A stretch of 64,000 nt of DNA from Tahibacter harae (GTDB taxonomy: Bacteria; Pseudomonadota; Gammaproteobacteria; Xanthomonadales; Rhodanobacteraceae): the NCBI RefSeq assembly GCF_024437735.1, contig NZ_JANFQO010000010.1:62001-126000 (forward strand), given 5' to 3'. The translations under genes and the position numbers were made by a program. The notes below the pieces were generated by a model. It ran no database searches, was not told the DNA's origin, and worked only from the letters and a program-made list of their open reading frames with translations. Positions 1 through 64,000 of the stretch are shown in pieces (positions within the stretch are counted from its first letter, which is position 1; each line of letters begins with the position of its first letter).

Positions 1-158
1 TCTCCGTTACCGAACGCTGAGCCGCAGCAGCAGCGACGGCGCTGTTTCCGCGGCATTCCTGCCGCAGCGGAGCAGGCCATCCGACAGGCGAAAGCCGGCC
101 GTGGAACCTCGCCGCGGAAACAGGGAAACTTCCGCCGCCTTTCTCGCCGAGAATCTGC

Positions 159-1598
159 GTGTCCATCCGACGTCACGGCTTTTTCCTGCTCTGCCTGCTC
201 GCCAGCGTTCCCTTCGCCGCCGCCGCCGCGGCAGATGAGACGGCCGCGCGGCTGGCGCAGCAAGTACAGGCCAATCAGCAGCGCTACGGCATCGTCGGCC
301 AGGCTGTCGCGATCAGCCACAACGGGCGCGAACTGTTCCGCGCCGTCGCCGGCCTTGCCGATGCGCAGAGCGGCCGGCCGGTCAGGGCCGACGACATCTT
401 CCCGGTGTTTTCGCTGAGCAAGCTCTTCGTCAGCACACTGGTCATGCAACTGGTCGAACAGGGCAAGGTCGGGCTGGATCAGCCGGCCGGCCGCTATCTG
501 CCGGACCTGCCGCAGCGCTGGCACGCGATCACGCTGCGGCAGCTGCTCGATCACAGCTCAGGGCTTCCGGAGTATTTCGACGACGCGCAGATGGCCGGCA
601 CCGCGCAGGCCAACGCCTCATTTGCGGCCGGCCTGCCGGCCGTGTACGCGCAGCTGGCGGACAAGCCGCTCGTATTCCCCGCCGGCAGCCAGACGCGCTA
701 TACCCAGACCAATTACCTGGTACTCGCGCACCTGCTGGAGACGCACTACGGCAAGCCCTACCCCGCCATCGCCGCCGAGCGCATCATCAAGCGGCTGCGG
801 CTCAGGCACACCTATCTGGGTGACGAGACGCTGCCGCAACAGGGCGTGGTCACCGCCTACCTGAGCAGCAACGGCCAGCTGCAGCGGCAGCCGGATATCG
901 CCTGGCCGCGCTATGCGCTGGGTCATGCGGGGCTGTACATGAGTCTCGGCGATCTGACGGCCTTCCTGCAGGCGGTGCGCAGCGGCACGCTGGTTTCCAA
1001 GGCCACGCTGCAGCAGCTGTGGCAGCCGCAGACCCTGGCCAACGGCCAGACCGGCTGGTTCGCCACCGGCTGGGAGGTCGGCGAAAGCGGCGGATACCGC
1101 ATGGCCGGCCATGACGGCGGCGCGCGGGTGCGGGTGCGCCTCCTGTTCAAGGACACGCTGGACGGCGACAGCTACAGCGTGATTTATCTGACCAATGGCA
1201 GCCGCCGCGGTGTCTGGTCGCGCACCCTGGTGGACAGTCTGCTCGCCGCCGCGGCGCCGCAGCAGTTCCGTGCCGAGGCGCTGTCCGAGCAATTGATCCG
1301 CTTTGCGCTGCAGGCACCCGACGACACGGCGGTGCAGCAGTTCGCCGGCGCGCTGCGCGCGGGCGGCGGCTTGCAGGGGCCCGCGCTGGAGCGGGCCGTC
1401 AACAACAGCGGCTACGCGATCCGTTCCAATTTCGGCGTCGACCCTGCCCTGCCCGTCTTCCGCGTCAATACCCTGCTGTTTCCGGCATCGGCCAATACCT
1501 GGGACAGCCTGGCCGAAGCGTATGCGGCCAAGGGCGATACCGCCCGCGCCGCAGCGGCTCGCGCGACGATGAGTGCGCTTTCCGGCGGCCGCCGTTGA
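159..1598 (+). CDS. Exported serine hydrolase, class C beta-lactamase/penicillin-binding-protein fold
   Basis: A 479-residue protein that starts at GTG. It opens with basic residues, a hydrophobic core and an Ala-rich cleavage region (about residues 1-25), so it is probably exported to the periplasm. The beta-lactamase-related catalytic signature is visible: SLSK (SxxK nucleophile and base, about residue 87), YTQTNY in the position of the usual YSN box, and GHDGG near residue 310 for the H/KxG box. After the catalytic domain a tail of about 100 residues ends in a helical TPR-like segment (SLAEAYAAKGDTARA). Such tailed members are usually esterases or peptidases of unknown substrate rather than true beta-lactamases. 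The substrate cannot be told from sequence. It stands alone, and the arsenic operon begins about 120 bp downstream with its own promoter. Confidence 0.85.
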   Translation: MSIRRHGFFLLCLLASVPFAAAAAADETAARLAQQVQANQQRYGIVGQAVAISHNGRELFRAVAGLADAQSGRPVRADDIFPVFSLSKLFVSTLVMQLVEQGKVGLDQPAGRYLPDLPQRWHAITLRQLLDHSSGLPEYFDDAQMAGTAQANASFAAGLPAVYAQLADKPLVFPAGSQTRYTQTNYLVLAHLLETHYGKPYPAIAAERIIKRLRLRHTYLGDETLPQQGVVTAYLSSNGQLQRQPDIAWPRYALGHAGLYMSLGDLTAFLQAVRSGTLVSKATLQQLWQPQTLANGQTGWFATGWEVGESGGYRMAGHDGGARVRVRLLFKDTLDGDSYSVIYLTNGSRRGVWSRTLVDSLLAAAAPQQFRAEALSEQLIRFALQAPDDTAVQQFAGALRAGGGLQGPALERAVNNSGYAIRSNFGVDPALPVFRVNTLLFPASANTWDSLAEAYAAKGDTARAAAARATMSALSGGRR

Positions 1599-1681
1599 AC
1601 GCGGTACGCCGCGAACAGGCAGGCGCCGCGTTCGCCGGACTGGCGCCTTGACGGCCGCCCTGGCGAAACGCCACCCGCGAC

Positions 1682-1724
1682 TTGCACCGGCCGCGGCAGC
1701 GGGCATATAGTTGTCACATGCAAC
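1682..1724 (+). promoter_or_regulatory. Promoter and MarR-type operator of the marR-like gene, probably leaderless
   Basis: TTGCAC (1682-1687) and TATAGT (1706-1711) are spaced 18 bp apart and make a good sigma-70 promoter. The predicted start point falls at about 1718, on the ATG itself, so the transcript would be leaderless; no Shine-Dalgarno sequence is visible. The interrupted palindrome GTTGTCACATGCAAC (1710-1724) overlaps the -10 box and the start codon. The same site occurs in reverse orientation at 2273-2287, so it is a likely binding site of the encoded regulator. Confidence 0.6.
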
Positions 1725-2254
1725 CTAAATCCTCCTCCGCGCGTTCGCCCCAGGCCGAGCTGCTGGCCGATGCCACCGCCCTGCATGCCGCGGTTTCGGA
1801 TCTGGTGCGCATCTATCAGTTCCGCGATCGCGACAAGATCTGTTGCTACGACATTTCCGTTACCCAGTGCTATGCGCTGGAAGCCCTGGCGGGGCGGGGC
1901 CCCATGCGCAGCCAGGCGCTGGCGGAACTGCTGCTGCTGGACAAGAGCACGACTACGCGCGTGGTCGACGCGCTCGAACGCAAAGGCTATGTGGAACGCC
2001 GCGCCGACGCGGCCGATGCGCGCGCGCTGTCGCTGCAGATCACCCGCAAGGGCCGCACGCTGTACGAAACCATCAACCGCGAGCTGATCGCCCAGCAGGC
2101 CGAGATCGTCGCCGGTTTCGACCGCGAAGCCTGCGCGATGGCGACCGAGGTGATCCGGCGGCTGGCCCGGGCGGCCGAGGCGCGCTTCGTTTCCGGAATC
2201 AGTGTCGGCGACTGCGCCCCGGGCACGGGCTGCAGTCCCAGACGCCGCGACTGA
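1718..2254 (+). CDS. MarR-family transcriptional regulator
   Basis: A 178-residue winged-helix protein. The helix-turn-helix region MRSQALAELLLLDKSTTTRVVDALERKGYVERR and the following wing with DARALSLQITRKG are typical of MarR, where Asp and Arg of the wing contact DNA. The start at ATG 1718 is preferred because it sits directly behind a good promoter; an in-frame start 36 bases upstream would lie between the -35 and -10 boxes. It is the first gene of the arsenic-associated plus-strand set, and a matching inverted repeat lies in front of both this gene and the next transcription unit, so it probably represses itself and the ars genes. The ligand is unknown. C56 and one further Cys (in ...DCAPGTGCS near the end) might sense arsenicals, but this is inference. 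Confidence 0.85.
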   Translation: MQPKSSSARSPQAELLADATALHAAVSDLVRIYQFRDRDKICCYDISVTQCYALEALAGRGPMRSQALAELLLLDKSTTTRVVDALERKGYVERRADAADARALSLQITRKGRTLYETINRELIAQQAEIVAGFDREACAMATEVIRRLARAAEARFVSGISVGDCAPGTGCSPRRRD

Positions 2255-2268
2255 TATTTTTTTGTCCC

Positions 2269-2287
2269 TATAGTTGCAACTGACAAC
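2269..2287 (+). promoter_or_regulatory. -10 box and MarR-type operator before the acetyltransferase gene
   Basis: TATAGT (2269-2274) overlaps GTTGCAACTGACAAC (2273-2287). The reverse complement of the latter, GTTGTCAGTTGCAAC, matches the operator at 1710-1724 in 13 of 15 positions. Both sites share the leading TATAGTTG. The ATG at 2293 follows within about 12 nt of the predicted start point and no ribosome binding site is visible, so this transcript is also nearly leaderless. Confidence 0.6.
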
Positions 2288-2292
2288 ATACC

Positions 2293-2826
2293 ATGCCAAC
2301 TTCCATCCATATCAGAACCGCCGGCGTCGCCGATGCGCCGGCCGTCGCGGCGATCCACAACCAGGGCATCGCCGAGCGCTCGTCCACCTTCGAGACCACG
2401 CCACGCACGGTTGCCGAACTGGAAGCACGCCTGCGCGATACGCACTACCCCGTGCTGGTGGCCGTCGACGCCGACGGTCAGGTCGTCGGCTGGGCGGGAC
2501 TGAGCAGCTACCGGCCGCGCGCCTGCTATGCCGGCATCGCCGAATTCTCGATCTATCTGGACCGCGCCGCGCGCGGCCGCGGCATAGGCCGCACGCTGCT
2601 TGCAGCCCTGATCGACACCGCCGCCGCGCGCGGATTCAGCAAGCTGGTCTCACGCATCTTCCCCGACAACAGCGCGAGCCGCCGCCTCTGCGCGGCCTGC
2701 GGCTTCCGCGAAGTCGGCGTCTACGAAAAGCACGGCCGGCTCGACGGCCGCTGGCTGGACGTGGTGATCGTCGAACGCCTCATTCCCGCCAACCTTGCCG
2801 GCGCTGCCGCCGGCGCTTCCTGCTGA
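2293..2826 (+). CDS. GNAT N-acetyltransferase, ArsN1/phosphinothricin-acetyltransferase family
   Basis: A 177-residue GNAT enzyme. It begins IRTAGVADAPAVAAIHNQGI and contains ERSSTFETTPRT, the substrate-binding segment typical of phosphinothricin-type acetyltransferases. The acetyl-CoA loop RGRGIGRTLLAAL (motif A) comes next, followed by NSASRRLCAACGFREVGVYEKHG. In this family ArsN1 enzymes N-acetylate the organoarsenical antibiotic arsinothricin, while Pat/Bar enzymes acetylate the glutamate analogue phosphinothricin. The neighbouring arsR, arsC, aqpS and ArsO-like genes favour an ArsN1 role, which is inference. The stop lies 14 bp before the next start, so the genes are probably co-transcribed. 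Confidence 0.8.
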   Translation: MPTSIHIRTAGVADAPAVAAIHNQGIAERSSTFETTPRTVAELEARLRDTHYPVLVAVDADGQVVGWAGLSSYRPRACYAGIAEFSIYLDRAARGRGIGRTLLAALIDTAAARGFSKLVSRIFPDNSASRRLCAACGFREVGVYEKHGRLDGRWLDVVIVERLIPANLAGAAAGASC

Positions 2827-2840
2827 CAGCGAGGTTCCTC

Positions 2841-4289
2841 ATGACTGCTCAATTGCCCGTCGTCGTCATCGGTGCCGGCCCGGTCGGCCTGGCCGCCGCT
2901 GCCCATCTGCTGGCCCGCGGCCTGGTGCCGCTGGTGCTGGAAGCAGGCCCGGAAGCCGGCGCCGCCATCCGCCGCTGGGCGCATGTGCGCCTGTTTTCGC
3001 CGTGGGAATTCAATGTGGACCGCACCGCGGCCGCGCTGCTCCAGGCACAGGGCTGGCAACCGCCCGATGCCACCCATTTCCCGACCGGCCGCGAACTCAT
3101 CGAACACTATCTGCAGCCGCTCGCCGCGACGCCGGCGATTGCCGCGCAGCTGCGTCTGGGCGCGCGGGTCGTCGCCGTCACCCGGCAGCGCCGCGACCGC
3201 ATGAAGAATACACAGCGCGAGCACGCTTCCTATGTCGTGCGCTACGAACAGGACGGCACGGAACATGAAGTGCTTGCGCAGGCCGTGATCGATGCCTCCG
3301 GCACCCTGGACCGGCCCAACCCGGTCGGTGCCGCCGGAATACCCGCGTTGGGCGAACGCGCGGCCCAGGCGCAGATCGCCTACGGCATACCGGATGTCGC
3401 CGGCAGCGAGCGGTCCCGCTATGCCGGCCGGCGTGTACTCGTGGTAGGCAGCGGGCATTCGGCGCTGAACGTCCTGGCCGATCTGTCCCGCCTCGCGCGG
3501 GACGGCAGCGGCACGCAGATCCATTGGGCGATCCGGCGTCCGTCCCTGCGCCGCGTGCTGGGCGGCGGCGAGAACGATCAGCTCAAGGAGCGCGGCCGGC
3601 TGGGATCGCGCATAGGCCGGCTGATCGACGCCGGCATCATCGCCGTCCACACCGGAACCCACCTCGACCGGATCGCGCGCACGGCGCAGGGCTGGGTCGC
3701 CAGCGGCGATGGCAAGACGCTGCCGCCGGTCGACGAGATCGTCGCGGCGACCGGCTTCCGGCCGGATCTCGGTTTCCTCGACGAAGTCCGCCTCGATCTG
3801 GATCCGGGCACCCAGGCGCCGCGCGCGCTGGCGCCGCTGATCGATCCCAACCTGCATAGCTGCGGCTCGGTGCCGCCGCACGGTGCGACTGAACTGCAGC
3901 AGCCGGATGCCAACCTCTACCTCGTCGGCATGAAGAGCTACGGCCGCGCGCCGACCTTCCTGCTGCTCACCGGCTATGAACAAGTGCGCTCCGTCGCCGC
4001 GGCGATCGCCGGCGACTGGGAAGCGGCGCGGCGCGTCGAACTGGTGCTGCCGGAGACCGGCGTGTGCAATACGCAGTTCAGCGACGAGGAAATTCCCGCC
4101 GCCCCGTCCGCATGCTGCGGCGGCCCGGCGCCGGCCCAGGCCGATGCCTGCTGCCGCGCCGATGCCGAGGCCAAAGCGGAAGGCACCGGCGGCTGCGGCT
4201 GTGGGCCTGCAACGGACGAAGTTCCCGCACCGGCGATCGGTGCCGCAACGGTCCGCCGCAGCGCGTGCTGCGATCCGGCGCGCCCGTGA
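2841..4289 (+). CDS. ArsO-like FAD/NAD(P)-binding flavoprotein monooxygenase with Cys-rich tail
   Basis: A 482-residue flavoprotein. An N-terminal FAD dinucleotide fold (VVVIGAGPVGLAAAAHL, about residues 6-22) is followed by a second Rossmann motif VLVVGSGHSALNVLADL (about 197-213) for NADPH. The ATGFRPDLGFL motif (about residue 305) is typical of class B-like flavin monooxygenases and thioredoxin-reductase-like proteins. Related proteins in ars operons are called ArsO; their reaction is not settled. The last 75 residues hold nine cysteines, mostly in CC or CGC pairs (SACCGG, DACCRA, GGCGCGP, SACCDP), a plausible As(III)- or metal-binding tail. The ATG at 2841 follows a GCGAGG-type ribosome binding site. 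The next gene starts inside its stop codon region (GTGA overlap), showing translational coupling. Confidence 0.8.
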   Translation: MTAQLPVVVIGAGPVGLAAAAHLLARGLVPLVLEAGPEAGAAIRRWAHVRLFSPWEFNVDRTAAALLQAQGWQPPDATHFPTGRELIEHYLQPLAATPAIAAQLRLGARVVAVTRQRRDRMKNTQREHASYVVRYEQDGTEHEVLAQAVIDASGTLDRPNPVGAAGIPALGERAAQAQIAYGIPDVAGSERSRYAGRRVLVVGSGHSALNVLADLSRLARDGSGTQIHWAIRRPSLRRVLGGGENDQLKERGRLGSRIGRLIDAGIIAVHTGTHLDRIARTAQGWVASGDGKTLPPVDEIVAATGFRPDLGFLDEVRLDLDPGTQAPRALAPLIDPNLHSCGSVPPHGATELQQPDANLYLVGMKSYGRAPTFLLLTGYEQVRSVAAAIAGDWEAARRVELVLPETGVCNTQFSDEEIPAAPSACCGGPAPAQADACCRADAEAKAEGTGGCGCGPATDEVPAPAIGAATVRRSACCDPARP

Positions 4290-5233
4290 GCAGCGGCAGA
4301 TCCCGCCTGTGCCCTTGTCTCGTCGCCGGCTTGCAGCGCCTGAGTTTTCCGTTTCTGTTCGGCGGCGCGGGCTCCGCCGCCGCAGGGGCGTATACGCCGG
4401 CGAACAGCGGCTGGCTGATGCCCTTGGTCGTGGTCGCAGTCGGTTTGCTCACCTATGCCCTGGAACGTCTGCTGCCGTACGCGCCGGCCTGGAACAACGG
4501 CACCGGAACGCGATCCGATGCGGGCCATCTGGCCGCCACCGCGGTCTTTGCGCACCTGGGCGAGTCGCTCGCCTGGTCCGCCGCCGTCGCGATCGCCGGC
4601 ACGCTGCCGTTCTCGCAAGGGGTCTGGCCGCGGGACTGGCCGCTGCCCGCGCAGATCGTGCTGGCGCTCGCGGTCGGCGACTTCCTGCCCTACCTCTACC
4701 ACCGCGCCAGCCATGAAACGCAGGGGTTCCTCTGGCGCGTACATGCGATCCATCACGCGCCCGAGCGCCTCTACACGCTGAATTTCGCGCGGTTCCATCC
4801 GCTCAATGCCGCCCTGACGGCCGGGCTGACGCTGTTGCCGCTCGCCGCACTGGGCGCCGGGCCATTCGTGCTGTTCGTGGCCGGCGTCCTGCACAACGTG
4901 CACGGCGTACTGAGCCACGCGAATGTGGATTTCCGGCTGGGGCCCTTGAATGCCGTCTTCAGCATGGCCGAGCTGCACCGCTGGCATCATGCGCGTGATC
5001 CGCGCCTGGCCAACGGCAATTACAGTGCAACGCTGACCGTATGGGACTGGCTGTTCCGCACACGCCGCAATCCCGGCCGCGGCGTGGCGCGCGACGGTGT
5101 CGGGCTGTGGCACGGCAGCGCGCTGCCGCCGCGCCTGTTGCAGCAATGGATCTACCCGTTTGCGCAATTGCGCCTGCGGCGTGCGCAGCACCGCCGGCCG
5201 CCGCGACGCTGGCGCTGCTGCCAGCCGGCCTAG
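4286..5233 (+). CDS. Fatty acid hydroxylase/sterol desaturase family membrane protein
   Basis: A 315-residue polytopic membrane protein. The GTG start at 4286 overlaps the preceding stop by 4 bases. Four or more hydrophobic segments frame the eight-His di-iron signature of the FA_hydroxylase superfamily: HRASH (about residue 142), HAIHH (about 155) and HRWHH (about 237), with a further HNVHG in between. Members hydroxylate or desaturate lipids, sterols or alkylglycerols with O2 in the membrane. The protein lies in the same overlapping unit as the ArsN1- and ArsO-like genes, so a role tied to arsenic (lipid remodelling or an arsenolipid) is possible but unproven. The tail is very Arg-rich. Its TAG stop shares the palindrome CTAG with the stop of the converging aqpS gene. 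Confidence 0.8.
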   Translation: MSSGRSRLCPCLVAGLQRLSFPFLFGGAGSAAAGAYTPANSGWLMPLVVVAVGLLTYALERLLPYAPAWNNGTGTRSDAGHLAATAVFAHLGESLAWSAAVAIAGTLPFSQGVWPRDWPLPAQIVLALAVGDFLPYLYHRASHETQGFLWRVHAIHHAPERLYTLNFARFHPLNAALTAGLTLLPLAALGAGPFVLFVAGVLHNVHGVLSHANVDFRLGPLNAVFSMAELHRWHHARDPRLANGNYSATLTVWDWLFRTRRNPGRGVARDGVGLWHGSALPPRLLQQWIYPFAQLRLRRAQHRRPPRRWRCCQPA

Positions 5234-5910
5234 CGGCGCTCCGGTGCGCGCGCTGGCGCAAACAGCCAGCCGCCCAGCCCTAGGCCGAGGGCCGCACCGG
5301 CGCACTGGGCCAGGACGAAGCCCGGCACGTCCGCCGGGCGGATGCCGGCAAAGGTATCGGTGAGGCAGCGGGCCAGCGTGATCGCCGGATTGGCAAAGGA
5401 AGTCGACGCGGTGAACCAGTACGCCGCGCCGATCCAGGCGGCCACCAGCCAGGGCGCATCGGCGCTGCGCCGATGGCCGATCACGACGGACAGCAGGCCG
5501 AAGCTCGCCACCGCCTCGGCCAGCCATTGCGCCGGCCCGGTGCGGACATGGGCCGAGGTCTGCAGCAGCGGCAGTTCGAACATGGCATGCGCGAGTACGG
5601 CACCGGCGCAGCAGCCGGCGGCCTGCAGTGCGATGTAGACCGCACTGTCGCCGATGGCAAGCCGCCGGCGCAGCACCGCGACGGCGGAAACCAGCGGATT
5701 GAAATGCGCGCCGCTGACCGGCCCCAGCAACGCGATCAGCACCACCAGCACGGCGACTGTCGCGGCGGTATTGGCCAGCAGTGCGACGGCCAGGTTTCCG
5801 CCGGCAAGGCGCTCGGCCATGATGCCCGAGCCGATGACGGTCGCTGCCAGCAGCGCCGATCCCAGGGCTTCGGCCGCGCCGCGGCGCGCCAGCGAAGGCT
5901 GCGTGTGCAT
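5230..5910 (-). CDS. aqpS: Aquaglyceroporin/MIP channel, AqpS-type, probable arsenite channel
   Basis: A 226-residue six-helix channel protein of the MIP family. The two pore half-helices carry GAHFNPLVSA (NPL in place of the first NPA) and SFANPAITLAR (the second NPA), the pattern seen in AqpS-like channels of ars operons. In Sinorhizobium, AqpS lets As(III), made inside the cell by ArsC, leak out and replaces an ArsB or Acr3 pump. No such pump is present here, which supports the same role. The start ATG at 5910 lies 5 bp after the arsC stop, so the order is arsR-arsC-aqpS in one operon. Confidence 0.85.
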   Translation of the reverse strand: MHTQPSLARRGAAEALGSALLAATVIGSGIMAERLAGGNLAVALLANTAATVAVLVVLIALLGPVSGAHFNPLVSAVAVLRRRLAIGDSAVYIALQAAGCCAGAVLAHAMFELPLLQTSAHVRTGPAQWLAEAVASFGLLSVVIGHRRSADAPWLVAAWIGAAYWFTASTSFANPAITLARCLTDTFAGIRPADVPGFVLAQCAGAALGLGLGGWLFAPARAPERR

Positions 5911-5915
5911 CGGGC

Positions 5916-6410
5916 TCAGGCCTTGCCGATGTCGCGCAGGCGGTCGTGCAGCGCCATGCGGTCCAGCGCAGCGAACGGCAGGCTGGTGAACAGCTCTATG
6001 CGCCGCTGCAGCGTGGTGAAGGCTTCGCGGAAGGCATTGGCTTTCTCCTGCCCGGTGCCCTCGACCGCTGCCGGATCGGGCACGCCCCAGTGCGCGGTAA
6101 CGGGCTGGCCCGGCCACACCGGACACGCTTCGCCGGCGGCGTTGCCGCAGACGGTAAACACGAAATCCAGCGCCGGCGCGCCAGGCTGCTCGAACTCGTC
6201 CCAGCTTTTGCTGCGCAGGCCATCCGTCGCGATTCCCAGGCGCTGCAGCAGCGCGAGCGCGTGGGGATTGACTGCGCCGGCAGGATGGCTGCCGGCGCTG
6301 AAAGCGCGGAAACGGTCCTTGCCTATGTGCCTGAGGATGGCCTCGGCCAGGATGCTGCGGGCCGAATTGCCCGTGCACAGGAACAGGACGTTGAACACGC
6401 GATCGGTCAT
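5916..6410 (-). CDS. arsC: Arsenate reductase, low-molecular-weight phosphatase family
   Basis: A 164-residue cytoplasmic enzyme that reduces As(V) to As(III). The N-terminal P-loop LFLCTGNSARS (C-x5-R, nucleophilic Cys12) and the later FTVCGNAAGEACPVWPG segment supply the Cys triad typical of the thioredoxin-linked LMW-PTPase class of ArsC. HWGVPDPA provides the conserved DP loop. The length is somewhat above the usual 130-140 residues, as is common in proteobacterial members. The start ATG overlaps the arsR stop by 4 bases (ATGA), so translation is coupled. Confidence 0.9.
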   Translation of the reverse strand: MTDRVFNVLFLCTGNSARSILAEAILRHIGKDRFRAFSAGSHPAGAVNPHALALLQRLGIATDGLRSKSWDEFEQPGAPALDFVFTVCGNAAGEACPVWPGQPVTAHWGVPDPAAVEGTGQEKANAFREAFTTLQRRIELFTSLPFAALDRMALHDRLRDIGKA

Positions 6411-6748
6411 GCGGAGGCTCCAGGTTTCTGCCGGCGGGATACCAGCGCAGCGGGTGTGCACGGGCGCCCGCCGCAGCAGTTGTCGGTGAGGAAGGCGACC
6501 AGCGCGTTCATGCGCGCGAAATTGGCCGAGTAATAGATGAAGCGCCCCTGGGGCTGCGCCGACAGCAGATCGGCCTGGCTCAGCGTCTTCAGATGGAAGG
6601 ACAGCGTATTGGCCGGAATACCCAGACGCTCGGCGATCGCCGTCGCCGGCAGGCCTTCGGGACCGGCTTCGACCAGCAAGCGGTAGACGGCCAGCCGGCT
6701 GTCCTGGGCCAGCGCGGCAAGGGCCTGTACGGCGGATTTCGATTCCAT
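6407..6748 (-). CDS. arsR: ArsR-family As(III)-responsive repressor
   Basis: A 113-residue winged-helix repressor. The DNA-recognition region is TAIAERLGIPANTLSFHLKTLSQADLL. The metalloid site is probably the C-terminal TDNCCGGRPC, a CC-x4-C arrangement near residue 90. It resembles the Acidithiobacillus-type ArsR with C-terminal cysteines rather than the ELCVCDL site of E. coli ArsR, which is absent. As(III) binding would release the promoter just upstream and switch on arsR-arsC-aqpS. The ATG at 6748 is preceded by a -10 box at the distance expected for a leaderless message. Confidence 0.9.
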   Translation of the reverse strand: MESKSAVQALAALAQDSRLAVYRLLVEAGPEGLPATAIAERLGIPANTLSFHLKTLSQADLLSAQPQGRFIYYSANFARMNALVAFLTDNCCGGRPCTPAALVSRRQKPGASA

Positions 6749-6754
6749 GGATCC

Positions 6755-6784
6755 AGAATAATCGAATCATGTGACGGATTGAAG
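6755..6784 (-). promoter_or_regulatory. Probable arsR promoter with operator-like repeat
   Basis: On the minus strand CTTCAA (6784-6779) and TATTCT (6760-6755) are 18 bp apart, and the start codon lies 6 bp after the -10 box, as in a leaderless transcript. The spacer contains an imperfect inverted repeat with half-sites TTCAATC and GATTCGA, a likely ArsR operator. The call rests on reading the pattern only. Confidence 0.4.
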
Positions 6785-7186
6785 ACGGATTCCGGGGCCT
6801 CTACTGCGGCGTGCCGCGGCGTCGGCGGTCCCGCGGCGCCATTCGCTGCGCATCCGGACGACAACGCGCTTCGCCGCACGCACGCGCTGTCGCGGCACAC
6901 CCGCACCATTGCGCGCGCAGTTTGCGCAATGCACCGCGACGGCCCGCCCCGCCGCGCGGCAATGCCGAAACGGGCAGTCGCGGCACCGAGAACCTTCTTT
7001 CACCGGCTTTCGCCAGGTTGCAGAAATTGCTGCCGCGACACGCGCTTGCGCCGCCGCAGCGCGCTCGCGGCCGCGCGTGCGCGATGCCGCAGCGCAGCAC
7101 CCGCAGCGGACTGCGCGCAATCGGCGAATTCGGCGAATCACCCCGGCGTGCCGCAGGATTCGGTCAATACATATATATGATAAATC
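6785..7186. other. Intergenic stretch without a convincing gene
   Basis: About 400 bp between arsR and the TonB-receptor leader. Long open frames exist on both strands, but their translations are Arg/Ala-rich and lack any recognisable domain or consistent start. The right end contains an AT-rich island (ACATATATATGATAAA, 7170-7185), unusual in this GC-rich DNA, which is a plausible promoter for the downstream receptor. No tRNA or terminator was seen. Confidence 0.5.
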
Positions 7187-7275
7187 GACGAGCATCCCCG
7201 CCACTGGAAATGCGATCCGCGCGAGCGGCCTGTCGCAACCGTGACCCGGAGGGAAGCCGGGAGCCTGTGTCGCCG
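7187..7275 (+). promoter_or_regulatory. Candidate cobalamin riboswitch in the leader of the TonB receptor
   Basis: CTGTCGCAACCGTGA (7230-7244) is followed after a short stem by GGAAGCCGGGAGCCTGTG (7252-7269). These resemble the conserved core (CTGTCCCGCAACGGTGA) and the B12 box (GAAGCCAGGAGACCTGCC) in order and spacing. CGAC (7187-7190) can pair with GTCG (7269-7272) as a closing stem. The usual 5' GGGAA element is not clear and the B12 box is imperfect, so this may be a divergent, truncated or chance match. About 120 nt separate it from the GTG start at 7398. Confidence 0.35.
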
Positions 7276-7397
7276 GCGCCCTGCGCCGGGCGGCCGGCTG
7301 CGCCAAAGCGCCGCACATCAATTGACGCCGATGTTCTGCAGCACGCGCTGCGGATCGGGCGTCGTCGTCTGCACCAAACCGTCAAGGGGAAAGCTGG

Positions 7398-10328
7398 GTG
7401 AACAACTTGCATCAGAAACTCGCGCTCGCGTCGCCGCGCAGCGTCCTTTTCCTGGCTCTCAGCCTGGGCCTGTATTCGCAGGCATACGCGCAAAGCAATA
7501 CGGTCGGCTCGATCTACGGTTCGGGCAAGGCCGGCGCCACGATCAGCGTGGAAAGCATGGACACCGGCCAGAAGCGCGAGGTCTCGGTCGACGACAAGGG
7601 CCGCTACCGCGTCAACTCGCTGCCGGCCGGCCGCTACCGCGTATTCGATTCCGGCGCCAGCGGCGACGTCGACCGCGTGGTCACGGTCAGCCCGGGCGTT
7701 GGCACGGAGCTGAATCTCGACGCCAGCCAGGAAATGGAAACCATCCAGGTGACCGCGTCGGCGGCCGCCAACCCGGTGGACGTGACCAGCGTGGAACTGG
7801 TCAACGTGGTGCGCGCGGAAATGGTGAACAAGCTGCCGGTGGCGCGCGACATTTCCTCCACCGCGCTGCTCACCCCGGGCACGGTGCAGGGCGATTCCAC
7901 CTTCGGCAACCTGGCCTCCTTCGGCGGCGCCTCGGTGGCGGAGAACGTCTACTACATCAACGGCTTCAACGTCACCAATATCCGCAACGGCATCCAGTTC
8001 ACGCAGATTCCGTACGAAGCGGTGGAATCCACCACGATCAAGAACGGCGGCTACGGTGCAGAATTCGGCCGCTCCACCGGCGGTGTCATCGACATCACCA
8101 CCAAGCACGGCACCAACACCTGGGAATTCGGCGGCAATGCCTACTGGCAGCCGCGCCAGCTGCGCGAAAGCTCGCCCAACGTGTATTTCCCGGACGGCCG
8201 CATCTACATCTACAACAAGGATGACGAAGCCTCCGACCTGTACTACAACGCCTACGCCAGCGGCGCGCTGGTCAAGGACAAGCTGTTCATCTACGCCCTG
8301 TACCAGGGCAACGAGGTCGAGGCGCGCAACTATTCCAACGGCAGCGTATCGCCGAGCAAGCGCACCGATCCGCTGGGCCTGTTCAAGCTGGACTGGTTCA
8401 TCACCGACCGCCACCGCTTCGAACTGACCGCGCTGACCGACAAGCGCAAGACCGAATACACCGCCTACAAGACCAACGGCTACAGCACCGAGATCACCGG
8501 CAAGACCGGCACCGGCAGCACCACCCGCGGCGGCGAGAACTACATCGGCAAGTACACGGCCAATCTCACCGACGACTTCTCGCTGTCGGCTTCCTACGGC
8601 TATGGCAAGTACAGCCAGGCCGATGCGGCCACCGGCGCCGACTGCCCCTACGTGATTGACGCCCGCGGCGGCACCACGCAGAACCTGGGCTGCTGGGTCA
8701 GCTCCACCGCGCCCAGCAGCGAGAACGCCGATACGCGCAAGGCCAGCCGCGTGGATCTGGAATGGCACCTGGGCGACCACAGCCTGCGCGCCGGCCTGGA
8801 CAACGAGACCATACTCACGGTCAACGAAGTCAATCTGTCCGGCGGCATAGGCTGGCGTTACATCGACGTGGTGCCCGGTGCCGTCCTGCAGAACGGCGCC
8901 GCGGTACCCGACGGCGTGACCCAGGCCGTGCGCACCCGCGTGCGCATCGAAGGCGGCTCGTTCAAGTCCAAGAACACGGCGCAGTACATCGAGGACAACT
9001 GGCAGGTCACCGACAACCTGCTCGCCTACATCGGCGTGCGCAACGAGACCTTCGACAACCGCAACGACCAGGGCAAGTCCTTCATCAAGGCCGACCGGCA
9101 GATCGCGCCGCGCCTGGGCCTGAGCTGGGACGTCAACGGCGACAGCAGCGCCAAGGTCTACGGCACACTGGGCCGCTACCACCTGCCGATCCCGACCAAC
9201 ATCAACTACCGCGTCGCCGGCTCGCTGACCGACCTGGCCAACTGGTACGTGTTCGACCCGGCCAGCTCGCGCATCGACCCGGTCACCGGCGTGCCGACCA
9301 ACCTGGGCCCGCAGATCGGCGGCACCTATGCCTACGCCGACGGCGTGGCGCCGGATCCGCGCACCGTGTCGGCGCAGAACATCCGGCCCATGTATCAGGA
9401 CGAGCTGACCCTGGGCTACCAGCAGATGCTGACGGACACCTGGTCGCTGGGCGTGCGCGGCACCCATCGCCGCCTGAAGTCGCTGATCGAGGACACCTGC
9501 CAGAGCGCCGGCATCGCGCGCTGGGCCGAGGACAACGGCTACACCAATTTCTCGCCCGACAGCCTGCCGCCCTGCATCCTGCTCAATCCGGGCTTCGATT
9601 CCACCATCTACCTGGACATCAACAACGACGGCAACCTGACCAAGCACACGATCCCGGCGCACTACTTCGGCCTGCCGCGCGCCAAGCGCAACTACAACTC
9701 GGTGGAATTTGCGCTGGAGAAAGCCTACGCCGACAACTGGTACCTGCAGGCCTCGTACACCTGGTCGCGCAGCTACGGCAATACCGAAGGCTTCGTGCGC
9801 ACGGACAACGGCCAGGTCGACGCGGGCAATACCACGTCCTTCGACCGTCCGGGCCTGATGGACGGCAGCTATGGCCTGCTGCCCAACGACCATCCGCACT
9901 TGCTCAAGGCGCACGGCTTCCGCGACCTGAATGAAGAATGGCGCCTGGGCTTCAACTGGTGGTCGCAGGCGGGCCGCCCGCTCAACTGCTTCGGCGTGTA
10001 TCCGGAAGACGGCAGCGATCCGGAAGCCGCCGGCTACGGCGCAGCCTCGTTCTACTGCGGCGGCAGGCTGCAGCCGCGCGGTTCCCGCGGCCGCATTGGC
10101 TGGGCCCACAACCTCGACCTGGGCCTGCAATACACGCCCAAGTGGGCCGACGAACGCCTGACCTTCTCCGCCGACGTGTTCAATGTGTTCAACTGGCACA
10201 AGGTGCTGGAGCGCCAGGAAACGGCCGAGACCGACGACCGCACGCCCAATCCGAGCTACATGCTGCCGCTCACCTACCAGGCTCCGCGCATGGTGCGCTT
10301 CTCGGTGCGCTACGAGTTCTCGCTGTAA
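7398..10328 (+). CDS. Oar-like TonB-dependent receptor with carboxypeptidase-regulatory domain
   Basis: A 976-residue outer-membrane receptor that starts at GTG 7398 behind AAGGGGAAAG. A signal peptide (about residues 1-32, ending AYAQ) is followed by a carboxypeptidase-regulatory-like beta-sandwich (VDDKGRYRVNSLPAGRYRV, about 35-115). The plug domain holds NVYYINGFNVTNIRNG and the YGAEFGRSTGGVIDI segment, and a long beta-barrel ends in the aromatic-rich VRFSVRYEFSL, the usual signature for barrel insertion. Oar-type receptors in Xanthomonadales import oligosaccharides or peptides. Its place directly ahead of a galactose catabolic operon suggests uptake of galactosides. The leader may contain a riboswitch, and a perfect hairpin separates it from the next gene. 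Confidence 0.9.
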   Translation: MNNLHQKLALASPRSVLFLALSLGLYSQAYAQSNTVGSIYGSGKAGATISVESMDTGQKREVSVDDKGRYRVNSLPAGRYRVFDSGASGDVDRVVTVSPGVGTELNLDASQEMETIQVTASAAANPVDVTSVELVNVVRAEMVNKLPVARDISSTALLTPGTVQGDSTFGNLASFGGASVAENVYYINGFNVTNIRNGIQFTQIPYEAVESTTIKNGGYGAEFGRSTGGVIDITTKHGTNTWEFGGNAYWQPRQLRESSPNVYFPDGRIYIYNKDDEASDLYYNAYASGALVKDKLFIYALYQGNEVEARNYSNGSVSPSKRTDPLGLFKLDWFITDRHRFELTALTDKRKTEYTAYKTNGYSTEITGKTGTGSTTRGGENYIGKYTANLTDDFSLSASYGYGKYSQADAATGADCPYVIDARGGTTQNLGCWVSSTAPSSENADTRKASRVDLEWHLGDHSLRAGLDNETILTVNEVNLSGGIGWRYIDVVPGAVLQNGAAVPDGVTQAVRTRVRIEGGSFKSKNTAQYIEDNWQVTDNLLAYIGVRNETFDNRNDQGKSFIKADRQIAPRLGLSWDVNGDSSAKVYGTLGRYHLPIPTNINYRVAGSLTDLANWYVFDPASSRIDPVTGVPTNLGPQIGGTYAYADGVAPDPRTVSAQNIRPMYQDELTLGYQQMLTDTWSLGVRGTHRRLKSLIEDTCQSAGIARWAEDNGYTNFSPDSLPPCILLNPGFDSTIYLDINNDGNLTKHTIPAHYFGLPRAKRNYNSVEFALEKAYADNWYLQASYTWSRSYGNTEGFVRTDNGQVDAGNTTSFDRPGLMDGSYGLLPNDHPHLLKAHGFRDLNEEWRLGFNWWSQAGRPLNCFGVYPEDGSDPEAAGYGAASFYCGGRLQPRGSRGRIGWAHNLDLGLQYTPKWADERLTFSADVFNVFNWHKVLERQETAETDDRTPNPSYMLPLTYQAPRMVRFSVRYEFSL

Positions 10329-10342
10329 TCCACGCGGTCAAT

Positions 10343-10380
10343 ACGGCGGGCCGGCACAGCTGACTGTGCCGGCCCGCCGT
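10343..10380 (+). terminator. Perfect 17-bp hairpin between receptor and dehydratase genes
   Basis: The arm 10343-10359 and its exact complement 10364-10380 flank a CTGA loop. There is no T-run, and the next gene starts only 14 bp later. It is therefore more likely a leaky terminator or mRNA-stability stem-loop, lowering expression of the enzymes relative to the receptor, than a full stop. Confidence 0.6.
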
Positions 10381-10394
10381 CCATCGGAAACGGT

Positions 10395-12122
10395 ATGAGC
10401 GAAAAGAAACGGCTGCGCAGCCAGCACAGTTACGGCGCGCGCAACAAGGACGGTTTCATCCACCGCAGCTGGATGAAGAGCCAGGGCCTGCCCGACGATG
10501 TTTTCGACGGGCGGCCGGTCATCGGCATCTGCAACACCTGGTCGGAACTCACGCCGTGCAATGCGGGCCTGCGCGAAATCGCCGACCACGTCAAGCGCGG
10601 CGTGTGGGAAGCCGGCGGCCTGCCGCTGGAATTCCCGGTGATGTCGCTGGGCGAGACGCAAATGCGCCCGACCGCGATGCTGTTCCGCAACCTTCTGTCG
10701 ATGGATGTGGAAGAGTCGCTGCGCGGCAATCCCGTGGACGGCGTCGTACTGCTCGGCGGCTGCGACAAGACCACGCCGGGACAGCTGATGGGCGCGGCCA
10801 GCGTGGACCTGCCTACGCTGGTGGTATCGGCCGGGCCCATGCTCAACGGCAAGTTCCGCGGCCGCGACATAGGCTCGGGCACCGACGTATGGAAATTCAG
10901 CGAAGCCGTGCGCGCGGGCAGCATGCCGCTGCGCGACTTCTTCGCCGCCGAACGCGGCATGTCGCGCGGCCCCGGCACCTGCATGACCATGGGCAGCGCC
11001 TCGACCATGGCCTGCCTGGCCGAGGCCCTGGGCGTGGCCCTGCCCGGCAACGGCACGGCGCCGGCGGTGGACGCCCAGCGCCGCCTGATCGCGCATGAAA
11101 GCGGCCGCCGGATCGTCGATCTGGTACAGCGCGACGTGCGCCTGTCGCAGCTGCTCACCCGCGCCGCGTTCAGGAACGCGATCCGCGTACTGGCCGCCAT
11201 CGGCGGTTCCACCAACGCCGTGCTGCACCTGCTCGCGCTGGCGCGCCGCCTCGGCGTCGAACTGCAGTTGCAGGATTTCGACACGCTGACCGCCGACGTG
11301 CCCCTGCTGGTAGATCTGCAACCCTCCGGCCGCTTCCTGATGGAGGAACTGCACTATGCCGGCGGCCTGCCGGCGGTGATGAAGAACCTCGCGCCGCTGC
11401 TGGATCCCGCCGCGCCGTCGGCGGCGACCACGACCATCGAAGGCCACTACCGTGATGCGGAATGCTACGACAGCGACGTCGTGCGCACGCTGGAAGCGCC
11501 GGTCAAGCCCGTTTCCGGCATCTGGGTGCTGCGCGGCAATCTCTGTCCCAACGGCGCGGTGATGAAGCCCAGCGCGGCCAGCCCGGCGCTGTTCAGGCAT
11601 CGCGGCCGCGCCGTGGTGTTCAGCTCGATCGAGGATCTGCGCGCGCGCATAGACTCGCCCGATCTGGATGTGGACGAAAACAGCGTGCTGGTGCTGCAGG
11701 GCTGCGGCCCGCGCGGCTATCCCGGCATGCCCGAGGTCGGCAATATGCCGCTGCCGCGCAAGCTGCTGGAGCGCGGTATCACGGACATGCTGCGCCTGTC
11801 CGATGCGCGCATGAGCGGAACGGCCTTCGGCAGCGTGATCCTGCATGTGGCGCCGGAAGCCGCCGCGGGCGGACCGCTGGCCCTGGTGCGCGACGGCGAC
11901 GAGATCGAATTCGACGGACCGGCACGGCGGCTGGACCTGCTCGTCGCGCCCGCGGAACTGGCCGCGCGCGCTGCGCAATGGCAGGCCGAAAAGGCCGCGG
12001 CGCCGCAGGTGCGCGGCTACGCCAAGCTGTATGTGGATCATGTGCTGCAGGCCGACGAAGGCTGCGATTTCGATTTCCTGGTCGGCGCCAGCGGCAGCGA
12101 AGTGACGCGGGAATCGCACTGA
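10395..12122 (+). CDS. IlvD/Edd-family sugar-acid dehydratase, probable D-galactonate dehydratase
   Basis: A 575-residue dehydratase of the IlvD/Edd family. The [2Fe-2S] cysteines are at residues 55 (ELTPCN), 123 (LGGCDKTTPG) and 196 (GPGTCMTMG). Their spacing of 68 and 73 equals that of Rhizobium L-arabinonate dehydratase (59, 127, 200), placing it in the sugar-acid branch rather than with dihydroxy-acid dehydratase. Members accept L-arabinonate, D-fuconate and D-galactonate. With DgoK, DgoA and galactose dehydrogenase as neighbours, the likely reaction is D-galactonate to 2-keto-3-deoxygalactonate. This differs from the enolase-superfamily DgoD of E. coli. The stop overlaps the dgoK start (TGATG). 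Confidence 0.85.
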   Translation: MSEKKRLRSQHSYGARNKDGFIHRSWMKSQGLPDDVFDGRPVIGICNTWSELTPCNAGLREIADHVKRGVWEAGGLPLEFPVMSLGETQMRPTAMLFRNLLSMDVEESLRGNPVDGVVLLGGCDKTTPGQLMGAASVDLPTLVVSAGPMLNGKFRGRDIGSGTDVWKFSEAVRAGSMPLRDFFAAERGMSRGPGTCMTMGSASTMACLAEALGVALPGNGTAPAVDAQRRLIAHESGRRIVDLVQRDVRLSQLLTRAAFRNAIRVLAAIGGSTNAVLHLLALARRLGVELQLQDFDTLTADVPLLVDLQPSGRFLMEELHYAGGLPAVMKNLAPLLDPAAPSAATTTIEGHYRDAECYDSDVVRTLEAPVKPVSGIWVLRGNLCPNGAVMKPSAASPALFRHRGRAVVFSSIEDLRARIDSPDLDVDENSVLVLQGCGPRGYPGMPEVGNMPLPRKLLERGITDMLRLSDARMSGTAFGSVILHVAPEAAAGGPLALVRDGDEIEFDGPARRLDLLVAPAELAARAAQWQAEKAAAPQVRGYAKLYVDHVLQADEGCDFDFLVGASGSEVTRESH

Positions 12123-13051
12123 TGCGCCGCGCACGTTTCATCGCCGGCGACTGGGGCACCAGCCATCTGCGCCTGGCCCTGTGCGCCGAGGACGGCGCCG
12201 TGCTGGCCGAGGCCCGCGGCCCCGGCGCCGCGGCCTGCAACAGCCGTTTCGCCGAGGTGCTGGCGCAGGCGGCCGCCCCCTGGGCGGAGCACGGTCGGCT
12301 GCCGGCGCTGCTTTGCGGCATGGTCGGTTCGCGCCTGGGCTGGAAGGAGGCGCCGTACCTGCCCTGCCCCGCCAGCCTGGAACAGCTGGCGCAGGGCTGC
12401 ATCGCGCCGGGCATGCCGGACGTGCGCATCCTGCCGGGACTGCGCTGCACCAATCCGCTGGGCGCGGCGGATTTCCTGCGCGGCGAGGAAACCCAGGTAC
12501 TGGGCGCGCTCGCGCTCGATGCGCGCCTGCGCACCGGCCGCCATCTGCTGGTACTGCCCGGCACGCACAGCAAATGGCTGCAGCTCGATGCGGCGCAGGT
12601 GCGGCAGTTCCAGACCTTCGTCACCGGCGAGATCTACGCCGCGCTGCACGCGCACAGCGTGCTGGTGACACCGGCGGCAGCGGCCGGCGAAATCGCCCTC
12701 GACGGCGCCTTCCTGCGTGGCCTGCAGCGCAGCGTGGCCGCGCCGCCGGATGCGCTGCTGGCGCAGTTGTTTGAATGCCGCGCGCGGCGCCTGGCCGGCG
12801 AGATGGCCGAGGACGAGGCTTCCGAGTTCCTCTCCGGCCTGCTGATCGGTCATGAGTTGCGCCAGGGCCTGGCGCAACACGCGGCCGCGGCGCATGCGCC
12901 GCCCTGCCTGATCGGCACGCCGGCGCTGACCCGGCGCTATGCCTACGCCCTGTCGGTGTTCGATATCGACAGCACCTGCATGGACGGCGGCGCGGCCGCC
13001 ATCGCCGGACTGGCCGCCGTCCACCGGCAACGCTGTCTGGAGCAAGCCTGA
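12122..13051 (+). CDS. dgoK: 2-dehydro-3-deoxygalactonokinase
   Basis: A 309-residue sugar-acid kinase. The N-terminal phosphate-binding strand FIAGDWGTSHLRLAL, the central CGMVGSRLGWKEAPYLPCP and LVLPGTHSKWLQL are hallmarks of DgoK. It phosphorylates 2-keto-3-deoxygalactonate with ATP to the 6-phosphate, which DgoA then cleaves. Start and stop overlap its neighbours by one base on both sides (TGATG), so dehydratase-dgoK-dgoA are translated as a coupled unit. The length is in the normal range. Confidence 0.9.
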   Translation: MRRARFIAGDWGTSHLRLALCAEDGAVLAEARGPGAAACNSRFAEVLAQAAAPWAEHGRLPALLCGMVGSRLGWKEAPYLPCPASLEQLAQGCIAPGMPDVRILPGLRCTNPLGAADFLRGEETQVLGALALDARLRTGRHLLVLPGTHSKWLQLDAAQVRQFQTFVTGEIYAALHAHSVLVTPAAAAGEIALDGAFLRGLQRSVAAPPDALLAQLFECRARRLAGEMAEDEASEFLSGLLIGHELRQGLAQHAAAAHAPPCLIGTPALTRRYAYALSVFDIDSTCMDGGAAAIAGLAAVHRQRCLEQA

Positions 13052-13704
13052 TGGGATTTGAGATCGACAACGGCATCATCGCCATCCTGCGCGGCCTGCG
13101 GCCGGAACGTGCGGTGCAGACCGCCGCGCTGTGCTACCGGCACGGCATCCGTGTCATGGAAGTGCCGCTGAATTCGCCCGAACCGCTGCGCAGCATCGAA
13201 TATCTGGCCGCCGCCGGCCTGCCCGGCTGCCGCATAGGCGCAGGCACGGTGCTGAGCGCCGCCGCCGTGGACCGGGTGCGCGGTGCCGGCGCGGAATTCA
13301 TCGTCACGCCGAACGTGGATGGCGCGGTGATCCGCGCCGCGCGGGATTCCGGCCTGGCGGCCATTCCCGGCTTCGCCACACCGACCGAAGCCTTCGCGGC
13401 CCTGGCGGCCGGCGCCGATATGCTCAAGCTGTTCCCCGCGGCAAGCTACGGCCCGGGCCATCTCAAGGCCCTGCGCGCCGTGCTGCCGCCGGCCGTGCGC
13501 GTGTTCGCAGTCGGCGGCGTGGTGCCAGCGCAGTGCGGGCTGTGGCGGAATGCCGGCGCCGCGGGCTTCGGCTTCGGTTCGGAGCTGTTCCGTCCCGACG
13601 AGGACGATGCGCAGCTCGATCAGCGCATAGGCTCACTCATGCAGGCCTACCGCGCAGCCGGCGGCGTCTGCTCCGATTCCACCCAACCCCTTTCCGCGGA
13701 GTAA
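13051..13704 (+). CDS. dgoA: 2-dehydro-3-deoxy-6-phosphogalactonate aldolase
   Basis: A 217-residue class I aldolase of the KDPG/KDPGal family. The Schiff-base lysine is K126 in DMLKLFPA, the same number as in E. coli DgoA. The catalytic Glu is in VMEVPLNSP (about residue 32), and GAGTVL and GFATPTEA are the other conserved loops. It splits KDPGal into pyruvate and glyceraldehyde 3-phosphate, the last step of the De Ley-Doudoroff route. It is coupled to dgoK upstream, and the transporter gene starts 3 bp after its stop. Confidence 0.9.
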   Translation: MGFEIDNGIIAILRGLRPERAVQTAALCYRHGIRVMEVPLNSPEPLRSIEYLAAAGLPGCRIGAGTVLSAAAVDRVRGAGAEFIVTPNVDGAVIRAARDSGLAAIPGFATPTEAFAALAAGADMLKLFPAASYGPGHLKALRAVLPPAVRVFAVGGVVPAQCGLWRNAGAAGFGFGSELFRPDEDDAQLDQRIGSLMQAYRAAGGVCSDSTQPLSAE

Positions 13705-13707
13705 GGC

Positions 13708-15267
13708 ATGCGCCTCTCAACCCTGGACGCCGTCATACTCGCCGTCTACGTCGTGAGCATCTTCGGCCTGGCGCAGTGGGTTTCGCGCGAGAAGGCCGGC
13801 CATACCAAGGATGCGCAGGACTATTTCCTCGCCGGCCGCAGCCTGCGCTGGTGGGCCATCGGCACCTCGCTGATCGCGGCGAACATTTCCGCCGAGCAGA
13901 TCATCGGCATGTCCGGCGCGGGCTATGTGATCGGGCTGGGCATCGCCTCCTACGAATGGATGGCGGCGGCGACGCTGATCCTGGTCGGCAAGTATTTCCT
14001 GCCGATCTTCCTGAAAAATCAGATTTACACCATGCCGGAGTTCCTGGAGCGGCGCTACAGCCCCATGGTGCGCACGGTAATGGCGGTGTTCTGGCTGGGC
14101 GTGTACGTCTTCGTCAATCTCACGGCCATACTCTGGCTGGGCGCCACCGCCGTGCATACGGTGACCGGGCTGGACCTGACCTGGGGACTGGTGCTGCTGG
14201 GCGTGTTCTCCGGCGCGTATACGCTCTACGGCGGGCTGAAAGCGGTGGCGCTGACCGATATCGTGCAGGTCAGCCTGCTGATCGTCGGCGGCCTGCTTAT
14301 CACCTGGCTGGCGCTGGACAAGGTTTCCGGCGGCGCCGGCGTGATCGCCGGACTGAACAGCCTGTTCGCGCTGCATCCGGAAAAATTCCACATGATCCTG
14401 CCGGCCGAAAGCCCGCACTACAAGGACCTGCCGGGGCTGTCCGTGCTGCTGGGCGGCATGTGGGTGATGAACGTGTCCTACTGGGGCTTCAACCAGTACA
14501 TCATCCAGCGCACGCTGGCTGCGGAAGACCTGCGCCAGGCCCAGGGCGGCATCCTGCTGGCGGCCTTCCTCAAGCTGCTGATGCCGCTGATCATCGTGCT
14601 GCCCGGCATCGCCGCGGTGGCGCTGGCGCCGAACCTGGCGCGGCCGGACGAAGCCTATCCGCACCTGATGGCCATGCTGCCGCCGGGCGTGCTGGGCCTG
14701 GTGTTCGCCGCGCTGGTCGCCGCCATCGTCGCGTCCACCGCGTCCAAGGTGAATTCGGTCGCGACCATCTTCACCATGGACCTGTACCGCCCCTGGCGCC
14801 CGGCCACTTCGCCGGAACGCCTGGTCGGCATAGGCCGCGGCTGCGCCATCCTGTCGCTGCTGATCGCCATGCTGTGCGCGCGGCCGCTGCTCGGCAGCTT
14901 CGACCAGGCCTTCCAGTACATCCAGGAATTCACCGGCTTCTTCACGCCCGGCATCTGCGTGATCTTCCTGCTCGGCCTGTTCTGGAAGCGCGCCAGCGCG
15001 GCCGGCGCACTGGCCGCGGCGATTGCCTCGGCCGTGCTGTCGCTGGCGCTGAAGCTGCTGTGGCCGGCGCTGCCGTTCATGGACCGGGTCGGCCTGGTGT
15101 TCGTGGCCTGCACGGCGATCGCGATGATCCTCTCGCTGCTGCGCCCCGGCGCCGGCACTGCGCTGGTGCACCACGCGCCGGGCGATTTCGTCACTTCGCG
15201 CGCCTACAACCTTGGCTCCGTCGTGGTGATCGCACTACTGGCCGCGCTGTACGCGATCTTCTGGTAA
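13708..15267 (+). CDS. Sodium/solute symporter (SSS family), probable sodium/galactose transporter
   Basis: A 519-residue inner-membrane protein with about 14 hydrophobic helices. It opens with LDAVILAVYVVSIFGLAQWVSRE and then YFLAGRSLRWWAIGTSLIAANISAEQIIGMSG, which matches the TM1 region of vSGLT-type sugar symporters. GGLKAVALTDIVQ and NQYIIQRTLAA are further SSS hallmarks. It probably moves galactose, or a galactoside taken in by the upstream receptor, across the inner membrane with Na+. The operon position between dgoA and the lactonase gene supports galactose; the exact sugar is inferred. Confidence 0.85.
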   Translation: MRLSTLDAVILAVYVVSIFGLAQWVSREKAGHTKDAQDYFLAGRSLRWWAIGTSLIAANISAEQIIGMSGAGYVIGLGIASYEWMAAATLILVGKYFLPIFLKNQIYTMPEFLERRYSPMVRTVMAVFWLGVYVFVNLTAILWLGATAVHTVTGLDLTWGLVLLGVFSGAYTLYGGLKAVALTDIVQVSLLIVGGLLITWLALDKVSGGAGVIAGLNSLFALHPEKFHMILPAESPHYKDLPGLSVLLGGMWVMNVSYWGFNQYIIQRTLAAEDLRQAQGGILLAAFLKLLMPLIIVLPGIAAVALAPNLARPDEAYPHLMAMLPPGVLGLVFAALVAAIVASTASKVNSVATIFTMDLYRPWRPATSPERLVGIGRGCAILSLLIAMLCARPLLGSFDQAFQYIQEFTGFFTPGICVIFLLGLFWKRASAAGALAAAIASAVLSLALKLLWPALPFMDRVGLVFVACTAIAMILSLLRPGAGTALVHHAPGDFVTSRAYNLGSVVVIALLAALYAIFW

Positions 15268-15275
15268 ACCCGCCA

Positions 15276-16139
15276 ATGCAGCCGCTCGACATCCTGCGCG
15301 CCGGCGACAGCCTCGGCGAAGGCCTGGTCTGGGACAGCCGGCGCCGCCGCCTGTGGTGGACGGATATCGCCGGGCGCCGGCTGCACTGCCTGCACGATGA
15401 CGGCCGCCGCGAGATCCTGCCGCTGGCGCAGCGCGCGGCCTCGCTGGCGCTGGTAGAGGGCAGCGAGCAGCTGCTGGTGGCCTTCGCCGATCAGCTGGCG
15501 CTGTTCGATCCAATGGACGGACAACACCAGACCGTATGGAAGCTGCCGCAGGATTCCAGCGGCGTGCGCCTCAACGACGGCCGCGTCGATCGCGCCGGCC
15601 GTTTCTGCTGCGCCAGCATGGTCGAAGACGGCAGCGGCCTGGCCAAGGCCAGCCTGTACCAGCTTGAACGCGGCGCGCTGCGCACGCTGCGCGAGGGGGT
15701 GCATATCGGCAACGGCCTGGCCTTCAGCCTGGACGGCCGCACGCTGTATTTCGCCGATTCGGCGCGCCATGCGATCTGGCGCCACGCGCTGGACGAGGAC
15801 GGCCGCCTGGGTCCGCCGGTACTGTTCGCGCAGACGCCGGCGCACAGCTTCCCCGACGGCGCCACGGTCGACAGCGAGGACTGCCTGTGGATCGCGCACT
15901 GGGGCGGCGCCCAGGTCGCGCGCTACACGCCGCAGGGCCGCCTGGACCGGGTAGTGAACGTGCCGGTGACCCAGCCCAGCTGTGTCTGTTTCGGCGGAAC
16001 CCGGCGCGATCTGCTGTTCGTGAGCAGCGCCCGCATCGGCCTGGCGCCGGAGGTGTTGGCGCGGGAACCCCACGCCGGCGATGTTTTCGTCTATCGTGTC
16101 GGAATTTCCGGTGTGGAAGAGCCCGAGTACCGCCGATGA
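15276..16139 (+). CDS. SMP-30/gluconolactonase-family lactonase, probable galactonolactonase
   Basis: A 287-residue six-bladed beta-propeller enzyme. Conserved metal-site residues are visible: GEGLVWD (Glu18), RLNDGRVDRAGRF (Asn-Asp), IGNGLAFSLDGRTLYFADS and HSFPDGATVDSEDCLW. SMP-30 enzymes open aldonolactones using a divalent metal. Between galactose dehydrogenase and galactonate dehydratase the needed step is D-galactono-lactone to D-galactonate. The start ATG 15276 lies 8 bp behind the transporter stop. The end overlaps the GntR gene by 4 bases. Confidence 0.85.
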   Translation: MQPLDILRAGDSLGEGLVWDSRRRRLWWTDIAGRRLHCLHDDGRREILPLAQRAASLALVEGSEQLLVAFADQLALFDPMDGQHQTVWKLPQDSSGVRLNDGRVDRAGRFCCASMVEDGSGLAKASLYQLERGALRTLREGVHIGNGLAFSLDGRTLYFADSARHAIWRHALDEDGRLGPPVLFAQTPAHSFPDGATVDSEDCLWIAHWGGAQVARYTPQGRLDRVVNVPVTQPSCVCFGGTRRDLLFVSSARIGLAPEVLAREPHAGDVFVYRVGISGVEEPEYRR

Positions 16140-16924
16140 CTGACCGCCGCGACGGCAAGAATCTCACCCATGGCATCGTCCAGGATCTAGGCACGGCCAT
16201 CGTGACCGGCGTGTATTCGGACAAACGCCCCTTCCCCACCGAATCGGAGCTGTGCGAGCAATACCAGGTCAGCCGGCCGGTATTGCGCGAAGCGGTCAAG
16301 ATGCTGACCTCCAAGGGCCTGCTCGCGGCGCGGCCGCGCCGCGGCACCTGGGTGCAGTCCGAGGCGCAGTGGAACCTGCTCGATCCGGATATCCTGGGCT
16401 GGATCCTGGAACGCAAGTTCTCCACCCGCCTGCTGCAGGAATTCACCCAGGTGCGCGCGGCGATAGAACCAGCCGCCGCGGCACTGGCCGCGCAGGTGAC
16501 CGAGCCCGCCCAGCTGCGGCCCATCACGCTGGCGCTGGAGCGCATGCGCGCCGCCGAGCGCGGCAAGGACGATCCGCTGGAATCCGACATCGCCTTCCAT
16601 GTCGCCATCTTGCAGGCCACCAACAACCGCTTCTACGCCCAGTTCACCGACCTGATCGCCACGGCACTGCGTTTCAGCATCCGCGCGACCAACCGCTACA
16701 AGGGCGTGCGCCAGGCCAGCATCCCCGATCACAAGGCCGTCGCCGACGCCATCATCGCGCAGCGGCCCCAGGCCGCCGCCAAGGCCATGAGCGCGCTGAT
16801 CCAGGAAGTGCTGGATCTCACGGCGGCGGCGCAGACCAGACCCGCGGCGCCGCGCACGAAGGCACCGGCCAAACCGGCCGCAGCGCGTTCCGCCGCCAGG
16901 AGCGCCCCACGGAACAAACGATGA
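16136..16924 (+). CDS. GntR/FadR-family regulator of the galactose operon
   Basis: A 262-residue protein with an N-terminal winged helix (FPTESELCEQYQVSRPVLREAVKMLTSKGLLAARPRRGTWV, about residues 34-75) and an FCD effector domain. The metal-site residues of FCD are recognisable in ESDIAFHVAILQAT and the later SIPDHKAVADAII. The C-terminal 40 residues are low-complexity Ala/Pro/Lys/Arg. DgoR of E. coli belongs to this subfamily and responds to D-galactonate; the same role fits here but is inferred. The gene overlaps both neighbours by ATGA, so the regulator is made with the enzymes. Confidence 0.85.
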   Translation: MTDRRDGKNLTHGIVQDLGTAIVTGVYSDKRPFPTESELCEQYQVSRPVLREAVKMLTSKGLLAARPRRGTWVQSEAQWNLLDPDILGWILERKFSTRLLQEFTQVRAAIEPAAAALAAQVTEPAQLRPITLALERMRAAERGKDDPLESDIAFHVAILQATNNRFYAQFTDLIATALRFSIRATNRYKGVRQASIPDHKAVADAIIAQRPQAAAKAMSALIQEVLDLTAAAQTRPAAPRTKAPAKPAAARSAARSAPRNKR

Positions 16925-17898
16925 CGCGCATAGGCCTGGCCCTGGTCGGCCTGGGCAAGATCGCCCGCGACCAGCACCTGCCCAGTCTTGCGGCAAATCC
17001 CGCGTTCCAGCTCGTCGCCACGGCCAGCCCGGCGGAAAGCCTCACAGGCATTCCGGCCTATGCCGATCTCGACGCGGCGCTGGACGCGCATCCGCAGATC
17101 CAGGCCGTCGCGCTGTGCACGCCGCCGGCCGTGCGTGCGGCGCTGGCGCGGCGCGCGCTGCAGCGCGGCTGCCATGTGCTGCTGGAAAAGCCGCCTTGCG
17201 TGGTTGCGCAGGATCTCGCGGCGCTGGACGGACTGGCCGCAACCCAGGGCCTCACGCTGTTCGCGGCCTGGCATTCGCGCTACGCCGCCGCGGTGGAAAC
17301 GGCCCGCCGGATACTCGGCGCGACGCCGCCGCTGCGCGTGCAGGTGCGCTGGAAGGAAGATCATCGCGTCTGGCATCCCGGCCAGGCATGGCTGTGGCGC
17401 GAAGGCGGCTTCGGCGTGCTGGACCCGGGCATCAACGCGCTGTCGATACTCACGCATATCCTGCCCGCGCCGCTGGAATTCATCGACGCGGAACTGGACT
17501 GCCCGCAGGACAGCGCCATGCCGGCCGCGGCCCGCATCAGCCTGCGCAGCGGCGCCGCCGGCGTGGCCATGCAGCTGGATTTCCTGCATGCGGGCGAACC
17601 GTGCTGGGACATCGTCGCCGATACGGCGCAGGGACAGCTGGTGCTGAGCCAGGGCGGTGCGCAGCTGAGCCTGGACGGCCGCGCGCAGCGGATCCAGGAA
17701 CAAAGTGAATATGCTGCCATTTACACTTATTTTGAAAACCTGATCCGCCGCGGCGCCCGCGACGCCGACGGCGCGCCGCTGGAAATCGCCGGCGCGGCGC
17801 TGCGGCACGGCCGCCGCCGCCGGCTGCCGTTGCAGGTATTGCCGCCGGCGCCGACCGCCGGCGCAGCCGCAACCGTGCCGGATCCGCTGCCCCGCTGA
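16921..17898 (+). CDS. Gfo/Idh/MocA-family oxidoreductase, probable D-galactose 1-dehydrogenase
   Basis: A 325-residue NAD(P)-dependent enzyme. The N-terminus LALVGLGKIARDQHLPSLAANPAFQLVA strongly resembles Pseudomonas D-galactose dehydrogenase (Gal), with GxGxxA-type nucleotide binding. The EKPP motif (about residue 88) supplies the conserved catalytic Lys region, and GGFGVLDPGINALSIL the substrate loop. It would oxidise D-galactose to D-galactono-1,4-lactone and so start the pathway encoded upstream. The C-terminal 40 residues are low-complexity. It overlaps the GntR gene by 4 bases and is the last gene of the operon. Confidence 0.8.
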   Translation: MTRIGLALVGLGKIARDQHLPSLAANPAFQLVATASPAESLTGIPAYADLDAALDAHPQIQAVALCTPPAVRAALARRALQRGCHVLLEKPPCVVAQDLAALDGLAATQGLTLFAAWHSRYAAAVETARRILGATPPLRVQVRWKEDHRVWHPGQAWLWREGGFGVLDPGINALSILTHILPAPLEFIDAELDCPQDSAMPAAARISLRSGAAGVAMQLDFLHAGEPCWDIVADTAQGQLVLSQGGAQLSLDGRAQRIQEQSEYAAIYTYFENLIRRGARDADGAPLEIAGAALRHGRRRRLPLQVLPPAPTAGAAATVPDPLPR

Positions 17899-17910
17899 GC
17901 CGCGGATCCG
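17879..17910. terminator. Hairpin between converging gal-pathway and aminotransferase genes
   Basis: CGGATCCGC (17879-17887) and its exact complement GCGGATCCG (17902-17910) flank the stop codon of the galactose dehydrogenase gene. The site lies in the 30-bp gap between converging genes, with no T-run. It could act as a weak bidirectional terminator. Confidence 0.4.
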
Positions 17911-17928
17911 CAATCCCGCCGCACCGCC

Positions 17929-19281
17929 TCAGGCCGGCCGCAGCAGCGCCAGCACTTCCGCCAGCTTGTGCAGGAACTCGGCCGCGTTGTCGCGGCTGAA
18001 CACCAGCGGCGGCTTGATCTTGAGCACGTTGTCGTCGGGGCCGTCGGTGGACAGCAGCACCTGGCGGTCCTTCATCTGCTCCACGATGGCACGGGCCAGG
18101 GTGCGGTCCGGCGCGCGGCTGGCGCGGTCGGTGACGATCTCCGCGCCGATGAACAGGCCGCAGCCGCGCACGTCGCCGATGGGCTCGTACGCCTGCTGCA
18201 GCGAACGCAGTCCGTCCTGCAGGAACGCACCGACCTCGGCCGCCTGCTGCTGCAATCCTTCCTCGGCGATCACCTCCAGCACCGCCAGCGCGATCGCGCA
18301 GGACACGGGATTGCCGCCGAAGGTGTTGAAATATTCCATGCCGCTGACGAAGCTCGCGGCGATCTCCGGCGTGGTGACCACCGCGCCCATGGGATGGCCG
18401 TTGCCGATGGGCTTGCCCAGGGTGACGATATCCGGCACCACGCCCTGCTGCTGGAAGGCCCAGAAATGATCGCCGGCGCGGCCGAAGCCGACCTGCACTT
18501 CGTCGGCCAGGCACAGCCCGCCCGCGGCGCGCACGGCCGCGTAGGATGCCGCCAGATAACCCTGCGGCAGCACGATCTGGCCGCCGCAGCCGAGCAGGGA
18601 TTCGCACAGGAACACACCGGCGCGCTGTCCGCGCCCGGCCAGGCGCGCGACGGCCGCGTCCACCGCGCCGGCGTAGTACGTGCCGGCCGCCGCCGCATCG
18701 CGGCAGGGGCCGCGGTAGCTATCCGGCATCTGCGCCACTTCCACGTGCGCCGGCTTGCCCTGCCCGCCCTTGCCGTTGAACTTGTACGGACTCAGCTCGA
18801 TCAGCGAGGAAAGGTTTCCGTGGTAGGCATGATCGACTACCACCGCGCCGCGCGCCCGCACATGCGCCTGCACCAGGCGCAGCGCGAGGTCGTTCGCCTC
18901 GGAACCGGAATTGGTGAAGAACACCACCGACAGCGGCTCCGGCAGGGTCGCCGTGAGGCGCAGCGCGTACTCGACCAGGTTGTCGTGCAGATAGCGCGTA
19001 TTGGTATTGAGCCGCGCCATCTGCTGCTGGCCCGCCGCGACCACGCGCGGATGGCAATGGCCGACATGGCAGACGTTGTTGACCATGTCGAGATAGCCGC
19101 GGCCGCTCTCGTCGTAGAGCCAGGCGCCGGCGCCGCGGACGATCTTGAGCGGCTCGCGATAAGCCACGCTCAAGGTGGGATTCACATGCCGCTTGCGCAG
19201 GCGCAGCAGTTCCTCGGTAGTGCGTGCAGGTATCGTGTCCAAAGCGGTTTCCGATGAGGTTCGATCAGGAGACAAGGGCAT
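17929..19281 (-). CDS. Class III PLP-dependent enzyme, AGXT2L/phospholyase-like
   Basis: A 450-residue class III aminotransferase-fold enzyme. The PLP features are TNSGSEANDLALRL (phosphate loop), DHAYHGN, LADEVQVGFGR (Asp that contacts the pyridine N) and TLGKPIGNGHPMGAVV (Schiff-base Lys). The pattern is that of the AGXT2L1/AGXT2L2 group, which includes ethanolamine-phosphate and 5-phosphohydroxy-lysine phospholyases, enzymes that eliminate phosphate and ammonia instead of transaminating. The gene overlaps by 17 bp the upstream kinase gene, whose family includes hydroxylysine kinase, supporting such a role. The ATG at 19281 has GGAAG directly in front, so the start is not certain. Confidence 0.8.
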   Translation of the reverse strand: MPLSPDRTSSETALDTIPARTTEELLRLRKRHVNPTLSVAYREPLKIVRGAGAWLYDESGRGYLDMVNNVCHVGHCHPRVVAAGQQQMARLNTNTRYLHDNLVEYALRLTATLPEPLSVVFFTNSGSEANDLALRLVQAHVRARGAVVVDHAYHGNLSSLIELSPYKFNGKGGQGKPAHVEVAQMPDSYRGPCRDAAAAGTYYAGAVDAAVARLAGRGQRAGVFLCESLLGCGGQIVLPQGYLAASYAAVRAAGGLCLADEVQVGFGRAGDHFWAFQQQGVVPDIVTLGKPIGNGHPMGAVVTTPEIAASFVSGMEYFNTFGGNPVSCAIALAVLEVIAEEGLQQQAAEVGAFLQDGLRSLQQAYEPIGDVRGCGLFIGAEIVTDRASRAPDRTLARAIVEQMKDRQVLLSTDGPDDNVLKIKPPLVFSRDNAAEFLHKLAEVLALLRPA

Positions 19282-20272
19282 CTTCCGGTGCCAGCAGCGC
19301 CGCGGCAGGCACCGCGTCCAGCGTGCGCAGCAGGGCACGCACCCCGTTCTGCGACACCAGGACATAGTCGTTGTCCGGCTGGCGCCGGAACGCGCGCGTG
19401 GCCATCAGTATGCTGTGGCACAGACGCGCCACGATGAAGGCGTGCAGCTGCCCGCGTTCCTCGGCGAGCAGTTCGGCCTCGGCCAGGTAGCCGTGCAGTA
19501 TCTGCCGCGCACAGCCGACCGGATCGTCCTCATGCTGCATCGCATAGGTGCAGGCGACGGCCAGCTCGGCCAGGCGGAAACCCGTGCACATGTCGCCGAA
19601 GTCGATCACCGCACTCACTTCGCCGCCGGCGCCGACGATGACATTCAGGTCGTTGGCATCGTTGTGCAGCACGCACTGCGGCAGGCGTGCGGCCAGTTGC
19701 GGCAGCGCCGCGCAGAACGCGGTGGCGCGGCGCTGCACGATCCCGCGCAGCGCGGCATCGTCGATATGCGCGATCTCGTCGAGCAGATCCGGCAGGTTCA
19801 GCAGGTTCCACGCCTGCGCGCGGCCGGCCGCGGGATGGTGCAGATCGGCCAGGCCGCGGTTCATGCAGGCGACGGCGCGGCCCAGGCTCGCCTGCAAGAC
19901 CCGGCGCTGCGCCGGATCGAGACCCGCTACCGCGTCCGCATAGACCCGCCCCGGCACGTAGCTGAGCAGGCGCACATGACGTGCTTCGCCGTCGATGGGC
20001 AAGGTCAGCAGATACTGGCCATCGACGGCGGGCTGCACGCGCGGCCAGCCGTAGTGCGGCGCCGTGCGTGCGAGCTGCAGCATGGCCTGGTTTTCCAGAT
20101 CCAGGTCGGCATGGCTCCAGGCCGGGTTGGCCAGCTTCAGCACGAATTCGCCGGCCTTGCCGCGGATCAGGAAATTCTGGTCCGCATACGAAGGCAGCGC
20201 CTTGATCGTGCCGTCCAGTTGCCAATGTTGCCTGGCCAGTTCCAGCGCATCCTGCATGGCCAAAAGCTTCAT
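19265..20272 (-). CDS. Aminoglycoside-phosphotransferase-fold small-molecule kinase (hydroxylysine-kinase-like)
   Basis: A 335-residue APH/choline-kinase-fold protein. LPSYADQNFLIRGKAGEFVLKL gives the N-lobe with its ATP-binding Lys. CVLHNDANDLNVIV is the catalytic HxDxxxxN loop and AVIDFGDM the metal-binding DFG-like Asp. QNFLI followed by NPAW and the NDAN loop is typical of the hydroxylysine kinase (AGPHD1) group found fused or adjacent to class III aminotransferases in bacteria. It likely phosphorylates an amino alcohol such as hydroxylysine or ethanolamine for the following enzyme. Alternative starts are M1 (20272) and M6. Confidence 0.75.
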   Translation of the reverse strand: MKLLAMQDALELARQHWQLDGTIKALPSYADQNFLIRGKAGEFVLKLANPAWSHADLDLENQAMLQLARTAPHYGWPRVQPAVDGQYLLTLPIDGEARHVRLLSYVPGRVYADAVAGLDPAQRRVLQASLGRAVACMNRGLADLHHPAAGRAQAWNLLNLPDLLDEIAHIDDAALRGIVQRRATAFCAALPQLAARLPQCVLHNDANDLNVIVGAGGEVSAVIDFGDMCTGFRLAELAVACTYAMQHEDDPVGCARQILHGYLAEAELLAEERGQLHAFIVARLCHSILMATRAFRRQPDNDYVLVSQNGVRALLRTLDAVPAAALLAPEDALVS

Positions 20273-20353
20273 GGGTACGATGCCATATGCATAGCGGCTG
20301 CACTGCGCGGCGGGGTATGTTCGCGGGGTCGTTCGTACCTGGAGTGGCGTTTC

Positions 20354-22501
20354 ATGCGGGTTTTCCCGGGGTTGCTGGCTTTTATCATACATATTTCCGT
20401 GCTGGCTGCGGCCGCCGGCGGCAGCGCTGCCGCGGCGCCGGCCAAACCTGCACCGGCGCCGGCCGCGGCGGCCCGCGTCGATCTCGATGCGGCCCTGCCG
20501 GCGACCGGCATGAGCGTCGGTGCGTTCTACTATCCCGAGCAGTGGCCGCAGCAGCAGTGGTCGCGCGACCTGAACAATATCGCCAGGCTGGGCTTCGACT
20601 TCACCCATTTCGGCGAATTCGCCTGGACTTATTTTGAACCGGAGGAAGGCCGCTTCGATTTCGCCTGGCTGGACCAGGCCATAGCCCTCGCCCACCGCGC
20701 CGGCCTCAAGATCATCCTGTGCACGCCGTCGGCCGCCGTGCCCAGCTGGATGGGCGAACGCTATCCCGAAGTGTACCGGGTGGACGAAAACGGCAAGCGC
20801 CACGAACACGGCATCCGCGCCGACCTGTCGCTGGCCAATCCGCGCTACCAGGCATTCGTCAACCGCATCGTCAAGGCGCTGGGCGAACGCTACGGCCAGG
20901 ACAAGCGCATCTGGGGCTGGCAGCTGGACAACGAGCCGGGCAGCTTCCCCGACTACAGCCCCAGCGCGCAGCAAGCCTTCCGCACCTGGCTCAAGCAGCG
21001 CTACGGCACGATAGACGCCCTGAACGCGGTCTGGGCCGGCTCGTTCTGGAGCACGCGTTACGGCCATTTCGACGAAGTGCGCCTGCCCAATCCCACCCTG
21101 GCCGCGGAAGACAAGCTCAGCCCGCACGCCTTGCTCGACCTCGCCCGCTTCCAGGCCGATACCACGGCGCAGTTCCTCGACGGCCAGGCCACGCTGCTGC
21201 GCCGGTACACGCGCAACCAGTGGATCACCACCAACTACACCAATGTCACCACGGGCACCGACCCGCGCCGCGCCAAGGCGCTGGATTTTTCCACCTTCAC
21301 CCTGTATCCCGTGGCCGGCGCCAATATCCTCGGCGGCGACAGCTACAAGCTGGGCAATCCCGCACGCCTGATGGAAGCCATCGGCTACTACGGCAGCCTG
21401 GGCAAGCGCTTCGGCCTGATGGAGCTGCAGCCGGGTCAGGTGAACTGGTCGGAAGTCACGCCGCAGCCGGGCGTGGGCGCAATCCGCATGTGGATGTGGC
21501 ATGCCTATGCGGGCGGCGTCTCCCTGCTCGGCACCTACCGCTACCGCCATCCGCTGCGCGGCAGCGAGATGTATCACGAAGGCATCGTCGGCACCGACGG
21601 CGTGACCTTGTCGCGCACCGGCAAGGAATTCACCGACACCCTGCGCGAGATCGGCCAATTCAGCGCCAAGGCGCAGGCGCGCGCCGTGCCCGCGAAGATG
21701 GCCGCGCGCAGGACCGCCCTGCTGTGGAGCCACGATGTGTACTGGGACCTGGAAATCCAGCGCCAGACCACGAAATGGCAGACCTGGCCGCACCGCAACC
21801 TCTACAGCCAGGCGATCAAGAGCACCGGCGCGCCGCTGCAATTCGTCAGCGAGGCGGATGATTTCTCCGCCTATCCCTTCCTGGTGGCACCGGCCTACCA
21901 GATGGTCAGTCCGGAGCTGGTGCAGAAATGGCGCAGCTACGTGGAACACGGCGGCCATCTCATCCTCACCCCGCGCACCGGCCACAAGGATGCCAACGGC
22001 CATTTCCCCGAAACCCGCTTCGGCGGCCTGATCGCGGAGCTGATCGGCGCCGATATCGACGCCTTCGATGTGCTGCCGGGCAGCGTCACCGCCACGGTGA
22101 AGATGGGCGAAGCCACGCACGTCTGGCAGCGCTGGGCCGATCTGCTGGCGCCGCGCGAGGGCACCGAAGTGCTGGCGCGCTATGCCGGCGGCGATCACGA
22201 AGGCAAGGCCGCCGCGGTCACGCGCAAGCTGGGCCGCGGCAGCGTGACCTATATCGGCGTATGGACCGACGAAGGCGCGCTGGAGAGAAGCGTGGTGCGC
22301 GAGGTCTACCGCCGCGCTGGCGTGGCGATAGAAGACCTGCCGCCGGGCACCTATCTCGAATGGCGCGACGGGCGGTATGTCGCGGTCAACTACAACCCCC
22401 GGCAAACCCGCCTGGCGCTGCCGGAAAACGCGAAGATCCTGCTGGGCAGCAATCCGCTGGCCCCGGCCCAGGTGCTGGTATGGGAAGAGAACACGCGATG
22501 A
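20354..22501 (+). CDS. Secreted GH42-type beta-galactosidase
   Basis: A 715-residue glycoside hydrolase. A signal peptide (about 1-28) and an Ala/Pro linker precede the TIM barrel, which begins GAFYYPEQWPQQQWSRDLNNIA, typical of family 42. The acid/base Glu is in WQLDNEPGSFPDY (about residue 194) and the nucleophile in FGLMELQPGQVNW (about residue 357). A trimerisation-type domain with an amidotransferase fold follows (FLVAPAYQMVSPELVQKW, HLILTPRTG). Most GH42 enzymes are cytoplasmic; this one appears exported, so it could free galactose in the periplasm or outside. ATG 20354 follows GGAGTGG. It overlaps the next gene by ATGA. Confidence 0.9.
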   Translation: MRVFPGLLAFIIHISVLAAAAGGSAAAAPAKPAPAPAAAARVDLDAALPATGMSVGAFYYPEQWPQQQWSRDLNNIARLGFDFTHFGEFAWTYFEPEEGRFDFAWLDQAIALAHRAGLKIILCTPSAAVPSWMGERYPEVYRVDENGKRHEHGIRADLSLANPRYQAFVNRIVKALGERYGQDKRIWGWQLDNEPGSFPDYSPSAQQAFRTWLKQRYGTIDALNAVWAGSFWSTRYGHFDEVRLPNPTLAAEDKLSPHALLDLARFQADTTAQFLDGQATLLRRYTRNQWITTNYTNVTTGTDPRRAKALDFSTFTLYPVAGANILGGDSYKLGNPARLMEAIGYYGSLGKRFGLMELQPGQVNWSEVTPQPGVGAIRMWMWHAYAGGVSLLGTYRYRHPLRGSEMYHEGIVGTDGVTLSRTGKEFTDTLREIGQFSAKAQARAVPAKMAARRTALLWSHDVYWDLEIQRQTTKWQTWPHRNLYSQAIKSTGAPLQFVSEADDFSAYPFLVAPAYQMVSPELVQKWRSYVEHGGHLILTPRTGHKDANGHFPETRFGGLIAELIGADIDAFDVLPGSVTATVKMGEATHVWQRWADLLAPREGTEVLARYAGGDHEGKAAAVTRKLGRGSVTYIGVWTDEGALERSVVREVYRRAGVAIEDLPPGTYLEWRDGRYVAVNYNPRQTRLALPENAKILLGSNPLAPAQVLVWEENTR

Positions 22502-24876
22502 GCCGGCGCCTTGCAGCGGTACTGCTGTGCGCGCTGGCGGCGGCCGGCCCGGCCTGCGCGGAATCCACTTCGCTGCAATGTAACGCAAGCGGCATAGACC
22601 GCAGCGGTACGCCGCAGGCGCTGCAGGATTTCGACGCCGCCGGCAACCAGCGCTACAACCCGCTGTTCGACGCGGGCGCCTGGCATGGCTTCCTGCTGCC
22701 TGGCGATGCCGCCGGCGAAGGCGGCTTCGCCGGACCGCTGGTAGTGGCCGAGGAATACGCCGTTTTCCTGGCGCAGGGGCTGGACAGGCTGGAATTGCGC
22801 GATGCCGCCGGCCAGCGCATCGATCTCGCCGCCGGCAAAACCGAACGCTGCGCGGCGCCGGGACGGCTGCAGTTGCGCTATCGGCTGCCCACGCTGGAAC
22901 TCGATCTGGAACTGCGCTTCACCGGAGCGCGCAGCGCCGCCGTGCGCACGCGGCTGCACAATACCGGCACGCAGGCACTGCAGCTCACGCCGAGCTGGCA
23001 CGGCGCGCTGCTGCAACGTTTCAGCACGCGCAGCGGCGAGACGGTGCAGGCACGCTATCCGCAGTGGCGGCCGCGCTGGTCCGCCAGCCCCGGCGGCGTA
23101 CAGCTGGCGCTGGAGGGTGTGAGCGATCCCGCCGCGCTGCGCTTCGGCATCGGCGCGGCCTATCGCATCGCACGCAGCGAAGCGGCCGAAACCACCGTCG
23201 AAGGCCAGGTCTATGTTGCCACCGGCACGCCGTGGCAGATCGCACCGGGCGCGGCGCATACCGTGTGGACCGTGCACAGCTACTACCTTGCCGGCGACAA
23301 GGCCGAAGACCTCGCACCGGCCGCGGCCGCCGCAGCCTTCGACGCCAGCGCGCAACGCTGGCAGCGCTACCTCGGCGCCATCGGGCGCAAGGTCGCGCCG
23401 GGCGAACGCCCGATCGCGATCAAGGCGGTGGAAACCCTGATCGGCAACTGGCGCGCACCCGCCGGCGCGCTGCGCCACGACGTCATCGTGCCCTCGACCA
23501 CGGCGCGCTGGTTCAACGGCGCCTGGTCCTGGGACAGCTGGAAGCATGCGGCCGGCGTGGCCCTGGTCGATCCGGCGCTGGCACGCAACAGCGTACTGGC
23601 CCTGTTCGACTACCAGATCGGCGCCGACGATCCGCTGCGGCCGCAGGACAGCGGCATGATCGGCGACAACGTCTTCTTCCGCCGCAGCGCCGAGCGCGGC
23701 GAGGACGGCTACAACTGGAACGAACGCAATTCCAAGCCGGCCCTGGCCACCTGGGCGGTGTCGGAGATCGAGCGCCAGGCCAGCGATCCCGCCTGGCTCC
23801 AACGCATGTATCCCAGGCTGCTGGCCTATCACCGCTGGTGGTACCGCAACCGCGACAGCGACCGCGACGGCCTGGTGGAATACGGCGCCACGCGCCATCC
23901 CGCGCACGAAGACGAACACGGCCGCCTGCGCTTCAGCGTGCTGCAGGCGGCGCAGGCGCCGGATCCCGCCTGCACGCCGGGCGAAGCCGCGCAGAGCTAC
24001 GACTGCGCAGGCTACGACCTTTACCGCCGCCTGCTGCAAGGCCGGCCCGGCCTGCAATTGCAGGTGCCGGTGATCGAGGCCGCCGCCTGGGAATCGGGCA
24101 TGGACAACGCAGCGCGCTTTTTCCCCGGCGATGCGCAGGGCCTGCCCACGGCCGTACTGGAAAACCGCGATGCCCAGGGCCGCCTGCTGGGCTGGTCCAT
24201 CAACCAGGTATCGGTGGACCAGAACAGTTTCCTGGCGCAGGAAAAAGTCCTGCTCGCCGGGATCGCGCGCCGCATCGGCCTTACGGACGATGCGGCCGTG
24301 CTCGAACAAGAAGCGCGCCAGCTGGGCGAGCGCATCCGCCGCTGTTTCTACGACGCGCAGACCGGCTATTTCTACGACCGCGCACTGCCGCTGGCCGCCG
24401 CCGGCCCGGCGCAGGAAAAACACGCGGCCGCTGCCCGGGCCGATTGCCCGGGAACGCTGCTGACCGCGCGCGGCCGCGGTCCCGAAGGCTTCGCTCCGCT
24501 GTGGACCGGCATCGCGACGCGACACCAGGGCCGCGCCGCCATCCGTGCGCTGCGCGACAGCAAGGAATTCGCCACGCCGCTGCCCTTCCCCACCCTGTCG
24601 CGCAGCGCAGCCGACTTCGATCCCAAAGGCTACTGGCGCGGCCGCGTCTGGCTGGATCAGTACGACTTCGCCCTGCGCGCACTGGCCAGCCAGGGCAGCG
24701 CGCGCGAAGCCGACCGCTTCTGCCGGCAACTGGTGCAGCAAGCCGACGGCCTGGCCGGAACCGCCCCCGTACACGAGAACTACAACCCGCTGGACGGCAC
24801 GCGCCAGGGCGCGTCCAACTTCAGCTGGAGCGCGGCGCACCTGCTGCTGATGCTGCAGCGCTTCCGCTGCCAGTGA
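22498..24876 (+). CDS. Exported GH63-type glucosidase (YgjK-like)
   Basis: A 792-residue protein with a signal peptide ending ACAES. An N-terminal beta-sandwich of about 270 residues is followed by an (alpha/alpha)6 barrel with ARWFNGAWSWDSWKHA and GYNWNERNSKPALATW, and a C-terminal YWRGRVWLDQYDFAL and HENYNPLDG. The layout matches E. coli YgjK (783 residues) and other GH63 or MGH1-like enzymes that remove glucose from alpha-linked oligosaccharides. The catalytic acids are probably the Asp in WSWDSWK and a Glu near the C-terminus, by analogy. It is coupled to the GH42 gene by a 4-base overlap, which suggests joint attack on a galactose/glucose-containing glycan. Confidence 0.8.
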   Translation: MSRRLAAVLLCALAAAGPACAESTSLQCNASGIDRSGTPQALQDFDAAGNQRYNPLFDAGAWHGFLLPGDAAGEGGFAGPLVVAEEYAVFLAQGLDRLELRDAAGQRIDLAAGKTERCAAPGRLQLRYRLPTLELDLELRFTGARSAAVRTRLHNTGTQALQLTPSWHGALLQRFSTRSGETVQARYPQWRPRWSASPGGVQLALEGVSDPAALRFGIGAAYRIARSEAAETTVEGQVYVATGTPWQIAPGAAHTVWTVHSYYLAGDKAEDLAPAAAAAAFDASAQRWQRYLGAIGRKVAPGERPIAIKAVETLIGNWRAPAGALRHDVIVPSTTARWFNGAWSWDSWKHAAGVALVDPALARNSVLALFDYQIGADDPLRPQDSGMIGDNVFFRRSAERGEDGYNWNERNSKPALATWAVSEIERQASDPAWLQRMYPRLLAYHRWWYRNRDSDRDGLVEYGATRHPAHEDEHGRLRFSVLQAAQAPDPACTPGEAAQSYDCAGYDLYRRLLQGRPGLQLQVPVIEAAAWESGMDNAARFFPGDAQGLPTAVLENRDAQGRLLGWSINQVSVDQNSFLAQEKVLLAGIARRIGLTDDAAVLEQEARQLGERIRRCFYDAQTGYFYDRALPLAAAGPAQEKHAAAARADCPGTLLTARGRGPEGFAPLWTGIATRHQGRAAIRALRDSKEFATPLPFPTLSRSAADFDPKGYWRGRVWLDQYDFALRALASQGSAREADRFCRQLVQQADGLAGTAPVHENYNPLDGTRQGASNFSWSAAHLLLMLQRFRCQ

Positions 24877-24906
24877 GGCGAAGGAACACGGCGCGCCGCC
24901 GCGGGC

Positions 24907-27900
24907 CTAGCAAAGCCCGATGTATTTGACCGGCGCCAGTTCCACCAGCAGCGCGCGGCGGATTTCCGCCAGATCCGCGCTGCTGTAGTCGCGCCGCAGC
25001 AGTTCCTCGATCAGTTCCTGCTGGCGCGGCTGGCCGAAGGAAAGGCGGTACAGCGAGAGGATGCGCAGCAGTTCATGACGGCGGCGCACCTCCCGGCTGA
25101 ACGGCATGCGCGGAATCAGGCGTTCCACGCAGGCATCGCCGCCCGGCACGTGCCAGCAGGGAATCAGGTCGCCGCCGCCGGAATCCTGCTTTACCTGGGC
25201 GAAGACGGCGTCCCAGATATCGCCGTCGGACCAGCGTCCGCCGCGATAACACTGCGCCGCGCGCTGCCGCACCACGAGCGATTTGTAGCGGTTGACGCGG
25301 CCTTCGCGCTGCTCCAGGTCGATGGGATTGGAAGGCAGGCTCCAATGCACGACGCGGCGGCAGTACCAGTGGAAATCCAGACCTTCCTGGCCGATGGAGG
25401 TGGAATTGAGCATGAAAGGCCAGAACGGCGAATTGAACGCGGCGCGCAGATTGCTGATGCGCTCCACGCCCTTTTCGTCGGTGCCGCGCTGGTTGCCCAG
25501 CGGCACGGCGTAATGGCAGTGGAAGCGCACGTCCGCGTCCAGCGACTGCTCCTTGGGCGGCAGCTGTTTCTGTGCGACCACGGAGACCGCGGCCGCGCCG
25601 GCCGCAACCTTGAAAGCCGCGACCGCCTCCCCGGGCTGGCCGCAGGCGCCGCGCAGCAAATGGAAATATTCGTCCAGCACCGCCTGCAGATTGCCCATCG
25701 CCGCATAGGCGGCGACCGCCGGCGCCGGCCTTCGCCGGCCGCAGACCGCGCGCAGCACCAGCCGGGACTCGGCCCGATTGAATTTGTGCAGCAGGGCCAG
25801 GCCGGCATCGGCACCGCAGCCCAGCAGGTGCTGCCGTTCCGCGTCGGGCCACAGCCGGCTCAGGCTGCGCCATAGCGCGACGCCGGGGCCGGCGATGGCG
25901 AGATCGGCCAGATAGTCCAGCAGGTCGGCCGGCGGCGGTCCCAGGGCCAGTTCCTGCGCACGCACGGCCTCTCCAAGATGCTTGAACTGTTTGCTTCGTG
26001 CATCCGAGAGTTCCTGCTTCGGCACCGCCTCCAGCCATTCGTCGAAGCGCTGTCGGCCGGACTCGCCCGCAGCCGTCAAGTCCAGCAGGAACGGAGCGAG
26101 CGCGTACCAGCGCGCGGTCTTGGGACCGGAGCTGCGCCTGGACTTGGACTTGCGCCTGGAGCGGCCCGGGCCGGCATGGCGCTTCTTCAGTTCCAAACAG
26201 GGCTTGCGCAGCGCGGCTCTCGCCTGCCGGCGCACTTGCGCCAGCGTGTCCGCCTGCAGCCCGGAAACCGCGGCGGCAAGGCACAATCCCGGGTAGATCA
26301 GCCCCCAGCCAGTGGAAATGCCCTCGCCATCGAGACGGAAGCTGCCCTGCCGTTCTTCGCGCGCATCGAAGTAATTCCTTTCCCCCAGCAGACCGGCTTC
26401 GTGCACCAGGCGGCGTTCGCAGGCATAGGACACATAGCTGCTGAGCGCGCGCGGCGCCAGCACCAGCGAGGAAAACAGCAGGCTCTTGCTGAAACCGTGC
26501 AGGCCGGCGAAGGGGCCTTCGCCCGGGTAATACGGAAGACTCGGCGGCAGCCAGAGCAGTTGCTCGGCGCCCGCGGGCGCAACGCTCTGCAACAGGCGGC
26601 GGAAGCGTGCGCCCGGCGCCGCGCCGGCCAGATCCAGACGGTAGCTGTTGAATGCTTCGTGAGGAATCCAACTGTGCCGCAGTGCGTCGAGTTTGCGCGC
26701 GCGTTCGCCGCCGGGATCGTCGCACCATTTCTGCAGCTGCTGGCGGAACTGGTAGCCGCCTAGGAAGGAAAGACACCAGGGCGCGGCCTTGAAGAAAGCC
26801 ATGACATCGCTGCCGTGGCTGCCGGACAGCGCCTCCCTGACCTGCCGCGCCAGGCGGTCGAGTTCCACATAGGCGTCGATTTCCTCGCGCAGCGGCGCCA
26901 GCGGCGGTTCCGCCACTTCGTGCAGCGCCTGTTCCTCGTGCGCAAGCAGTCCGGCACGCTCGGTGCGGCAGATCAGGCCGCGCAGCAGGGCCTGCAGTTC
27001 GCGCTTGGCCGTGTCGTCCAGGCCGCGGCCGGGATGAGCGGTCAACGGAAGCTTCAGCACCTGCGCCAGCAGCGCCGCGCGTTTCTGCTGGAAGCGTTCG
27101 ATCAGCGGCTCGTCGGCACCGCACAGGTAACGCAGCACTTCGCTGAATTCGTGCAGATGGGCCTTGCCCTCGTCTTCCTCGTCCACCTGCGACAGCGCCT
27201 TGAACGGCGTCGCCGACAGCAGCAAGGCGGCGCGGTCGCGGTGCAGCACATGGCGGGCGATGATCTGCTGTTCGGAAACTTCCTCGCCTTCGGCGGCGAC
27301 GATGACCAGGTCCTTGAAACGCTGGAACTCGTCCAGGATGAACAGATCGGCTTGCAGATTCTGCGCGCAGCACTCGACGTAGACACGGCGCAGGCGGCTG
27401 AGCAGGAACAGGCTCAGCAGCCTGCCCTCGCCATCGGACTCCCAGGTTATGCCCTTCTCCAGCAACGAGCACACCAGGCTTCGCCAGGAGCGGCCGTCCA
27501 GAGCCAAGGCCGTCGCCGCCGCCTGGTGCCGGGCATCCAGCGGCGGCGCCTCGTCCAGCCGCGCCTGGAAGCGCTGCAGCGTTTCCGGGTTGAGGCACCG
27601 TTTGCGGTACTGGGACTCTGCCGCATCCCAGGCACCATGGACGCCTTTGCGGAAGAACGGATCCAGCTGGTCTTTCAGTCCGGCATCGCGCTGATCCTGC
27701 GTAAACGCACGCCAGAGCAGATAACGCTCCACCGCATTGCCATGGCCCTGGGTCAGCGCGAACGATGTCGCCGGCGTCAGCGAAAGCAGGCTCACCAGCA
27801 GTCCCGTTTCCGGCGCTGGCTGCAGGACGCCCAGCTCGGCCAGGCGTCCGAATTCGGGGGTGTGTACCCATCCATCCGATGCCTTGCCGCTGAAGACTTC

Positions 27901-28179
27901 CAGCTTCTTCAGGTTTTCCCGCGCCAGCGCCTGGTTCGAACAGATGTAGGCCACGCGCAACGGACCGGCATCGGCACCGCGCTCCAGCCGCTGCTTCAGC
28001 AAGGTGGCGATCACGCCGCGGGCGATCAGGGTCTTGCCCAGTCCCACTTCGTCGGCGACCAGCATGCGCCGCGCAGGTCCGGCTGACTGCAGGCGCGCGC
28101 AGACCACCTGCACGGTCGCGCGCTGGAAATCGGTCAGCCGCCGCAGTACCTGCTCCAGCTGGCCTATCGCCTCATGCAT
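24907..28179 (-). CDS. SNF2-like superfamily 2 helicase of an Azaca-like defence operon
   Basis: A 1090-residue helicase. Walker A is ADEVGLGKT (residues 42-50). The DEAH-like box is ILDEFQRF (about 280), motif III is LLLSATPFKAL (about 320), and the second RecA lobe carries TSIGQEGLDFHWY (about 926) and DLEQREGRVNRYKS (motif VI, about 960). About 550 residues with no recognisable motif, including a basic RSRRKSKSRRSS stretch, separate the lobes. The gene overlaps the PLD gene by 8 bp. Helicase plus PLD nuclease plus DUF6361 is the make-up I recall for the Azaca anti-phage system (ZacC-like here). DISARM also combines a helicase and a PLD protein, but its DUF1998 and methylase partners are absent. 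Confidence 0.8.
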   Translation of the reverse strand: MHEAIGQLEQVLRRLTDFQRATVQVVCARLQSAGPARRMLVADEVGLGKTLIARGVIATLLKQRLERGADAGPLRVAYICSNQALARENLKKLEVFSGKASDGWVHTPEFGRLAELGVLQPAPETGLLVSLLSLTPATSFALTQGHGNAVERYLLWRAFTQDQRDAGLKDQLDPFFRKGVHGAWDAAESQYRKRCLNPETLQRFQARLDEAPPLDARHQAAATALALDGRSWRSLVCSLLEKGITWESDGEGRLLSLFLLSRLRRVYVECCAQNLQADLFILDEFQRFKDLVIVAAEGEEVSEQQIIARHVLHRDRAALLLSATPFKALSQVDEEDEGKAHLHEFSEVLRYLCGADEPLIERFQQKRAALLAQVLKLPLTAHPGRGLDDTAKRELQALLRGLICRTERAGLLAHEEQALHEVAEPPLAPLREEIDAYVELDRLARQVREALSGSHGSDVMAFFKAAPWCLSFLGGYQFRQQLQKWCDDPGGERARKLDALRHSWIPHEAFNSYRLDLAGAAPGARFRRLLQSVAPAGAEQLLWLPPSLPYYPGEGPFAGLHGFSKSLLFSSLVLAPRALSSYVSYACERRLVHEAGLLGERNYFDAREERQGSFRLDGEGISTGWGLIYPGLCLAAAVSGLQADTLAQVRRQARAALRKPCLELKKRHAGPGRSRRKSKSRRSSGPKTARWYALAPFLLDLTAAGESGRQRFDEWLEAVPKQELSDARSKQFKHLGEAVRAQELALGPPPADLLDYLADLAIAGPGVALWRSLSRLWPDAERQHLLGCGADAGLALLHKFNRAESRLVLRAVCGRRRPAPAVAAYAAMGNLQAVLDEYFHLLRGACGQPGEAVAAFKVAAGAAAVSVVAQKQLPPKEQSLDADVRFHCHYAVPLGNQRGTDEKGVERISNLRAAFNSPFWPFMLNSTSIGQEGLDFHWYCRRVVHWSLPSNPIDLEQREGRVNRYKSLVVRQRAAQCYRGGRWSDGDIWDAVFAQVKQDSGGGDLIPCWHVPGGDACVERLIPRMPFSREVRRRHELLRILSLYRLSFGQPRQQELIEELLRRDYSSADLAEIRRALLVELAPVKYIGLC

Positions 28180-29938
28180 GGCCCTGCCCCTCGACCGCCG
28201 ACGAGAACCCGCGGAACAGGGTTTCCAGGTTTTCGGGCAAGGGTGCGCCGTTCTGCTGCAGGCGCTGGAACACCTCCAGCGCGCGGATCAGGCGCTGCGG
28301 CTCGCGCGCGGCGGCGCGCAGCAACAGTTCATACAGACCTTCATGCCCGCCGGCGTCGAACATGTCGACCGCGCCGCCCTCGCTTTTATGCCCGCTGCCG
28401 CCGGTCTTCACCGCCTCGGCATCGAGGATCAGCCGCAGGTAATGCAAGACTTTCTCCGGGCTGTCGACCAGTCCCTTGAACACCGCACTGCGCCGTTCGG
28501 CCAGGAGATCGGCGGCGAAGCGGGTCTGCACGGCGAAAGCGTGAGTGGTCTGCGCGACCGTGATCTCGATGCGGATGTAGGCGCTGAGATCGCCCAGCGC
28601 CAGCCCGTTCCAGCGCAGCCTGGCCGCCAGCGGCTGCGGCGCAGGCAGCGCCAGCGGGCTGACGCTCACCGCATGGCCCGGCGGCAGCGCTGGGCAGTCC
28701 ACGCTCAGGTCGAGCTGGAAAGCTGCATTGCCGTCGCTGGAAACGGTCTGAATCCAGTTGGCGCTGCCCAGCGCATGGACGAGCTGGCGCATCACCTGAT
28801 CCTGCTGCAGATCCAGCTCCGGCGCATCGCTGAACTCATGCGCGACGAAGATGTCGGCCGCCGTCCACTGCTCCAGCAACGGTGCCGGGCCTGCCGCGGC
28901 ACTCTCGCCGTGCAGACACAGCATCACTTCGGTATTGCGCGGCGCATCGCCGCCGCCGCCGAAGGCCGCATTCGTCATATTGGCCGAACCGATATGCCAC
29001 ACCGCCGCGTCGCCCTGGCGCGCCACGATCAGCTTGGCGTGCAGATCCTGCGGCTGGGGCTGTTTCTGCTCCAGCTTGTCCTCGCCGTTGACGATACCCA
29101 GGGGCACCGACAGACAGCGCCAGCCCTCAAGCGCGGCCGCGCCGACACGGTCCAGCGTATCGGCGCGGCTGATGAGGGTCCTGGCCGCCGCAGGGCGGCA
29201 GCGCCGCTGCAGCGATTGCAGCAGGCTGCCGTCGCCGGCGTCGAGGAAAGGCGACATCACGAGCAGTTCGTCGATCGGCCCCTGCAAGGCGAACGGAGCA
29301 GCGCCGTTGGGGGCGCCGTGCAGCAAGCGCAGCGCAGAGAAGCGTTCCGGCAGCTGCCACTGCACCTGTTTCAGGGCGTCGCGCATTTCTCCGACGCGAG
29401 AATTGCGCCCCGCCGCGGGCAGGCTGTCCAGGAACGCCAGCAGCGCGGGGTCGGTATTGCCGCGCGGCGCCCAGCTTCCCTCGATGCAGACCGCCAGATC
29501 CCAGCTGCGGTCGAACGTAAGATTGCGCGACAGCACCAGCAGGCGGAAATGTTCGGGCTTGTCCGTGTCCAGGGGCTGGTAGCGCAGCAGCCAGAGCTTG
29601 GGATGGAAGGCGCCGAAGGCGCTCGCCGCGGGTACCGCGACGGTCAGCGGTTCCAGCAAGGTATACAGGCGGTTGTAGCGCGGCGGCGCCGCGATCCGGC
29701 CGCTCTGGTAGAACACCAGCAGCTTGTCGCGCAGCCGGTCCAGGGATTCCAGCAGCGCGAGCGGCTCGTCCCCGCTGTCGCCTTCGAGGGTCTGGTCCAG
29801 CACCAGTGCCAAGGAAGCCGCCATCAGCGCATCCAGCTCCAGCGAATACGATGCGGCGACGGCGCTGTGCAGCACATGTCCCGGCGGCGGGCGCAGTTGT
29901 TCGCCGTAGTCCAGGCGCTGCTTGCAGGGATCCAGCAT
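28172..29938 (-). CDS. Phospholipase D-like (HKD) nuclease of an Azaca-like defence operon
   Basis: A 588-residue protein with two HKD half-sites. The first is AFHPKLWLLRY followed by LSRNLTFDRSWDLAV (about residues 110-138). The second is DLHAKLIVARQG followed by HIGSANMTNAAF (about 300-322). In PLD-superfamily nucleases the paired His residues attack and protonate the phosphodiester. The C-terminal 250 residues have no recognised domain. The start ATG overlaps the DUF6361 stop (TGATG) and the end overlaps the helicase start, so all three proteins are made together. The likely role is the DNA-cleaving effector in phage defence, inferred from neighbours. Confidence 0.8.
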   Translation of the reverse strand: MLDPCKQRLDYGEQLRPPPGHVLHSAVAASYSLELDALMAASLALVLDQTLEGDSGDEPLALLESLDRLRDKLLVFYQSGRIAAPPRYNRLYTLLEPLTVAVPAASAFGAFHPKLWLLRYQPLDTDKPEHFRLLVLSRNLTFDRSWDLAVCIEGSWAPRGNTDPALLAFLDSLPAAGRNSRVGEMRDALKQVQWQLPERFSALRLLHGAPNGAAPFALQGPIDELLVMSPFLDAGDGSLLQSLQRRCRPAAARTLISRADTLDRVGAAALEGWRCLSVPLGIVNGEDKLEQKQPQPQDLHAKLIVARQGDAAVWHIGSANMTNAAFGGGGDAPRNTEVMLCLHGESAAAGPAPLLEQWTAADIFVAHEFSDAPELDLQQDQVMRQLVHALGSANWIQTVSSDGNAAFQLDLSVDCPALPPGHAVSVSPLALPAPQPLAARLRWNGLALGDLSAYIRIEITVAQTTHAFAVQTRFAADLLAERRSAVFKGLVDSPEKVLHYLRLILDAEAVKTGGSGHKSEGGAVDMFDAGGHEGLYELLLRAAAREPQRLIRALEVFQRLQQNGAPLPENLETLFRGFSSAVEGQGHA

Positions 29939-31212
29939 CAGCCGGCCTTTTCGATATCGAGGAGCATGCGCCGGGCGACAGGCCAGCGGTATTCCAGCGC
30001 GCGCATGCCGTACCACGGCAGCGGACTGAGCTGCCGTTGCATCAGCAGCGAGCGATTGCCCTTGTTGGACTTTGCCTGGTCCACGACCAGCCTTATCAGC
30101 GATTCGACACTGTGGCCGGCGCACAGCGCCTGGTTCCAGCGCTCCAGGAACTCGCAGCTCTTCGGTTTCATCGATCGGACGGCGACGGCCTGCAGCCACT
30201 GCTGCTGCGCCTCGGGGTAGAACACGCCCTCGCCCAGGGCCTGCTCGCGCCAGCGCGGGAAATCCTGTTCGCAGGCGGCGCGCAGCGCGTCATGCTTGCC
30301 GTTGCCGCCGCGCCCAGCTATCGCCTGGTTGAAAAGAATATGCGCGCCTTCAATGGCCAGGCTGAAGCGCGCCGCCGCCGCGATGGTCTGGAGGCAGGCT
30401 TCGCTGAGCGCGGTCTGCCCGCGCGCCCAGACGCTGAAGGCGGCGAAGGAGTCCAGTGCCGGATCCAGCGCCTGTTCCTGCGTCGCCAGTCCCTTCCCCA
30501 GCAGCTGGGCCACGACCGTGTCCTTCCTGTCGTGGGCCGGCGCGCCGGCAGACGCCATGCCGGCCGGCACCGGATGCGCCAGGCGCTCGGCAAGAAAGCG
30601 CGCTTCCGGCGGCGACAGCGCCAGCGTGAGATCCCCGCTCCATTCGCCGCGCGAATCGGGCGGGCGCCGCACGCCGTGATTGATAGATACGGCGGCATCG
30701 TCGTCGTCGTCGTCGGACTGCACCGCCGTCAGCGGCCCGGCATCGTCGCCCCAGGTTCTGAGGAACTCGCCCAGCGATTTGGTGGTGCGGACCAGCCCGA
30801 ACACGCGCAGGCCGGCCCAGTAGGCATTCGACGGCGGCCGCTTCACGCCGCCGCGGCCGGCCAGGGTGTGGCCGATGATGCCCTCCAGCGACAGATTCCT
30901 GTCTTTGTGGTTTTTGGTCAGCTGCTCCGCGAGGCGGTTTTCCTCGCGCGCGAGATAGTCCTCCAACCGCAGCCTGCGCCGCTGCGCCGGCGGCTGCTCG
31001 CGCCAGTCGCACAGGATCTTGGGTAAGGCCAGGAAATAGCGCGCCCGGGTCTGGATGGTGGAAAAGCCGGGAAACAAGGCTTCCGCATAGGCGTCGCGCA
31101 GCTGGCCTATGCCCAGTTCGTCCAGCGTACCCGGTTCCTTGGCCAGGGCCAGCACATCCAGCGCGCGCCGGCGGTCGTCCGAGGAAAAGTCGATCCAGCC
31201 TATTCCGCCCAT
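29938..31212 (-). CDS. DUF6361 family protein, first gene of an Azaca-like defence operon
   Basis: A 424-residue protein. It starts MGGIGWIDFSSDDRRRALD and continues with LRDAYAEALFPGFSTIQTRARYFLALP, which I recognise as the conserved N-terminus of DUF6361. Biochemical function is not known to me. A very acidic patch (QSDDDDDD, about residue 180) and a helical C-terminal half follow. An in-frame GTG at 31248 would add 12 residues; ATG 31212 is preferred because the family start GWIDFS follows directly. It heads a tightly overlapping operon with the PLD nuclease and helicase and probably acts as the sensor or complex-forming subunit. Confidence 0.75.
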   Translation of the reverse strand: MGGIGWIDFSSDDRRRALDVLALAKEPGTLDELGIGQLRDAYAEALFPGFSTIQTRARYFLALPKILCDWREQPPAQRRRLRLEDYLAREENRLAEQLTKNHKDRNLSLEGIIGHTLAGRGGVKRPPSNAYWAGLRVFGLVRTTKSLGEFLRTWGDDAGPLTAVQSDDDDDDAAVSINHGVRRPPDSRGEWSGDLTLALSPPEARFLAERLAHPVPAGMASAGAPAHDRKDTVVAQLLGKGLATQEQALDPALDSFAAFSVWARGQTALSEACLQTIAAAARFSLAIEGAHILFNQAIAGRGGNGKHDALRAACEQDFPRWREQALGEGVFYPEAQQQWLQAVAVRSMKPKSCEFLERWNQALCAGHSVESLIRLVVDQAKSNKGNRSLLMQRQLSPLPWYGMRALEYRWPVARRMLLDIEKAG

Positions 31213-31437
31213 GCCCTGCCCACGCCGGATGCTCCCGTCCTGCGGCACGGCGCAGCGGCGCCGGCACCGTTGCTGCGCGGTCCCGCGGAAGGCGCGCGGC
31301 GCAGCAAACCCGGCGGCATTGTGTCATTGCCGCGCCCGCTCCAGAAACCGTCCGGCCCGCCTGCGACCCGCTTCACTCCCCCGCCCTGGCGAAATTGCTT
31401 ACCATCCCCGGTCACTGCCCTCAGGGGGGAGCACAAG

Positions 31438-32808
31438 ATGATCCGCAGAATCCGATACGCCGGCGCATTGCTGTGCCTGCTCGCCGCCGCCGATGCCTTC
31501 GCCGCCGCTACCGTCGATGCCGGCAAGTTCCTGCGCGAGGGGGGCCGCCATTCCGGCGCGCTGCGCCTGACCGGGGTCAAATCCGGCGCCACCACCGTCA
31601 GCCTGGATCTGCACCGTTTCGAGGTGTTCGCCCGCGACGTGCAGCTGCTCGCCGAAGACGGCCAGGGCAAGGCGCAGAAACTGCCGCGGCCGCATACGCG
31701 CTATTACAGCGGCAGCGTGGTCGAGACCGGCGCGGCGGTGTTTCTCGCGGTGGAGGAAGACGGCAGCGCCCGCGGCCTGGTCGATACCGACGGCCAGGCT
31801 TCCTCGCTGGACGCCGCCGCCGGCGGCGCGCTGAGCCTGAGCCCCATCGACGTGGACGCACCCAGCCGCGACGGCGGCTTCCGCTGCAGCGCCGACGAGC
31901 TGGCCCAGGCGCGCAACGTGATCGAGGACGCCCGCGCGTCCGTGCAGAACCAGGCGCAGCCCGCACCGCGCGGCACCCTGCCCTACCGCGCCCGCGCGGC
32001 GATAGAAACCGATTACCAGTTCTACCAGCGCTTCAACAACACCACCAACGCCACGCGCTATGTCGGCGACCTGATGGCCTATGCCTCGACCAAGTACCTG
32101 GCCGAAGTCAACACCCGCATCGAGATCGCGTTCCTGCGCCTGTGGACCGATGCCAACGATCCCTGGAACGAAACCACGTCGAACTGCAGCCTGTACGAGT
32201 TCGGTTCCTACTGGAACACGAACATGACCGGCGTATCGCGCACCTTCGCGCACATGCTCAGCGGCCGCACCACCGGCGGCGGCGTGGCCTGGGTGGGCAC
32301 GCTGTGCTCGGCGCCGTTCAATACCACGGTTTCCGGCTGCACCTTCGGCAATGGCACCCTGCGCGTGGGCGGCGACTACGGTTTCACCGGCAATATCAGC
32401 GGCGGCTTCAACGCGGCCAATCCGCAGGTGGTCTGGGATATCGTCGGCACCTCGCACGAAATCGGCCACAACTTCAATTCGCCGCATTCCCATTGCTACG
32501 CCAACGTCGGCGGCAATGCCGAGCCGGTGGACAAATGCTACGCCGGCCAGGCCGGCCAGACCGGCTGCTACAGCGGCTCCACCCAGCTGCCCGGGCCGGC
32601 CGGCCAGGGCAGCGGCACCATCATGAGCTACTGCCATCTGCTGTCGCCGGGCCTGTCCAATGTCAGCCTGAAGTTCGGCGCCGGCCATCCCTACGGCGTC
32701 GCGCCGGAACGCATACCTTCGCGCATGAGGGCGCGGATGGACAGCCTGGCCCAGTCCAATCCGGCCTGCGTGATCGACGATACGGTATTCGCCGACAGCT
32801 TCGACTGA
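31438..32808 (+). CDS. Secreted reprolysin-like zinc metallopeptidase with C-terminal FADSFD tag
   Basis: A 456-residue protein with a signal peptide (about 1-22, AFAAA). A propeptide-like N-terminal third is followed by a metzincin domain. The zinc site is TSHEIGHNFNSPHSH (about residue 339; HExxHxxxxxxxH) and the Met-turn is GTIMSYCH (about 394). Five or more cysteines suggest disulfides. The protein ends in VFADSFD, one of several similar short tags on exported proteins in this window. ATG 31438 follows GGGGGGAG. It is transcribed away from the defence operon. The substrate is unknown. Confidence 0.85.
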   Translation: MIRRIRYAGALLCLLAAADAFAAATVDAGKFLREGGRHSGALRLTGVKSGATTVSLDLHRFEVFARDVQLLAEDGQGKAQKLPRPHTRYYSGSVVETGAAVFLAVEEDGSARGLVDTDGQASSLDAAAGGALSLSPIDVDAPSRDGGFRCSADELAQARNVIEDARASVQNQAQPAPRGTLPYRARAAIETDYQFYQRFNNTTNATRYVGDLMAYASTKYLAEVNTRIEIAFLRLWTDANDPWNETTSNCSLYEFGSYWNTNMTGVSRTFAHMLSGRTTGGGVAWVGTLCSAPFNTTVSGCTFGNGTLRVGGDYGFTGNISGGFNAANPQVVWDIVGTSHEIGHNFNSPHSHCYANVGGNAEPVDKCYAGQAGQTGCYSGSTQLPGPAGQGSGTIMSYCHLLSPGLSNVSLKFGAGHPYGVAPERIPSRMRARMDSLAQSNPACVIDDTVFADSFD

Positions 32809-32822
32809 GGCCGGTCGGGCGC

Positions 32823-32841
32823 CGCCGGGCACAGCCCGGCG
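32823..32841 (+). terminator. Stem-loop after the metallopeptidase gene
   Basis: CGCCGGGC (32823-32830) pairs with GCCCGGCG (32834-32841) around a 3-nt loop. A short TTT follows 4 bp later, 15 bp after the stop codon. It is a likely intrinsic terminator, although the T-run is short. Confidence 0.5.
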
Positions 32842-32884
32842 CGCTTTCCGCATCGCCGGACGCCAGCCACGTCCGCCTCCGCGG

Positions 32885-32895
32885 ATTTGGGGATG
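32885..32895 (+). promoter_or_regulatory. ATTTGGGGATG motif, copy 1 of 3
   Basis: The 11-mer ATTTGGGGATG lies 66 bp before the start of the next gene. Near-identical copies (ATTTGCGGATG) occur before the response-regulator gene and before the beta-helix gene. A shared binding site for the nearby response regulator is possible. Confidence 0.35.
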
Positions 32896-32960
32896 CGCAC
32901 ACGGCACGCCGCTGCGACGCTGCGCGGCGCAGTCCTGCCATCCGTCGAGTCCCGTATCCC

Positions 32961-33665
32961 ATGGCCGCCTTCGCCCTGTCCCGCCAGTCAGGCCGCGTCC
33001 TGCACTGCCTGGCAGCTCTGCTGCTGGCGCCGCCGGCTGGCGCGAACCTGCCGCACGACACGCTGTACCTGAATGCCTGCCGCAGCACCTGCCCGTTGCA
33101 GCCCGGCGCGGACGATGCGGTGGCGCGCCGCTCCTCGGTGCTGTCGCAGGCGGTGACGGTGCCGCCCTTCGCGCAGCCGGATTCCGACTTCCAGCAGGTG
33201 CAGGCCTGTCTGCGGCAGGTGTTCGCCCGCTATGACATCACCGTGGTCAGCACCGACCCGGGCGCGCAGCCGCGACGCGAGGTGATCGTCACCACCCGGC
33301 CGGCGGTGCTGGGGCTGCCTGCCGGCATCGCCGCCGTGGCGCCGTTCTACGGCCTGCCGCGGGACAACGCCATCGCTTTCGTGTTCGCGGCGGAACTGGC
33401 CACGGTGCAGGAGATTTGCGAGGCCGCGGCACAGCAGCTGGGCGTGCTCTACGGCCTGGACCTGGTCACGGCCGCGCCGGACATCATGGCGTATGCGGCC
33501 TACGCCGGACGCAAGCAGTTCACCGACAGCGAGGCCCCCTGCGGCGAGTACACGCCGCGGGCCTGCGCCACCCAGGCTGGCGGCAACACGCAGAACAGCC
33601 ATGCGCGCCTGTCGCAGATCCCGGGCCGGGTCGATGTGATCTTCCGCAGCAGCCTGGACTGGTAA
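32961..33665 (+). CDS. Exported metallopeptidase-like protein lacking the zinc-binding motif
   Basis: A 234-residue protein with a signal peptide (about 1-28). The body resembles a family of secreted predicted metalloproteases seen in myxobacteria and xanthomonads: DTLYLNACRSTCPLQPGADDA, CLRQVFARYDITVVSTDPG, PCGEYTPRACA and the terminal QNSHARL. Active relatives, as I recall them, carry a QEIAHxxGLDH-type site; here the matching segment reads AAQQLGVLYGLDL, with neither His. The protein therefore looks catalytically dead, perhaps a binding protein or inhibitor. The alternative is that the family resemblance is mistaken and it is simply a hypothetical exported protein. ATG 32961 is the first Met before a good signal peptide. 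Confidence 0.6.
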   Translation: MAAFALSRQSGRVLHCLAALLLAPPAGANLPHDTLYLNACRSTCPLQPGADDAVARRSSVLSQAVTVPPFAQPDSDFQQVQACLRQVFARYDITVVSTDPGAQPRREVIVTTRPAVLGLPAGIAAVAPFYGLPRDNAIAFVFAAELATVQEICEAAAQQLGVLYGLDLVTAAPDIMAYAAYAGRKQFTDSEAPCGEYTPRACATQAGGNTQNSHARLSQIPGRVDVIFRSSLDW

Positions 33666-33713
33666 CCCGGCGCACCGTGCAGCGGACCTGCGCCGCCCGG
33701 CACGGCTCCCCAA

Positions 33714-33724
33714 ATTTGCGGATG
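33714..33724 (+). promoter_or_regulatory. ATTTGCGGATG motif, copy 2 of 3
   Basis: This copy lies 200 bp before the response-regulator start and about 50 bp after the preceding stop codon. It is identical over 11 bases to the copy at 38328, with further matches outside (CCA[AG]ATTTGCGGATG). Confidence 0.4.
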
Positions 33725-33923
33725 ACCGGCCGCCGCACCAATGCAATACAGGCAGCACCCTGCGCCGCGTTTTCCTGCGGCCGGGGACGCCCGCGATCCG
33801 CTGCGCGGCCTGCACCATGACATTTCGGCATGAGGCTCCGATGTGCGCGGCGGCGATGTCATAACCAGCCCCGGCCGGCCGGCGTCAGCGTTGCACGCAC
33901 CGGGAAAACGACCGGGGAGAACC

Positions 33924-34568
33924 ATGGGTCTGCTGCGAGTACTGCTGCTGGAGGACGACGCGCAGAGCCGCGATCTGCTGCGCGACAGCCTGGCCGCGCT
34001 GGAACGCGACGTGCACATCATCGAGGCAGCCAGCATCGCCGAGGCACGCCAGTGCCTGGCCCAGGCCCGCTTCGACCTGTTCCTGGCCGATCTGCGCCTG
34101 CCCGACGGCGAAAGCCTGGAGCTGGTCCGCCGGGTGCGCAGCCAGGCGCAGGCGCCGGCGGTGCTGGTGGTTTCGTCGCTGGCCGACGAGACCACCGTGG
34201 TGCGCGCCATCCTCGCCGGCGCCGGCGGCTATGTGTGCAAGCACGACCCCTTTGCCGAGATCACGCGGGCGCTCGCCGTCGCGCTGGACGGCGGCGCCTC
34301 CATCAGCCCGACCATCGCCCACCGTCTGCTCGTCCTGGTGCGCAGCCAGTGCGCCGACGTGGATGCCCTGGGCCGTATCGACCTGACGGCGCGGGAGAGC
34401 GAAGTGCTGCGGCTGGCCGCGCAGGGAAACACCTACCGCCAGATCGCCGAGCTGGCGGGCATCTCGCCGAGCACGGTGTACACCCACGTGCGCCACATCT
34501 ACGAAAAGCTGCACGTCTCCAGCCTGCAGGAGGCGCTGTATCAGGCGCGGCTGCGCCGGCTGGTATGA
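33924..34568 (+). CDS. NarL/FixJ-type response regulator
   Basis: A 214-residue two-domain regulator. The receiver domain has the acidic pocket LLLEDDAQ, the phospho-acceptor Asp in LFLADLRLPDGE (about residue 57), the Ser/Thr switch in VVSSLADE and the Lys in GYVCKHDP, all intact. The LuxR-type helix-turn-helix follows: LTARESEVLRLAAQGNTYRQIAELAGISPSTVYTHVRHIYEKL. ATG 33924 is preceded by GGGGAGA. The gene lies 19 bp before two sensor kinases that probably phosphorylate it. Recurrent ATTTGsGGATG sites nearby are candidate targets. Confidence 0.9.
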   Translation: MGLLRVLLLEDDAQSRDLLRDSLAALERDVHIIEAASIAEARQCLAQARFDLFLADLRLPDGESLELVRRVRSQAQAPAVLVVSSLADETTVVRAILAGAGGYVCKHDPFAEITRALAVALDGGASISPTIAHRLLVLVRSQCADVDALGRIDLTARESEVLRLAAQGNTYRQIAELAGISPSTVYTHVRHIYEKLHVSSLQEALYQARLRRLV

Positions 34569-34587
34569 AGCCCTGCGGAGCGCCCGG

Positions 34588-36372
34588 ATGAACGCCGCCC
34601 GCCACGCGAGCTGCCGCCTGCTGCGCCGCCTCGCCTTCGGCCTCAGCCTGGTATTCGCCATCGCGGCGGTGCTCGCGGCGTATCGCTACCGCGTTCCGGA
34701 AGGCGCCGTCTGTGCGATCGCGCCTCAGCGCATCGAGGCCGCGCCGGACAGCGCGCCGAGTGCCGTATCCGTGACGCGCTACCGCTTCGAATTCACGGCC
34801 CTACGCGCCGGCGACGCCGGGCTGGCCATTTCCATCGGCGAGGCCGTGCCCTTCTACCGGCTGCAGCTCAACGGCGCCGACCTGACCCCGCAGATCCTGC
34901 TCGAACGGCGCGACCTGCGCGATCTCGCGCCGCATTTCCACCGGCTGCCGCCCGATGTCGTGCGCGCCGGCCGCAATGTCGCCGTGCTTGAGCTGCCGGA
35001 CGACAGGGCGCTGGGCCGCCAGCGGCTGAGCCAGCTGTGCGCCGGCGACGCGGTCGCGCTGTACGCGGCGTTCCGCGCGAACTGGTGGCGCATGGTCGGC
35101 ATTCCGCGCCTGTGCGCGCTGGTACTCGGCATGCTGGCGCTGCTGGCCGCGGCGGGCTGGCTGCTCAGCGCCAGGCACACGGCCTATGCCTGGTATTTCG
35201 CCTGCATCCTGCTGATGCTGGTGCGCACGATCTACGTCTCCACCGGCGAGCGCCCGGGCACGCCGCTGCTCTGCGCCGCGATCGACTCCGTCGCGATCGC
35301 GCTGCAGCCGTATTTCTTCTATCGCTTCATGCGCGACTACTGGCATCTGCTGCTGCCGCTGCCCGCGGCCGTGGTGCGGATCGGCACCCTGCTCGCCCTG
35401 TGCAGCTGCGTGCTCATGGCGCTGCTGCCGCAGCTGCCCGGCGGCAGGCTGGTCTATCTCGGCGCGGTTCTCGTTTCCACCGGCGCCAGCCTGTTCGCGG
35501 TCGGCGCCGTGAGCTGCGGCGTGGGCCGGCTGCAGGGACGCGAGCACGGCGTGGCGTTGTGGACAGCGGTGTTTGCCTACGCGGTGGCCCTGCCCGAGAT
35601 CGCCAATCTGTTCCTGCCCTTCGAGCAGCGCTGGATGTGGACGGCGCCGGTGGCCCATGTGGCGCTGGCCGTGGGTTTCGGCCACCTGCTGCTGCGCCGG
35701 CTGGTGCTCGGCGCCGATCTGCTGCGCCACGCCGCCCGCGCCGCCGCCGACGACCTCGACGGCGACGCCGCGCCGGCCGAGGCCTGGACCCACCTGTCGG
35801 CGCGGCTGCGGCGGCGCGAGCGCGGACGCCTGATCCGCGACATTCACGACGGCTTCGGTTCGCGCCTGGTCGCGATCCTGCAGCGGGCGCGGCGCGAGGT
35901 GCCGCAGGCGGAGATCCAGCGCAGCCTGCAGCGCGCACTGCTGGACATGCGCCTGATGATCGACGCCCTGGATGAAAGCTCGCGCTCGCTGGGCGTGGCC
36001 CTGGCCGGCCTGCGCCACCGGCTGGAGCCGGTGCTCGCGCTGGCCGGCATCGCGGCGGACTGGCAGCTCAGCGGCATCGACGATGTACGCATCGACGACC
36101 GCCGCTGCCTGATCGGCCTGTTCCGCTGCGTGGAGGAACTGCTGGGCAATGCCGCCGTCTACGCCGGCTGCCGCGTGCTCGCCGTCGAAGTGCGGGTGAT
36201 CGACGAGGAACTGATGCTGCGCGTGAGCGACGCGGACAGCGGCGGCGACCGGCCGGTGCGCGGCGACATCGCCCCGCTGCGCGCGCTGGTGGAGCGCTAC
36301 GGCGGCCGCTGCTATGTCGCCGCGGCGGACGGCCGGCAGTTCGCCTGCACCCTTCAGTTTGCGCTGTTCTGA
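34588..36372 (+). CDS. Membrane sensor kinase subunit with phospho-acceptor His but degenerate ATP site
   Basis: A 594-residue protein. It has one N-terminal helix (about 12-32), a periplasmic beta-rich domain of about 130 residues (YRLQLNGADLTPQILLERRDLRDLAP), a 6-7 helix membrane bundle (about 165-375) similar to 7TM-DISM sensors, and a HisKA_3 domain RERGRLIRDIHDGFGSRL with His420. The C-terminal HATPase region keeps an N-box-like EELLGNAAVYA, but the D-box reads VSDADSGGDRP and the GxGL lid is replaced by RGDIAPLRALVERYGG, so ATP binding is doubtful. The stop overlaps the start of the second kinase (TGATG). It may accept phosphate from that partner and pass it to the response regulator. 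Confidence 0.8.
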   Translation: MNAARHASCRLLRRLAFGLSLVFAIAAVLAAYRYRVPEGAVCAIAPQRIEAAPDSAPSAVSVTRYRFEFTALRAGDAGLAISIGEAVPFYRLQLNGADLTPQILLERRDLRDLAPHFHRLPPDVVRAGRNVAVLELPDDRALGRQRLSQLCAGDAVALYAAFRANWWRMVGIPRLCALVLGMLALLAAAGWLLSARHTAYAWYFACILLMLVRTIYVSTGERPGTPLLCAAIDSVAIALQPYFFYRFMRDYWHLLLPLPAAVVRIGTLLALCSCVLMALLPQLPGGRLVYLGAVLVSTGASLFAVGAVSCGVGRLQGREHGVALWTAVFAYAVALPEIANLFLPFEQRWMWTAPVAHVALAVGFGHLLLRRLVLGADLLRHAARAAADDLDGDAAPAEAWTHLSARLRRRERGRLIRDIHDGFGSRLVAILQRARREVPQAEIQRSLQRALLDMRLMIDALDESSRSLGVALAGLRHRLEPVLALAGIAADWQLSGIDDVRIDDRRCLIGLFRCVEELLGNAAVYAGCRVLAVEVRVIDEELMLRVSDADSGGDRPVRGDIAPLRALVERYGGRCYVAAADGRQFACTLQFALF

Positions 36373-38222
36373 TGTGCGGACTGCGGCCGGCGCGGGAAGC
36401 TGGCACGGCCGCGGCCGGGCCGCTGCCACGGCGCAATTCGCTGACGCCGGCCGTCTGGTGGGGCAGCCTGCTGCTCGCACTGGCGCTGCTGGTGCTGGTC
36501 TACCGCCCCGCGCTGCCGCCGGGCTGCATCCGCCTGCTGCACGATGCCGCCGGCGTGCCGGTCACGCTGCCGCTCGCCCGCTTCGCCCGCGACACCGGGC
36601 GCGAAGTGATCAGCCTGCGGCACCGCTTCGACGCCGCCGCCGGAGCGCCGCAGCGCCCGGCGCTCTACCTGGGCGAAGCCGCGCCCTACTACCGGCTGGA
36701 GGTCAACGGCCGCGACCTCACGCCCGGCACCGACCTGGCGCAGGCCCGGCGCCGCGACCTGGCACCGCAGCTGCACGCGCTGCCGCGCGACCTGCTGCGG
36801 GTGCGCGGCAACGAACTGCTGCTGCAGGTGCCGCTGGACCGCCGCCTCAGCGAGACGCGCGTGGATACGCTGTGCCTGGGCGACTACAGCCTGCTCGCCG
36901 CGCTGCACAGCGCCAACTGGTGGCGGCGCAGCGGCACGCCGCGGGTGGCGCTGTGCCTGTACGCACTGCTGGCCGGCATCGTGTTCGCCCTGCGCGGCGT
37001 CTACCGCAACGCACCGCTGTACCGCTGGTACCTGGCCTGCCTCGCCCTGATGGCGCTGCGCTGCAGCTACCTCGCCGGCGGCGACATGCCCGGCGCGCCG
37101 GAATACTGGCGCGCCGCCAGCGACAGCAGCGTCGTACTTCTGGTTTATGCCATCTACCGGCTGCTGACGACGCTGTGGCAGATCCGCGAGCCGCGCCGCC
37201 ACGAAGCCGCCCTGCTGCTCACCGCGGCACTGCAGGTGGCTGCGCTGTGGTCGGGCTGGACGCTGGCGCTGCCGGCGGCGAACCTGCTGCTGTGGATCAG
37301 CGTGTGCGCCGGTGCGGGCTGGATGATGGCGCGCATCGCCGCCCGCGCCAGCCATGTGCCGGCCGTGGAGAAGCATCTGCTGCACTGGGCCATGCTGTTC
37401 GCCGTCGTCAGCGGCATGCTGGAGGCGGCGACCTACCGGCTGGATCCGGCCTGGCGGCTGATCTGGCTGTATCCGGTGGGCACGGCGACGCTGGCGCTGG
37501 CCTTCGGTTTCCTGCTCACGCGCCGCGCACTGCTCGGCGGACGCCTGCTCGCCCATGCGCGCCAGTCGCTGGGGCGCGATCTGGATCTCACCCTGCTCGC
37601 CTGCGCCGACCGGGCCGACGCGGTCTGGGACAGCCTGAGCACGCGCGTGGCAAGCCAGGAACGCGAGCGCGTGCTGCTGGACATCGGCGCCGGCTTCGGC
37701 GCGCGCATGGCGCGCATCGCCCAGGAGCTGCGCCGCCTGCAGCCGCAGTCGCGCCTGCCGCTGGATATCCACCGTGCCCTGCTCGACCTGCGTCTGATGA
37801 TAGACGCCACGGACCTGGACCTGACCAGCGCCGACGATGCCTTCGTCCTGCTGCGCCGGCATCTGGATCCGGCGCTCGCTGCCGCCGGAATCAGTGCACA
37901 TTGGGATTTGTCCGCACTGCGCGAACTGCGCCTCGGCGACCGCCGCCGGCTGATGGAACTGTTCCGCTGCCTGGAGGAACTGCTCAGCAACGTCATGCAG
38001 CACTCGGCGGCGCGCCAGGTCGCGGTTACCTGCGGCTTCGCCGGCGGCTGGCTGCGCGTCGCGGTCACCGACAACGGCCGCGGCCTGCCGGAGGGCGCCA
38101 CGCAGGGCCGCGGCCTGGCCAATGTGGCAGCGCGCCTGCGCGCGCTGGACGGCGAGGCCGCATTCTCCACGCCGCCGCTGCATCCGGGCACGCAGGTGGA
38201 AATCGCCGTGCCCTGGCGCTGA
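36372..38222 (+). CDS. Membrane sensor kinase subunit with intact ATP site but no phospho-acceptor His
   Basis: A 616-residue paralogue of the preceding kinase with the same plan: N-terminal helix, periplasmic domain (YYRLEVNGRDLTPGTDLAQARRRDLAP), membrane bundle and HisKA_3 plus HATPase. The phospho-acceptor segment reads RERVLLDIGAGFGARM, so Gly439 and Ala440 stand where the partner has His420 and Asp421. The ATP-binding half is complete: EELLSNVMQHS (N box), VTDNGRGLPEG (D box) and GRGLANVAARL (G box). It could bind ATP but not phosphorylate itself at the usual site, and would have to act on the partner in trans. It is translationally coupled to the partner gene by a TGATG overlap. Confidence 0.8.
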   Translation: MCGLRPAREAGTAAAGPLPRRNSLTPAVWWGSLLLALALLVLVYRPALPPGCIRLLHDAAGVPVTLPLARFARDTGREVISLRHRFDAAAGAPQRPALYLGEAAPYYRLEVNGRDLTPGTDLAQARRRDLAPQLHALPRDLLRVRGNELLLQVPLDRRLSETRVDTLCLGDYSLLAALHSANWWRRSGTPRVALCLYALLAGIVFALRGVYRNAPLYRWYLACLALMALRCSYLAGGDMPGAPEYWRAASDSSVVLLVYAIYRLLTTLWQIREPRRHEAALLLTAALQVAALWSGWTLALPAANLLLWISVCAGAGWMMARIAARASHVPAVEKHLLHWAMLFAVVSGMLEAATYRLDPAWRLIWLYPVGTATLALAFGFLLTRRALLGGRLLAHARQSLGRDLDLTLLACADRADAVWDSLSTRVASQERERVLLDIGAGFGARMARIAQELRRLQPQSRLPLDIHRALLDLRLMIDATDLDLTSADDAFVLLRRHLDPALAAAGISAHWDLSALRELRLGDRRRLMELFRCLEELLSNVMQHSAARQVAVTCGFAGGWLRVAVTDNGRGLPEGATQGRGLANVAARLRALDGEAAFSTPPLHPGTQVEIAVPWR

Positions 38223-38327
38223 ACGGTGCCGCGGCGTCTTTCCGGCGCGACTTGAACCGGCCGCGCCGCACGCACGCCGGGAACGTCTGGCCGACAGCGT
38301 GCGCAGCCCGCGCCGGGCTCTCGCCAG

Positions 38328-38338
38328 ATTTGCGGATG
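38328..38338 (+). promoter_or_regulatory. ATTTGCGGATG motif, copy 3 of 3
   Basis: This copy lies 132 bp before the start of the secreted beta-helix gene, in the 247-bp gap after the kinase operon. It is identical to copy 2. A TAGGCT hexamer 22 bp downstream (38361) could be a -10 box. Confidence 0.4.
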
Positions 38339-38469
38339 GCGCCGGCGGGTGCCGCGGCTAGGCTCCGGCACGAATGCGCTGCAGCGCCAGCGCGCCACCC
38401 CGGCGGCAGTCGCGCTCAGAGCGGCCGCCGCCGCAATCCCGCTTCCTGTCCCGATTCACTGGAAACCCT

Positions 38470-40056
38470 ATGCCCGCCTGTCGCCTGCACCCCATCATGG
38501 CCGTACTGCTGCTTACGACCGTCCCGGCGCAGGCCGTGGTGGTGGACAGCGGTCCCGTCGCCATCCCTGTCACCGCAGACGCGAACGGCATCCATCTGAA
38601 CCTGGTCGACGGCAGCACACTGCCGGCGGGCAGCGATCTGCATATCGTCGCCGACGCCGGCGGCCGGCTGAGCTTCGCCGCCGGCGCGGCGGCGGCCGTC
38701 CTGGTCCGCGACGGTGCCGTGGCCTCGCTGGACGAAAGCCTTGCCGTCGCCCCGGCCGCCAGCTACGCCAGCAGCGGCATCCTTGCTCCGGGCCGGCTGC
38801 TCGCCGGCGGCGTGCACCACATCGGCCTGCGCTTCGTCGACGAAGCCGGCGGCGCGACGCGCTACGGCTACGTGCAGCTGCGCACCACCGCGCCGCTGGG
38901 CTATCCGGCCACACTGCTGCGCTACGCCTATGAAACCGCGGGCGCCGCGATCACGGTGCCGGGCGAATCGCGCCTGTTCAGCGATACCTTCCAGACCTTC
39001 ACGGCTGATTCCTGCGAGCCCGCCGCCGTGGCCGAACAGGCCGGCAAGGCCGTGAACCCCGGCAGCACCGTGCTGATTCCGGCCGGCGACTGCGAATGGC
39101 AGGACGAACAGGTCACCTTCGCCCCCGGCGTCAGCGTGCGCGGCGCCGGCCGCGGCCGCACGATCCTGCGCCGCAAGCTGGCCATGCCGGACTGGACCAA
39201 TGCTCTGCTGCACCTGCGCTGCGACGGCGGCCGCGCCGGCGGCGTGGCCGACCTTACGCTCATCGGCAATGCCATCGAGGCCGATTTGGACAACGGCATC
39301 TGGCTGGACGGCCGCTGCCTGGATTTCACCGTGCGCGATGTCCGCGCCAGCGGCTTCTCCAATGCCGGCATCCAGGTCAGGGGGCACGACCCGCGCGGCG
39401 TGATCTACCGCAGCGAGCTGCTGTCGAATTTCCGCTGCGCCGGCGGCTGCTACGGCTACGGTGTGGTGGTCTACAGCGACGCCGATCCGGAGGGACCGCC
39501 CATGCCGCCGCTGGCCCTGGGCAGCGCCGACGCGGTATTCATCGAAGACAGCTATTTCGCCGACAACCGCCACGCCGTCGCCTCCAACCACGGCTCGCGC
39601 TACGTGTTCCGCCACAACACCGTGCTCACCACGGCACGCACGCGCGGCACCGGCATGATCGACGCGCACGGCGCCGGCAATACCGGGGAACACGGCTCGC
39701 GCAGCTACGAGATCTACGCCAACTACCTCGGCGTGGATACCCGCGTCATGCAGACCGCCGACGGCATCGTCATCCGCGGCGGCGACGGCGTGGTATTCGA
39801 CAACGTGATGCCGTGGATGCCGTACGAGCTGCGCCTGCGCAACGAGGTGTGCAGCGGCACCTACCCGCTGCACGACCAGCCGCGCGAAGTCCACCTGTGG
39901 AACAACCGGTTCACGCCGCGGCCGGATATCTACGGCCCGACCGGAGCGGTCTGGGTCGATGCCGCCTGCGTGCCCTACATCGTGGAGAACCGCGACTATT
40001 ACCGTTTTCCCCGGCCGGGCTACCTGCCCTACGCCTATCCCCACCCGCTGCGCTGA
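38470..40056 (+). CDS. Secreted two-domain protein with right-handed beta-helix domain
   Basis: A 528-residue protein with a signal peptide (about 1-23, PAQA). Residues about 24-170 form a compact beta-rich module. It ends in RLFSDTFQ, which looks like the short tag that closes other exported proteins of this genome, but here it is internal. Residues about 185-520 form a parallel beta-helix: repeated DFTVRDVRASGFSNAGIQVRG, AVFIEDSYFADNRHAV and YVFRHNTV turns typical of pectate-lyase-like and NosD-like folds. No clear catalytic Asp/Lys triad was identified, so enzyme activity is uncertain. It could bind or cleave polysaccharides. Confidence 0.7.
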   Translation: MPACRLHPIMAVLLLTTVPAQAVVVDSGPVAIPVTADANGIHLNLVDGSTLPAGSDLHIVADAGGRLSFAAGAAAAVLVRDGAVASLDESLAVAPAASYASSGILAPGRLLAGGVHHIGLRFVDEAGGATRYGYVQLRTTAPLGYPATLLRYAYETAGAAITVPGESRLFSDTFQTFTADSCEPAAVAEQAGKAVNPGSTVLIPAGDCEWQDEQVTFAPGVSVRGAGRGRTILRRKLAMPDWTNALLHLRCDGGRAGGVADLTLIGNAIEADLDNGIWLDGRCLDFTVRDVRASGFSNAGIQVRGHDPRGVIYRSELLSNFRCAGGCYGYGVVVYSDADPEGPPMPPLALGSADAVFIEDSYFADNRHAVASNHGSRYVFRHNTVLTTARTRGTGMIDAHGAGNTGEHGSRSYEIYANYLGVDTRVMQTADGIVIRGGDGVVFDNVMPWMPYELRLRNEVCSGTYPLHDQPREVHLWNNRFTPRPDIYGPTGAVWVDAACVPYIVENRDYYRFPRPGYLPYAYPHPLR

Positions 40057-40102
40057 ACGCGGCGGTTTTCCTGGGCATCCCGCCCCTCACCGGAACCCGC
40101 GC

Positions 40103-40495
40103 ATGAAAATCCGCACTGCCGTTTCTCTCTTCTTCCTGTCCCTGGCCGGCCTCGCGCCGGCGCCCCAGGCCGCAGCCCGGCCCGGCGCGGCGCTGCCCGC
40201 TGCCGCGCCGGCGGCGACTTATCCGCTGGTGGTGTCGTTCATCAGCGTCGGCGCCGGCGTGCCCTGGAATTCGGTCGCGCGTTTCAACGTCGTCGTGAAC
40301 GAGTACGACCAGATGCTGGGCACGCTGGAACGCACAGTCGTGCACTGGGGCCGCGAGGGCGAGTTCGACGTCTGTTTCACCCTGCAGGGACTGCCCGGCG
40401 CGCAGGTCCGCGCGGAAATCATCGAGCAGATGCTGTGGCTGGGCGACGACGATCCCTACATCATCGCCACCGAAAACAACCGCTGCGGGCCGTGA
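40103..40495 (+). CDS. Small exported protein of unknown function
   Basis: A 130-residue protein. The N-terminus MKIRTAVSLFFLSLAGLAPAPQA is a typical signal peptide, followed by a short Ala/Pro linker. The mature part has two cysteines (FDVCF and NRCGP), possibly a disulfide. I do not recognise the family. It follows the beta-helix gene by 46 bp, has no obvious terminator before it, and may be co-transcribed. Confidence 0.6.
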   Translation: MKIRTAVSLFFLSLAGLAPAPQAAARPGAALPAAAPAATYPLVVSFISVGAGVPWNSVARFNVVVNEYDQMLGTLERTVVHWGREGEFDVCFTLQGLPGAQVRAEIIEQMLWLGDDDPYIIATENNRCGP

Positions 40496-40511
40496 AGAGC
40501 AACGGCCGCGA

Positions 40512-40531
40512 CCGCCGCAAGGAAGCGGCGG
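40512..40531. terminator. GC-rich stem-loop between converging genes
   Basis: CCGCCGC (40512-40518) pairs with GCGGCGG (40525-40531) around AAGGAA. The stem can be extended by outer CGCG pairs across a mismatch. It lies in the 63-bp gap between converging genes and has no T-run. Confidence 0.4.
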
Positions 40532-40558
40532 CCGCGGGTTCGGCCGCCGGCCCGCCGC

Positions 40559-41890
40559 TCAATCGCCGGCAGCGGCCGCTTGCGCCGCCGGCGCGGGGCC
40601 GGCGGCAGCTGCCGCCTTTGTATCCCTCTGTGCATTTGCATCATTCACAGCAACCGCGTCCGCAACCGGCGCCGGCCGGCGCTCGTCGGCCGCCGTCACC
40701 CGTCCCACCCACAGGGCCGAAGCCAGCGCCAGCGCCGCGGCGATCCAGCCCGCCGTGCCGTAGCCGGCGATCTGGCCACGCGCGCCGGTGCTCAGCAGCA
40801 GTCCGCCCAGCCAGGCGCCCAGGCCGGTACCCAGGGACATGATCGCGCTGTTGGCGCTGAGGAAGGCGCCGCGCCGTTCCGGCTGCGGCACGGTGGTCTG
40901 CAGCGCCTGCAGCGGCACCATGCGGCTGTTCATGGACACCATGAAGAACGGGAAGAACAGCAGCATGCCGATGAAGCCCACCGCCGCCGGCAGATGGGTC
41001 ATGAACAGCACCGGCAGCAGCGACAGCGCCACCGCGATGCGGTAGACGCGGTGCTTGCCGTGGCGGTCGGCCAGGCGGCCGACCTGGCGCGAGGTGAAGA
41101 ACGCCGCCACGCCGCCGGCCATGTACATCCACGACAGTTGCGCCGGATCGATACCGTGGTTGGCCACCAGCACCGGCGAGATGAACGGGATCACCAGCAT
41201 CTGCGACACCATCAGCAGCAGGGTCAGCGCGAACGCATTGAGATGGCGCGGATGGGTGAACAGCGCGACCAGGTTGGGCAGCACCTCGGCCAGGCTGGCC
41301 GGCTGCTGCGCCAGATGCCGGTCCAGCGGCGGCACCAGGCGCGCGGCGCCGGCCAGCACGATCAGCGACAGCGCGGTCAGCAGCCAGAACGGCGCCGACC
41401 AGTGGAAATGCGCGCCCAGCAGCACGCCGACCGGCACGCCCAGCACCGAGGCCATGGCGAAGGCCGTCATCACCGTGCCCGTGGCCGCGCCGCGGCGCTG
41501 CACCGGGATCACGTCGGCGATGATGGCCATGACGATGGAGCCGAGCACGCCGCCGCCGATGCCGGCGAAGGCGCGCGAGAGCAGCAGCAGCGTGTAGCTG
41601 CCGGCCAGCGCACACGCGAGGTTGGACAGGGCGAACAGCGCGTACATGGCCAGCAGCAGGCGGCGGCGGTCGAAGCGGTCGATATAGGTCGCCGCCAGCA
41701 GTCCGGAGGCGCCGGCGCAGAGGGAATAGGCCGAGACCGCGGCGGCGAACTGCGCCGGCGAGATCTGCAGCGCCTGCATGATCTGCGGACCCAGCGGCAT
41801 CATCACCATGAAATCCATGATGAGGGTGAACTGGGTCAGCATCAGCAGCCACAGGAGACGGCGCTCCTGGGCCTGGGGTAATGCGTACAT
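40559..41890 (-). CDS. Major facilitator superfamily transporter, drug-exporter-like
   Basis: A 443-residue inner-membrane protein with 12 predicted helices. The start RRLLWLLMLTQFTLIMDFMVMMPLGPQIM has the Asp of DHA1-type proton antiporters in helix 1. The motif A-like loop YIDRFDRRRLLL lies between helices 2 and 3, and RAFAGIGGGVLGSIVMAIIADVIP corresponds to motif C/B regions. The substrate is unknown. The C-terminal 40 residues are an Ala-rich cytoplasmic tail. A PadR regulator gene lies 54 bp upstream on the same strand, the usual arrangement for an inducible multidrug exporter. Confidence 0.85.
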   Translation of the reverse strand: MYALPQAQERRLLWLLMLTQFTLIMDFMVMMPLGPQIMQALQISPAQFAAAVSAYSLCAGASGLLAATYIDRFDRRRLLLAMYALFALSNLACALAGSYTLLLLSRAFAGIGGGVLGSIVMAIIADVIPVQRRGAATGTVMTAFAMASVLGVPVGVLLGAHFHWSAPFWLLTALSLIVLAGAARLVPPLDRHLAQQPASLAEVLPNLVALFTHPRHLNAFALTLLLMVSQMLVIPFISPVLVANHGIDPAQLSWMYMAGGVAAFFTSRQVGRLADRHGKHRVYRIAVALSLLPVLFMTHLPAAVGFIGMLLFFPFFMVSMNSRMVPLQALQTTVPQPERRGAFLSANSAIMSLGTGLGAWLGGLLLSTGARGQIAGYGTAGWIAAALALASALWVGRVTAADERRPAPVADAVAVNDANAQRDTKAAAAAGPAPAAQAAAAGD

Positions 41891-41944
41891 GGGAATCCTT
41901 GCGGCGCAGGGCCGCGATGAAGGGGGTTGAGTGAGGCGCGGCGT

Positions 41945-42640
41945 CTATTTGCCTTCGATCTCCTGCGCCGCGCGGCGCAGGATCGCGGCGATGCGCCGCT
42001 GCTCGGCGACGGGCATCACATCGTGCCGGTACAGCGCTGACTTGATCGCGCGGCGGGCCTGGATCAGCTCGGGTATCCAGCCACCGTCGTCGGCTTCCAG
42101 CGGGTCCTCGCCGGCCATGGCGCGGCGCACCGAGTCCATGCGGCGCGCGATATGGCGCAGCCGGGCCAGCATCAGGTCCACCTGTTCGCGCTGGGCGGCC
42201 AGATGTTCCCGGCCTGCCTCGTCCAGTGCATAGCGCTTGCGGTTGCCTTCCAGCTCGACCGTGACATAGCCGAGTTCCTCGAGATAGGTCAGCGCCGGAT
42301 AGACCATGCCGGGACTGGGCGTGTAGTAGCCGTTGGAGCGCGTTTCCAGCGCCTTTATCAGCTCGTAGCCATGGCTGGGTTTTTCCTCGATCAGCGCCAG
42401 CAGCAGCACCTGCAGATCGTCGGAGCTGAACTTGCGCCCGCGCGCAAAGCCCTCGCCGCCGTCGAAGCCGCCGGGCATGCCGCCGCCCGGTCCGGGCCGG
42501 TAGGCACCGCGCCCGCCGCGGCCGCCGCCGGGACGGCCCGCGCAGCGCCGCCAGGCTTCGGGCGGGAACGGCCCCGGCGAAAAAAAGGCGCCGCAATCCT
42601 GCGGCCAGCGGCGGTCGTGAGGAAAGAAAGGGTGCGGCAT
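41945..42640 (-). CDS. PadR-family transcriptional regulator
   Basis: A 231-residue regulator. A Gly/Arg/Pro-rich N-terminal stretch of about 65 residues, common in this PadR group, precedes the winged helix: LQVLLLALIEEKPSHGYELIKALETRSNGYYTPSPGMVYPALTYLEELGYVTVELEGNRKRYALDEAG. The C-terminal helices (about 140-230) would form the dimer. ATG 42640 is chosen over the in-frame ATG 42655 because the latter lies inside the operator repeats and has no ribosome binding site. The PadR protein probably represses itself and the MFS exporter downstream. Confidence 0.85.
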   Translation of the reverse strand: MPHPFFPHDRRWPQDCGAFFSPGPFPPEAWRRCAGRPGGGRGGRGAYRPGPGGGMPGGFDGGEGFARGRKFSSDDLQVLLLALIEEKPSHGYELIKALETRSNGYYTPSPGMVYPALTYLEELGYVTVELEGNRKRYALDEAGREHLAAQREQVDLMLARLRHIARRMDSVRRAMAGEDPLEADDGGWIPELIQARRAIKSALYRHDVMPVAEQRRIAAILRRAAQEIEGK

Positions 42641-42653
42641 GAGCGGCTTCTGC

Positions 42654-42694
42654 ATATCGAAAGATATATCGAAAGATATATGTCTTACGATATA
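42654..42694 (-). promoter_or_regulatory. PadR operator: overlapping ATATC/GATAT inverted repeats
   Basis: The 41-bp AT-rich block contains ATATCGAAAGATAT twice in overlap (42654-42667 and 42665-42678) and then TATGTCTTACGATATA as a third, weaker palindrome. The surrounding DNA is about 70% GC. The block lies directly upstream of padR and also holds TATA-like hexamers usable as a -10 box, so repressor binding would block transcription. Confidence 0.65.
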
Positions 42695-42965
42695 GCGTCA
42701 AGCGCTTCGACAACGCCCGGGCACACGATTCCCGCCACGGATGGGCGTGCTTCCCGGTCGTTGCCACCGTCCGCGGAAGGATTGGCCTGGCGCGCCGCTT
42801 CGCTCCGGCATGCATCGGATCGCGCAGGCAGGACCCGCAGGAGCGGACGGCCGTGCCGCCGTCGTGCGTGTCATCGCGAACGGGAACGCCGGCGCCGGCT
42901 GCTTGCCCGCGTTGTTTCCGCCCCGGCAAAAAGCGCACCTGCGGAGCCGTGCCGGATACGGGCAG

Positions 42966-45167
42966 CTAGCGCCGCGCCAGATCGATCTGCACCAGGTCCG
43001 ATTCCTCGCGCACTTGGTCGAAGACAATCTCGCGGCCGTCCGCAGAAACGTCGAAGTTGTCGATCGCGAAGCCGGAATCGAAATCGGTGAGCTGGCGCTC
43101 CTGGCCGCTGTCGAGGTCCACCAGCCAGAAATTGCGGTCGCGCGCGTCGCCCTTGAGTACCACCAGCGCTGTGCTGCCCGGCAGGAACACCAGCCGGCGG
43201 GCGCCGCGCGGCAGGACGATATCCGGCAGCGTGCGCACACGCCCATCCGCCGACAATGCGCGGACCGGAAACTGCGGCCCGACCTCGGCACCGTTGTAGA
43301 CCAGGAAACTGCCATCGGGCGACCAGGCCGCATCGCGTGAATGATCGGCGGTGTAGGGAACGATGGGCGCGCCGTCCAGCGGCACCGTGAACAGCCGGGT
43401 GTCATGCCCCTGCTCCGCCGCAATCAGGATCGCCCGGCCGTCCGGCGACCAGGCCGGCGCGCCTTCCACATCGAGACCGGCGGCCAGGATGCGCAGGCCG
43501 CTGCCGTCGGCGTTCATCACATGCAGCCGCGTCGCGCCGTCGCGCGCCGCGGCGAAGGCGATGCGCCGCCCGGCGCGGTCCAGCGCCGGGCCCGCGACCA
43601 GCCGGCTTTCCCTGTCGTTCCAGAGTTCGGTGACGGTGCCGTCGCGCGTGCCCCGCCGGCGCAGGCCGCTGCCGTTGCCGGCAACGAACAGGAGATAGTC
43701 CGGCCCCAGGCGCGGCATGCGGCCGCCGGAGGCCGGCAGCGGGAGGCGCTCGGCGTCGGCCTCGCGCGCGGCGCGCTCCAGCACGGGGACCCGCCACACG
43801 CTGGTCCGGGGCGTGGTCCGCGTGGCGATCAGGCGCCGTCCGCCCGCGCCGACGGCCAGCGAGGTGTACTGCTCCAGCCCCTGGCCTATGCGCTGCGGGA
43901 CGCGGCGGCGCAGGTCCAGGCCGTACAGCCACGGGCCGGAACCGTCCTGCGCCGTGGCCAGGTAAAGCAGCGTCGTCGCATCGATGAACACCGGGTAGGA
44001 AACCCGCGCATCGTGCGCGGTGATGCGTTCCGGCGCGCCGCCGCCGGCCGCGATGCGCCAGAGATCCAGCTTGTCCGGCGGGTGGCCCTGGACGAAATAG
44101 ATGAAATGTCCGTCCGGCGACCAGATGGGAAAGTGGCAATGCACGCCGTAGGGCGCGACGTGGATCTGCCGCCGCGCGGTGCCGTCGATATTGGCCACGA
44201 ACAGCGGATCGCCGGGTGCGGCCGGGTGAAAAACCAGCTGCTTGCCGTCAGGCGACCATTCCACCTCCGAAGCATCGTCGACAACGTAGGGATGCGGCTC
44301 CCCGCCGGCCGCGGCCACCGCCCAGGTATGGATGGATTCCTTGCCGGCGGCATCCCGCAGGCGCCCCCAGACCGTGACTTGTGCCGCGTCGGGCGTGAAG
44401 CCGAGCGAACGCGCGGGGTTGTCTATCTCGGGAACCCGGCCCTGGGTGAGGTTGCGGAACTCGCCGCTGCCGACCCGGCCGATCCAGGCATCGACGCGGC
44501 CGTCGAGGCGGGCCAGGTAGGCAATCTGGCTGCCGTCGCGCGACAGGGCGACGCCGGGCACCACGCCTTCGGAATCGGTGATGCGGGTGAACTGCGCGCC
44601 GGCCAGCGGGTCCTGCCGCACGGGCTCTCCTTGCCGGAAGAAGGCTGCGGCGGCAGCGATTGCGCCAACTGCGGCGGCCGCAACCGCGGCGAGCAGCCGG
44701 CGGCTTCGCGCCGGCCTCGGGGTCGCGTCCGCCGTCGCCGCGCGCGCCGCTGTATCGGCCAGCGCTGCAGCGCGCGCGGCCACATCGGGCGCCGCTGTCC
44801 CGGCGGGATTCCCCGGCACGAGGTCGGCAACAGGTGCGGACGGCGCCGCAGCCGGCTGTACGCCGTTCAGCCGGTAACCGCGCTTGGGCAGCGTTTCCAC
44901 CAGGGCGGCATGGCGTTCGTCGCCGCCGGCCCGGCGCAGGTGGCGCCGCAACTGGTAGATGCAGCGCGAGACCGCGTCGTCGCCGACCACCACGCCGGGC
45001 CAGGCCTTCTCCAGCAGCTCCTGGCGGGTGACGACGCGGCCGGCCGCCTGCGCCAACACCAGCAGCACCTGCATGACCTTGGGATCCAGCTGCTCGCGGC
45101 CGGCGGGGCCGGCCAGCTCGCCAGCGGCCGGGTCAACCTCGAAATCACCCAGGCGATGGCTATGCAC
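42966..45167 (-). CDS. CadC-like membrane-anchored winged-helix regulator with periplasmic beta-propeller
   Basis: A 733-residue protein that starts at GTG. Residues about 5-105 are an OmpR/PhoB-type winged helix (LDPKVMQVLLVLAQAAGRVVTRQELLEKAWPGVVVGDDAVSRCIYQLRRHLR...YRL). An Ala/Pro linker leads to one membrane helix (RRLLAAVAAAAVGAIAAAAAFF, about 158-178). The rest is a TolB/WD40-like beta-propeller with repeated WSPDGKQLVF, WSPDGHFIYF, WSPDGRAILIA and WSPDGSFLVYN blades. The topology suggests a one-component transmembrane regulator that senses a periplasmic ligand. The divergent beta-helix gene 125 bp away is the obvious candidate target. Confidence 0.85.
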   Translation of the reverse strand: MHSHRLGDFEVDPAAGELAGPAGREQLDPKVMQVLLVLAQAAGRVVTRQELLEKAWPGVVVGDDAVSRCIYQLRRHLRRAGGDERHAALVETLPKRGYRLNGVQPAAAPSAPVADLVPGNPAGTAAPDVAARAAALADTAARAATADATPRPARSRRLLAAVAAAAVGAIAAAAAFFRQGEPVRQDPLAGAQFTRITDSEGVVPGVALSRDGSQIAYLARLDGRVDAWIGRVGSGEFRNLTQGRVPEIDNPARSLGFTPDAAQVTVWGRLRDAAGKESIHTWAVAAAGGEPHPYVVDDASEVEWSPDGKQLVFHPAAPGDPLFVANIDGTARRQIHVAPYGVHCHFPIWSPDGHFIYFVQGHPPDKLDLWRIAAGGGAPERITAHDARVSYPVFIDATTLLYLATAQDGSGPWLYGLDLRRRVPQRIGQGLEQYTSLAVGAGGRRLIATRTTPRTSVWRVPVLERAAREADAERLPLPASGGRMPRLGPDYLLFVAGNGSGLRRRGTRDGTVTELWNDRESRLVAGPALDRAGRRIAFAAARDGATRLHVMNADGSGLRILAAGLDVEGAPAWSPDGRAILIAAEQGHDTRLFTVPLDGAPIVPYTADHSRDAAWSPDGSFLVYNGAEVGPQFPVRALSADGRVRTLPDIVLPRGARRLVFLPGSTALVVLKGDARDRNFWLVDLDSGQERQLTDFDSGFAIDNFDVSADGREIVFDQVREESDLVQIDLARR

Positions 45168-45292
45168 GCATGCACTCGATGGTGGGGCGCCGCGGAGGCC
45201 GTTATCAGCAGAATATCAACATTCGATCATGGGCACGGACGCCGCCGCCATGCAGCCTGTTGCGCGGGAAAAACCGACAGCAGGAGCGCCCC

Positions 45293-47554
45293 ATGCAAGC
45301 CTCGCGTCTGAACAAGCGGCCCCAGGCCATCGCTGCCGCCGTGCTGGCCGTTACCACGGCCGGCACCGCCCAGGCCCTGGTCTTGACCGTAGGCACGCCC
45401 ATCGGCGCCTGCACCCACGGCACCATCCAGGCCGCCATCAACGCGGCAGAAACCAGCGCCGGCGCCGACACCATACGGCTCACGCGCTCGCTGACCTATG
45501 GACCGGAAGCCAACTCGGTCACCACCGGCCAGGAACTCACCATCGAAGGCGGCTATCTCGACTGCACGGCCGCCGCGGACGCGACCAATACCGTGGTCAG
45601 CGGCACCGGCGGCGTGACCGACCCGGTCTTCCGCATCACCGCCAATACCGGCGCCATCGTGCGCCTGCGCCGGCTCACCGTGAGCGGCGGCGACGAAGAC
45701 GGCGCAGGCAGGGGCGGCGGCATCTATTTCCGCGGCGGCGGCATCCTGGAGATCAGCGACAGCCTGATTACGCAGAACAGCGCCGGCTACGGCGGCGGCA
45801 TCTACGCCGAAGGCACCGACTCGACCACGGAACTGGTGATCGGCGCCAACGTGGCCATCAGCAACAACACGGCGCGCTACAGCGGCGGCGGCGTGGTCGC
45901 CGACGGGATCGAGATGTCGATGCTGGAAGCCAACAGCATCCTCACCGGCAACCATGCGCTGGGCAACGGCGGCACCGGCGGCTACGGCGGCGGGCTGCAT
46001 ATCTACTCCGGCAACCGGGCCAGCTACGCCTACATCGGCAGCGGCGTCCCCGCATTCGGCGCGCTCTACGACAACGACGCGATCTACGGCGGCGGCGTGG
46101 CGATCGACGGGGCCAACACGGCACGGCTGCAGTTCTACACCACGGATCCGTCGCGCCAGGCCGGCATCCGCTACAACACCGCATCGCTGCGCGGCGGCGC
46201 AATCCACGTCAAATCCGCCAATTCCGCCGCCGAGCTGTGGAACGTAACGCTGGACAACAATTCGGCCCCCGACGGCGGCGCGGTCTACGTCGGCGCCAAT
46301 GCCGGCTTCTTTTTCAATTTCGGCAGCAAGCCGGCAGCGGCGGCGGACTGCCCGATCGGCAAGCATTGCGGCCGCATCGTGCAGAACACCGCCACTACGG
46401 GCGCCATCATCTACGGCGAAGACGGCGCGACGCTGCAGCTGGGTTATCTGCCGTCCTCGGCGCCGCCGGATCCGCGCGGCGGGGTGCTGATCCAGGACAA
46501 CAGCGCGGCCTCGGTGATCGGCGGCGCGGCCGATACCCAGCTGCACCGCGCCGTGTTCAGCGGCAACCAGACCGCCAGCGACCTGATCCAGCAGACAGAC
46601 GGGCCGCTGCTGCTGTCGGATTCCACCATCGCCGGCAACAGCATCGGCGGCGGCAGCGCGGTCCTGCGCGGCGTGAACAGCGCGCTGAGTCTCCAGCGCT
46701 CCATCCTGTGGCAGCCCGGCACTGCGATCCTGTCGCGCGCCGGCGGTTCGGTGACGGCCGAATACCTCGATGCCAGCGAAAACGGCAGCATCGGCGATCC
46801 CTTCACCGCGCTCAGCTTCAATCCGCGCTTCATCGACCCGGCGCATGACGACTTCCGCCTGCGTGCCGGCTCCGGCGCGGTCGACCATGCGCCCAGCCTT
46901 CCGGGCGACGACCGCGATGCCTATGCCCAGCCGCGCGACGTCGACTTGCCGGCAAAGTTCAACCTGGTCGGCGCGCGCGACATTGGCGCCTTCGAACGCG
47001 GCAGCGTGCAGCCGCTGGTGCTCAGCGGCGACTTCGACTTCGCCGACCTGCGCCTGTGGACCAAACTCGCCGGCGAGTGGGACGGCACGCAGAATGTCAC
47101 GCTCAACGCCGGCTCCGGTTCATGGATGTACAGCAGCAACAGCGCCCCGTCCGACCGGGTGGTGCTGGGGCAGCAGTGCATCCACCTGCCCGGCCCTGGC
47201 CGCTACCTGCTCAACGGCCGCGGGCACGCCGGCGGCAATACCTTCGCTTCGCGCGACTACGCGGTGCTGGGCTGGGAATTCCGCAGCGCCGGCACGGAGA
47301 ACTGCACCAGCGGCGTGGTCAGCGCCGCCGGCGAACTGCGCATAGGCTCGGGAACCAGCTGGGGCACGGCGGCGGCAGCGGCGGTGATCGAAGTGCCGGC
47401 AGCGCAGTTCGATTTCGCATCCGCCAGCTCCATCACGATCACGCTGATCGCCGAGGACGGCGGCGTCACCACCGCACACGCGATCAGCGCCTGGTTCGAT
47501 GACATCACGCTGGAATACCAGGGCGATCTGATCTTCGCCAACGGTTTCCAGTAG
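45293..47554 (+). CDS. Secreted polymorphic-outer-membrane-protein-like beta-helix protein with tag LIFANGFQ
   Basis: A 753-residue exported protein with a signal peptide ending AQALV. CTHGTIQAAINAAETSAGADTIRL is the usual opening of POMP/CSLREA-type beta-helix proteins. Gly-rich turns follow (GRGGGIYFRGGG, GYGGGIYAEG, YSGGGVVADG, GYGGGLHIYSG, GGAIHVKS, GGAVYVG) with NxxAxxGGG spacing. Residues about 560-610 (RFIDPAHDDFRLRAGSGAVDHA) match the end of such helices. A beta-sandwich of about 150 residues follows, and the last residues are LIFANGFQ. Function is probably cell-surface adhesion or display. ATG 45293 is preceded by AGGAG. Confidence 0.8.
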   Translation: MQASRLNKRPQAIAAAVLAVTTAGTAQALVLTVGTPIGACTHGTIQAAINAAETSAGADTIRLTRSLTYGPEANSVTTGQELTIEGGYLDCTAAADATNTVVSGTGGVTDPVFRITANTGAIVRLRRLTVSGGDEDGAGRGGGIYFRGGGILEISDSLITQNSAGYGGGIYAEGTDSTTELVIGANVAISNNTARYSGGGVVADGIEMSMLEANSILTGNHALGNGGTGGYGGGLHIYSGNRASYAYIGSGVPAFGALYDNDAIYGGGVAIDGANTARLQFYTTDPSRQAGIRYNTASLRGGAIHVKSANSAAELWNVTLDNNSAPDGGAVYVGANAGFFFNFGSKPAAAADCPIGKHCGRIVQNTATTGAIIYGEDGATLQLGYLPSSAPPDPRGGVLIQDNSAASVIGGAADTQLHRAVFSGNQTASDLIQQTDGPLLLSDSTIAGNSIGGGSAVLRGVNSALSLQRSILWQPGTAILSRAGGSVTAEYLDASENGSIGDPFTALSFNPRFIDPAHDDFRLRAGSGAVDHAPSLPGDDRDAYAQPRDVDLPAKFNLVGARDIGAFERGSVQPLVLSGDFDFADLRLWTKLAGEWDGTQNVTLNAGSGSWMYSSNSAPSDRVVLGQQCIHLPGPGRYLLNGRGHAGGNTFASRDYAVLGWEFRSAGTENCTSGVVSAAGELRIGSGTSWGTAAAAAVIEVPAAQFDFASASSITITLIAEDGGVTTAHAISAWFDDITLEYQGDLIFANGFQ

Positions 47555-47584
47555 ACGCTGCACGCGCATGCGCGGGCAGCACCG

Positions 47585-47614
47585 GGCATTGCTGCTGCTC
47601 ACCGCAGCAATGCC
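47585..47614. terminator. Perfect 11-bp stem-loop between converging genes
   Basis: GGCATTGCTGC (47585-47595) and its exact complement (47604-47614) flank an 8-nt loop. It lies in the 124-bp gap between the converging beta-helix and M23 peptidase genes. There is no T-run on either side, and it could work in both directions. Confidence 0.5.
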
Positions 47615-47678
47615 GCAGTGGCGCAAGTCGCCGGGTGTGGTGATGGCGGCCTGCGGCGTTTCCGCTGGCCGCTGCCGC

Positions 47679-48620
47679 TCAGCCCTCGTCATCCAGCGGT
47701 GCATCCGATTCATCCGGCTCCCTGCCTTCGGCGGCGCGGATCTTTTCTTCCGCCTCGCCATGCGTATCGCTGACGCTGGGCAGCGTCGACGGCGCTTCCA
47801 GCAGCAGCGCCGGGTCGATGCGCTTGCCCAGCCAGCGCAGGCCCAGATGCAGATGCGGGCCGGTTGCACGGCCGGTGGCGCCGATCTTGCCGATGGGCTG
47901 GCCGCGCTTGACCTCATCGCCGGCGGCGACGTCCAGCGATTTCAGATGGAAGTTCATGCTGACCAGGCCGCCGCCGTGGTCGATATAGACGGCGTTGCCA
48001 GTGAAGAAATGATCCGCCGCCAGCACCACGCGCCCATCGGCCACTGCACGTACCGCATTGCCGTCGCCCACCGGATAGTCGCGCCCGCTGTGCACGCTGG
48101 CGTGTTTGCCGTTGAAGAGCCGCCGGCTGCCGAAATCGTCCTCGCTGCGCGGCAGGCTCTGCGCCGGCTTGCCCAGCGGCAGGGTGAAGCGCGGCGCGCT
48201 GTCGGAGCCCGCCAGCACCTTGCGCACCGCGGCGCTTTCGCGGCTGGCGCGGGCGCGGTCCTCGGCGGAAACCTCGACATAGCGATTGAGTTCCGCCGGA
48301 AGCTCCATTTCCACTTCGGGAAACCTGGCATCTTCCACCACCAGCGTGCCCAGATGCTGGCGGCCCTCGCCGTCCCACAGCGCGATCTCGTAGCGGCCCG
48401 GCCGCGCGCGGATATCCACCGGGTAGTAGCAGCTGCCGGCAATGGCCGCGTAGCGTTTGCCGTAGATGCCGCAGGTCCTGGCCTGCAACCCGTCCCAGCG
48501 CGCCACGCCGCCCTGCGGCGCGGTGACCAGCGACGCGGCGGCCCGCGCCGGCGGCTCGGCCATGGACAGGACCGCGACAAAGGCAAACAGCGGCAATGCG
48601 GTATTGCGACTGACAGACAT
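47679..48620 (-). CDS. Exported M23-family (LytM-type) metallopeptidase
   Basis: A 313-residue protein with a signal peptide (about 1-27). An N-terminal beta-rich domain of about 130 residues comes before the M23 domain. Zinc ligands are in VHSGRDYPVG (H...D, about residue 177) and GPHLHLGL (HxH, about 260), with VYIDHGGGLVSMNFHL in between, all intact. M23 enzymes cut peptidoglycan cross-links; a FHLKSL in place of YAHL is a small variation. The C-terminal 40 residues are acidic. ATG 48620 follows GGGGAGAG. Confidence 0.85.
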   Translation of the reverse strand: MSVSRNTALPLFAFVAVLSMAEPPARAAASLVTAPQGGVARWDGLQARTCGIYGKRYAAIAGSCYYPVDIRARPGRYEIALWDGEGRQHLGTLVVEDARFPEVEMELPAELNRYVEVSAEDRARASRESAAVRKVLAGSDSAPRFTLPLGKPAQSLPRSEDDFGSRRLFNGKHASVHSGRDYPVGDGNAVRAVADGRVVLAADHFFTGNAVYIDHGGGLVSMNFHLKSLDVAAGDEVKRGQPIGKIGATGRATGPHLHLGLRWLGKRIDPALLLEAPSTLPSVSDTHGEAEEKIRAAEGREPDESDAPLDDEG

Positions 48621-48674
48621 GGCACTCTCCCCTCGCTGGAAATCCTGCAACGTCGAAACCGGCTCCGCCGCGCC

Positions 48675-49367
48675 TCAGCGGCTGTCCCAGGCCAGCGCGG
48701 TGCCGCCGCCCTCCGCGCCGGCCGCGGCGCTGTGCGGCGCGTCGGCCAGCCACGCCGCCGGCGCCAGAGTCAGCCAATAGCAGCCGTGGTCGCGGGTCAC
48801 GCCGAAACTGCGCTCATTGCTGCGCAGCGCGTCGCGCCGCTGATCGAGCGAGGTGATGACCAGGGCGTATTCGTGGTCGGAAGCTGCTGCGGGCCTGCGG
48901 CCGGCCGCGAACGCCGCCGCATCGTCCTGCGGCAGGTCCGGCACTCCGGGCCGCTGCAGCAGCTGCACATCGGCGAAACCCGAGCGGATCACCTGCAGCA
49001 AGCCACGCACATCGCCGCGCACGCCGCCGCTGGACCTGCCGCGCCACAGCGCATAGCCCGACAGGCGCACGCCGTTGCGCGCATGGATCGCCGCCTGCAC
49101 CTGCGCGGCCAGCGCCTGCGGCGAACGCGCGCAGAATGCCGCCGCCGGGCTGCGCGCCGCCGTGCGCGGTGCCGTGGGCGGCGCGGCCTGCAAGCCGGCA
49201 TCGCGCGGCCGCGCCGCCGCCGGCAGCCCCGGACACTGCTGGGTAAACATAGGCTCGCCGTAGGCGCCGACGCAGCGCGCGAGGTTCGCCGCCGCGGCGC
49301 CGCCCGCGCACGCGGCATACAGCACAGCGGCAGCAAGCACGCTTCTGACGATGACGCGCAGATCCAT
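48675..49367 (-). CDS. Exported protein of unknown function
   Basis: A 230-residue protein. A signal peptide (about 1-27) is followed by LARCVGAYGEPMFTQQCPG, which resembles the start of DUF4124-type periplasmic proteins, then an Ala/Arg/Pro-rich linker. The C-terminal 130 residues (YALWRGRSSGGVRGDVRGLLQVIRSGF...DHEYALVITSLDQRRDALRSNERSFG) form an unrecognised domain. The gene ends 54 bp before the M23 peptidase start on the same strand, so the two may be co-transcribed. Confidence 0.6.
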   Translation of the reverse strand: MDLRVIVRSVLAAAVLYAACAGGAAAANLARCVGAYGEPMFTQQCPGLPAAARPRDAGLQAAPPTAPRTAARSPAAAFCARSPQALAAQVQAAIHARNGVRLSGYALWRGRSSGGVRGDVRGLLQVIRSGFADVQLLQRPGVPDLPQDDAAAFAAGRRPAAASDHEYALVITSLDQRRDALRSNERSFGVTRDHGCYWLTLAPAAWLADAPHSAAAGAEGGGTALAWDSR

Positions 49368-49582
49368 GGCGGCGCAGTGCTCCGGCGGAAACTGCCGGGA
49401 GATCCGCAAAGCCGATGCCAGCCGGAAACCGCGCCGCGGCGCGCTTCGGCACGGTCAGGTCCGTGCAGTCTGCCGGACGGCGCGATGCCGGGAAGCGCAA
49501 ATCGCAAGATCGCGGACCGGGTTCACAGCGGTCTCACCGGCCGCATGTTCTGGTGGCCGCATCCTTAGCCCGGAACGCCGCC

Positions 49583-50587
49583 GTGCCCGCCGACGCCGAC
49601 GACCTGGTCATCGCCACTCCCGCCGGCCTGTATTGCCCCGCCGGCGATTTCCATGTCGATCCGTGGCAGCCGGTGGCCCGCGCGGTCATCACGCATGGAC
49701 ACGGCGACCACGCGCGGCCGGGCATGGGCTGCTACTACACCAGCGCGGCAGGCCTGCCCATCCTGCAATGGCGGCTGGGGGCGCAGGACTACCGCGCGTT
49801 CGACTACGGCGAACCGTTCGCGCTGGGGCGCACGCGGGTATCGCTGCATCCGGCCGGGCATGTGCTGGGATCGGCCCAGGTGCGCATCGAGTGCGGCGGC
49901 ACGGTCTGGGTGGTTTCGGGCGACTACAAGCGCCAGCCCGATCCGACCTGCGCGCCGTTCGCACCGCAGAGCTGCGATGTGTTCGTCACCGAAGCCACTT
50001 TCGCCCTGCCCGTCTACCGCTGGCCGGAGACGGCCGCGGTGGCGCGCGACATCGTCGCCTGGCGCGAGGAATGCGCCGCGCGCGGCGAGGCGGCCGTGCT
50101 GTTCTGCTATGCCCTGGGCAAGGCGCAGCGGCTGCTGGCGGAGCTGCGCGCGCATACGGACCAGCCGGCGCTGCTGCATGGCGCCATCGCTGCGGGTGTG
50201 GAGGTCTATCGCGCGGCCGGTGTGGAGCTGCTTCCGACCGGGACCGTGGCCGAACAGGCCCCGCGCGGCGGCGGTTACGCCGGCGCGCTGGTACTGGCGC
50301 CCCCCTCGGCCGCGGGCAGCCCGTGGATGCGCCGCTTCCGCCGCGTGCAGACGGCATTCGCCTCGGGCTGGATGCAGGTGCGCGGCAACCGGCGCCGGCG
50401 GCATGTGGAGCGCGGCTTCGTCGTATCCGATCACGCCGACTGGCCAGCCCTGCTGCAGAGCATCGAGCAGAGCCGCGCCCGGCGCATCATCGTCACCCAC
50501 GGCGCCGGCGACGCGCTGGTGCGCCTGCTCGGCGAACGCGGCCTCGCAGCCGGCACCTTCGACACACGCTTCGGCAGCGAAGACTGA
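49583..50587 (+). CDS. Ligase-associated metallo-beta-lactamase-fold DNA exonuclease
   Basis: A 334-residue protein of the MBL/beta-CASP nuclease superfamily. Motif 2 is ITHGHGDHARPG (HxHxDH, about residue 40), preceded by YCPAGDFHVDPW. LHPAGHVLGSAQVRIE, VSGDYKRQPD and VVSDHADWPALL supply the further metal ligands, and the end is IIVTHGAGDALVRLL. Relatives sit next to ATP-dependent DNA ligases and are annotated as ligase-associated DNA exonucleases involved in DNA repair. The GTG at 49583 is the most likely start because homologues begin close to the LVIATPAGLYCP segment. The stop overlaps the ligase start (TGATG). Confidence 0.85.
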   Translation: MPADADDLVIATPAGLYCPAGDFHVDPWQPVARAVITHGHGDHARPGMGCYYTSAAGLPILQWRLGAQDYRAFDYGEPFALGRTRVSLHPAGHVLGSAQVRIECGGTVWVVSGDYKRQPDPTCAPFAPQSCDVFVTEATFALPVYRWPETAAVARDIVAWREECAARGEAAVLFCYALGKAQRLLAELRAHTDQPALLHGAIAAGVEVYRAAGVELLPTGTVAEQAPRGGGYAGALVLAPPSAAGSPWMRRFRRVQTAFASGWMQVRGNRRRRHVERGFVVSDHADWPALLQSIEQSRARRIIVTHGAGDALVRLLGERGLAAGTFDTRFGSED

Positions 50588-52188
50588 TGCGCCGCTTCGT
50601 CGCCCTCTACCGCCGTCTCGACCGCAGCACGGCAACGTCCGACAAGCGCGCCGCGCTGGTGGACTATTTCCGCACCGCGCCGCCGGCCGATGCGGCCTGG
50701 GCGCTGTGGCTGCTGGCCGGCGGCAAGATCGGCGGCGCCGGGGCGCGCATCGCCGGCAGCGGCGAGCTGCTGGCCTGGATCGGCGAAGTCGCGAATCTGC
50801 CCGCGTGGCTGGTCGAGGAATGCCGCGCGCACGTGGGCGACCTCGCCGAAACCCTGTCCCTGCTGCTGGACGATCCCGCCGCCCACGACGACACGCCGCT
50901 GCATGTGTGGATCGAGGACCGCCTGCTCGCCGTGGCCGGCCAGGATGCGGCGGCGCGGCGCGAACTCGTGACCGGCGCCTGGGCCGTGCTGGACAGTGAA
51001 CAACGCCTGGTTTTCAACAAATTGCTCACCGGCTCCCTGCGCGTCGGCGTATCGCAGCGGCTGGTGCAGCAGGCGCTGGCCGAACTCGGCGGCATCGACA
51101 TTGCGCTGATCGCCCAGCGCATGCTTGGCGCCTGGCAGCCCGGGCCGGGTTTCCTCGCCCAGTTGCTGTCGCCGCAGCAAACCGCCGCGGACCGCGCCCA
51201 GCCCTATCCGTTCTTCCTGGCTTCGCCGCTGGAAGCGCCGGCCGGGACGCTGGGCGACATCGGCGACTGGCTGCTGGAATGGAAATGGGACGGCATACGC
51301 CTGCAGCTGATCCGCCGCGGCGCGGAGATCGCGCTGTGGTCGCGCGGCGAGGAACGCCTGGACGGCCGCTTTCCGGAAATCGAGGCAGCAGCGCGGCAAT
51401 TGCCGCACGGCTGCGTGATCGACGGCGAACTGCTGGCCTGGCCGGCCGAAGCCGCGCAGCCGCTGCCGTTCACCGCACTGCAGACCCGCATACAGCGGCG
51501 CAAGCCCGGCCCCAAGGTGCTGGCCCAGGCGCCGGCGCGGGTGCTGGCCTACGACCTGCTCGAATGCGAAGGCGAAGACTGGCGCGCGCGTCCGCTGCAC
51601 CAGCGGCGCGACGCGCTGCAGCAGATTCTCGCCGCCTGCGCCGACCCGCGCCTGCAGCTGTCGCCGGCAGTGGCGGCTGCCGACTGGAGCCAGGCCGCCG
51701 CACTGCGCGACAGCGCACGCGAACGCGGCGTCGAGGGCCTGATGCTGAAGCGGCGCAGCTCGCCCTACCAGGCCGGCCGCCGCCGCGGCGCCTGGTGGAA
51801 GTGGAAGCTGGATCCGCTCAGCGTCGATGCCGTACTGCTCTACGCCCAGTCCGGCAGCGGCCGCCGCAGCACCTTGTATACCGACTACACCTTCGGCCTG
51901 TGGCGGGACGATGCGCTGGTGCCGGTGGCCAAGGCGTATTCCGGCTTGTCGGATGCGGAAATCCTCGAACTCGACCGCTGGATCCGCGCCCATACCACCG
52001 AGCGCTATGGCCCGGTGCGCGCAGTGCAGCCGCTGCAGGTGTTCGAGCTGGGCTTCGAAGTGGTCAATCGTTCCAGCCGGCACAAGTCCGGCATCGCCGT
52101 GCGCTTTCCGCGCGTCCTGCGCTGGCGCCGGGACAAGACCGCGGCCGAGGCGGACCGGCTGGAGACCTTGCAGGCGCTGGCGCGCTAG
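50587..52188 (+). CDS. ATP-dependent DNA ligase
   Basis: A 533-residue ligase. An N-terminal helical DNA-binding domain (about 1-200) is followed by the nucleotidyltransferase core with the active-site EWKWDGIRLQL (Lys adenylated, about residue 236), SRGEERLDGRFPE, DGELLAW, VEGLMLKRRSSPYQAGRR and WWKWK. The C-terminal OB domain (about 420-533) closes the enzyme. It seals nicks using ATP in place of the NAD-dependent LigA. The overlapping exonuclease gene upstream marks it as the repair-type ligase of the ligase-exonuclease module. The Lhr-type helicase often found with this pair is not in the window. Confidence 0.9.
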   Translation: MRRFVALYRRLDRSTATSDKRAALVDYFRTAPPADAAWALWLLAGGKIGGAGARIAGSGELLAWIGEVANLPAWLVEECRAHVGDLAETLSLLLDDPAAHDDTPLHVWIEDRLLAVAGQDAAARRELVTGAWAVLDSEQRLVFNKLLTGSLRVGVSQRLVQQALAELGGIDIALIAQRMLGAWQPGPGFLAQLLSPQQTAADRAQPYPFFLASPLEAPAGTLGDIGDWLLEWKWDGIRLQLIRRGAEIALWSRGEERLDGRFPEIEAAARQLPHGCVIDGELLAWPAEAAQPLPFTALQTRIQRRKPGPKVLAQAPARVLAYDLLECEGEDWRARPLHQRRDALQQILAACADPRLQLSPAVAAADWSQAAALRDSARERGVEGLMLKRRSSPYQAGRRRGAWWKWKLDPLSVDAVLLYAQSGSGRRSTLYTDYTFGLWRDDALVPVAKAYSGLSDAEILELDRWIRAHTTERYGPVRAVQPLQVFELGFEVVNRSSRHKSGIAVRFPRVLRWRRDKTAAEADRLETLQALAR

Positions 52189-52349
52189 CGGCGGCGGCCT
52201 GCGCCGCGCCCGCCTGCCATCCCGCGGCACGCCGGCGCAGCGGCACGGCCCAGGCAAGTGCGCAGTCCGTGACAGTCGGCCCCTCGCGAAAACGCTAAAG
52301 GCGCCATGCCGGAACCTGCCGGCAGCCAGCTCCCAGCGAGGAAACCGCC

Positions 52350-54533
52350 ATGTCCCTGCCTGTCCGTCCGCGCGCGCAGCGCGCCCTCGCTGCCGCGCTG
52401 CTGAGCGTATGCGCCAGCTCGGCGTGCGCGGCGCCGTTCATCTATGTCGCGAACAACCTGACCGACGATATTTCCGTGTTCGACGCCGCCACGCGCCTGC
52501 TGGTGGCGACGGTGCCGGTCGGCGACCAGCCGTTCCCCGTCACCATCACCCCGGACGGCGGCCGCGCCCTGGTCGGCAACCGCGGCAGCGGCACGGTCAG
52601 CGTGATCGAGACCGCCGGCAACAGCGTGGTCGCGACAGTCACTGTCGGCCAGGGCCCCTACGGCATCGCGGTCAATCCGGCCGGTACGCGGGCCTATGTG
52701 GCCAACGTGGACAGCAACGATGTCAGCGTCATCGACCTCGCCGATTACAGCATCGTCGCCACCATCGCCACGCCGGATGCCTCCTTCGTCGCCGTCAATC
52801 CCGCCGGCACCCGCGCCTATGTCAGCAACGGCGCAGCCAATTCGATCAGCGTGATCGACACGGCCAGCAACAGCGTCGTCAACACGATTGCCGATGTCGG
52901 CATCAGCCCCTGGGCCATCGTGTTCAGCCCCGACGGCAGCCGCGCCTACGTGACCAATTTTTCCGGCGCCAACGTCTCGGTGATAGACACTGCCAGCGAC
53001 AACGTGCTCACGCGCTGGCCCGTGGGCAACAGCCCGGTCGGCATTGCGCTCAACGGCGACGGCTCGCGCCTGTACACGGCCAACAGCGCCTCGGATACGG
53101 TCTCCATCGTCGATACCACGATGGGCTTCCCGCTCAACAATCTGCCGGTGGGCCACCGGCCGTTCGGCGTCGCCGCCGATCCGGACGGGCGCATGCTCTA
53201 CGCGCTGAATGCGGGCAACTTCGGCAATCCCGGTTCCATCAGCGTGTTCGACGGCGCCGCGAACGTGGTGGTCGCGACCCTGCCGACCGCGGTGTTCTCC
53301 GGCGGCGTGACCAACTTTGTCACGCCGTATACGCCGCCGGGCACTCCCACCCATATCAGCGTCATGCCGGGCGACCGGCGCGTGACCTTGAGCTTCAATC
53401 CGCCCTTCTCCGACGGCGGCCGGCCCATCACCGGCTATACCGCCACCTGCGGCGCGCAGAGCGGCAATGCGCCGGTCCCGCCCGTGGTCGTGACCGGGCT
53501 GACCAACGGTATCGCCGTCACCTGCCAGCTCTACGCCAGCAACGACCGCGGCAATGGCACGCCTTCACCGCCGTATCTGGTGACGCCGGCGGCGGTGCCC
53601 GGCGCACCGACGATCACCGATGTTGCTGCCGGCAATGCCAGCGTGACGGTCGCCTTCGATACGCCGGCAAGCAACGGCGGCGCCGCGATCACCGGCTACA
53701 CCGCGAACTGCGGTGCCGGCAGCAGGACCGGCCCGGCATCGCCGCTCACCGTAGAAGGCCTGCCCAACGGCCAGGCCGTGCAGTGCAGCGTGTACGCGAG
53801 CAATGCCAGCGGCAACGGCCCCGCTTCGGCGCCGTCCGCCGCAGTGACGCCCATGACCGTACCCGCCGCGCCGGTTATTGCCGCCGCCGTGCGTGGCGAC
53901 GGCACGGTAAGCCTGTATTTCGATCCGCCGGATGCCGGCGGCGGCGATATCAGCGGCTATCACGCCTATTGCCAGCCCGGCGACCTGATGCTGGTCGGCA
54001 TACAGCCGCCGCTGGTGGTGGAAGGCCTGGACGACAACAGCGTGTACAGCTGCACGGTCAGCGCCTACAACCAGGTCGGCATCGGTGCGGCATCCGCGCC
54101 CGTGCTGGTGCAGCCGCGGCCGGCGACGGATCTCGCCGTCAGCGTCAGCAACGAGGTCGACTTCATCCGCGGCGGCAGCAACATCGTCTACCACATTGCC
54201 GTAGCCAACCAGAGCACCACCGGCGTGACTGGCGCGCGCATCACGGACAGCACCGCAGCCGACGTGGGCGCGCTGCAATGGACCTGCGCCGGCAGCGGCG
54301 GTGCGCAATGCCCGGCCAGCGGCACCGGCGATATCGACTTCAACGCCGACCTGCCCGCCGGCAGCAGCCTGCTGATCGCGCTGAGCGTGAACGTGCCGGC
54401 GCTGCCGGAAAGCGCGCTGACCAATACGGCGACAGTCAGCGTACCGCCCAGCTGGCGCGATACCGACAGCAGCAACGATACGGCCAGCGACGGCCCGGAT
54501 GTGCGCGGGATCTTCCGCGGCGGGTTCGACTGA
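52350..54533 (+). CDS. Secreted YVTN beta-propeller, FnIII and DUF11-type protein with GIFRGGFD tag
   Basis: A 727-residue exported protein with a signal peptide (about 1-27, ACAAP). Seven YVTN-type repeats (IYVANNLTDDISVFD, AYVANVDSNDVSVID, AYVSNGAANSISVID, AYVTNFSGANVSVID and others, about 28-325) form a propeller. Three fibronectin type III domains follow (about 330-590), then a DUF11-like domain (ATDLAVSVSNEVDFIRGGSNIVYHIAVANQS, about 592-715). It ends GIFRGGFD, one of the recurrent tags. Likely a surface or matrix protein; the ligand is unknown. ATG 52350 follows GCGAGGAAA. Confidence 0.85.
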   Translation: MSLPVRPRAQRALAAALLSVCASSACAAPFIYVANNLTDDISVFDAATRLLVATVPVGDQPFPVTITPDGGRALVGNRGSGTVSVIETAGNSVVATVTVGQGPYGIAVNPAGTRAYVANVDSNDVSVIDLADYSIVATIATPDASFVAVNPAGTRAYVSNGAANSISVIDTASNSVVNTIADVGISPWAIVFSPDGSRAYVTNFSGANVSVIDTASDNVLTRWPVGNSPVGIALNGDGSRLYTANSASDTVSIVDTTMGFPLNNLPVGHRPFGVAADPDGRMLYALNAGNFGNPGSISVFDGAANVVVATLPTAVFSGGVTNFVTPYTPPGTPTHISVMPGDRRVTLSFNPPFSDGGRPITGYTATCGAQSGNAPVPPVVVTGLTNGIAVTCQLYASNDRGNGTPSPPYLVTPAAVPGAPTITDVAAGNASVTVAFDTPASNGGAAITGYTANCGAGSRTGPASPLTVEGLPNGQAVQCSVYASNASGNGPASAPSAAVTPMTVPAAPVIAAAVRGDGTVSLYFDPPDAGGGDISGYHAYCQPGDLMLVGIQPPLVVEGLDDNSVYSCTVSAYNQVGIGAASAPVLVQPRPATDLAVSVSNEVDFIRGGSNIVYHIAVANQSTTGVTGARITDSTAADVGALQWTCAGSGGAQCPASGTGDIDFNADLPAGSSLLIALSVNVPALPESALTNTATVSVPPSWRDTDSSNDTASDGPDVRGIFRGGFD

Positions 54534-54572
54534 GCCGCTGCCCGGCGTCCAGGCGGGCGACGGGCAGCGGCT
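54533..54572. terminator. 12-bp stem-loop overlapping a stop codon, between converging genes
   Basis: AGCCGCTGCCCG (54533-54544) and its exact complement (54561-54572) flank a 16-nt loop. The first base is the last base of the stop codon. It lies in the 96-bp gap between the converging YVTN-protein and hypothetical genes, with no T-run. Confidence 0.5.
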
Positions 54573-54629
54573 GGCCCGGGCGCTGGAGAAACTGGCGGGC
54601 GGCCCGGCCTGACCTTGGTGCACCGGGCG

Positions 54630-55529
54630 TCATTCCGGCGCGCGCTCCGCTCCGGGCGCAAACACCGCTTCGGCCAGCTGCCGCAGACGGATGCGCTTGC
54701 CCACGCTGCGGCAGAAATAGCTGATTTCCAGTTCGCGCTCCTGCCGCAGCAGGACATGGCGTTCGGGCTCCGGTGCGCCCGGCTGGTGAATCGTCTCCTC
54801 GATCACCAGGGTCATTTTCTGCGTATGGCCCTGCCCCGCTTTTTCTATCCTGTGCGCGGTCACGTAGAAGCCCAGCGTCGCCTTGACCCCGGTCACGCGC
54901 CTGACCACGCCGTCGACGACGCGGAAGTTTTCCGACGTCTCCACCGCGCTGCGGAACGGCGAATCCGGCGTGACGCGGGGCTGGAACAGGCGCTGGTTGC
55001 CGGCCATGTACAGCAGCGCGTAGGGAAGATTCGAGGTGCTGACCTCGCGGTAGAACTGGCCTTGCTGCTGGCGGAAGGCCTCCAGGATCTTGCTGAATTC
55101 GCTGTCGGACAGGCGCAGGCCGAGGAAGCGTTCGGCCTGCCATTGCACCAGGTCGGCGAATTCCACCAGATGCGCGATGATGGCCTGTGCCGAGGCGGAC
55201 GGCCGGGTCTTGCTCTTGCCGCCGAAACTCTTCGGATTGGCCAGCGTGCAGGCTTCGTATTCGGCGGCGTCGTAGTCGGCTATGCCGGCGACGGACGTGG
55301 AAGCATGCCGGGCGTAGAGCGGCATGGCGCGGCCGGCCGCATCGACTTTCCGGTCCGAATCGAGATTGATGATATGCAACGGGTTGTCGCACTCGGGACA
55401 GACGGCGTAGTGCCTGGGGCCGTTGTTGTTCTGGTACCACGGCCATTTCTTGCCAGTCGCGTCGTGGAATTTTTCGGCGGTCAGCTGCAGGGGCGGCTCG
55501 CGGCCCTGGCGCAATTTGAAAATATCCAC
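54630..55529 (-). CDS. Hypothetical cytoplasmic protein with a CPEC zinc-knuckle-like motif
   Basis: A 299-residue protein without signal peptide or membrane segment. It probably starts at GTG 55529, with GGAATC 9 bp upstream. An early HYAVCPECDNPLHIINLD suggests half of a zinc ribbon, but no second CxxC pair is seen nearby. The middle (FADLVQWQAERFLGLRLSDSEFSKILEAFRQQQGQFYREV) is helical, and the C-terminal third (KATLGFYVTAHRIEKAG...MTLVIEETIH) looks like beta strands. I do not recognise the family. It is a single-gene unit. Confidence 0.6.
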   Translation of the reverse strand: MDIFKLRQGREPPLQLTAEKFHDATGKKWPWYQNNNGPRHYAVCPECDNPLHIINLDSDRKVDAAGRAMPLYARHASTSVAGIADYDAAEYEACTLANPKSFGGKSKTRPSASAQAIIAHLVEFADLVQWQAERFLGLRLSDSEFSKILEAFRQQQGQFYREVSTSNLPYALLYMAGNQRLFQPRVTPDSPFRSAVETSENFRVVDGVVRRVTGVKATLGFYVTAHRIEKAGQGHTQKMTLVIEETIHQPGAPEPERHVLLRQERELEISYFCRSVGKRIRLRQLAEAVFAPGAERAPE

Positions 55530-55878
55530 TGATTGATTCCGTGGTCCGGTCCGGGATCTGCGTCTGCGCGGCATCTTAGCAGGCATGGAACAGCCCGCCG
55601 GGCGCAGTTTCGCCGCGGCGCGGCGCGCATGCCGGCACGGGCATATCCGCCGCAACCGGGCAGGGTTTCGGTCGTTGCCCATGCCGTGCAGCCCGCCAGC
55701 GCATTTTGCAATTGGGCGACCGCGACATCGTGCACTGGCGTCGCCGCGACAACGCGCTGCGGCGGCACACACCGCCGGCTGCGCTGGCACGGCCTGTGCG
55801 GGAATTCCGGCATGAGCCCGCAGCAGTCCGCCACGCAAGCGCCGCACCGCAGCGCCGCCAAACCCCAGGAGATACGCC
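55530..55878. other. Intergenic region between divergent genes, no gene seen
   Basis: The 349 bp separate a minus-strand hypothetical gene from a plus-strand lipoprotein gene and should hold both promoters. Open frames here are short, Arg/Ala-rich and overlap on both strands. No RNA gene or repeat was recognised. Confidence 0.5.
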
Positions 55879-56271
55879 ATGCCCCGCCTGTCTGCCATCG
55901 CCCTGCTCGCTGCACTGGCCGGGCTGGCCGCCTGCCAGCCCGAGCAGCCGAACGATATGCCGCGGTCCCGCTCGCCGCTGGCCAGCGACAACACTCCGAG
56001 CAAGGCTGAACCGCCGCAGTCGCCCGCGCCGTCCAATGACAATCCCAATCCCCAGGGCCAGGTCGGTCTGGTACCGCGGGCGCCGCCGGTGAACGAATCC
56101 CGCGACAGCGATCCGGCCGACAATTCGCGCAACCCACCGCAGCAGCAGCGCGAAGATGCGCTGGCCGCCTGCCGCCGCCAGCCGACGGAACAGCAGGAAG
56201 CCTGCCGCCAGCGCGTGGAACAGGCGCTCACTACCAGCAATTCCCGGAACGCGGACGAGCAGCAGCGATGA
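55879..56271 (+). CDS. Small lipoprotein with disordered Pro/Asn-rich body
   Basis: A 130-residue protein. The signal peptide ends in the lipobox LAGLAAC, so Cys19 is probably lipidated. Residues 20-90 are Pro/Ser/Asn/Asp-rich and probably disordered. The last 40 residues (REDALAACRRQPTEQQEACRQRVEQALTTS) form a helix with two cysteines spaced for a disulfide. The function is unknown. ATG 55879 is preceded by GGAG at good spacing. Confidence 0.75.
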   Translation: MPRLSAIALLAALAGLAACQPEQPNDMPRSRSPLASDNTPSKAEPPQSPAPSNDNPNPQGQVGLVPRAPPVNESRDSDPADNSRNPPQQQREDALAACRRQPTEQQEACRQRVEQALTTSNSRNADEQQR

Positions 56272-56315
56272 GCGGCGCAAGCACCGCGGCGCGCGGCTGA
56301 AAGGCGCAAACGCCC

Positions 56316-57137
56316 ATGCCGGAAGGCCCCTCCATCGTCATCCTGCGCGAGGAGGCCGCGCATCTGGCCGGCATGCGCATCACCCATGTCTCGGGCAATG
56401 CGCGCATTGACCTCGGACGGCTGCAAGGACGCACCATCGTCGCCCTGCGCTCCTGGGGCAAGCATTTCCTGATCGAACTGGACGGCTTCAGTGTGCGCGT
56501 GCACTTCCTGCTGTTCGGCAGCTACCGCATCGACGAGCGCCGCGACAATATGAAGCCGCGCCTGAGCCTGCGCGGCGCCGCCGGCGAGCTGAATCTGTAT
56601 GCCTGTTCGGTGCGGCTGATCGAAGAACCGCTGGACCAGGTCTACGACTGGCGCGTCGATATTCTTTCCGAGCGCTGGGACGCCGCCCTGGCACGGCGCA
56701 AGCTCGCCGCGCAGCCGGCGCTGCTGGCCTGCGACGCCGTGCTGGACCAGGACATTTTCGCCGGCGCCGGCAACATCATCAAAAACGAGGTGCTGTTCCG
56801 CATCCGCCTGCACCCGCTGTCGCAGCTGGGCGCGATGCCGGCGCGGCGGCGTGCCGAGCTGGTGCGCGCGGTGCGCGACTACGCCTTCGATTTCCTGGCC
56901 TGGAAGAAGGCCTATGTGCTCAGGAAACACTGGCAGGTGCATGCGCAGCGCCGTTGTCCGCGCTGCCAAATACCGCTCAGCTTGGCCGTGCTGGGCAGGA
57001 CGCGGCGGCGTTCGTTCTTCTGTGCGCAGTGCCAGGTGCTTTATGCGGATTCTTCACACGATGCGCCACCAGACGCGGCACAGCCGCGGTCCGCAGCCGT
57101 GCGGCGGAACCGGTCTGCGCCGCGCCAATCGTCCTGA
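56316..57137 (+). CDS. Fpg/Nei-family DNA glycosylase (endonuclease VIII-like)
   Basis: A 273-residue base-excision enzyme. It starts MPEGPSI, giving after Met removal the catalytic Pro1-Glu2 pair. LRSWGKHFLIEL supplies the conserved beta-hairpin Lys. The helix-two-turn-helix DQDIFAGAGNIIKNEVLFRIRLHPLS is intact, and the C-terminal zinc finger is RRCPRCQIPLSL...RRRSFFCAQCQ (CxxC...CxxC). It removes oxidised bases and nicks DNA by beta,delta-elimination. The PEGPS start and the zinc-finger pattern point to the Nei/Nei2 side rather than MutM. A low-complexity tail of about 30 residues follows the zinc finger. Confidence 0.85.
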   Translation: MPEGPSIVILREEAAHLAGMRITHVSGNARIDLGRLQGRTIVALRSWGKHFLIELDGFSVRVHFLLFGSYRIDERRDNMKPRLSLRGAAGELNLYACSVRLIEEPLDQVYDWRVDILSERWDAALARRKLAAQPALLACDAVLDQDIFAGAGNIIKNEVLFRIRLHPLSQLGAMPARRRAELVRAVRDYAFDFLAWKKAYVLRKHWQVHAQRRCPRCQIPLSLAVLGRTRRRSFFCAQCQVLYADSSHDAPPDAAQPRSAAVRRNRSAPRQSS

Positions 57138-57414
57138 GCGTGCGAAGCACAGACGGCGCCGCTGACGCGCTGCACAGAGTGCGATACGCAATCGCACGCC
57201 TGCAGGCACTATCGCGGCGGCAGCGCAGAGCACCCGCTCCGTACCTGCGGAGCATGCGAGAAACCGGCTGCCGATACGGCGAATCAGGCGACTTGCACGC
57301 CCGCCACGCAACAAATGCCGCTACGCAAGCCAAACCGGCACAGGCATGGAATATGCCCTGCTCTGCGCAACGGGCTGGACGCGGTGTCCGGCTCGATTGT
57401 GCTGGGGAGACATC

Positions 57415-58356
57415 ATGGAACGAAGCTACAGCTCTGCACCGCTCGCCGTCGAAGCAGCTGCCGCCGTCACGGCCGCGCCGCTTTCCGCCGTGTCCTGGGG
57501 CGCCGTACTCGCCGGCGCCGCAGGCGCGGCCTCGCTGTCGCTGGTGCTCGCGTTTCTCGGCGTGGGCCTGGGCATGTCCAGCATCTCGCCCTGGGCCGGC
57601 AGCGGCGCCAGTGCCGAGGCCCTGGGCGTGGGATCCATCCTGTGGATCACGCTGACGCAGATTGCCGCGGCAGCCGTAGGCGGCTATCTGGCGGGACGGC
57701 TGCGCACGCGCTGGCGCAGCACTCACGGCGACGAAGTCTTTTTCCGCGATACCGCGCATGGCTTTCTCGCCTGGTCGGTGGCGACCCTGGCCACGGCGGC
57801 CTTGTTTGTCTCGGCTATTGGCGGCATCGCCGGCGCGGGCCTCAAGGCCGGCGGCGCGGCCCTCGGCGGTGCAGCAGGCGCGATGGGCGGCGCTGCGACC
57901 GCCATGGCCGCCGATGCAACAAACGGCACCGATCCCACCCGCGACTATCTGCTGGATACCCTGTTCCGCCCCGGCGCCGCTGCACCCGCCGCTGTGCCCA
58001 TGGACGGCAGCACAGCGGCGGCGCCTGACAGCGGCGCAATGCGCCGCAACGGCGAGGCCGCGCGCATCTTCGCCAACGCCGCGCGCAACGGCGCCCTCAG
58101 CGCCGAAGACACGCGCCATCTCGGCCAGCTGATCGCCGAACGCACCGGACTCAGCGCCGCGGAAGGCGAGCAGCGCGTGCGCGATGCCTACGCAGCCTGG
58201 GAAAAGACCAAGGCTTCGGCCAAGGAAGCCGCGGACAAGGCGCGCAAGGCGGCTGCCTACGCCGCGCTGTGGCTGTTCATCGCGCTGCTGGGCGGCGCCT
58301 TCTTCGCCAGCTATTTCGCCACCTGGGGCGGCCGCCGCCGCGATGTGGTGGACTGA
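57415..58356 (+). CDS. Inner-membrane protein of unknown function
   Basis: A 313-residue protein with about four hydrophobic helices: ISWGAVLAGAAGAASLSLVLAFLGVGLG-like (about 30-57), ILWITLTQIAAAAVGGYLAG (about 80-99), FLAWSVATLATAALFVSAIGGIAGAG (about 118-145) and a C-terminal AALWLFIALLGGAFFASYFATW (about 282-303). Between helices 3 and 4 lies a soluble loop of about 130 residues with Ala-rich helices. Proteins of this plan are common in Proteobacteria and uncharacterised. ATG 57415 follows GGGGAGA. A 24-residue peptide gene follows within 50 bp. Confidence 0.75.
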   Translation: MERSYSSAPLAVEAAAAVTAAPLSAVSWGAVLAGAAGAASLSLVLAFLGVGLGMSSISPWAGSGASAEALGVGSILWITLTQIAAAAVGGYLAGRLRTRWRSTHGDEVFFRDTAHGFLAWSVATLATAALFVSAIGGIAGAGLKAGGAALGGAAGAMGGAATAMAADATNGTDPTRDYLLDTLFRPGAAAPAAVPMDGSTAAAPDSGAMRRNGEAARIFANAARNGALSAEDTRHLGQLIAERTGLSAAEGEQRVRDAYAAWEKTKASAKEAADKARKAAAYAALWLFIALLGGAFFASYFATWGGRRRDVVD

Positions 58357-58401
58357 AACGGCGTAAATCGCCGCCTATTTTTCAACGAGTGGAGAAAGCC
58401 A

Positions 58402-58476
58402 ATGCGATCCATCCTGCTGCTACTGCTGGGCGTGCCGCTGCCCATCGTCATCCTGATCGCGCTGTTCGTGCGCTGA
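58402..58476 (+). CDS. 24-residue single-helix membrane peptide
   Basis: ATG 58402 follows GTGGAGAAAGCC, a good ribosome binding site, and the frame ends at TGA 58474-58476. The peptide is MRSI, a leucine run, then VPLPIVILIALFVR: one hydrophobic helix with basic ends. Very similar tiny peptides encoded after this type of membrane-protein gene occur in other Proteobacteria, as I recall. It probably associates with the preceding membrane protein. Confidence 0.65.
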   Translation: MRSILLLLLGVPLPIVILIALFVR

Positions 58477-58822
58477 TCCGCGCCGCCGGCCGGGCCCGCC
58501 ATCCTGCGGGCCCCGCCGGCACCGTTTCGGCAACAAGCCGGCATCTGCACACGGCTGCGCCGTCATCGGACACGGCTCTGCGCGCCGCGTGGCTGTTGCG
58601 CCACCGGCGCAACTCGCACCAGCGCTGATTTCCGCGAGTACCGCATAGCCACGCTTCTCGGTCCGGCCGGCCGCCGCAATACTCCAGCCCGCACACACTC
58701 CGCGCTTACAACCCGCGCGCTAGATTGCAGTGTCCCTGGCGACCCGCAGGACTGCCCCCGGGCTTGCGCCGCAACGGTCTCGGCTGTGCGCGCGTATCCG
58801 TCTCAGCTACAGGAGCCTCCCC
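58477..58822. other. Intergenic region without a recognised gene
   Basis: The 346 bp lie between the membrane peptide and the VOC gene. No open frame with a plausible start and codon pattern was found, and there is no tRNA-like cloverleaf. An AGGAG ribosome binding site for the next gene sits at the right end. Confidence 0.5.
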
Positions 58823-59302
58823 ATGGTGAACAAGAACACGATCTGTCTCTGGTACGACAACGACGCCCTGGACGCCGCCACCTTCTACGCCAGCCTCTTC
58901 CCGGACAGCGCCGTGGGCGCGGTGCACCGCGCGCCGGGCGACTATCCTTCGGGCAAGCAAGGCGATGTGCTCACCGTCGAGTTCACCGTGCTGGGCATTC
59001 CCTGTATCGGGCTGAACGGCGGCCCGGTGTTCAAGCACAGCGAGGCGTTCTCGTTCCAGATCGCCACCGAGGATCAGGCCGAGACCGACCGGCTGTGGAA
59101 CGCCATCGTCGGCAACGGCGGCCGCGAGAGCGAATGCGGCTGGTGCAAGGACAAATGGGGACTGTCCTGGCAGATCACGCCGCGGGTGCTGATCGAGGCC
59201 ATCGCCAATCCGGACCCGGCCGCGGCCAAGCGCGCCTTCGACGCCATGATGACCATGCGCAAGATCGATATCGCCACGATCGAGGCGGCGCTGCGCGGCT
59301 GA
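58823..59302 (+). CDS. VOC-superfamily PhnB-like protein
   Basis: A 159-residue protein of the glyoxalase/PhnB fold. TICLWYDNDALDAATFYASLFPDSAVGAVHRAPG is the usual N-terminal beta-alpha unit, and VLTVEFTVLGIPCIGLNGGP, SFQIATEDQAETDRLWNAIVGNGG and the ending WGLSWQITPRVLIEAIANPD complete the PhnB/DUF1338-type pattern often labelled '3-demethylubiquinone-9 3-methyltransferase'. Catalytic function in this group is unknown. CGWCKDKWG gives a CxxC pair that is conserved in relatives. ATG 58823 is preceded by AGGAG. Confidence 0.85.
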   Translation: MVNKNTICLWYDNDALDAATFYASLFPDSAVGAVHRAPGDYPSGKQGDVLTVEFTVLGIPCIGLNGGPVFKHSEAFSFQIATEDQAETDRLWNAIVGNGGRESECGWCKDKWGLSWQITPRVLIEAIANPDPAAAKRAFDAMMTMRKIDIATIEAALRG

Positions 59303-59591
59303 GCGTCCGGCCGGATGCGGCGGCCGGCTCCGGCATGGCCGCACCGGCCGCCGGTGCGATGCGATCCATCGTCGCTTCGCCATCGGCGCAGCGGCAGCCA
59401 GCGGCATGTCTACAAAACCATTTTGCAGCCTTGTCCCTGGCACGGGCGCAGCACAACGAAGCCGCTTCGTTTACGGCTGCGTACAGAAGCCCGCAACGCC
59501 ACCGCACTCCGCCGCCAGCCTGTAGCCGTCTCCGCGGCGGATCAGTACCGCAACGCCTGTCGCCGGCACGCAGCAAAAAGCAACAGCACGC

Positions 59592-59630
59592 AAAAAAAAA
59601 AACCGGGCGGCGTCTCGCGACGCCGCCCGG
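59592..59630 (-). terminator. Strong intrinsic terminator of the S8 protease gene
   Basis: On the minus strand a perfect 12-bp stem (CCGGGCGGCGTC with GACGCCGCCCGG, 59630-59603, 4-nt loop) is followed at once by eleven T residues (59602-59592). It lies 28 bp past the protease stop codon and is the clearest rho-independent terminator in the window. Confidence 0.9.
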
Positions 59631-59657
59631 CCGGGCGCTACCAGCTAGCGCCGCGTC

Positions 59658-62600
59658 TTATTGGCAGACGTACGGCGACGGCTCGAACTTGTCGCCGAAC
59701 ACGTAGTCTGCATCGCCCACGCGCACCGTATCCAGCCAGAAGCCGCCGTAATCGGTGTTGGCATCGCTGGATACGCGCCAGCGCACGATCACGTTCTGGC
59801 CGGCATAGGCCGCCAGGCTGCTGCTGAACGGCTTGAACACCACCTGGCCCGCCGGCGTGTCGTTGGAGCCGGAGTTGGAGCTGGCCGTGCTGGCGCCGTT
59901 GAACGCGCCGTGCGAGGCGGCGTAGCCGCACAGGTTGCCCGGCGGGTTGCCGGTCTGGGCGAAGGTGCTGGGATAGCCGCCGGCCGGCGGCAGATCGGTC
60001 CAGGTCGCGCCGTCGTCGCTGGAGACTTCGACCACCACGCCATCCCATTGCGATTCGAGGTTGTAGCGGGCGTTGTAGGCCAGCACGGTGTTGGCCGTCA
60101 CGGCCAGCTTCTCGGTGTGGATGGCGGCGCAGTTCGGGCCGCTGGAGCCGGCCGGACCGCTGTGATAGCTGTGCGTGCCATCGGCGGCGGCGGTGTCGGC
60201 GATGATCCAGGAACCTTCCAGGCGGGCGTAGACCTTGGTGTCCGCGTCGTCGAGGTAGCTGCGCGGATCCGGACCGGCGGCGCCGCTGGGCGTGGCGCCG
60301 ATGATGCCGGAGGAACGATCGTTGCCGAAGGCGTCGGTCGCCACCGCCTTGTAGAAGTACGGATGGCCGTTGTCGACGGTGGAGTCGGTCCAGTTCGGGC
60401 TGGCCAGGTTGGAGACGATGGTCTGCGGCGCGGTGAACGCGGGCGAGTCGCTGCGCAGCAGCCTGTACGTGATCGCGCTGGACGCCGGGCAGGACGAAGT
60501 ACTCGCCGCCCAGTTCACCGTGACGCCGCAGGTTGCGCTGCGGCCGTTGGCACCGGTGATGCCGAAGCTGGATGGCATCAGGCTGCAGGTATCGGCCGAG
60601 ATCACATCCACGCAGGCCGAGGCCGTGCCTTCGACATCGTTGCTGATGCCGCGCACCTTGTAGGCGTACTGGTAGCCGCCGATGGTGCGGTCATCCAGCA
60701 GCGGCGAAGCCGCGCCGCTGGCGACCAGGCGGAAATCGCCGGCGGCCGCCGTGGCGCAGGTGCCGTTGGCGCGATACAGCTGGAAGCCCTGCGCACCGCC
60801 CGCGGCGGCGAAGCCGATGCCGACACCGGCGGCGCCGTTGCTGGCCACTGCGACGCTGGTCGGCGCGGCGAAGGCCGCGCCGTCAGGCAGGCCGAAGGCG
60901 CCGGACACGGCCAGGCCGTAGCCCTGGCGGTCGGACAGTTCCGAGCCGTTGCCCGGCACCGCCGTGCCGATCACGCGGAAGGTGTAGGCGCCGGCCGCCG
61001 GCGCAGTCAGGCGCACCTGCTCGACCGTGTTGACCGCATCGGCGCTGCCGCCGGTGGTGGACACGCCGCCGGCGAACACGTTGCCGCGGTAGACGGTGCC
61101 GCCCGGCCCGGTCACTTCCAGGTCAAGGTTGTTGACCAGCATCGCGGCCGAACCCGGCACGCCCGGCAGGTCGTACCAGGTTAGGGTGGCGCGCAGCTCG
61201 GCGCCGGCGGCCACGTTGTTGATGGTGTAGCTGTGGCTTTCGCCGGTGCTCAGGCCGCTGGCGTTGGTGCGCTCGAACAGGCGCAGGCGGCGCGTGTCGT
61301 CGCCACCGGTCAGGGTGTTGGAGAACCACAGGTTGCCGTCCAGCCAGGCGCGGCCCCAGCCGGTGTCCATGGTCGGCCAGTTGTCCAGCACGCGCGTGCC
61401 GTTGAGCAGCACGGCCTTCATCACCACGCCGCTGGGATTGAGCGTGTCGTTGGGATTGCGCGCACCGCGCGGATAGAAGCCGTCGGTGAAGAACTGGCGC
61501 ACCAGGGCGGCGTTGCCGGAGATGGTCGGCGTGGCCATCGAAGTGCCGCTCTTGGTGCTGGTCACCGGCGCCTGCACGGTCGCGGTGATGCTGGTGTCGC
61601 CGGCGGAGGAGACGATGGACGTGCCCGGCGCCATGATGTCGGGCTTGATGCGGCCGTCCAGCGTCGGACCGCGGCTGGAGAAGGCCTGCAGCGAGGTGCT
61701 GCCGCCGTGCAGCAGCGCGCCCACGGTCAGCGCATTCTTGGCGTTGCCGGGCGAGCCGACCGAGCTTATGCAGACCGCGCCGACGACGTTCTCGGCCGGA
61801 CAGCCTTCGGCTTCGCTCAGGTCGCCGTCATTGCCGGCGGCGATCACTACCAGCAGGTCTTCCTTGTCGCGCGTGACCAGGTCGACGTCGGCATCGCTGC
61901 TGTCGTAGTCGCCGAAGGTGGTGCCGCCCCAGCTGTTGCTGTGGATGCGTGCGCCGCCGGCGTTGGCCTGGCGCAGCGTATTGGGCCAGTCGTTGATCTG
62001 CAGGCAGCCGGTGGAATCGTTGCCGATGTCCTGGAACAGAAGCTGGGCATTGGGCGCCATGCCGTCGGCGAGGTCATGGTTGGCCGCCAGCGGCGTGGAC
62101 GCAGTATAGGTATTCGCACCGAAGGTGCCGGCGGCATCGCCGGCAACCGAACCGTTGACGTGGGTGCCGTGGAAGCCGGTGGGCGCGCTGGTCGGACGGC
62201 AGCGCAGGTTGTTGTCGCCGGTGGTCGCGCCGGGCTGCACCCAGTAGGCGAACACCTTGTTGTTGGCGAAGGTCGCGCCGGTCGCCGGCGGCACCGGGGA
62301 GCTGCCCGGCGTGATCGCGGTGACCGGGCCGCTGCCCTTGTCCAGGGTGGTGAACCAGGCTTCGTCGGCGTCCAGGCCGGAGTCGGCCACGGCGACGATC
62401 TGGCCGCTGCCGAAGATCTGGTGATCCCACAGCGGCGCCGGGCCGCAGATGGCGCCGTTGCCGGCGCAGGCGCCGGTGGCATTGCCCTGCAGCGCGGCGA
62501 CGGAGCCCGCGTTGCGCAGCTGCGGTTCGGCCCAGGGCGCGATGAACTGCACCGCATCCAGCGCGCTGGCGGCGACCAGCGCCGCGTCGATGTCGCCGGC

Positions 62601-63236
62601 CTTGACCGAGAAGCGCACGCGGCGCGGCGCATGGGCGTCGTTGCTTACGTTGAGCACTTCGACATCGGCCACCGCGCGGCGCAGCGCCGCGGTCACTGCG
62701 GCCGGGTCTTCGCCGAGGAAGGTTTCGATTTCGAGGTTGTAGCGCGCGTCGCCGCGGTCGCGCAGGCCGGCGCGCTTGCTGCTCCACAGGCGCGGATCGA
62801 TCTTCAGGCCCGGCGCGACCGCGCCGGCCCAGCGCACGCCCGCCGCGGCGCGCACGCCGCCGAGGTCGGCGCCGTTGAGGCGCACGTAGTAGGCATTGTT
62901 GGGCACATAGCCGAGGAAGGTGACGCCGGCGGCTTCCAGCGCGCGGCGCGCCTCGGCGTCGGCCTTGCCGAACTGCACGATCGCGTAGCGCGGCTGCGCC
63001 GGTATGCCGGCGAGGCCGTCCACCACTGCGGCGGCGTCGATATGCTGGCGCAGCGGATCGAAGATGCCGGCGCGCAGCAGCAGGCGGCTGGCATCGCCGG
63101 CGGCGGCAGCCACGGCCTGGGGCGACGGCGGCGACGGCGCGACGGCGCGGGTTTCGACGGTGGCGGCCTGCGACAGGCCCGACAGGACTAGCCCGACCGC
63201 GAGGGCCAGGGACTTTTTCGCGAACGACGAGGACAT
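59658..63236 (-). CDS. Large secreted subtilisin-family (S8) serine protease
   Basis: A 1192-residue exported protease. A signal peptide (about 1-24, SQAAT) and an inhibitor-like propeptide of about 230 residues precede the catalytic domain. The triad is visible: VAVADSGLDADE (Asp, about 284), GFHGTHVNGSVAG (His, about 354) and SGTSMATPTISG (Ser, about 563), with the oxyanion Asn in VVIAAGNDGD. A P-domain-like beta-sandwich (TLTWYDLPGVPGSAAMLVNNLDLEV, about 680-800), FnIII-like repeats and a MAM/immune-inhibitor-type sandwich follow. Near the end YVFGDKFE resembles the short tag of other exported proteins but is followed by PSPYVCQ. ATG 63236 follows GCAGGAG. Confidence 0.9.
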   Translation of the reverse strand: MSSSFAKKSLALAVGLVLSGLSQAATVETRAVAPSPPSPQAVAAAAGDASRLLLRAGIFDPLRQHIDAAAVVDGLAGIPAQPRYAIVQFGKADAEARRALEAAGVTFLGYVPNNAYYVRLNGADLGGVRAAAGVRWAGAVAPGLKIDPRLWSSKRAGLRDRGDARYNLEIETFLGEDPAAVTAALRRAVADVEVLNVSNDAHAPRRVRFSVKAGDIDAALVAASALDAVQFIAPWAEPQLRNAGSVAALQGNATGACAGNGAICGPAPLWDHQIFGSGQIVAVADSGLDADEAWFTTLDKGSGPVTAITPGSSPVPPATGATFANNKVFAYWVQPGATTGDNNLRCRPTSAPTGFHGTHVNGSVAGDAAGTFGANTYTASTPLAANHDLADGMAPNAQLLFQDIGNDSTGCLQINDWPNTLRQANAGGARIHSNSWGGTTFGDYDSSDADVDLVTRDKEDLLVVIAAGNDGDLSEAEGCPAENVVGAVCISSVGSPGNAKNALTVGALLHGGSTSLQAFSSRGPTLDGRIKPDIMAPGTSIVSSAGDTSITATVQAPVTSTKSGTSMATPTISGNAALVRQFFTDGFYPRGARNPNDTLNPSGVVMKAVLLNGTRVLDNWPTMDTGWGRAWLDGNLWFSNTLTGGDDTRRLRLFERTNASGLSTGESHSYTINNVAAGAELRATLTWYDLPGVPGSAAMLVNNLDLEVTGPGGTVYRGNVFAGGVSTTGGSADAVNTVEQVRLTAPAAGAYTFRVIGTAVPGNGSELSDRQGYGLAVSGAFGLPDGAAFAAPTSVAVASNGAAGVGIGFAAAGGAQGFQLYRANGTCATAAAGDFRLVASGAASPLLDDRTIGGYQYAYKVRGISNDVEGTASACVDVISADTCSLMPSSFGITGANGRSATCGVTVNWAASTSSCPASSAITYRLLRSDSPAFTAPQTIVSNLASPNWTDSTVDNGHPYFYKAVATDAFGNDRSSGIIGATPSGAAGPDPRSYLDDADTKVYARLEGSWIIADTAAADGTHSYHSGPAGSSGPNCAAIHTEKLAVTANTVLAYNARYNLESQWDGVVVEVSSDDGATWTDLPPAGGYPSTFAQTGNPPGNLCGYAASHGAFNGASTASSNSGSNDTPAGQVVFKPFSSSLAAYAGQNVIVRWRVSSDANTDYGGFWLDTVRVGDADYVFGDKFEPSPYVCQ

Positions 63237-63489
63237 TTCGACTCCTGCTACTACAGTGCGGCAACGGCACGGGAATGCTGGCGCGACACGCGGTGGTCGC
63301 CTCATCCGCGCCAGAAGAGCCGGAATCTAGCCGCGCGCGGCAGCGCCGCCCTGGACGGCGGCGGACAGGAGCACAGTGGACTGAACAAAGCCCTTGCCGC
63401 GTCCAGTAAACGGGTATCGCAGACGAAAGCGGCCAGCCCGGCGACCGAGGCGAGAGCGGCGCATGGCCGGGCCCGCAGACGGAGCGGAC

Positions 63490-64000
63490 TCAGAAACGGT
63501 AGCCGAGGCTCAGCGAGTAGTAGCGTCCGACGGGATCGTCGAACAGCACATTGTAATTTGCGGAATCCGCATTGTTGTATACCGGCTTGCGGTCCAGCGC
63601 ATTGAGCACGTTGAAGGCGGCGTTCCAGTGCGCCGAGCCTTCGTAGCGCAGGCCCAGGTCCAGCGTGGCGAAGCCCGGCGTGCGGCAGGGGGCGTCCTGT
63701 GCGCAGCTGAGCGTGTCGCCGGCGAATTTGGTGTTGCGGTAGGCGCCGATGTAGGTGACGTTGGCCGTCGCCGTCCACGGTGCGCGGCTGAAGTCCAGGC
63801 CCAGCCGCGCGCGCAGGCGCGGGTTGGAGTCGTAGCCCAGCAGATGGATGGGCGCGGCGTCGTCGCGGGTCTGCGCTTCGCGCCGGTCGGCGTAGGTCGC
63901 GTCCAGGCGCGCGATCCAGTCCGCGCCGCCGCTCTGCAGGAAACGGTACTGGCTGGCCAGGTCCACGCCGCGGGTCTGGGTGCGGCCCAGGTTCACCGGA
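63490..64000 (-). CDS. TonB-dependent receptor, C-terminal part (runs off the window)
   Basis: At least 170 residues of the beta-barrel end of a TonB receptor; the start lies beyond the window. GVDLASQYRFLQ, ATANVTYIGAYRN, FATLDLGLRYEG and HWNAAFNVLNALDRKPVY are typical barrel strands, and the protein closes with YYSLSLGYRF, the terminal aromatic needed for outer-membrane assembly. The pattern ATLDLGLRY...NVLNALDRKP...GRYYSLSLGYRF is that of CirA/BtuB-like and oligosaccharide receptors. The substrate cannot be told. The gene lies 250 bp upstream of the S8 protease on the same strand. Confidence 0.85.
   Translation of the reverse strand, partial: PVNLGRTQTRGVDLASQYRFLQSGGADWIARLDATYADRREAQTRDDAAPIHLLGYDSNPRLRARLGLDFSRAPWTATANVTYIGAYRNTKFAGDTLSCAQDAPCRTPGFATLDLGLRYEGSAHWNAAFNVLNALDRKPVYNNADSANYNVLFDDPVGRYYSLSLGYRF

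Follow-up and report, generated by a model that had tools for sequence, protein, structure and literature searches.

Locus and gene products

The window, i.e. the whole stretch of 64,000 nucleotides of Tahibacter harae DNA that was analysed, contains the operon RR-HK1-HK2 (33924-38222), which encodes one intact NarL-type regulator and two paralogous membrane sensors. The features are the following:

33924..34568, + strand: response regulator of NarL/FixJ type (REC + LuxR/GerE HTH), with Response_reg and GerE over the Pfam cut-off
34588..36372, + strand: HK1, His-bearing, CA-defective sensor kinase of 594 aa (motifs, orthologues, AlphaFold mean pLDDT 76.5)
35845..35847, + strand: codon of HK1 His420, the phospho-acceptor (DIHDGFG), invariant in 6/6 HK1
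36229..36285, + strand: degenerate D and G boxes of HK1 (DADSGGDRPVRGDIAPLRA), from residue comparison
36370..36374, + strand: TGATG, in which the ATG of HK2 overlaps the TGA of HK1, from the sequence
36372..38222, + strand: HK2, His-less sensor kinase of 616 aa with complete CA boxes (motifs, orthologues, AlphaFold mean pLDDT 76.0)
37686..37688, + strand: codon of HK2 Gly439 at the phospho-acceptor His position (DIGAGFG), from residue comparison
37974..38138, + strand: complete N, D and G boxes of HK2, scored residues complete in 6/6 HK2
38461..40056, + strand: beta-helix-like protein 3′ of HK2 (Beta_helix, sub-cut-off), candidate operon member or target in Tahibacter

The first-pass annotation had described a pair of adjacent paralogous sensors with complementary defects behind an intact regulator. 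Re-reading of the sequence returned the same coordinates and motifs for both kinases, and HK1 and HK2 are indeed paralogues with 35 % identity over 532 aa. The regulator just upstream also proved intact: both of its domains score over the Pfam cut-off (the search covered 33927-34565, i.e. the frame minus its first codon), and the acidic pocket, the acceptor Asp (LADLRLPDG), the Ser and the Lys are present. By eye, the active site is intact in all six orthologues. The ATG at 33924 is our chosen start, and a longer GTG frame (33843-34568) is also listed. With its REC domain and LuxR-type HTH, the adjacent regulator is what is expected of a NarL-type two-component system. The TGATG overlap makes translational coupling of HK1 and HK2 probable.

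The membership of the beta-helix-like protein in the operon is less clear. Its Beta_helix score is 22.9 bits against a cut-off of 25.9, and 38461 is a chosen frame start with a putative start codon. In T. aquaticus a frame 57 % identical to it lies just 3′ of HK2, while no match was found downstream in the two loci of a second genus that were compared (L027, L028). We consider it a candidate member.

The two kinases differ in which catalytic residues they keep. In HK1 the D box reads SDADSGGDRP and the G box RGDIAPLR, so that each has a Gly substituted, the first in the D box and the second in the G box, and upstream the N-box His is replaced by Tyr. The T. harae protein retains the Asn of the N box and the Asp of the D box, a point that the first-pass annotation does not mention. 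The boxes of HK2 are EELLSNVMQHS (N), DNGRGLPEG (D) and GRGLANVAARL (G). HATPase_c scored 15.8 bits in HK1 and 35.8 bits in HK2 (cut-off 26.4). HisKA_3 reached 12 bits in HK1 against a cut-off of 24 and was absent from the listing for HK2. We nevertheless call both kinases HisKA_3-like, as their structure models match DesK. The HK2 model matches the DesK ATP-binding domain 3ehg (TMt 0.81, rmsd 2.5), and DesK structures match the HK2 model best of all and rank among the top matches of the HK1 model; in the sequence profile search DesK ranks after DevS and a GAF protein. The CA domain of HK1 is predicted to fold, and the DHp part is low in pLDDT in both models. Neither kinase has the Gln of the phosphatase motif HDxxxQ (PMC6798134): at this position all six HK1 carry Ser and all six HK2 Ala, while the 28 unpaired relatives examined have Gly or Ser.

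In receptors of the 7TMR-DISM type, seven TM helices come after an extracytoplasmic beta domain. Seven long helices, putatively TM, and a part rich in beta structure can be seen in both AlphaFold models, a layout that the first-pass annotation does not mention; no 7TMR-DISM Pfam model matched HK1 or HK2.

Orthologues, rates and probable order of losses

HK1-HK2 pairs were found in 6 of 233 genomes of the family, two of them among the 8 Tahibacter genomes and four among the 16 of the second genus. All six genomes with strong matches carry both genes, never HK1 or HK2 alone, and the gene order is kept in the five that have both on one contig. Among 369 genomes drawn from the class, no further pair was recovered at E <= 1e-40; the same draw gave two unpaired relatives only, and by eye these keep the His motif and the N, D and G boxes.

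In the residue table, which covers the only six pairs known, every HK1 (6/6) has the His and no HK2 (0/6) does. All scored N-, D- and G-box residues are present in every HK2 and in only one HK1, the boxes being broken in the other five. The expectation that one protein would always have lost the His and the other the ATP lid thus held fully for HK2 and for the His of HK1, and in 5/6 cases for the lid of HK1. The exception is T. aquaticus (G226), whose HK1 has all scored CA residues plus the His. In the remaining five pairs, T. harae included, the acceptor His and the complete CA boxes lie on different proteins. In the second genus, all four HK1 are without both the Asn of the N box and the Asp of the D box. 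A recent local mutation is ruled out by these orthologues, as the second genus lost different residues. A frameshift or sequencing error behind the HK1 defect is unlikely too, because the C-terminus is in frame with the orthologues and other residues have been lost in the second genus.

The unpaired relatives look different. The His and the N-box residues are present in 28/28 of them and every scored D- and G-box residue in 27/28, one Gly missing in the last. As all of them keep the His and five more genomes show the pattern (with the one HK1 exception), the complementary defects go beyond chance. In the T. harae genome itself, none of the 8 other HisKA_3-type kinases examined has lost the His, and their N, D and G boxes can all be recognised, although the D box of one (L076, DDGHR) is incomplete.

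In DivL a Tyr stands at the His position. The six HK2 orthologues have no such consistent residue at this site (G, D, Q, N, D, D), and an alternative acceptor there was rejected on the same ground. The dimer helices of HK2 are conserved despite the absent His.

We built profiles from the 28 unpaired relatives and scored DHp and CA separately. The scores fully separate HK1 from HK2, in opposite directions: 53-64 bits for HK1 and 30-41 for HK2 with the DHp profile, 16-85 and 98-107 with the CA profile. The CA domains of HK2 are, however, under all 28 relatives (97.6-106.8 vs a minimum of 113.9), so their activity is not assured even though the residues are complete. Tree lengths show a crossed pattern as well. 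The HK1/HK2 ratio is 0.92 for the sensor and 0.99 for the TM part, 0.59 for DHp (5-95 % of 40 bootstraps 0.43-0.82), where HK1 is slower, and 1.43 for CA (1.13-1.73, same range), where HK1 is faster. The CA rate of HK1 is only slightly above that of its sensor domain, and given this rate and the predicted fold, the domain may still serve a separate function. HK2 does not seem to be simply decaying or a dying copy, since its CA evolves more slowly than that of HK1 and its frame is open in 6/6. At the level of sequence, the pair is marked by reciprocal losses, conservation, co-inheritance and crossed rates.

In the full-length tree HK1 and HK2 form separate groups with matching branching, and HK2 is one clade with support 98/93. 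In the tree of sensor and TM parts only, the HK2 sequences do not come out clearly as a single clade under the outgroup, and a rival fork has 83/97; because of this disagreement, the two groups are better secured than the root between them. On the latter tree, the hypothesis that HK1 lost its CA only once was rejected (five CA-defective HK1 as one clade, p-AU 0.007), in a test where the group was named after the full-length tree was known and where a warning of long branches meeting applied to an outgroup row. Two losses are likelier given that the 28 relatives have kept their residues completely or almost completely, although unweighted counting gives one change if T. aquaticus HK1 regained its boxes. 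The CA of HK1 probably decayed twice, independently in the Tahibacter lineage and in the second genus. It looks like the His of HK2 was lost first and the CA of HK1 decayed later, with T. aquaticus as the apparent intermediate.

Proposed division of labour

Our preferred reading, to which we assign a probability of roughly 0.7, is an HK1:HK2 heterodimer in which the CA of HK2 phosphorylates His420 of HK1 in trans, followed by transfer to the regulator. The sensor kinase of an ancestral RR-kinase operon would have been duplicated, and the two copies would have come to form a heterodimer with divided labour. The CA of HK2 would bind ATP and phosphorylate HK1, from which the phosphate would pass to the regulator, the product of the operon's first gene. 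The loss of the His from HK2 would have come first, with the ATP lid of HK1 decaying afterwards. We infer heterodimerisation, trans phosphorylation and the transfer to the operon's own regulator from the pattern described above. A strict heterodimer is compatible with trans phosphorylation only. A cis mode of action is reported for ArcB, EvgS and MtrB (PMC4734776, PMC5956149), and for NarQ/NarX, which belong to the HisKA_3 class, doubt is reported about the loop rule for cis or trans (PMC8199190).

The split-kinase proposal of the first-pass annotation is supported in its main part by the residue pattern of the orthologues. Its claim that neither protein works alone fits the residues of 5/6 pairs, where neither is expected to autophosphorylate because the His of HK2 is lost and the lid of HK1 decayed; it appears not to be universal, since T. 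aquaticus HK1 keeps both halves, and there HK2 may only modulate. As the complementary losses are inherited together in two genera, HK1 and HK2 are probably functional only as a mixed pair.

The same T. aquaticus protein, with all its scored CA residues, is also what one would expect if HK2 were a nucleotide-dependent regulatory pseudokinase that binds ATP and HK1 without phosphotransfer, in which case another kinase would charge HK1 or, where it is intact, HK1 would charge itself. GacS is reported to be regulated by RetS, whose HATPase is degenerate (PMC5992135), and CckA by DivL, named a pseudo-histidine kinase (PMC9430884). We consider this unlikely, as HK1 without lid residues in 5/6 pairs needs some phosphorylating partner, HK2 is the operon's only gene with complete CA boxes, and all six HK2 have every scored catalytic residue, lid glycines included.

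Less probable still are two other explanations. An unusual yet active CA would let an HK1 homodimer work alone beside a decaying duplicate, and the N-box Asn and D-box Asp retained in T. harae HK1 and the predicted fold of its CA speak for it; both residues are, however, gone from all four HK1 of the second genus, and the slower CA and open frames of HK2 do not suit a decaying gene. About as improbable is that HK1 is no longer a kinase substrate and the operon is a phosphatase or sequestration device acting on the regulator. The conserved DHp of HK1 could dock the regulator, and CheA3 of R. sphaeroides is reported as both acceptor and phosphatase (PMC3591291), but the HDxxxQ Gln is replaced in all twelve proteins and the complete CA boxes of HK2 would be left without evident use.

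On the heterodimer reading, a broader scenario may tentatively be drawn, which we hold at slightly less than even odds: a duplicated membrane receptor kinase became an obligate heterodimer by reciprocal loss of its two catalytic functions, through steps visible in living species, with T. aquaticus as the intermediate and the CA loss repeated in two genera. This would be a natural ratchet towards interdependence and possibly an AND gate for two periplasmic signals.

Comparison with known systems

In the M. tuberculosis HK1/HK2-TcrA system, named as the precedent in the first-pass annotation, the halves are separate domains and not two complete sensors. CheA3/CheA4 and the complementation of EnvZ are better-documented precedents. 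The M. tuberculosis system resembles the present one in that two HKs and a regulator are listed as one two-component system (PMC8965865). In R. sphaeroides CheA3/CheA4, the acceptor His and the CA are likewise on separate polypeptides and one regulator is served; neither protein is reported to autophosphorylate singly, while the mixture does (PMC3591291). Whole domains are missing there (P3/P4 from CheA3, P1 from CheA4) and the genes belong to a cytoplasmic chemotaxis cluster (PMC3591291), whereas HK1 and HK2 are full-length membrane sensors with both domains present and residues lost. Hik36 and Hik43 of Synechocystis likewise make up one histidine kinase encoded by two genes and interact in a two-hybrid assay, but the division is of the CheA-type HPt/CA kind and the genes lie far apart; they are not reported to show reciprocal loss between full-length paralogues (PMC7656254).

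Both kinds of defect occur together in the EnvZ G2*/H243A mutant heterodimer, where trans complementation followed subunit exchange, although these are engineered mutants of one protein and HK1/HK2 are natural, diverged and conserved; ArcB and EvgS mutants are reported to have failed to complement (PMC4734776). In P. aeruginosa, RetS, a sensor with a degenerate HATPase and without G boxes, similarly acts on another sensor kinase, but it antagonises the self-sufficient GacS, and no reciprocal loss is reported (PMC5992135). DesK-type HisKA_3 kinases share with HK1 and HK2 the fold matched by the models and a NarL-type regulator as partner, and differ in that ours are without the HDxxxQ Gln, HK1 is under the HisKA_3 cut-off and HK2 is unlisted.

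In the open-licence literature, the matches listed included no description of such a full-length sensor pair and nothing on the RR-HK1-HK2 operon. Split histidine kinases as such are already known; what is new here is the reciprocal full-length sensor pair with an apparent intermediate. If our reading is true, the pair would be a natural counterpart of the EnvZ mutant complementation, with species at successive stages of losing independence, and the evolution of an obligate heterodimer in signalling would become directly testable: T. aquaticus HK1 would be expected to work alone and T. harae HK1 would not. It would also represent a compact design for two-input sensing, by which a cell could combine two inputs.

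Organisation of the operon and its two kinases

The regulator and the two sensor kinases are encoded by consecutive genes of one operon:

33924-34568, + strand: RR, NarL-type REC-HTH regulator with an intact active site
34588-36372, + strand: HK1, sensor kinase, paralogue of HK2
36372-38222, + strand: HK2, sensor kinase, paralogue of HK1

The TGA of HK1 overlaps the ATG of HK2, and the 35 % identity of the two proteins across 532 residues identifies them as paralogues. Their AlphaFold models, based on alignments of nine rows (mean pLDDT 76.5 for HK1 and 76.0 for HK2), share one layout: a helix at the N-terminus is followed by a beta-rich domain and seven long helices, then by the DHp region (the place of the phospho-acceptor His, which HK2 lacks), helical and of low confidence in both, and by the catalytic ATP-binding (CA) domain. 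Judging from this layout, the beta-rich domain would be periplasmic, the seven helices would span the membrane, and DHp and CA would be cytoplasmic. No Pfam membrane-receptor model matched the HK1 or HK2 of the window; the related kinases of the order perhaps form an unnamed sensor family. Upstream of the operon lies a reprolysin-like (M12B) metallopeptidase gene (31450-32808, +). HK2 is followed by a gene for a beta-helix-like protein (38461-40056, +), possibly an operon member or a target, with a 57 % identical counterpart in the same place in Tahibacter aquaticus (L025:9815-11377).

The first-pass annotation had described HK1 as keeping the acceptor His with defective D and G boxes, and HK2 as lacking this His with complete N, D and G boxes. 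Both descriptions were confirmed by the motifs and by Pfam, the HATPase_c scores (cut-off 26.4) being 15.8 bits for HK1 and 35.8 bits for HK2. The DIHDGFG of HK1 contains His420, while its D box reads SDADSGG and its G box RGDI; the N-box Asn and D-box Asp are retained, and the N-box His, first D-box Gly and second G-box Gly are missing. Gly439 occupies the His position in HK2. The HisKA_3 model gave 12 bits for HK1 and did not list HK2. The HK2 model matches the ATP-binding domain of DesK (3ehg, TMt 0.81, rmsd 2.5), and that of HK1 still matches kinase CA domains, e.g. that of PhoQ (TMt 0.59-0.65), which suggests that HK1 lost the residues and not the fold.

Distribution of the pair and its unpaired relatives

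Searching 233 genomes of the family with HK1 (E <= 1e-20, with scoring of at most five candidates per genome) gave matches in ten. Six, including the window's own, had strong matches to both genes; in each of the other four the single match was weak and fell on an unpaired relative. The pair-bearers represent 2 of the 8 genomes of the window's genus and 4 of the 16 of a second genus; one genome, G039, is labelled Dokdonella sp. In 369 drawn genomes of the class, a joint profile (E <= 1e-40) recovered nothing beyond the pair of the window and two relatives that are unpaired. The HK2 search of the order matched 47 of 398 drawn genomes at E <= 1e-15, five pair-bearers included, with a wide gap between pair members (at least 216 bits) and the 50 other matches (at most 103 bits). 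Neither a lone HK1 nor a lone HK2 was found in any genome with a strong match. Gene order is identical in the five genomes with both genes on one contig; in genome G035 each sits at the end of a different contig, and HK1 is cut by the contig edge beyond the scored box positions. Single RR-HK operons related to the pair (loci L044-L068) are widespread in the order.

All six HK1 proteins have the acceptor His followed by Asp. The His is absent from all six HK2 (G, D, Q, N, D and D at this position), each of which has the N-box Glu, Asn and His, the D-box Asp and two Gly, and two G-box Gly. The four HK1 of the second genus have D, E, E and E in place of the N-box Asn and lack the D-box Asp and, as aligned, both G-box Gly. 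The reciprocal loss noted in the window thus held across orthologues for HK2, but not for every HK1, as that of T. aquaticus DSM 21667 is the only one with the full residue set and keeps both features. HK1 ends in Leu-Phe or Met-Phe in the five orthologues with a complete end (window 36358-36369), although most of these CA domains are degenerate; the two residues may have been kept for packing or for a contact.

As controls we used 28 unpaired relatives, three from the family HK1 search and 25 forming the better-scoring half of the 50 non-pair order matches. All 28 have the His, the next Asp, the N-box residues and the two Gly of the G box; in the D box, the Asp and the first Gly are present in all 28 and the second Gly in 27. 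A regulator was detectable beside the kinase in 23 of 25 loci inspected. From the window's own genome, where 15 HisKA_3 matches were listed at E <= 1 (one being HK1), we read eight other kinases, seven above the cut-off and the best one below; the His is present in all eight, and their N, D and G boxes can be recognised, with an incomplete D box in one kinase.

Crossed constraint and history of the pair

On profiles built from the 28 relatives, the DHp scored 53-64 bits in HK1 vs 30-41 bits in HK2, and the CA 16-85 bits in HK1 vs 98-107 bits in HK2. As the leave-one-out minima of the relatives are 57.8 (DHp) and 113.9 (CA), HK1 DHp stands about at the edge of their range, and HK2 CA falls below it despite its complete residues. 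Summed tree lengths on a fixed tree gave HK1/HK2 ratios of 0.92 for the sensor and 0.99 for the transmembrane part, 0.59 for DHp (5-95 % of 40 bootstraps 0.43-0.82) and 1.43 for CA (1.13-1.73), and thus stricter constraint on each protein where function was kept. Such crossed constraint fits a division of labour better than the decay of one whole gene. The CA of HK1 is still under some constraint, its summed length (4.89) being only slightly above that of the sensor (4.33).

In the full-length tree (40 rows, midpoint root) the pair proteins form one clade (100/100), divided into HK1 (100/99) and HK2 (98/93) groups with identical branching, which argues for one duplication and joint inheritance afterwards. 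The loss of the HK2 His is common to all six pairs. The T. aquaticus HK1 is sister to the defective HK1 of the window (99/98; 100/98 on a tree of the sensor and transmembrane parts alone), and a single clade of the five defective HK1, a group named after the full-length tree had been seen, was rejected on the latter tree (p-AU 0.007, with a long-branch warning). The CA of HK1 therefore probably decayed twice, after the His loss in HK2, unless the boxes were regained in T. aquaticus. Its HK1 scores 84.6 with the CA profile, below the relatives and the six HK2, and 22.5 with HATPase_c, below the Pfam cut-off, so "complete" refers here to residues and not to proven activity.

Putative mechanism and comparison with known split kinases

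Most likely, the CA of HK2 would phosphorylate His420 of HK1 across a dimer, and HK1 would then serve the regulator. For the HK1-HK2 heterodimer, which we infer from sequence, there are precedents: EnvZ mutants engineered to carry defects of these two kinds complement each other in vitro (PMC4734776), and CheA3/CheA4 is described in PMC3591291 as a natural divided kinase functional only as a mixture. ArcB, EvgS and MtrB are reported to act in cis; if cis action were the only mode open to the present group of kinases, a strict heterodimer could not work. All 40 aligned proteins have Ser, Ala or Gly where the HDxxxQ phosphatase motif has its Gln (window: HK1 35845-35862, HK2 37686-37703); these kinases may lack classical HisKA_3 phosphatase activity, and the signal may be switched off differently from DesK. 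Since both sensors are full-length and diverged, HK1 and HK2 could sense two different signals.

We found no description of such a pair in the literature covered, which was mostly open-access. Histidine kinases of the split kind are known but rare, with 11 split CheAs vs 470 complete ones reported in PMC3591291. What is new is the form, in which two full-length paralogous membrane sensors of one operon carry reciprocal losses at the level of residues; this form is conserved across two genera, with an apparent intermediate present.
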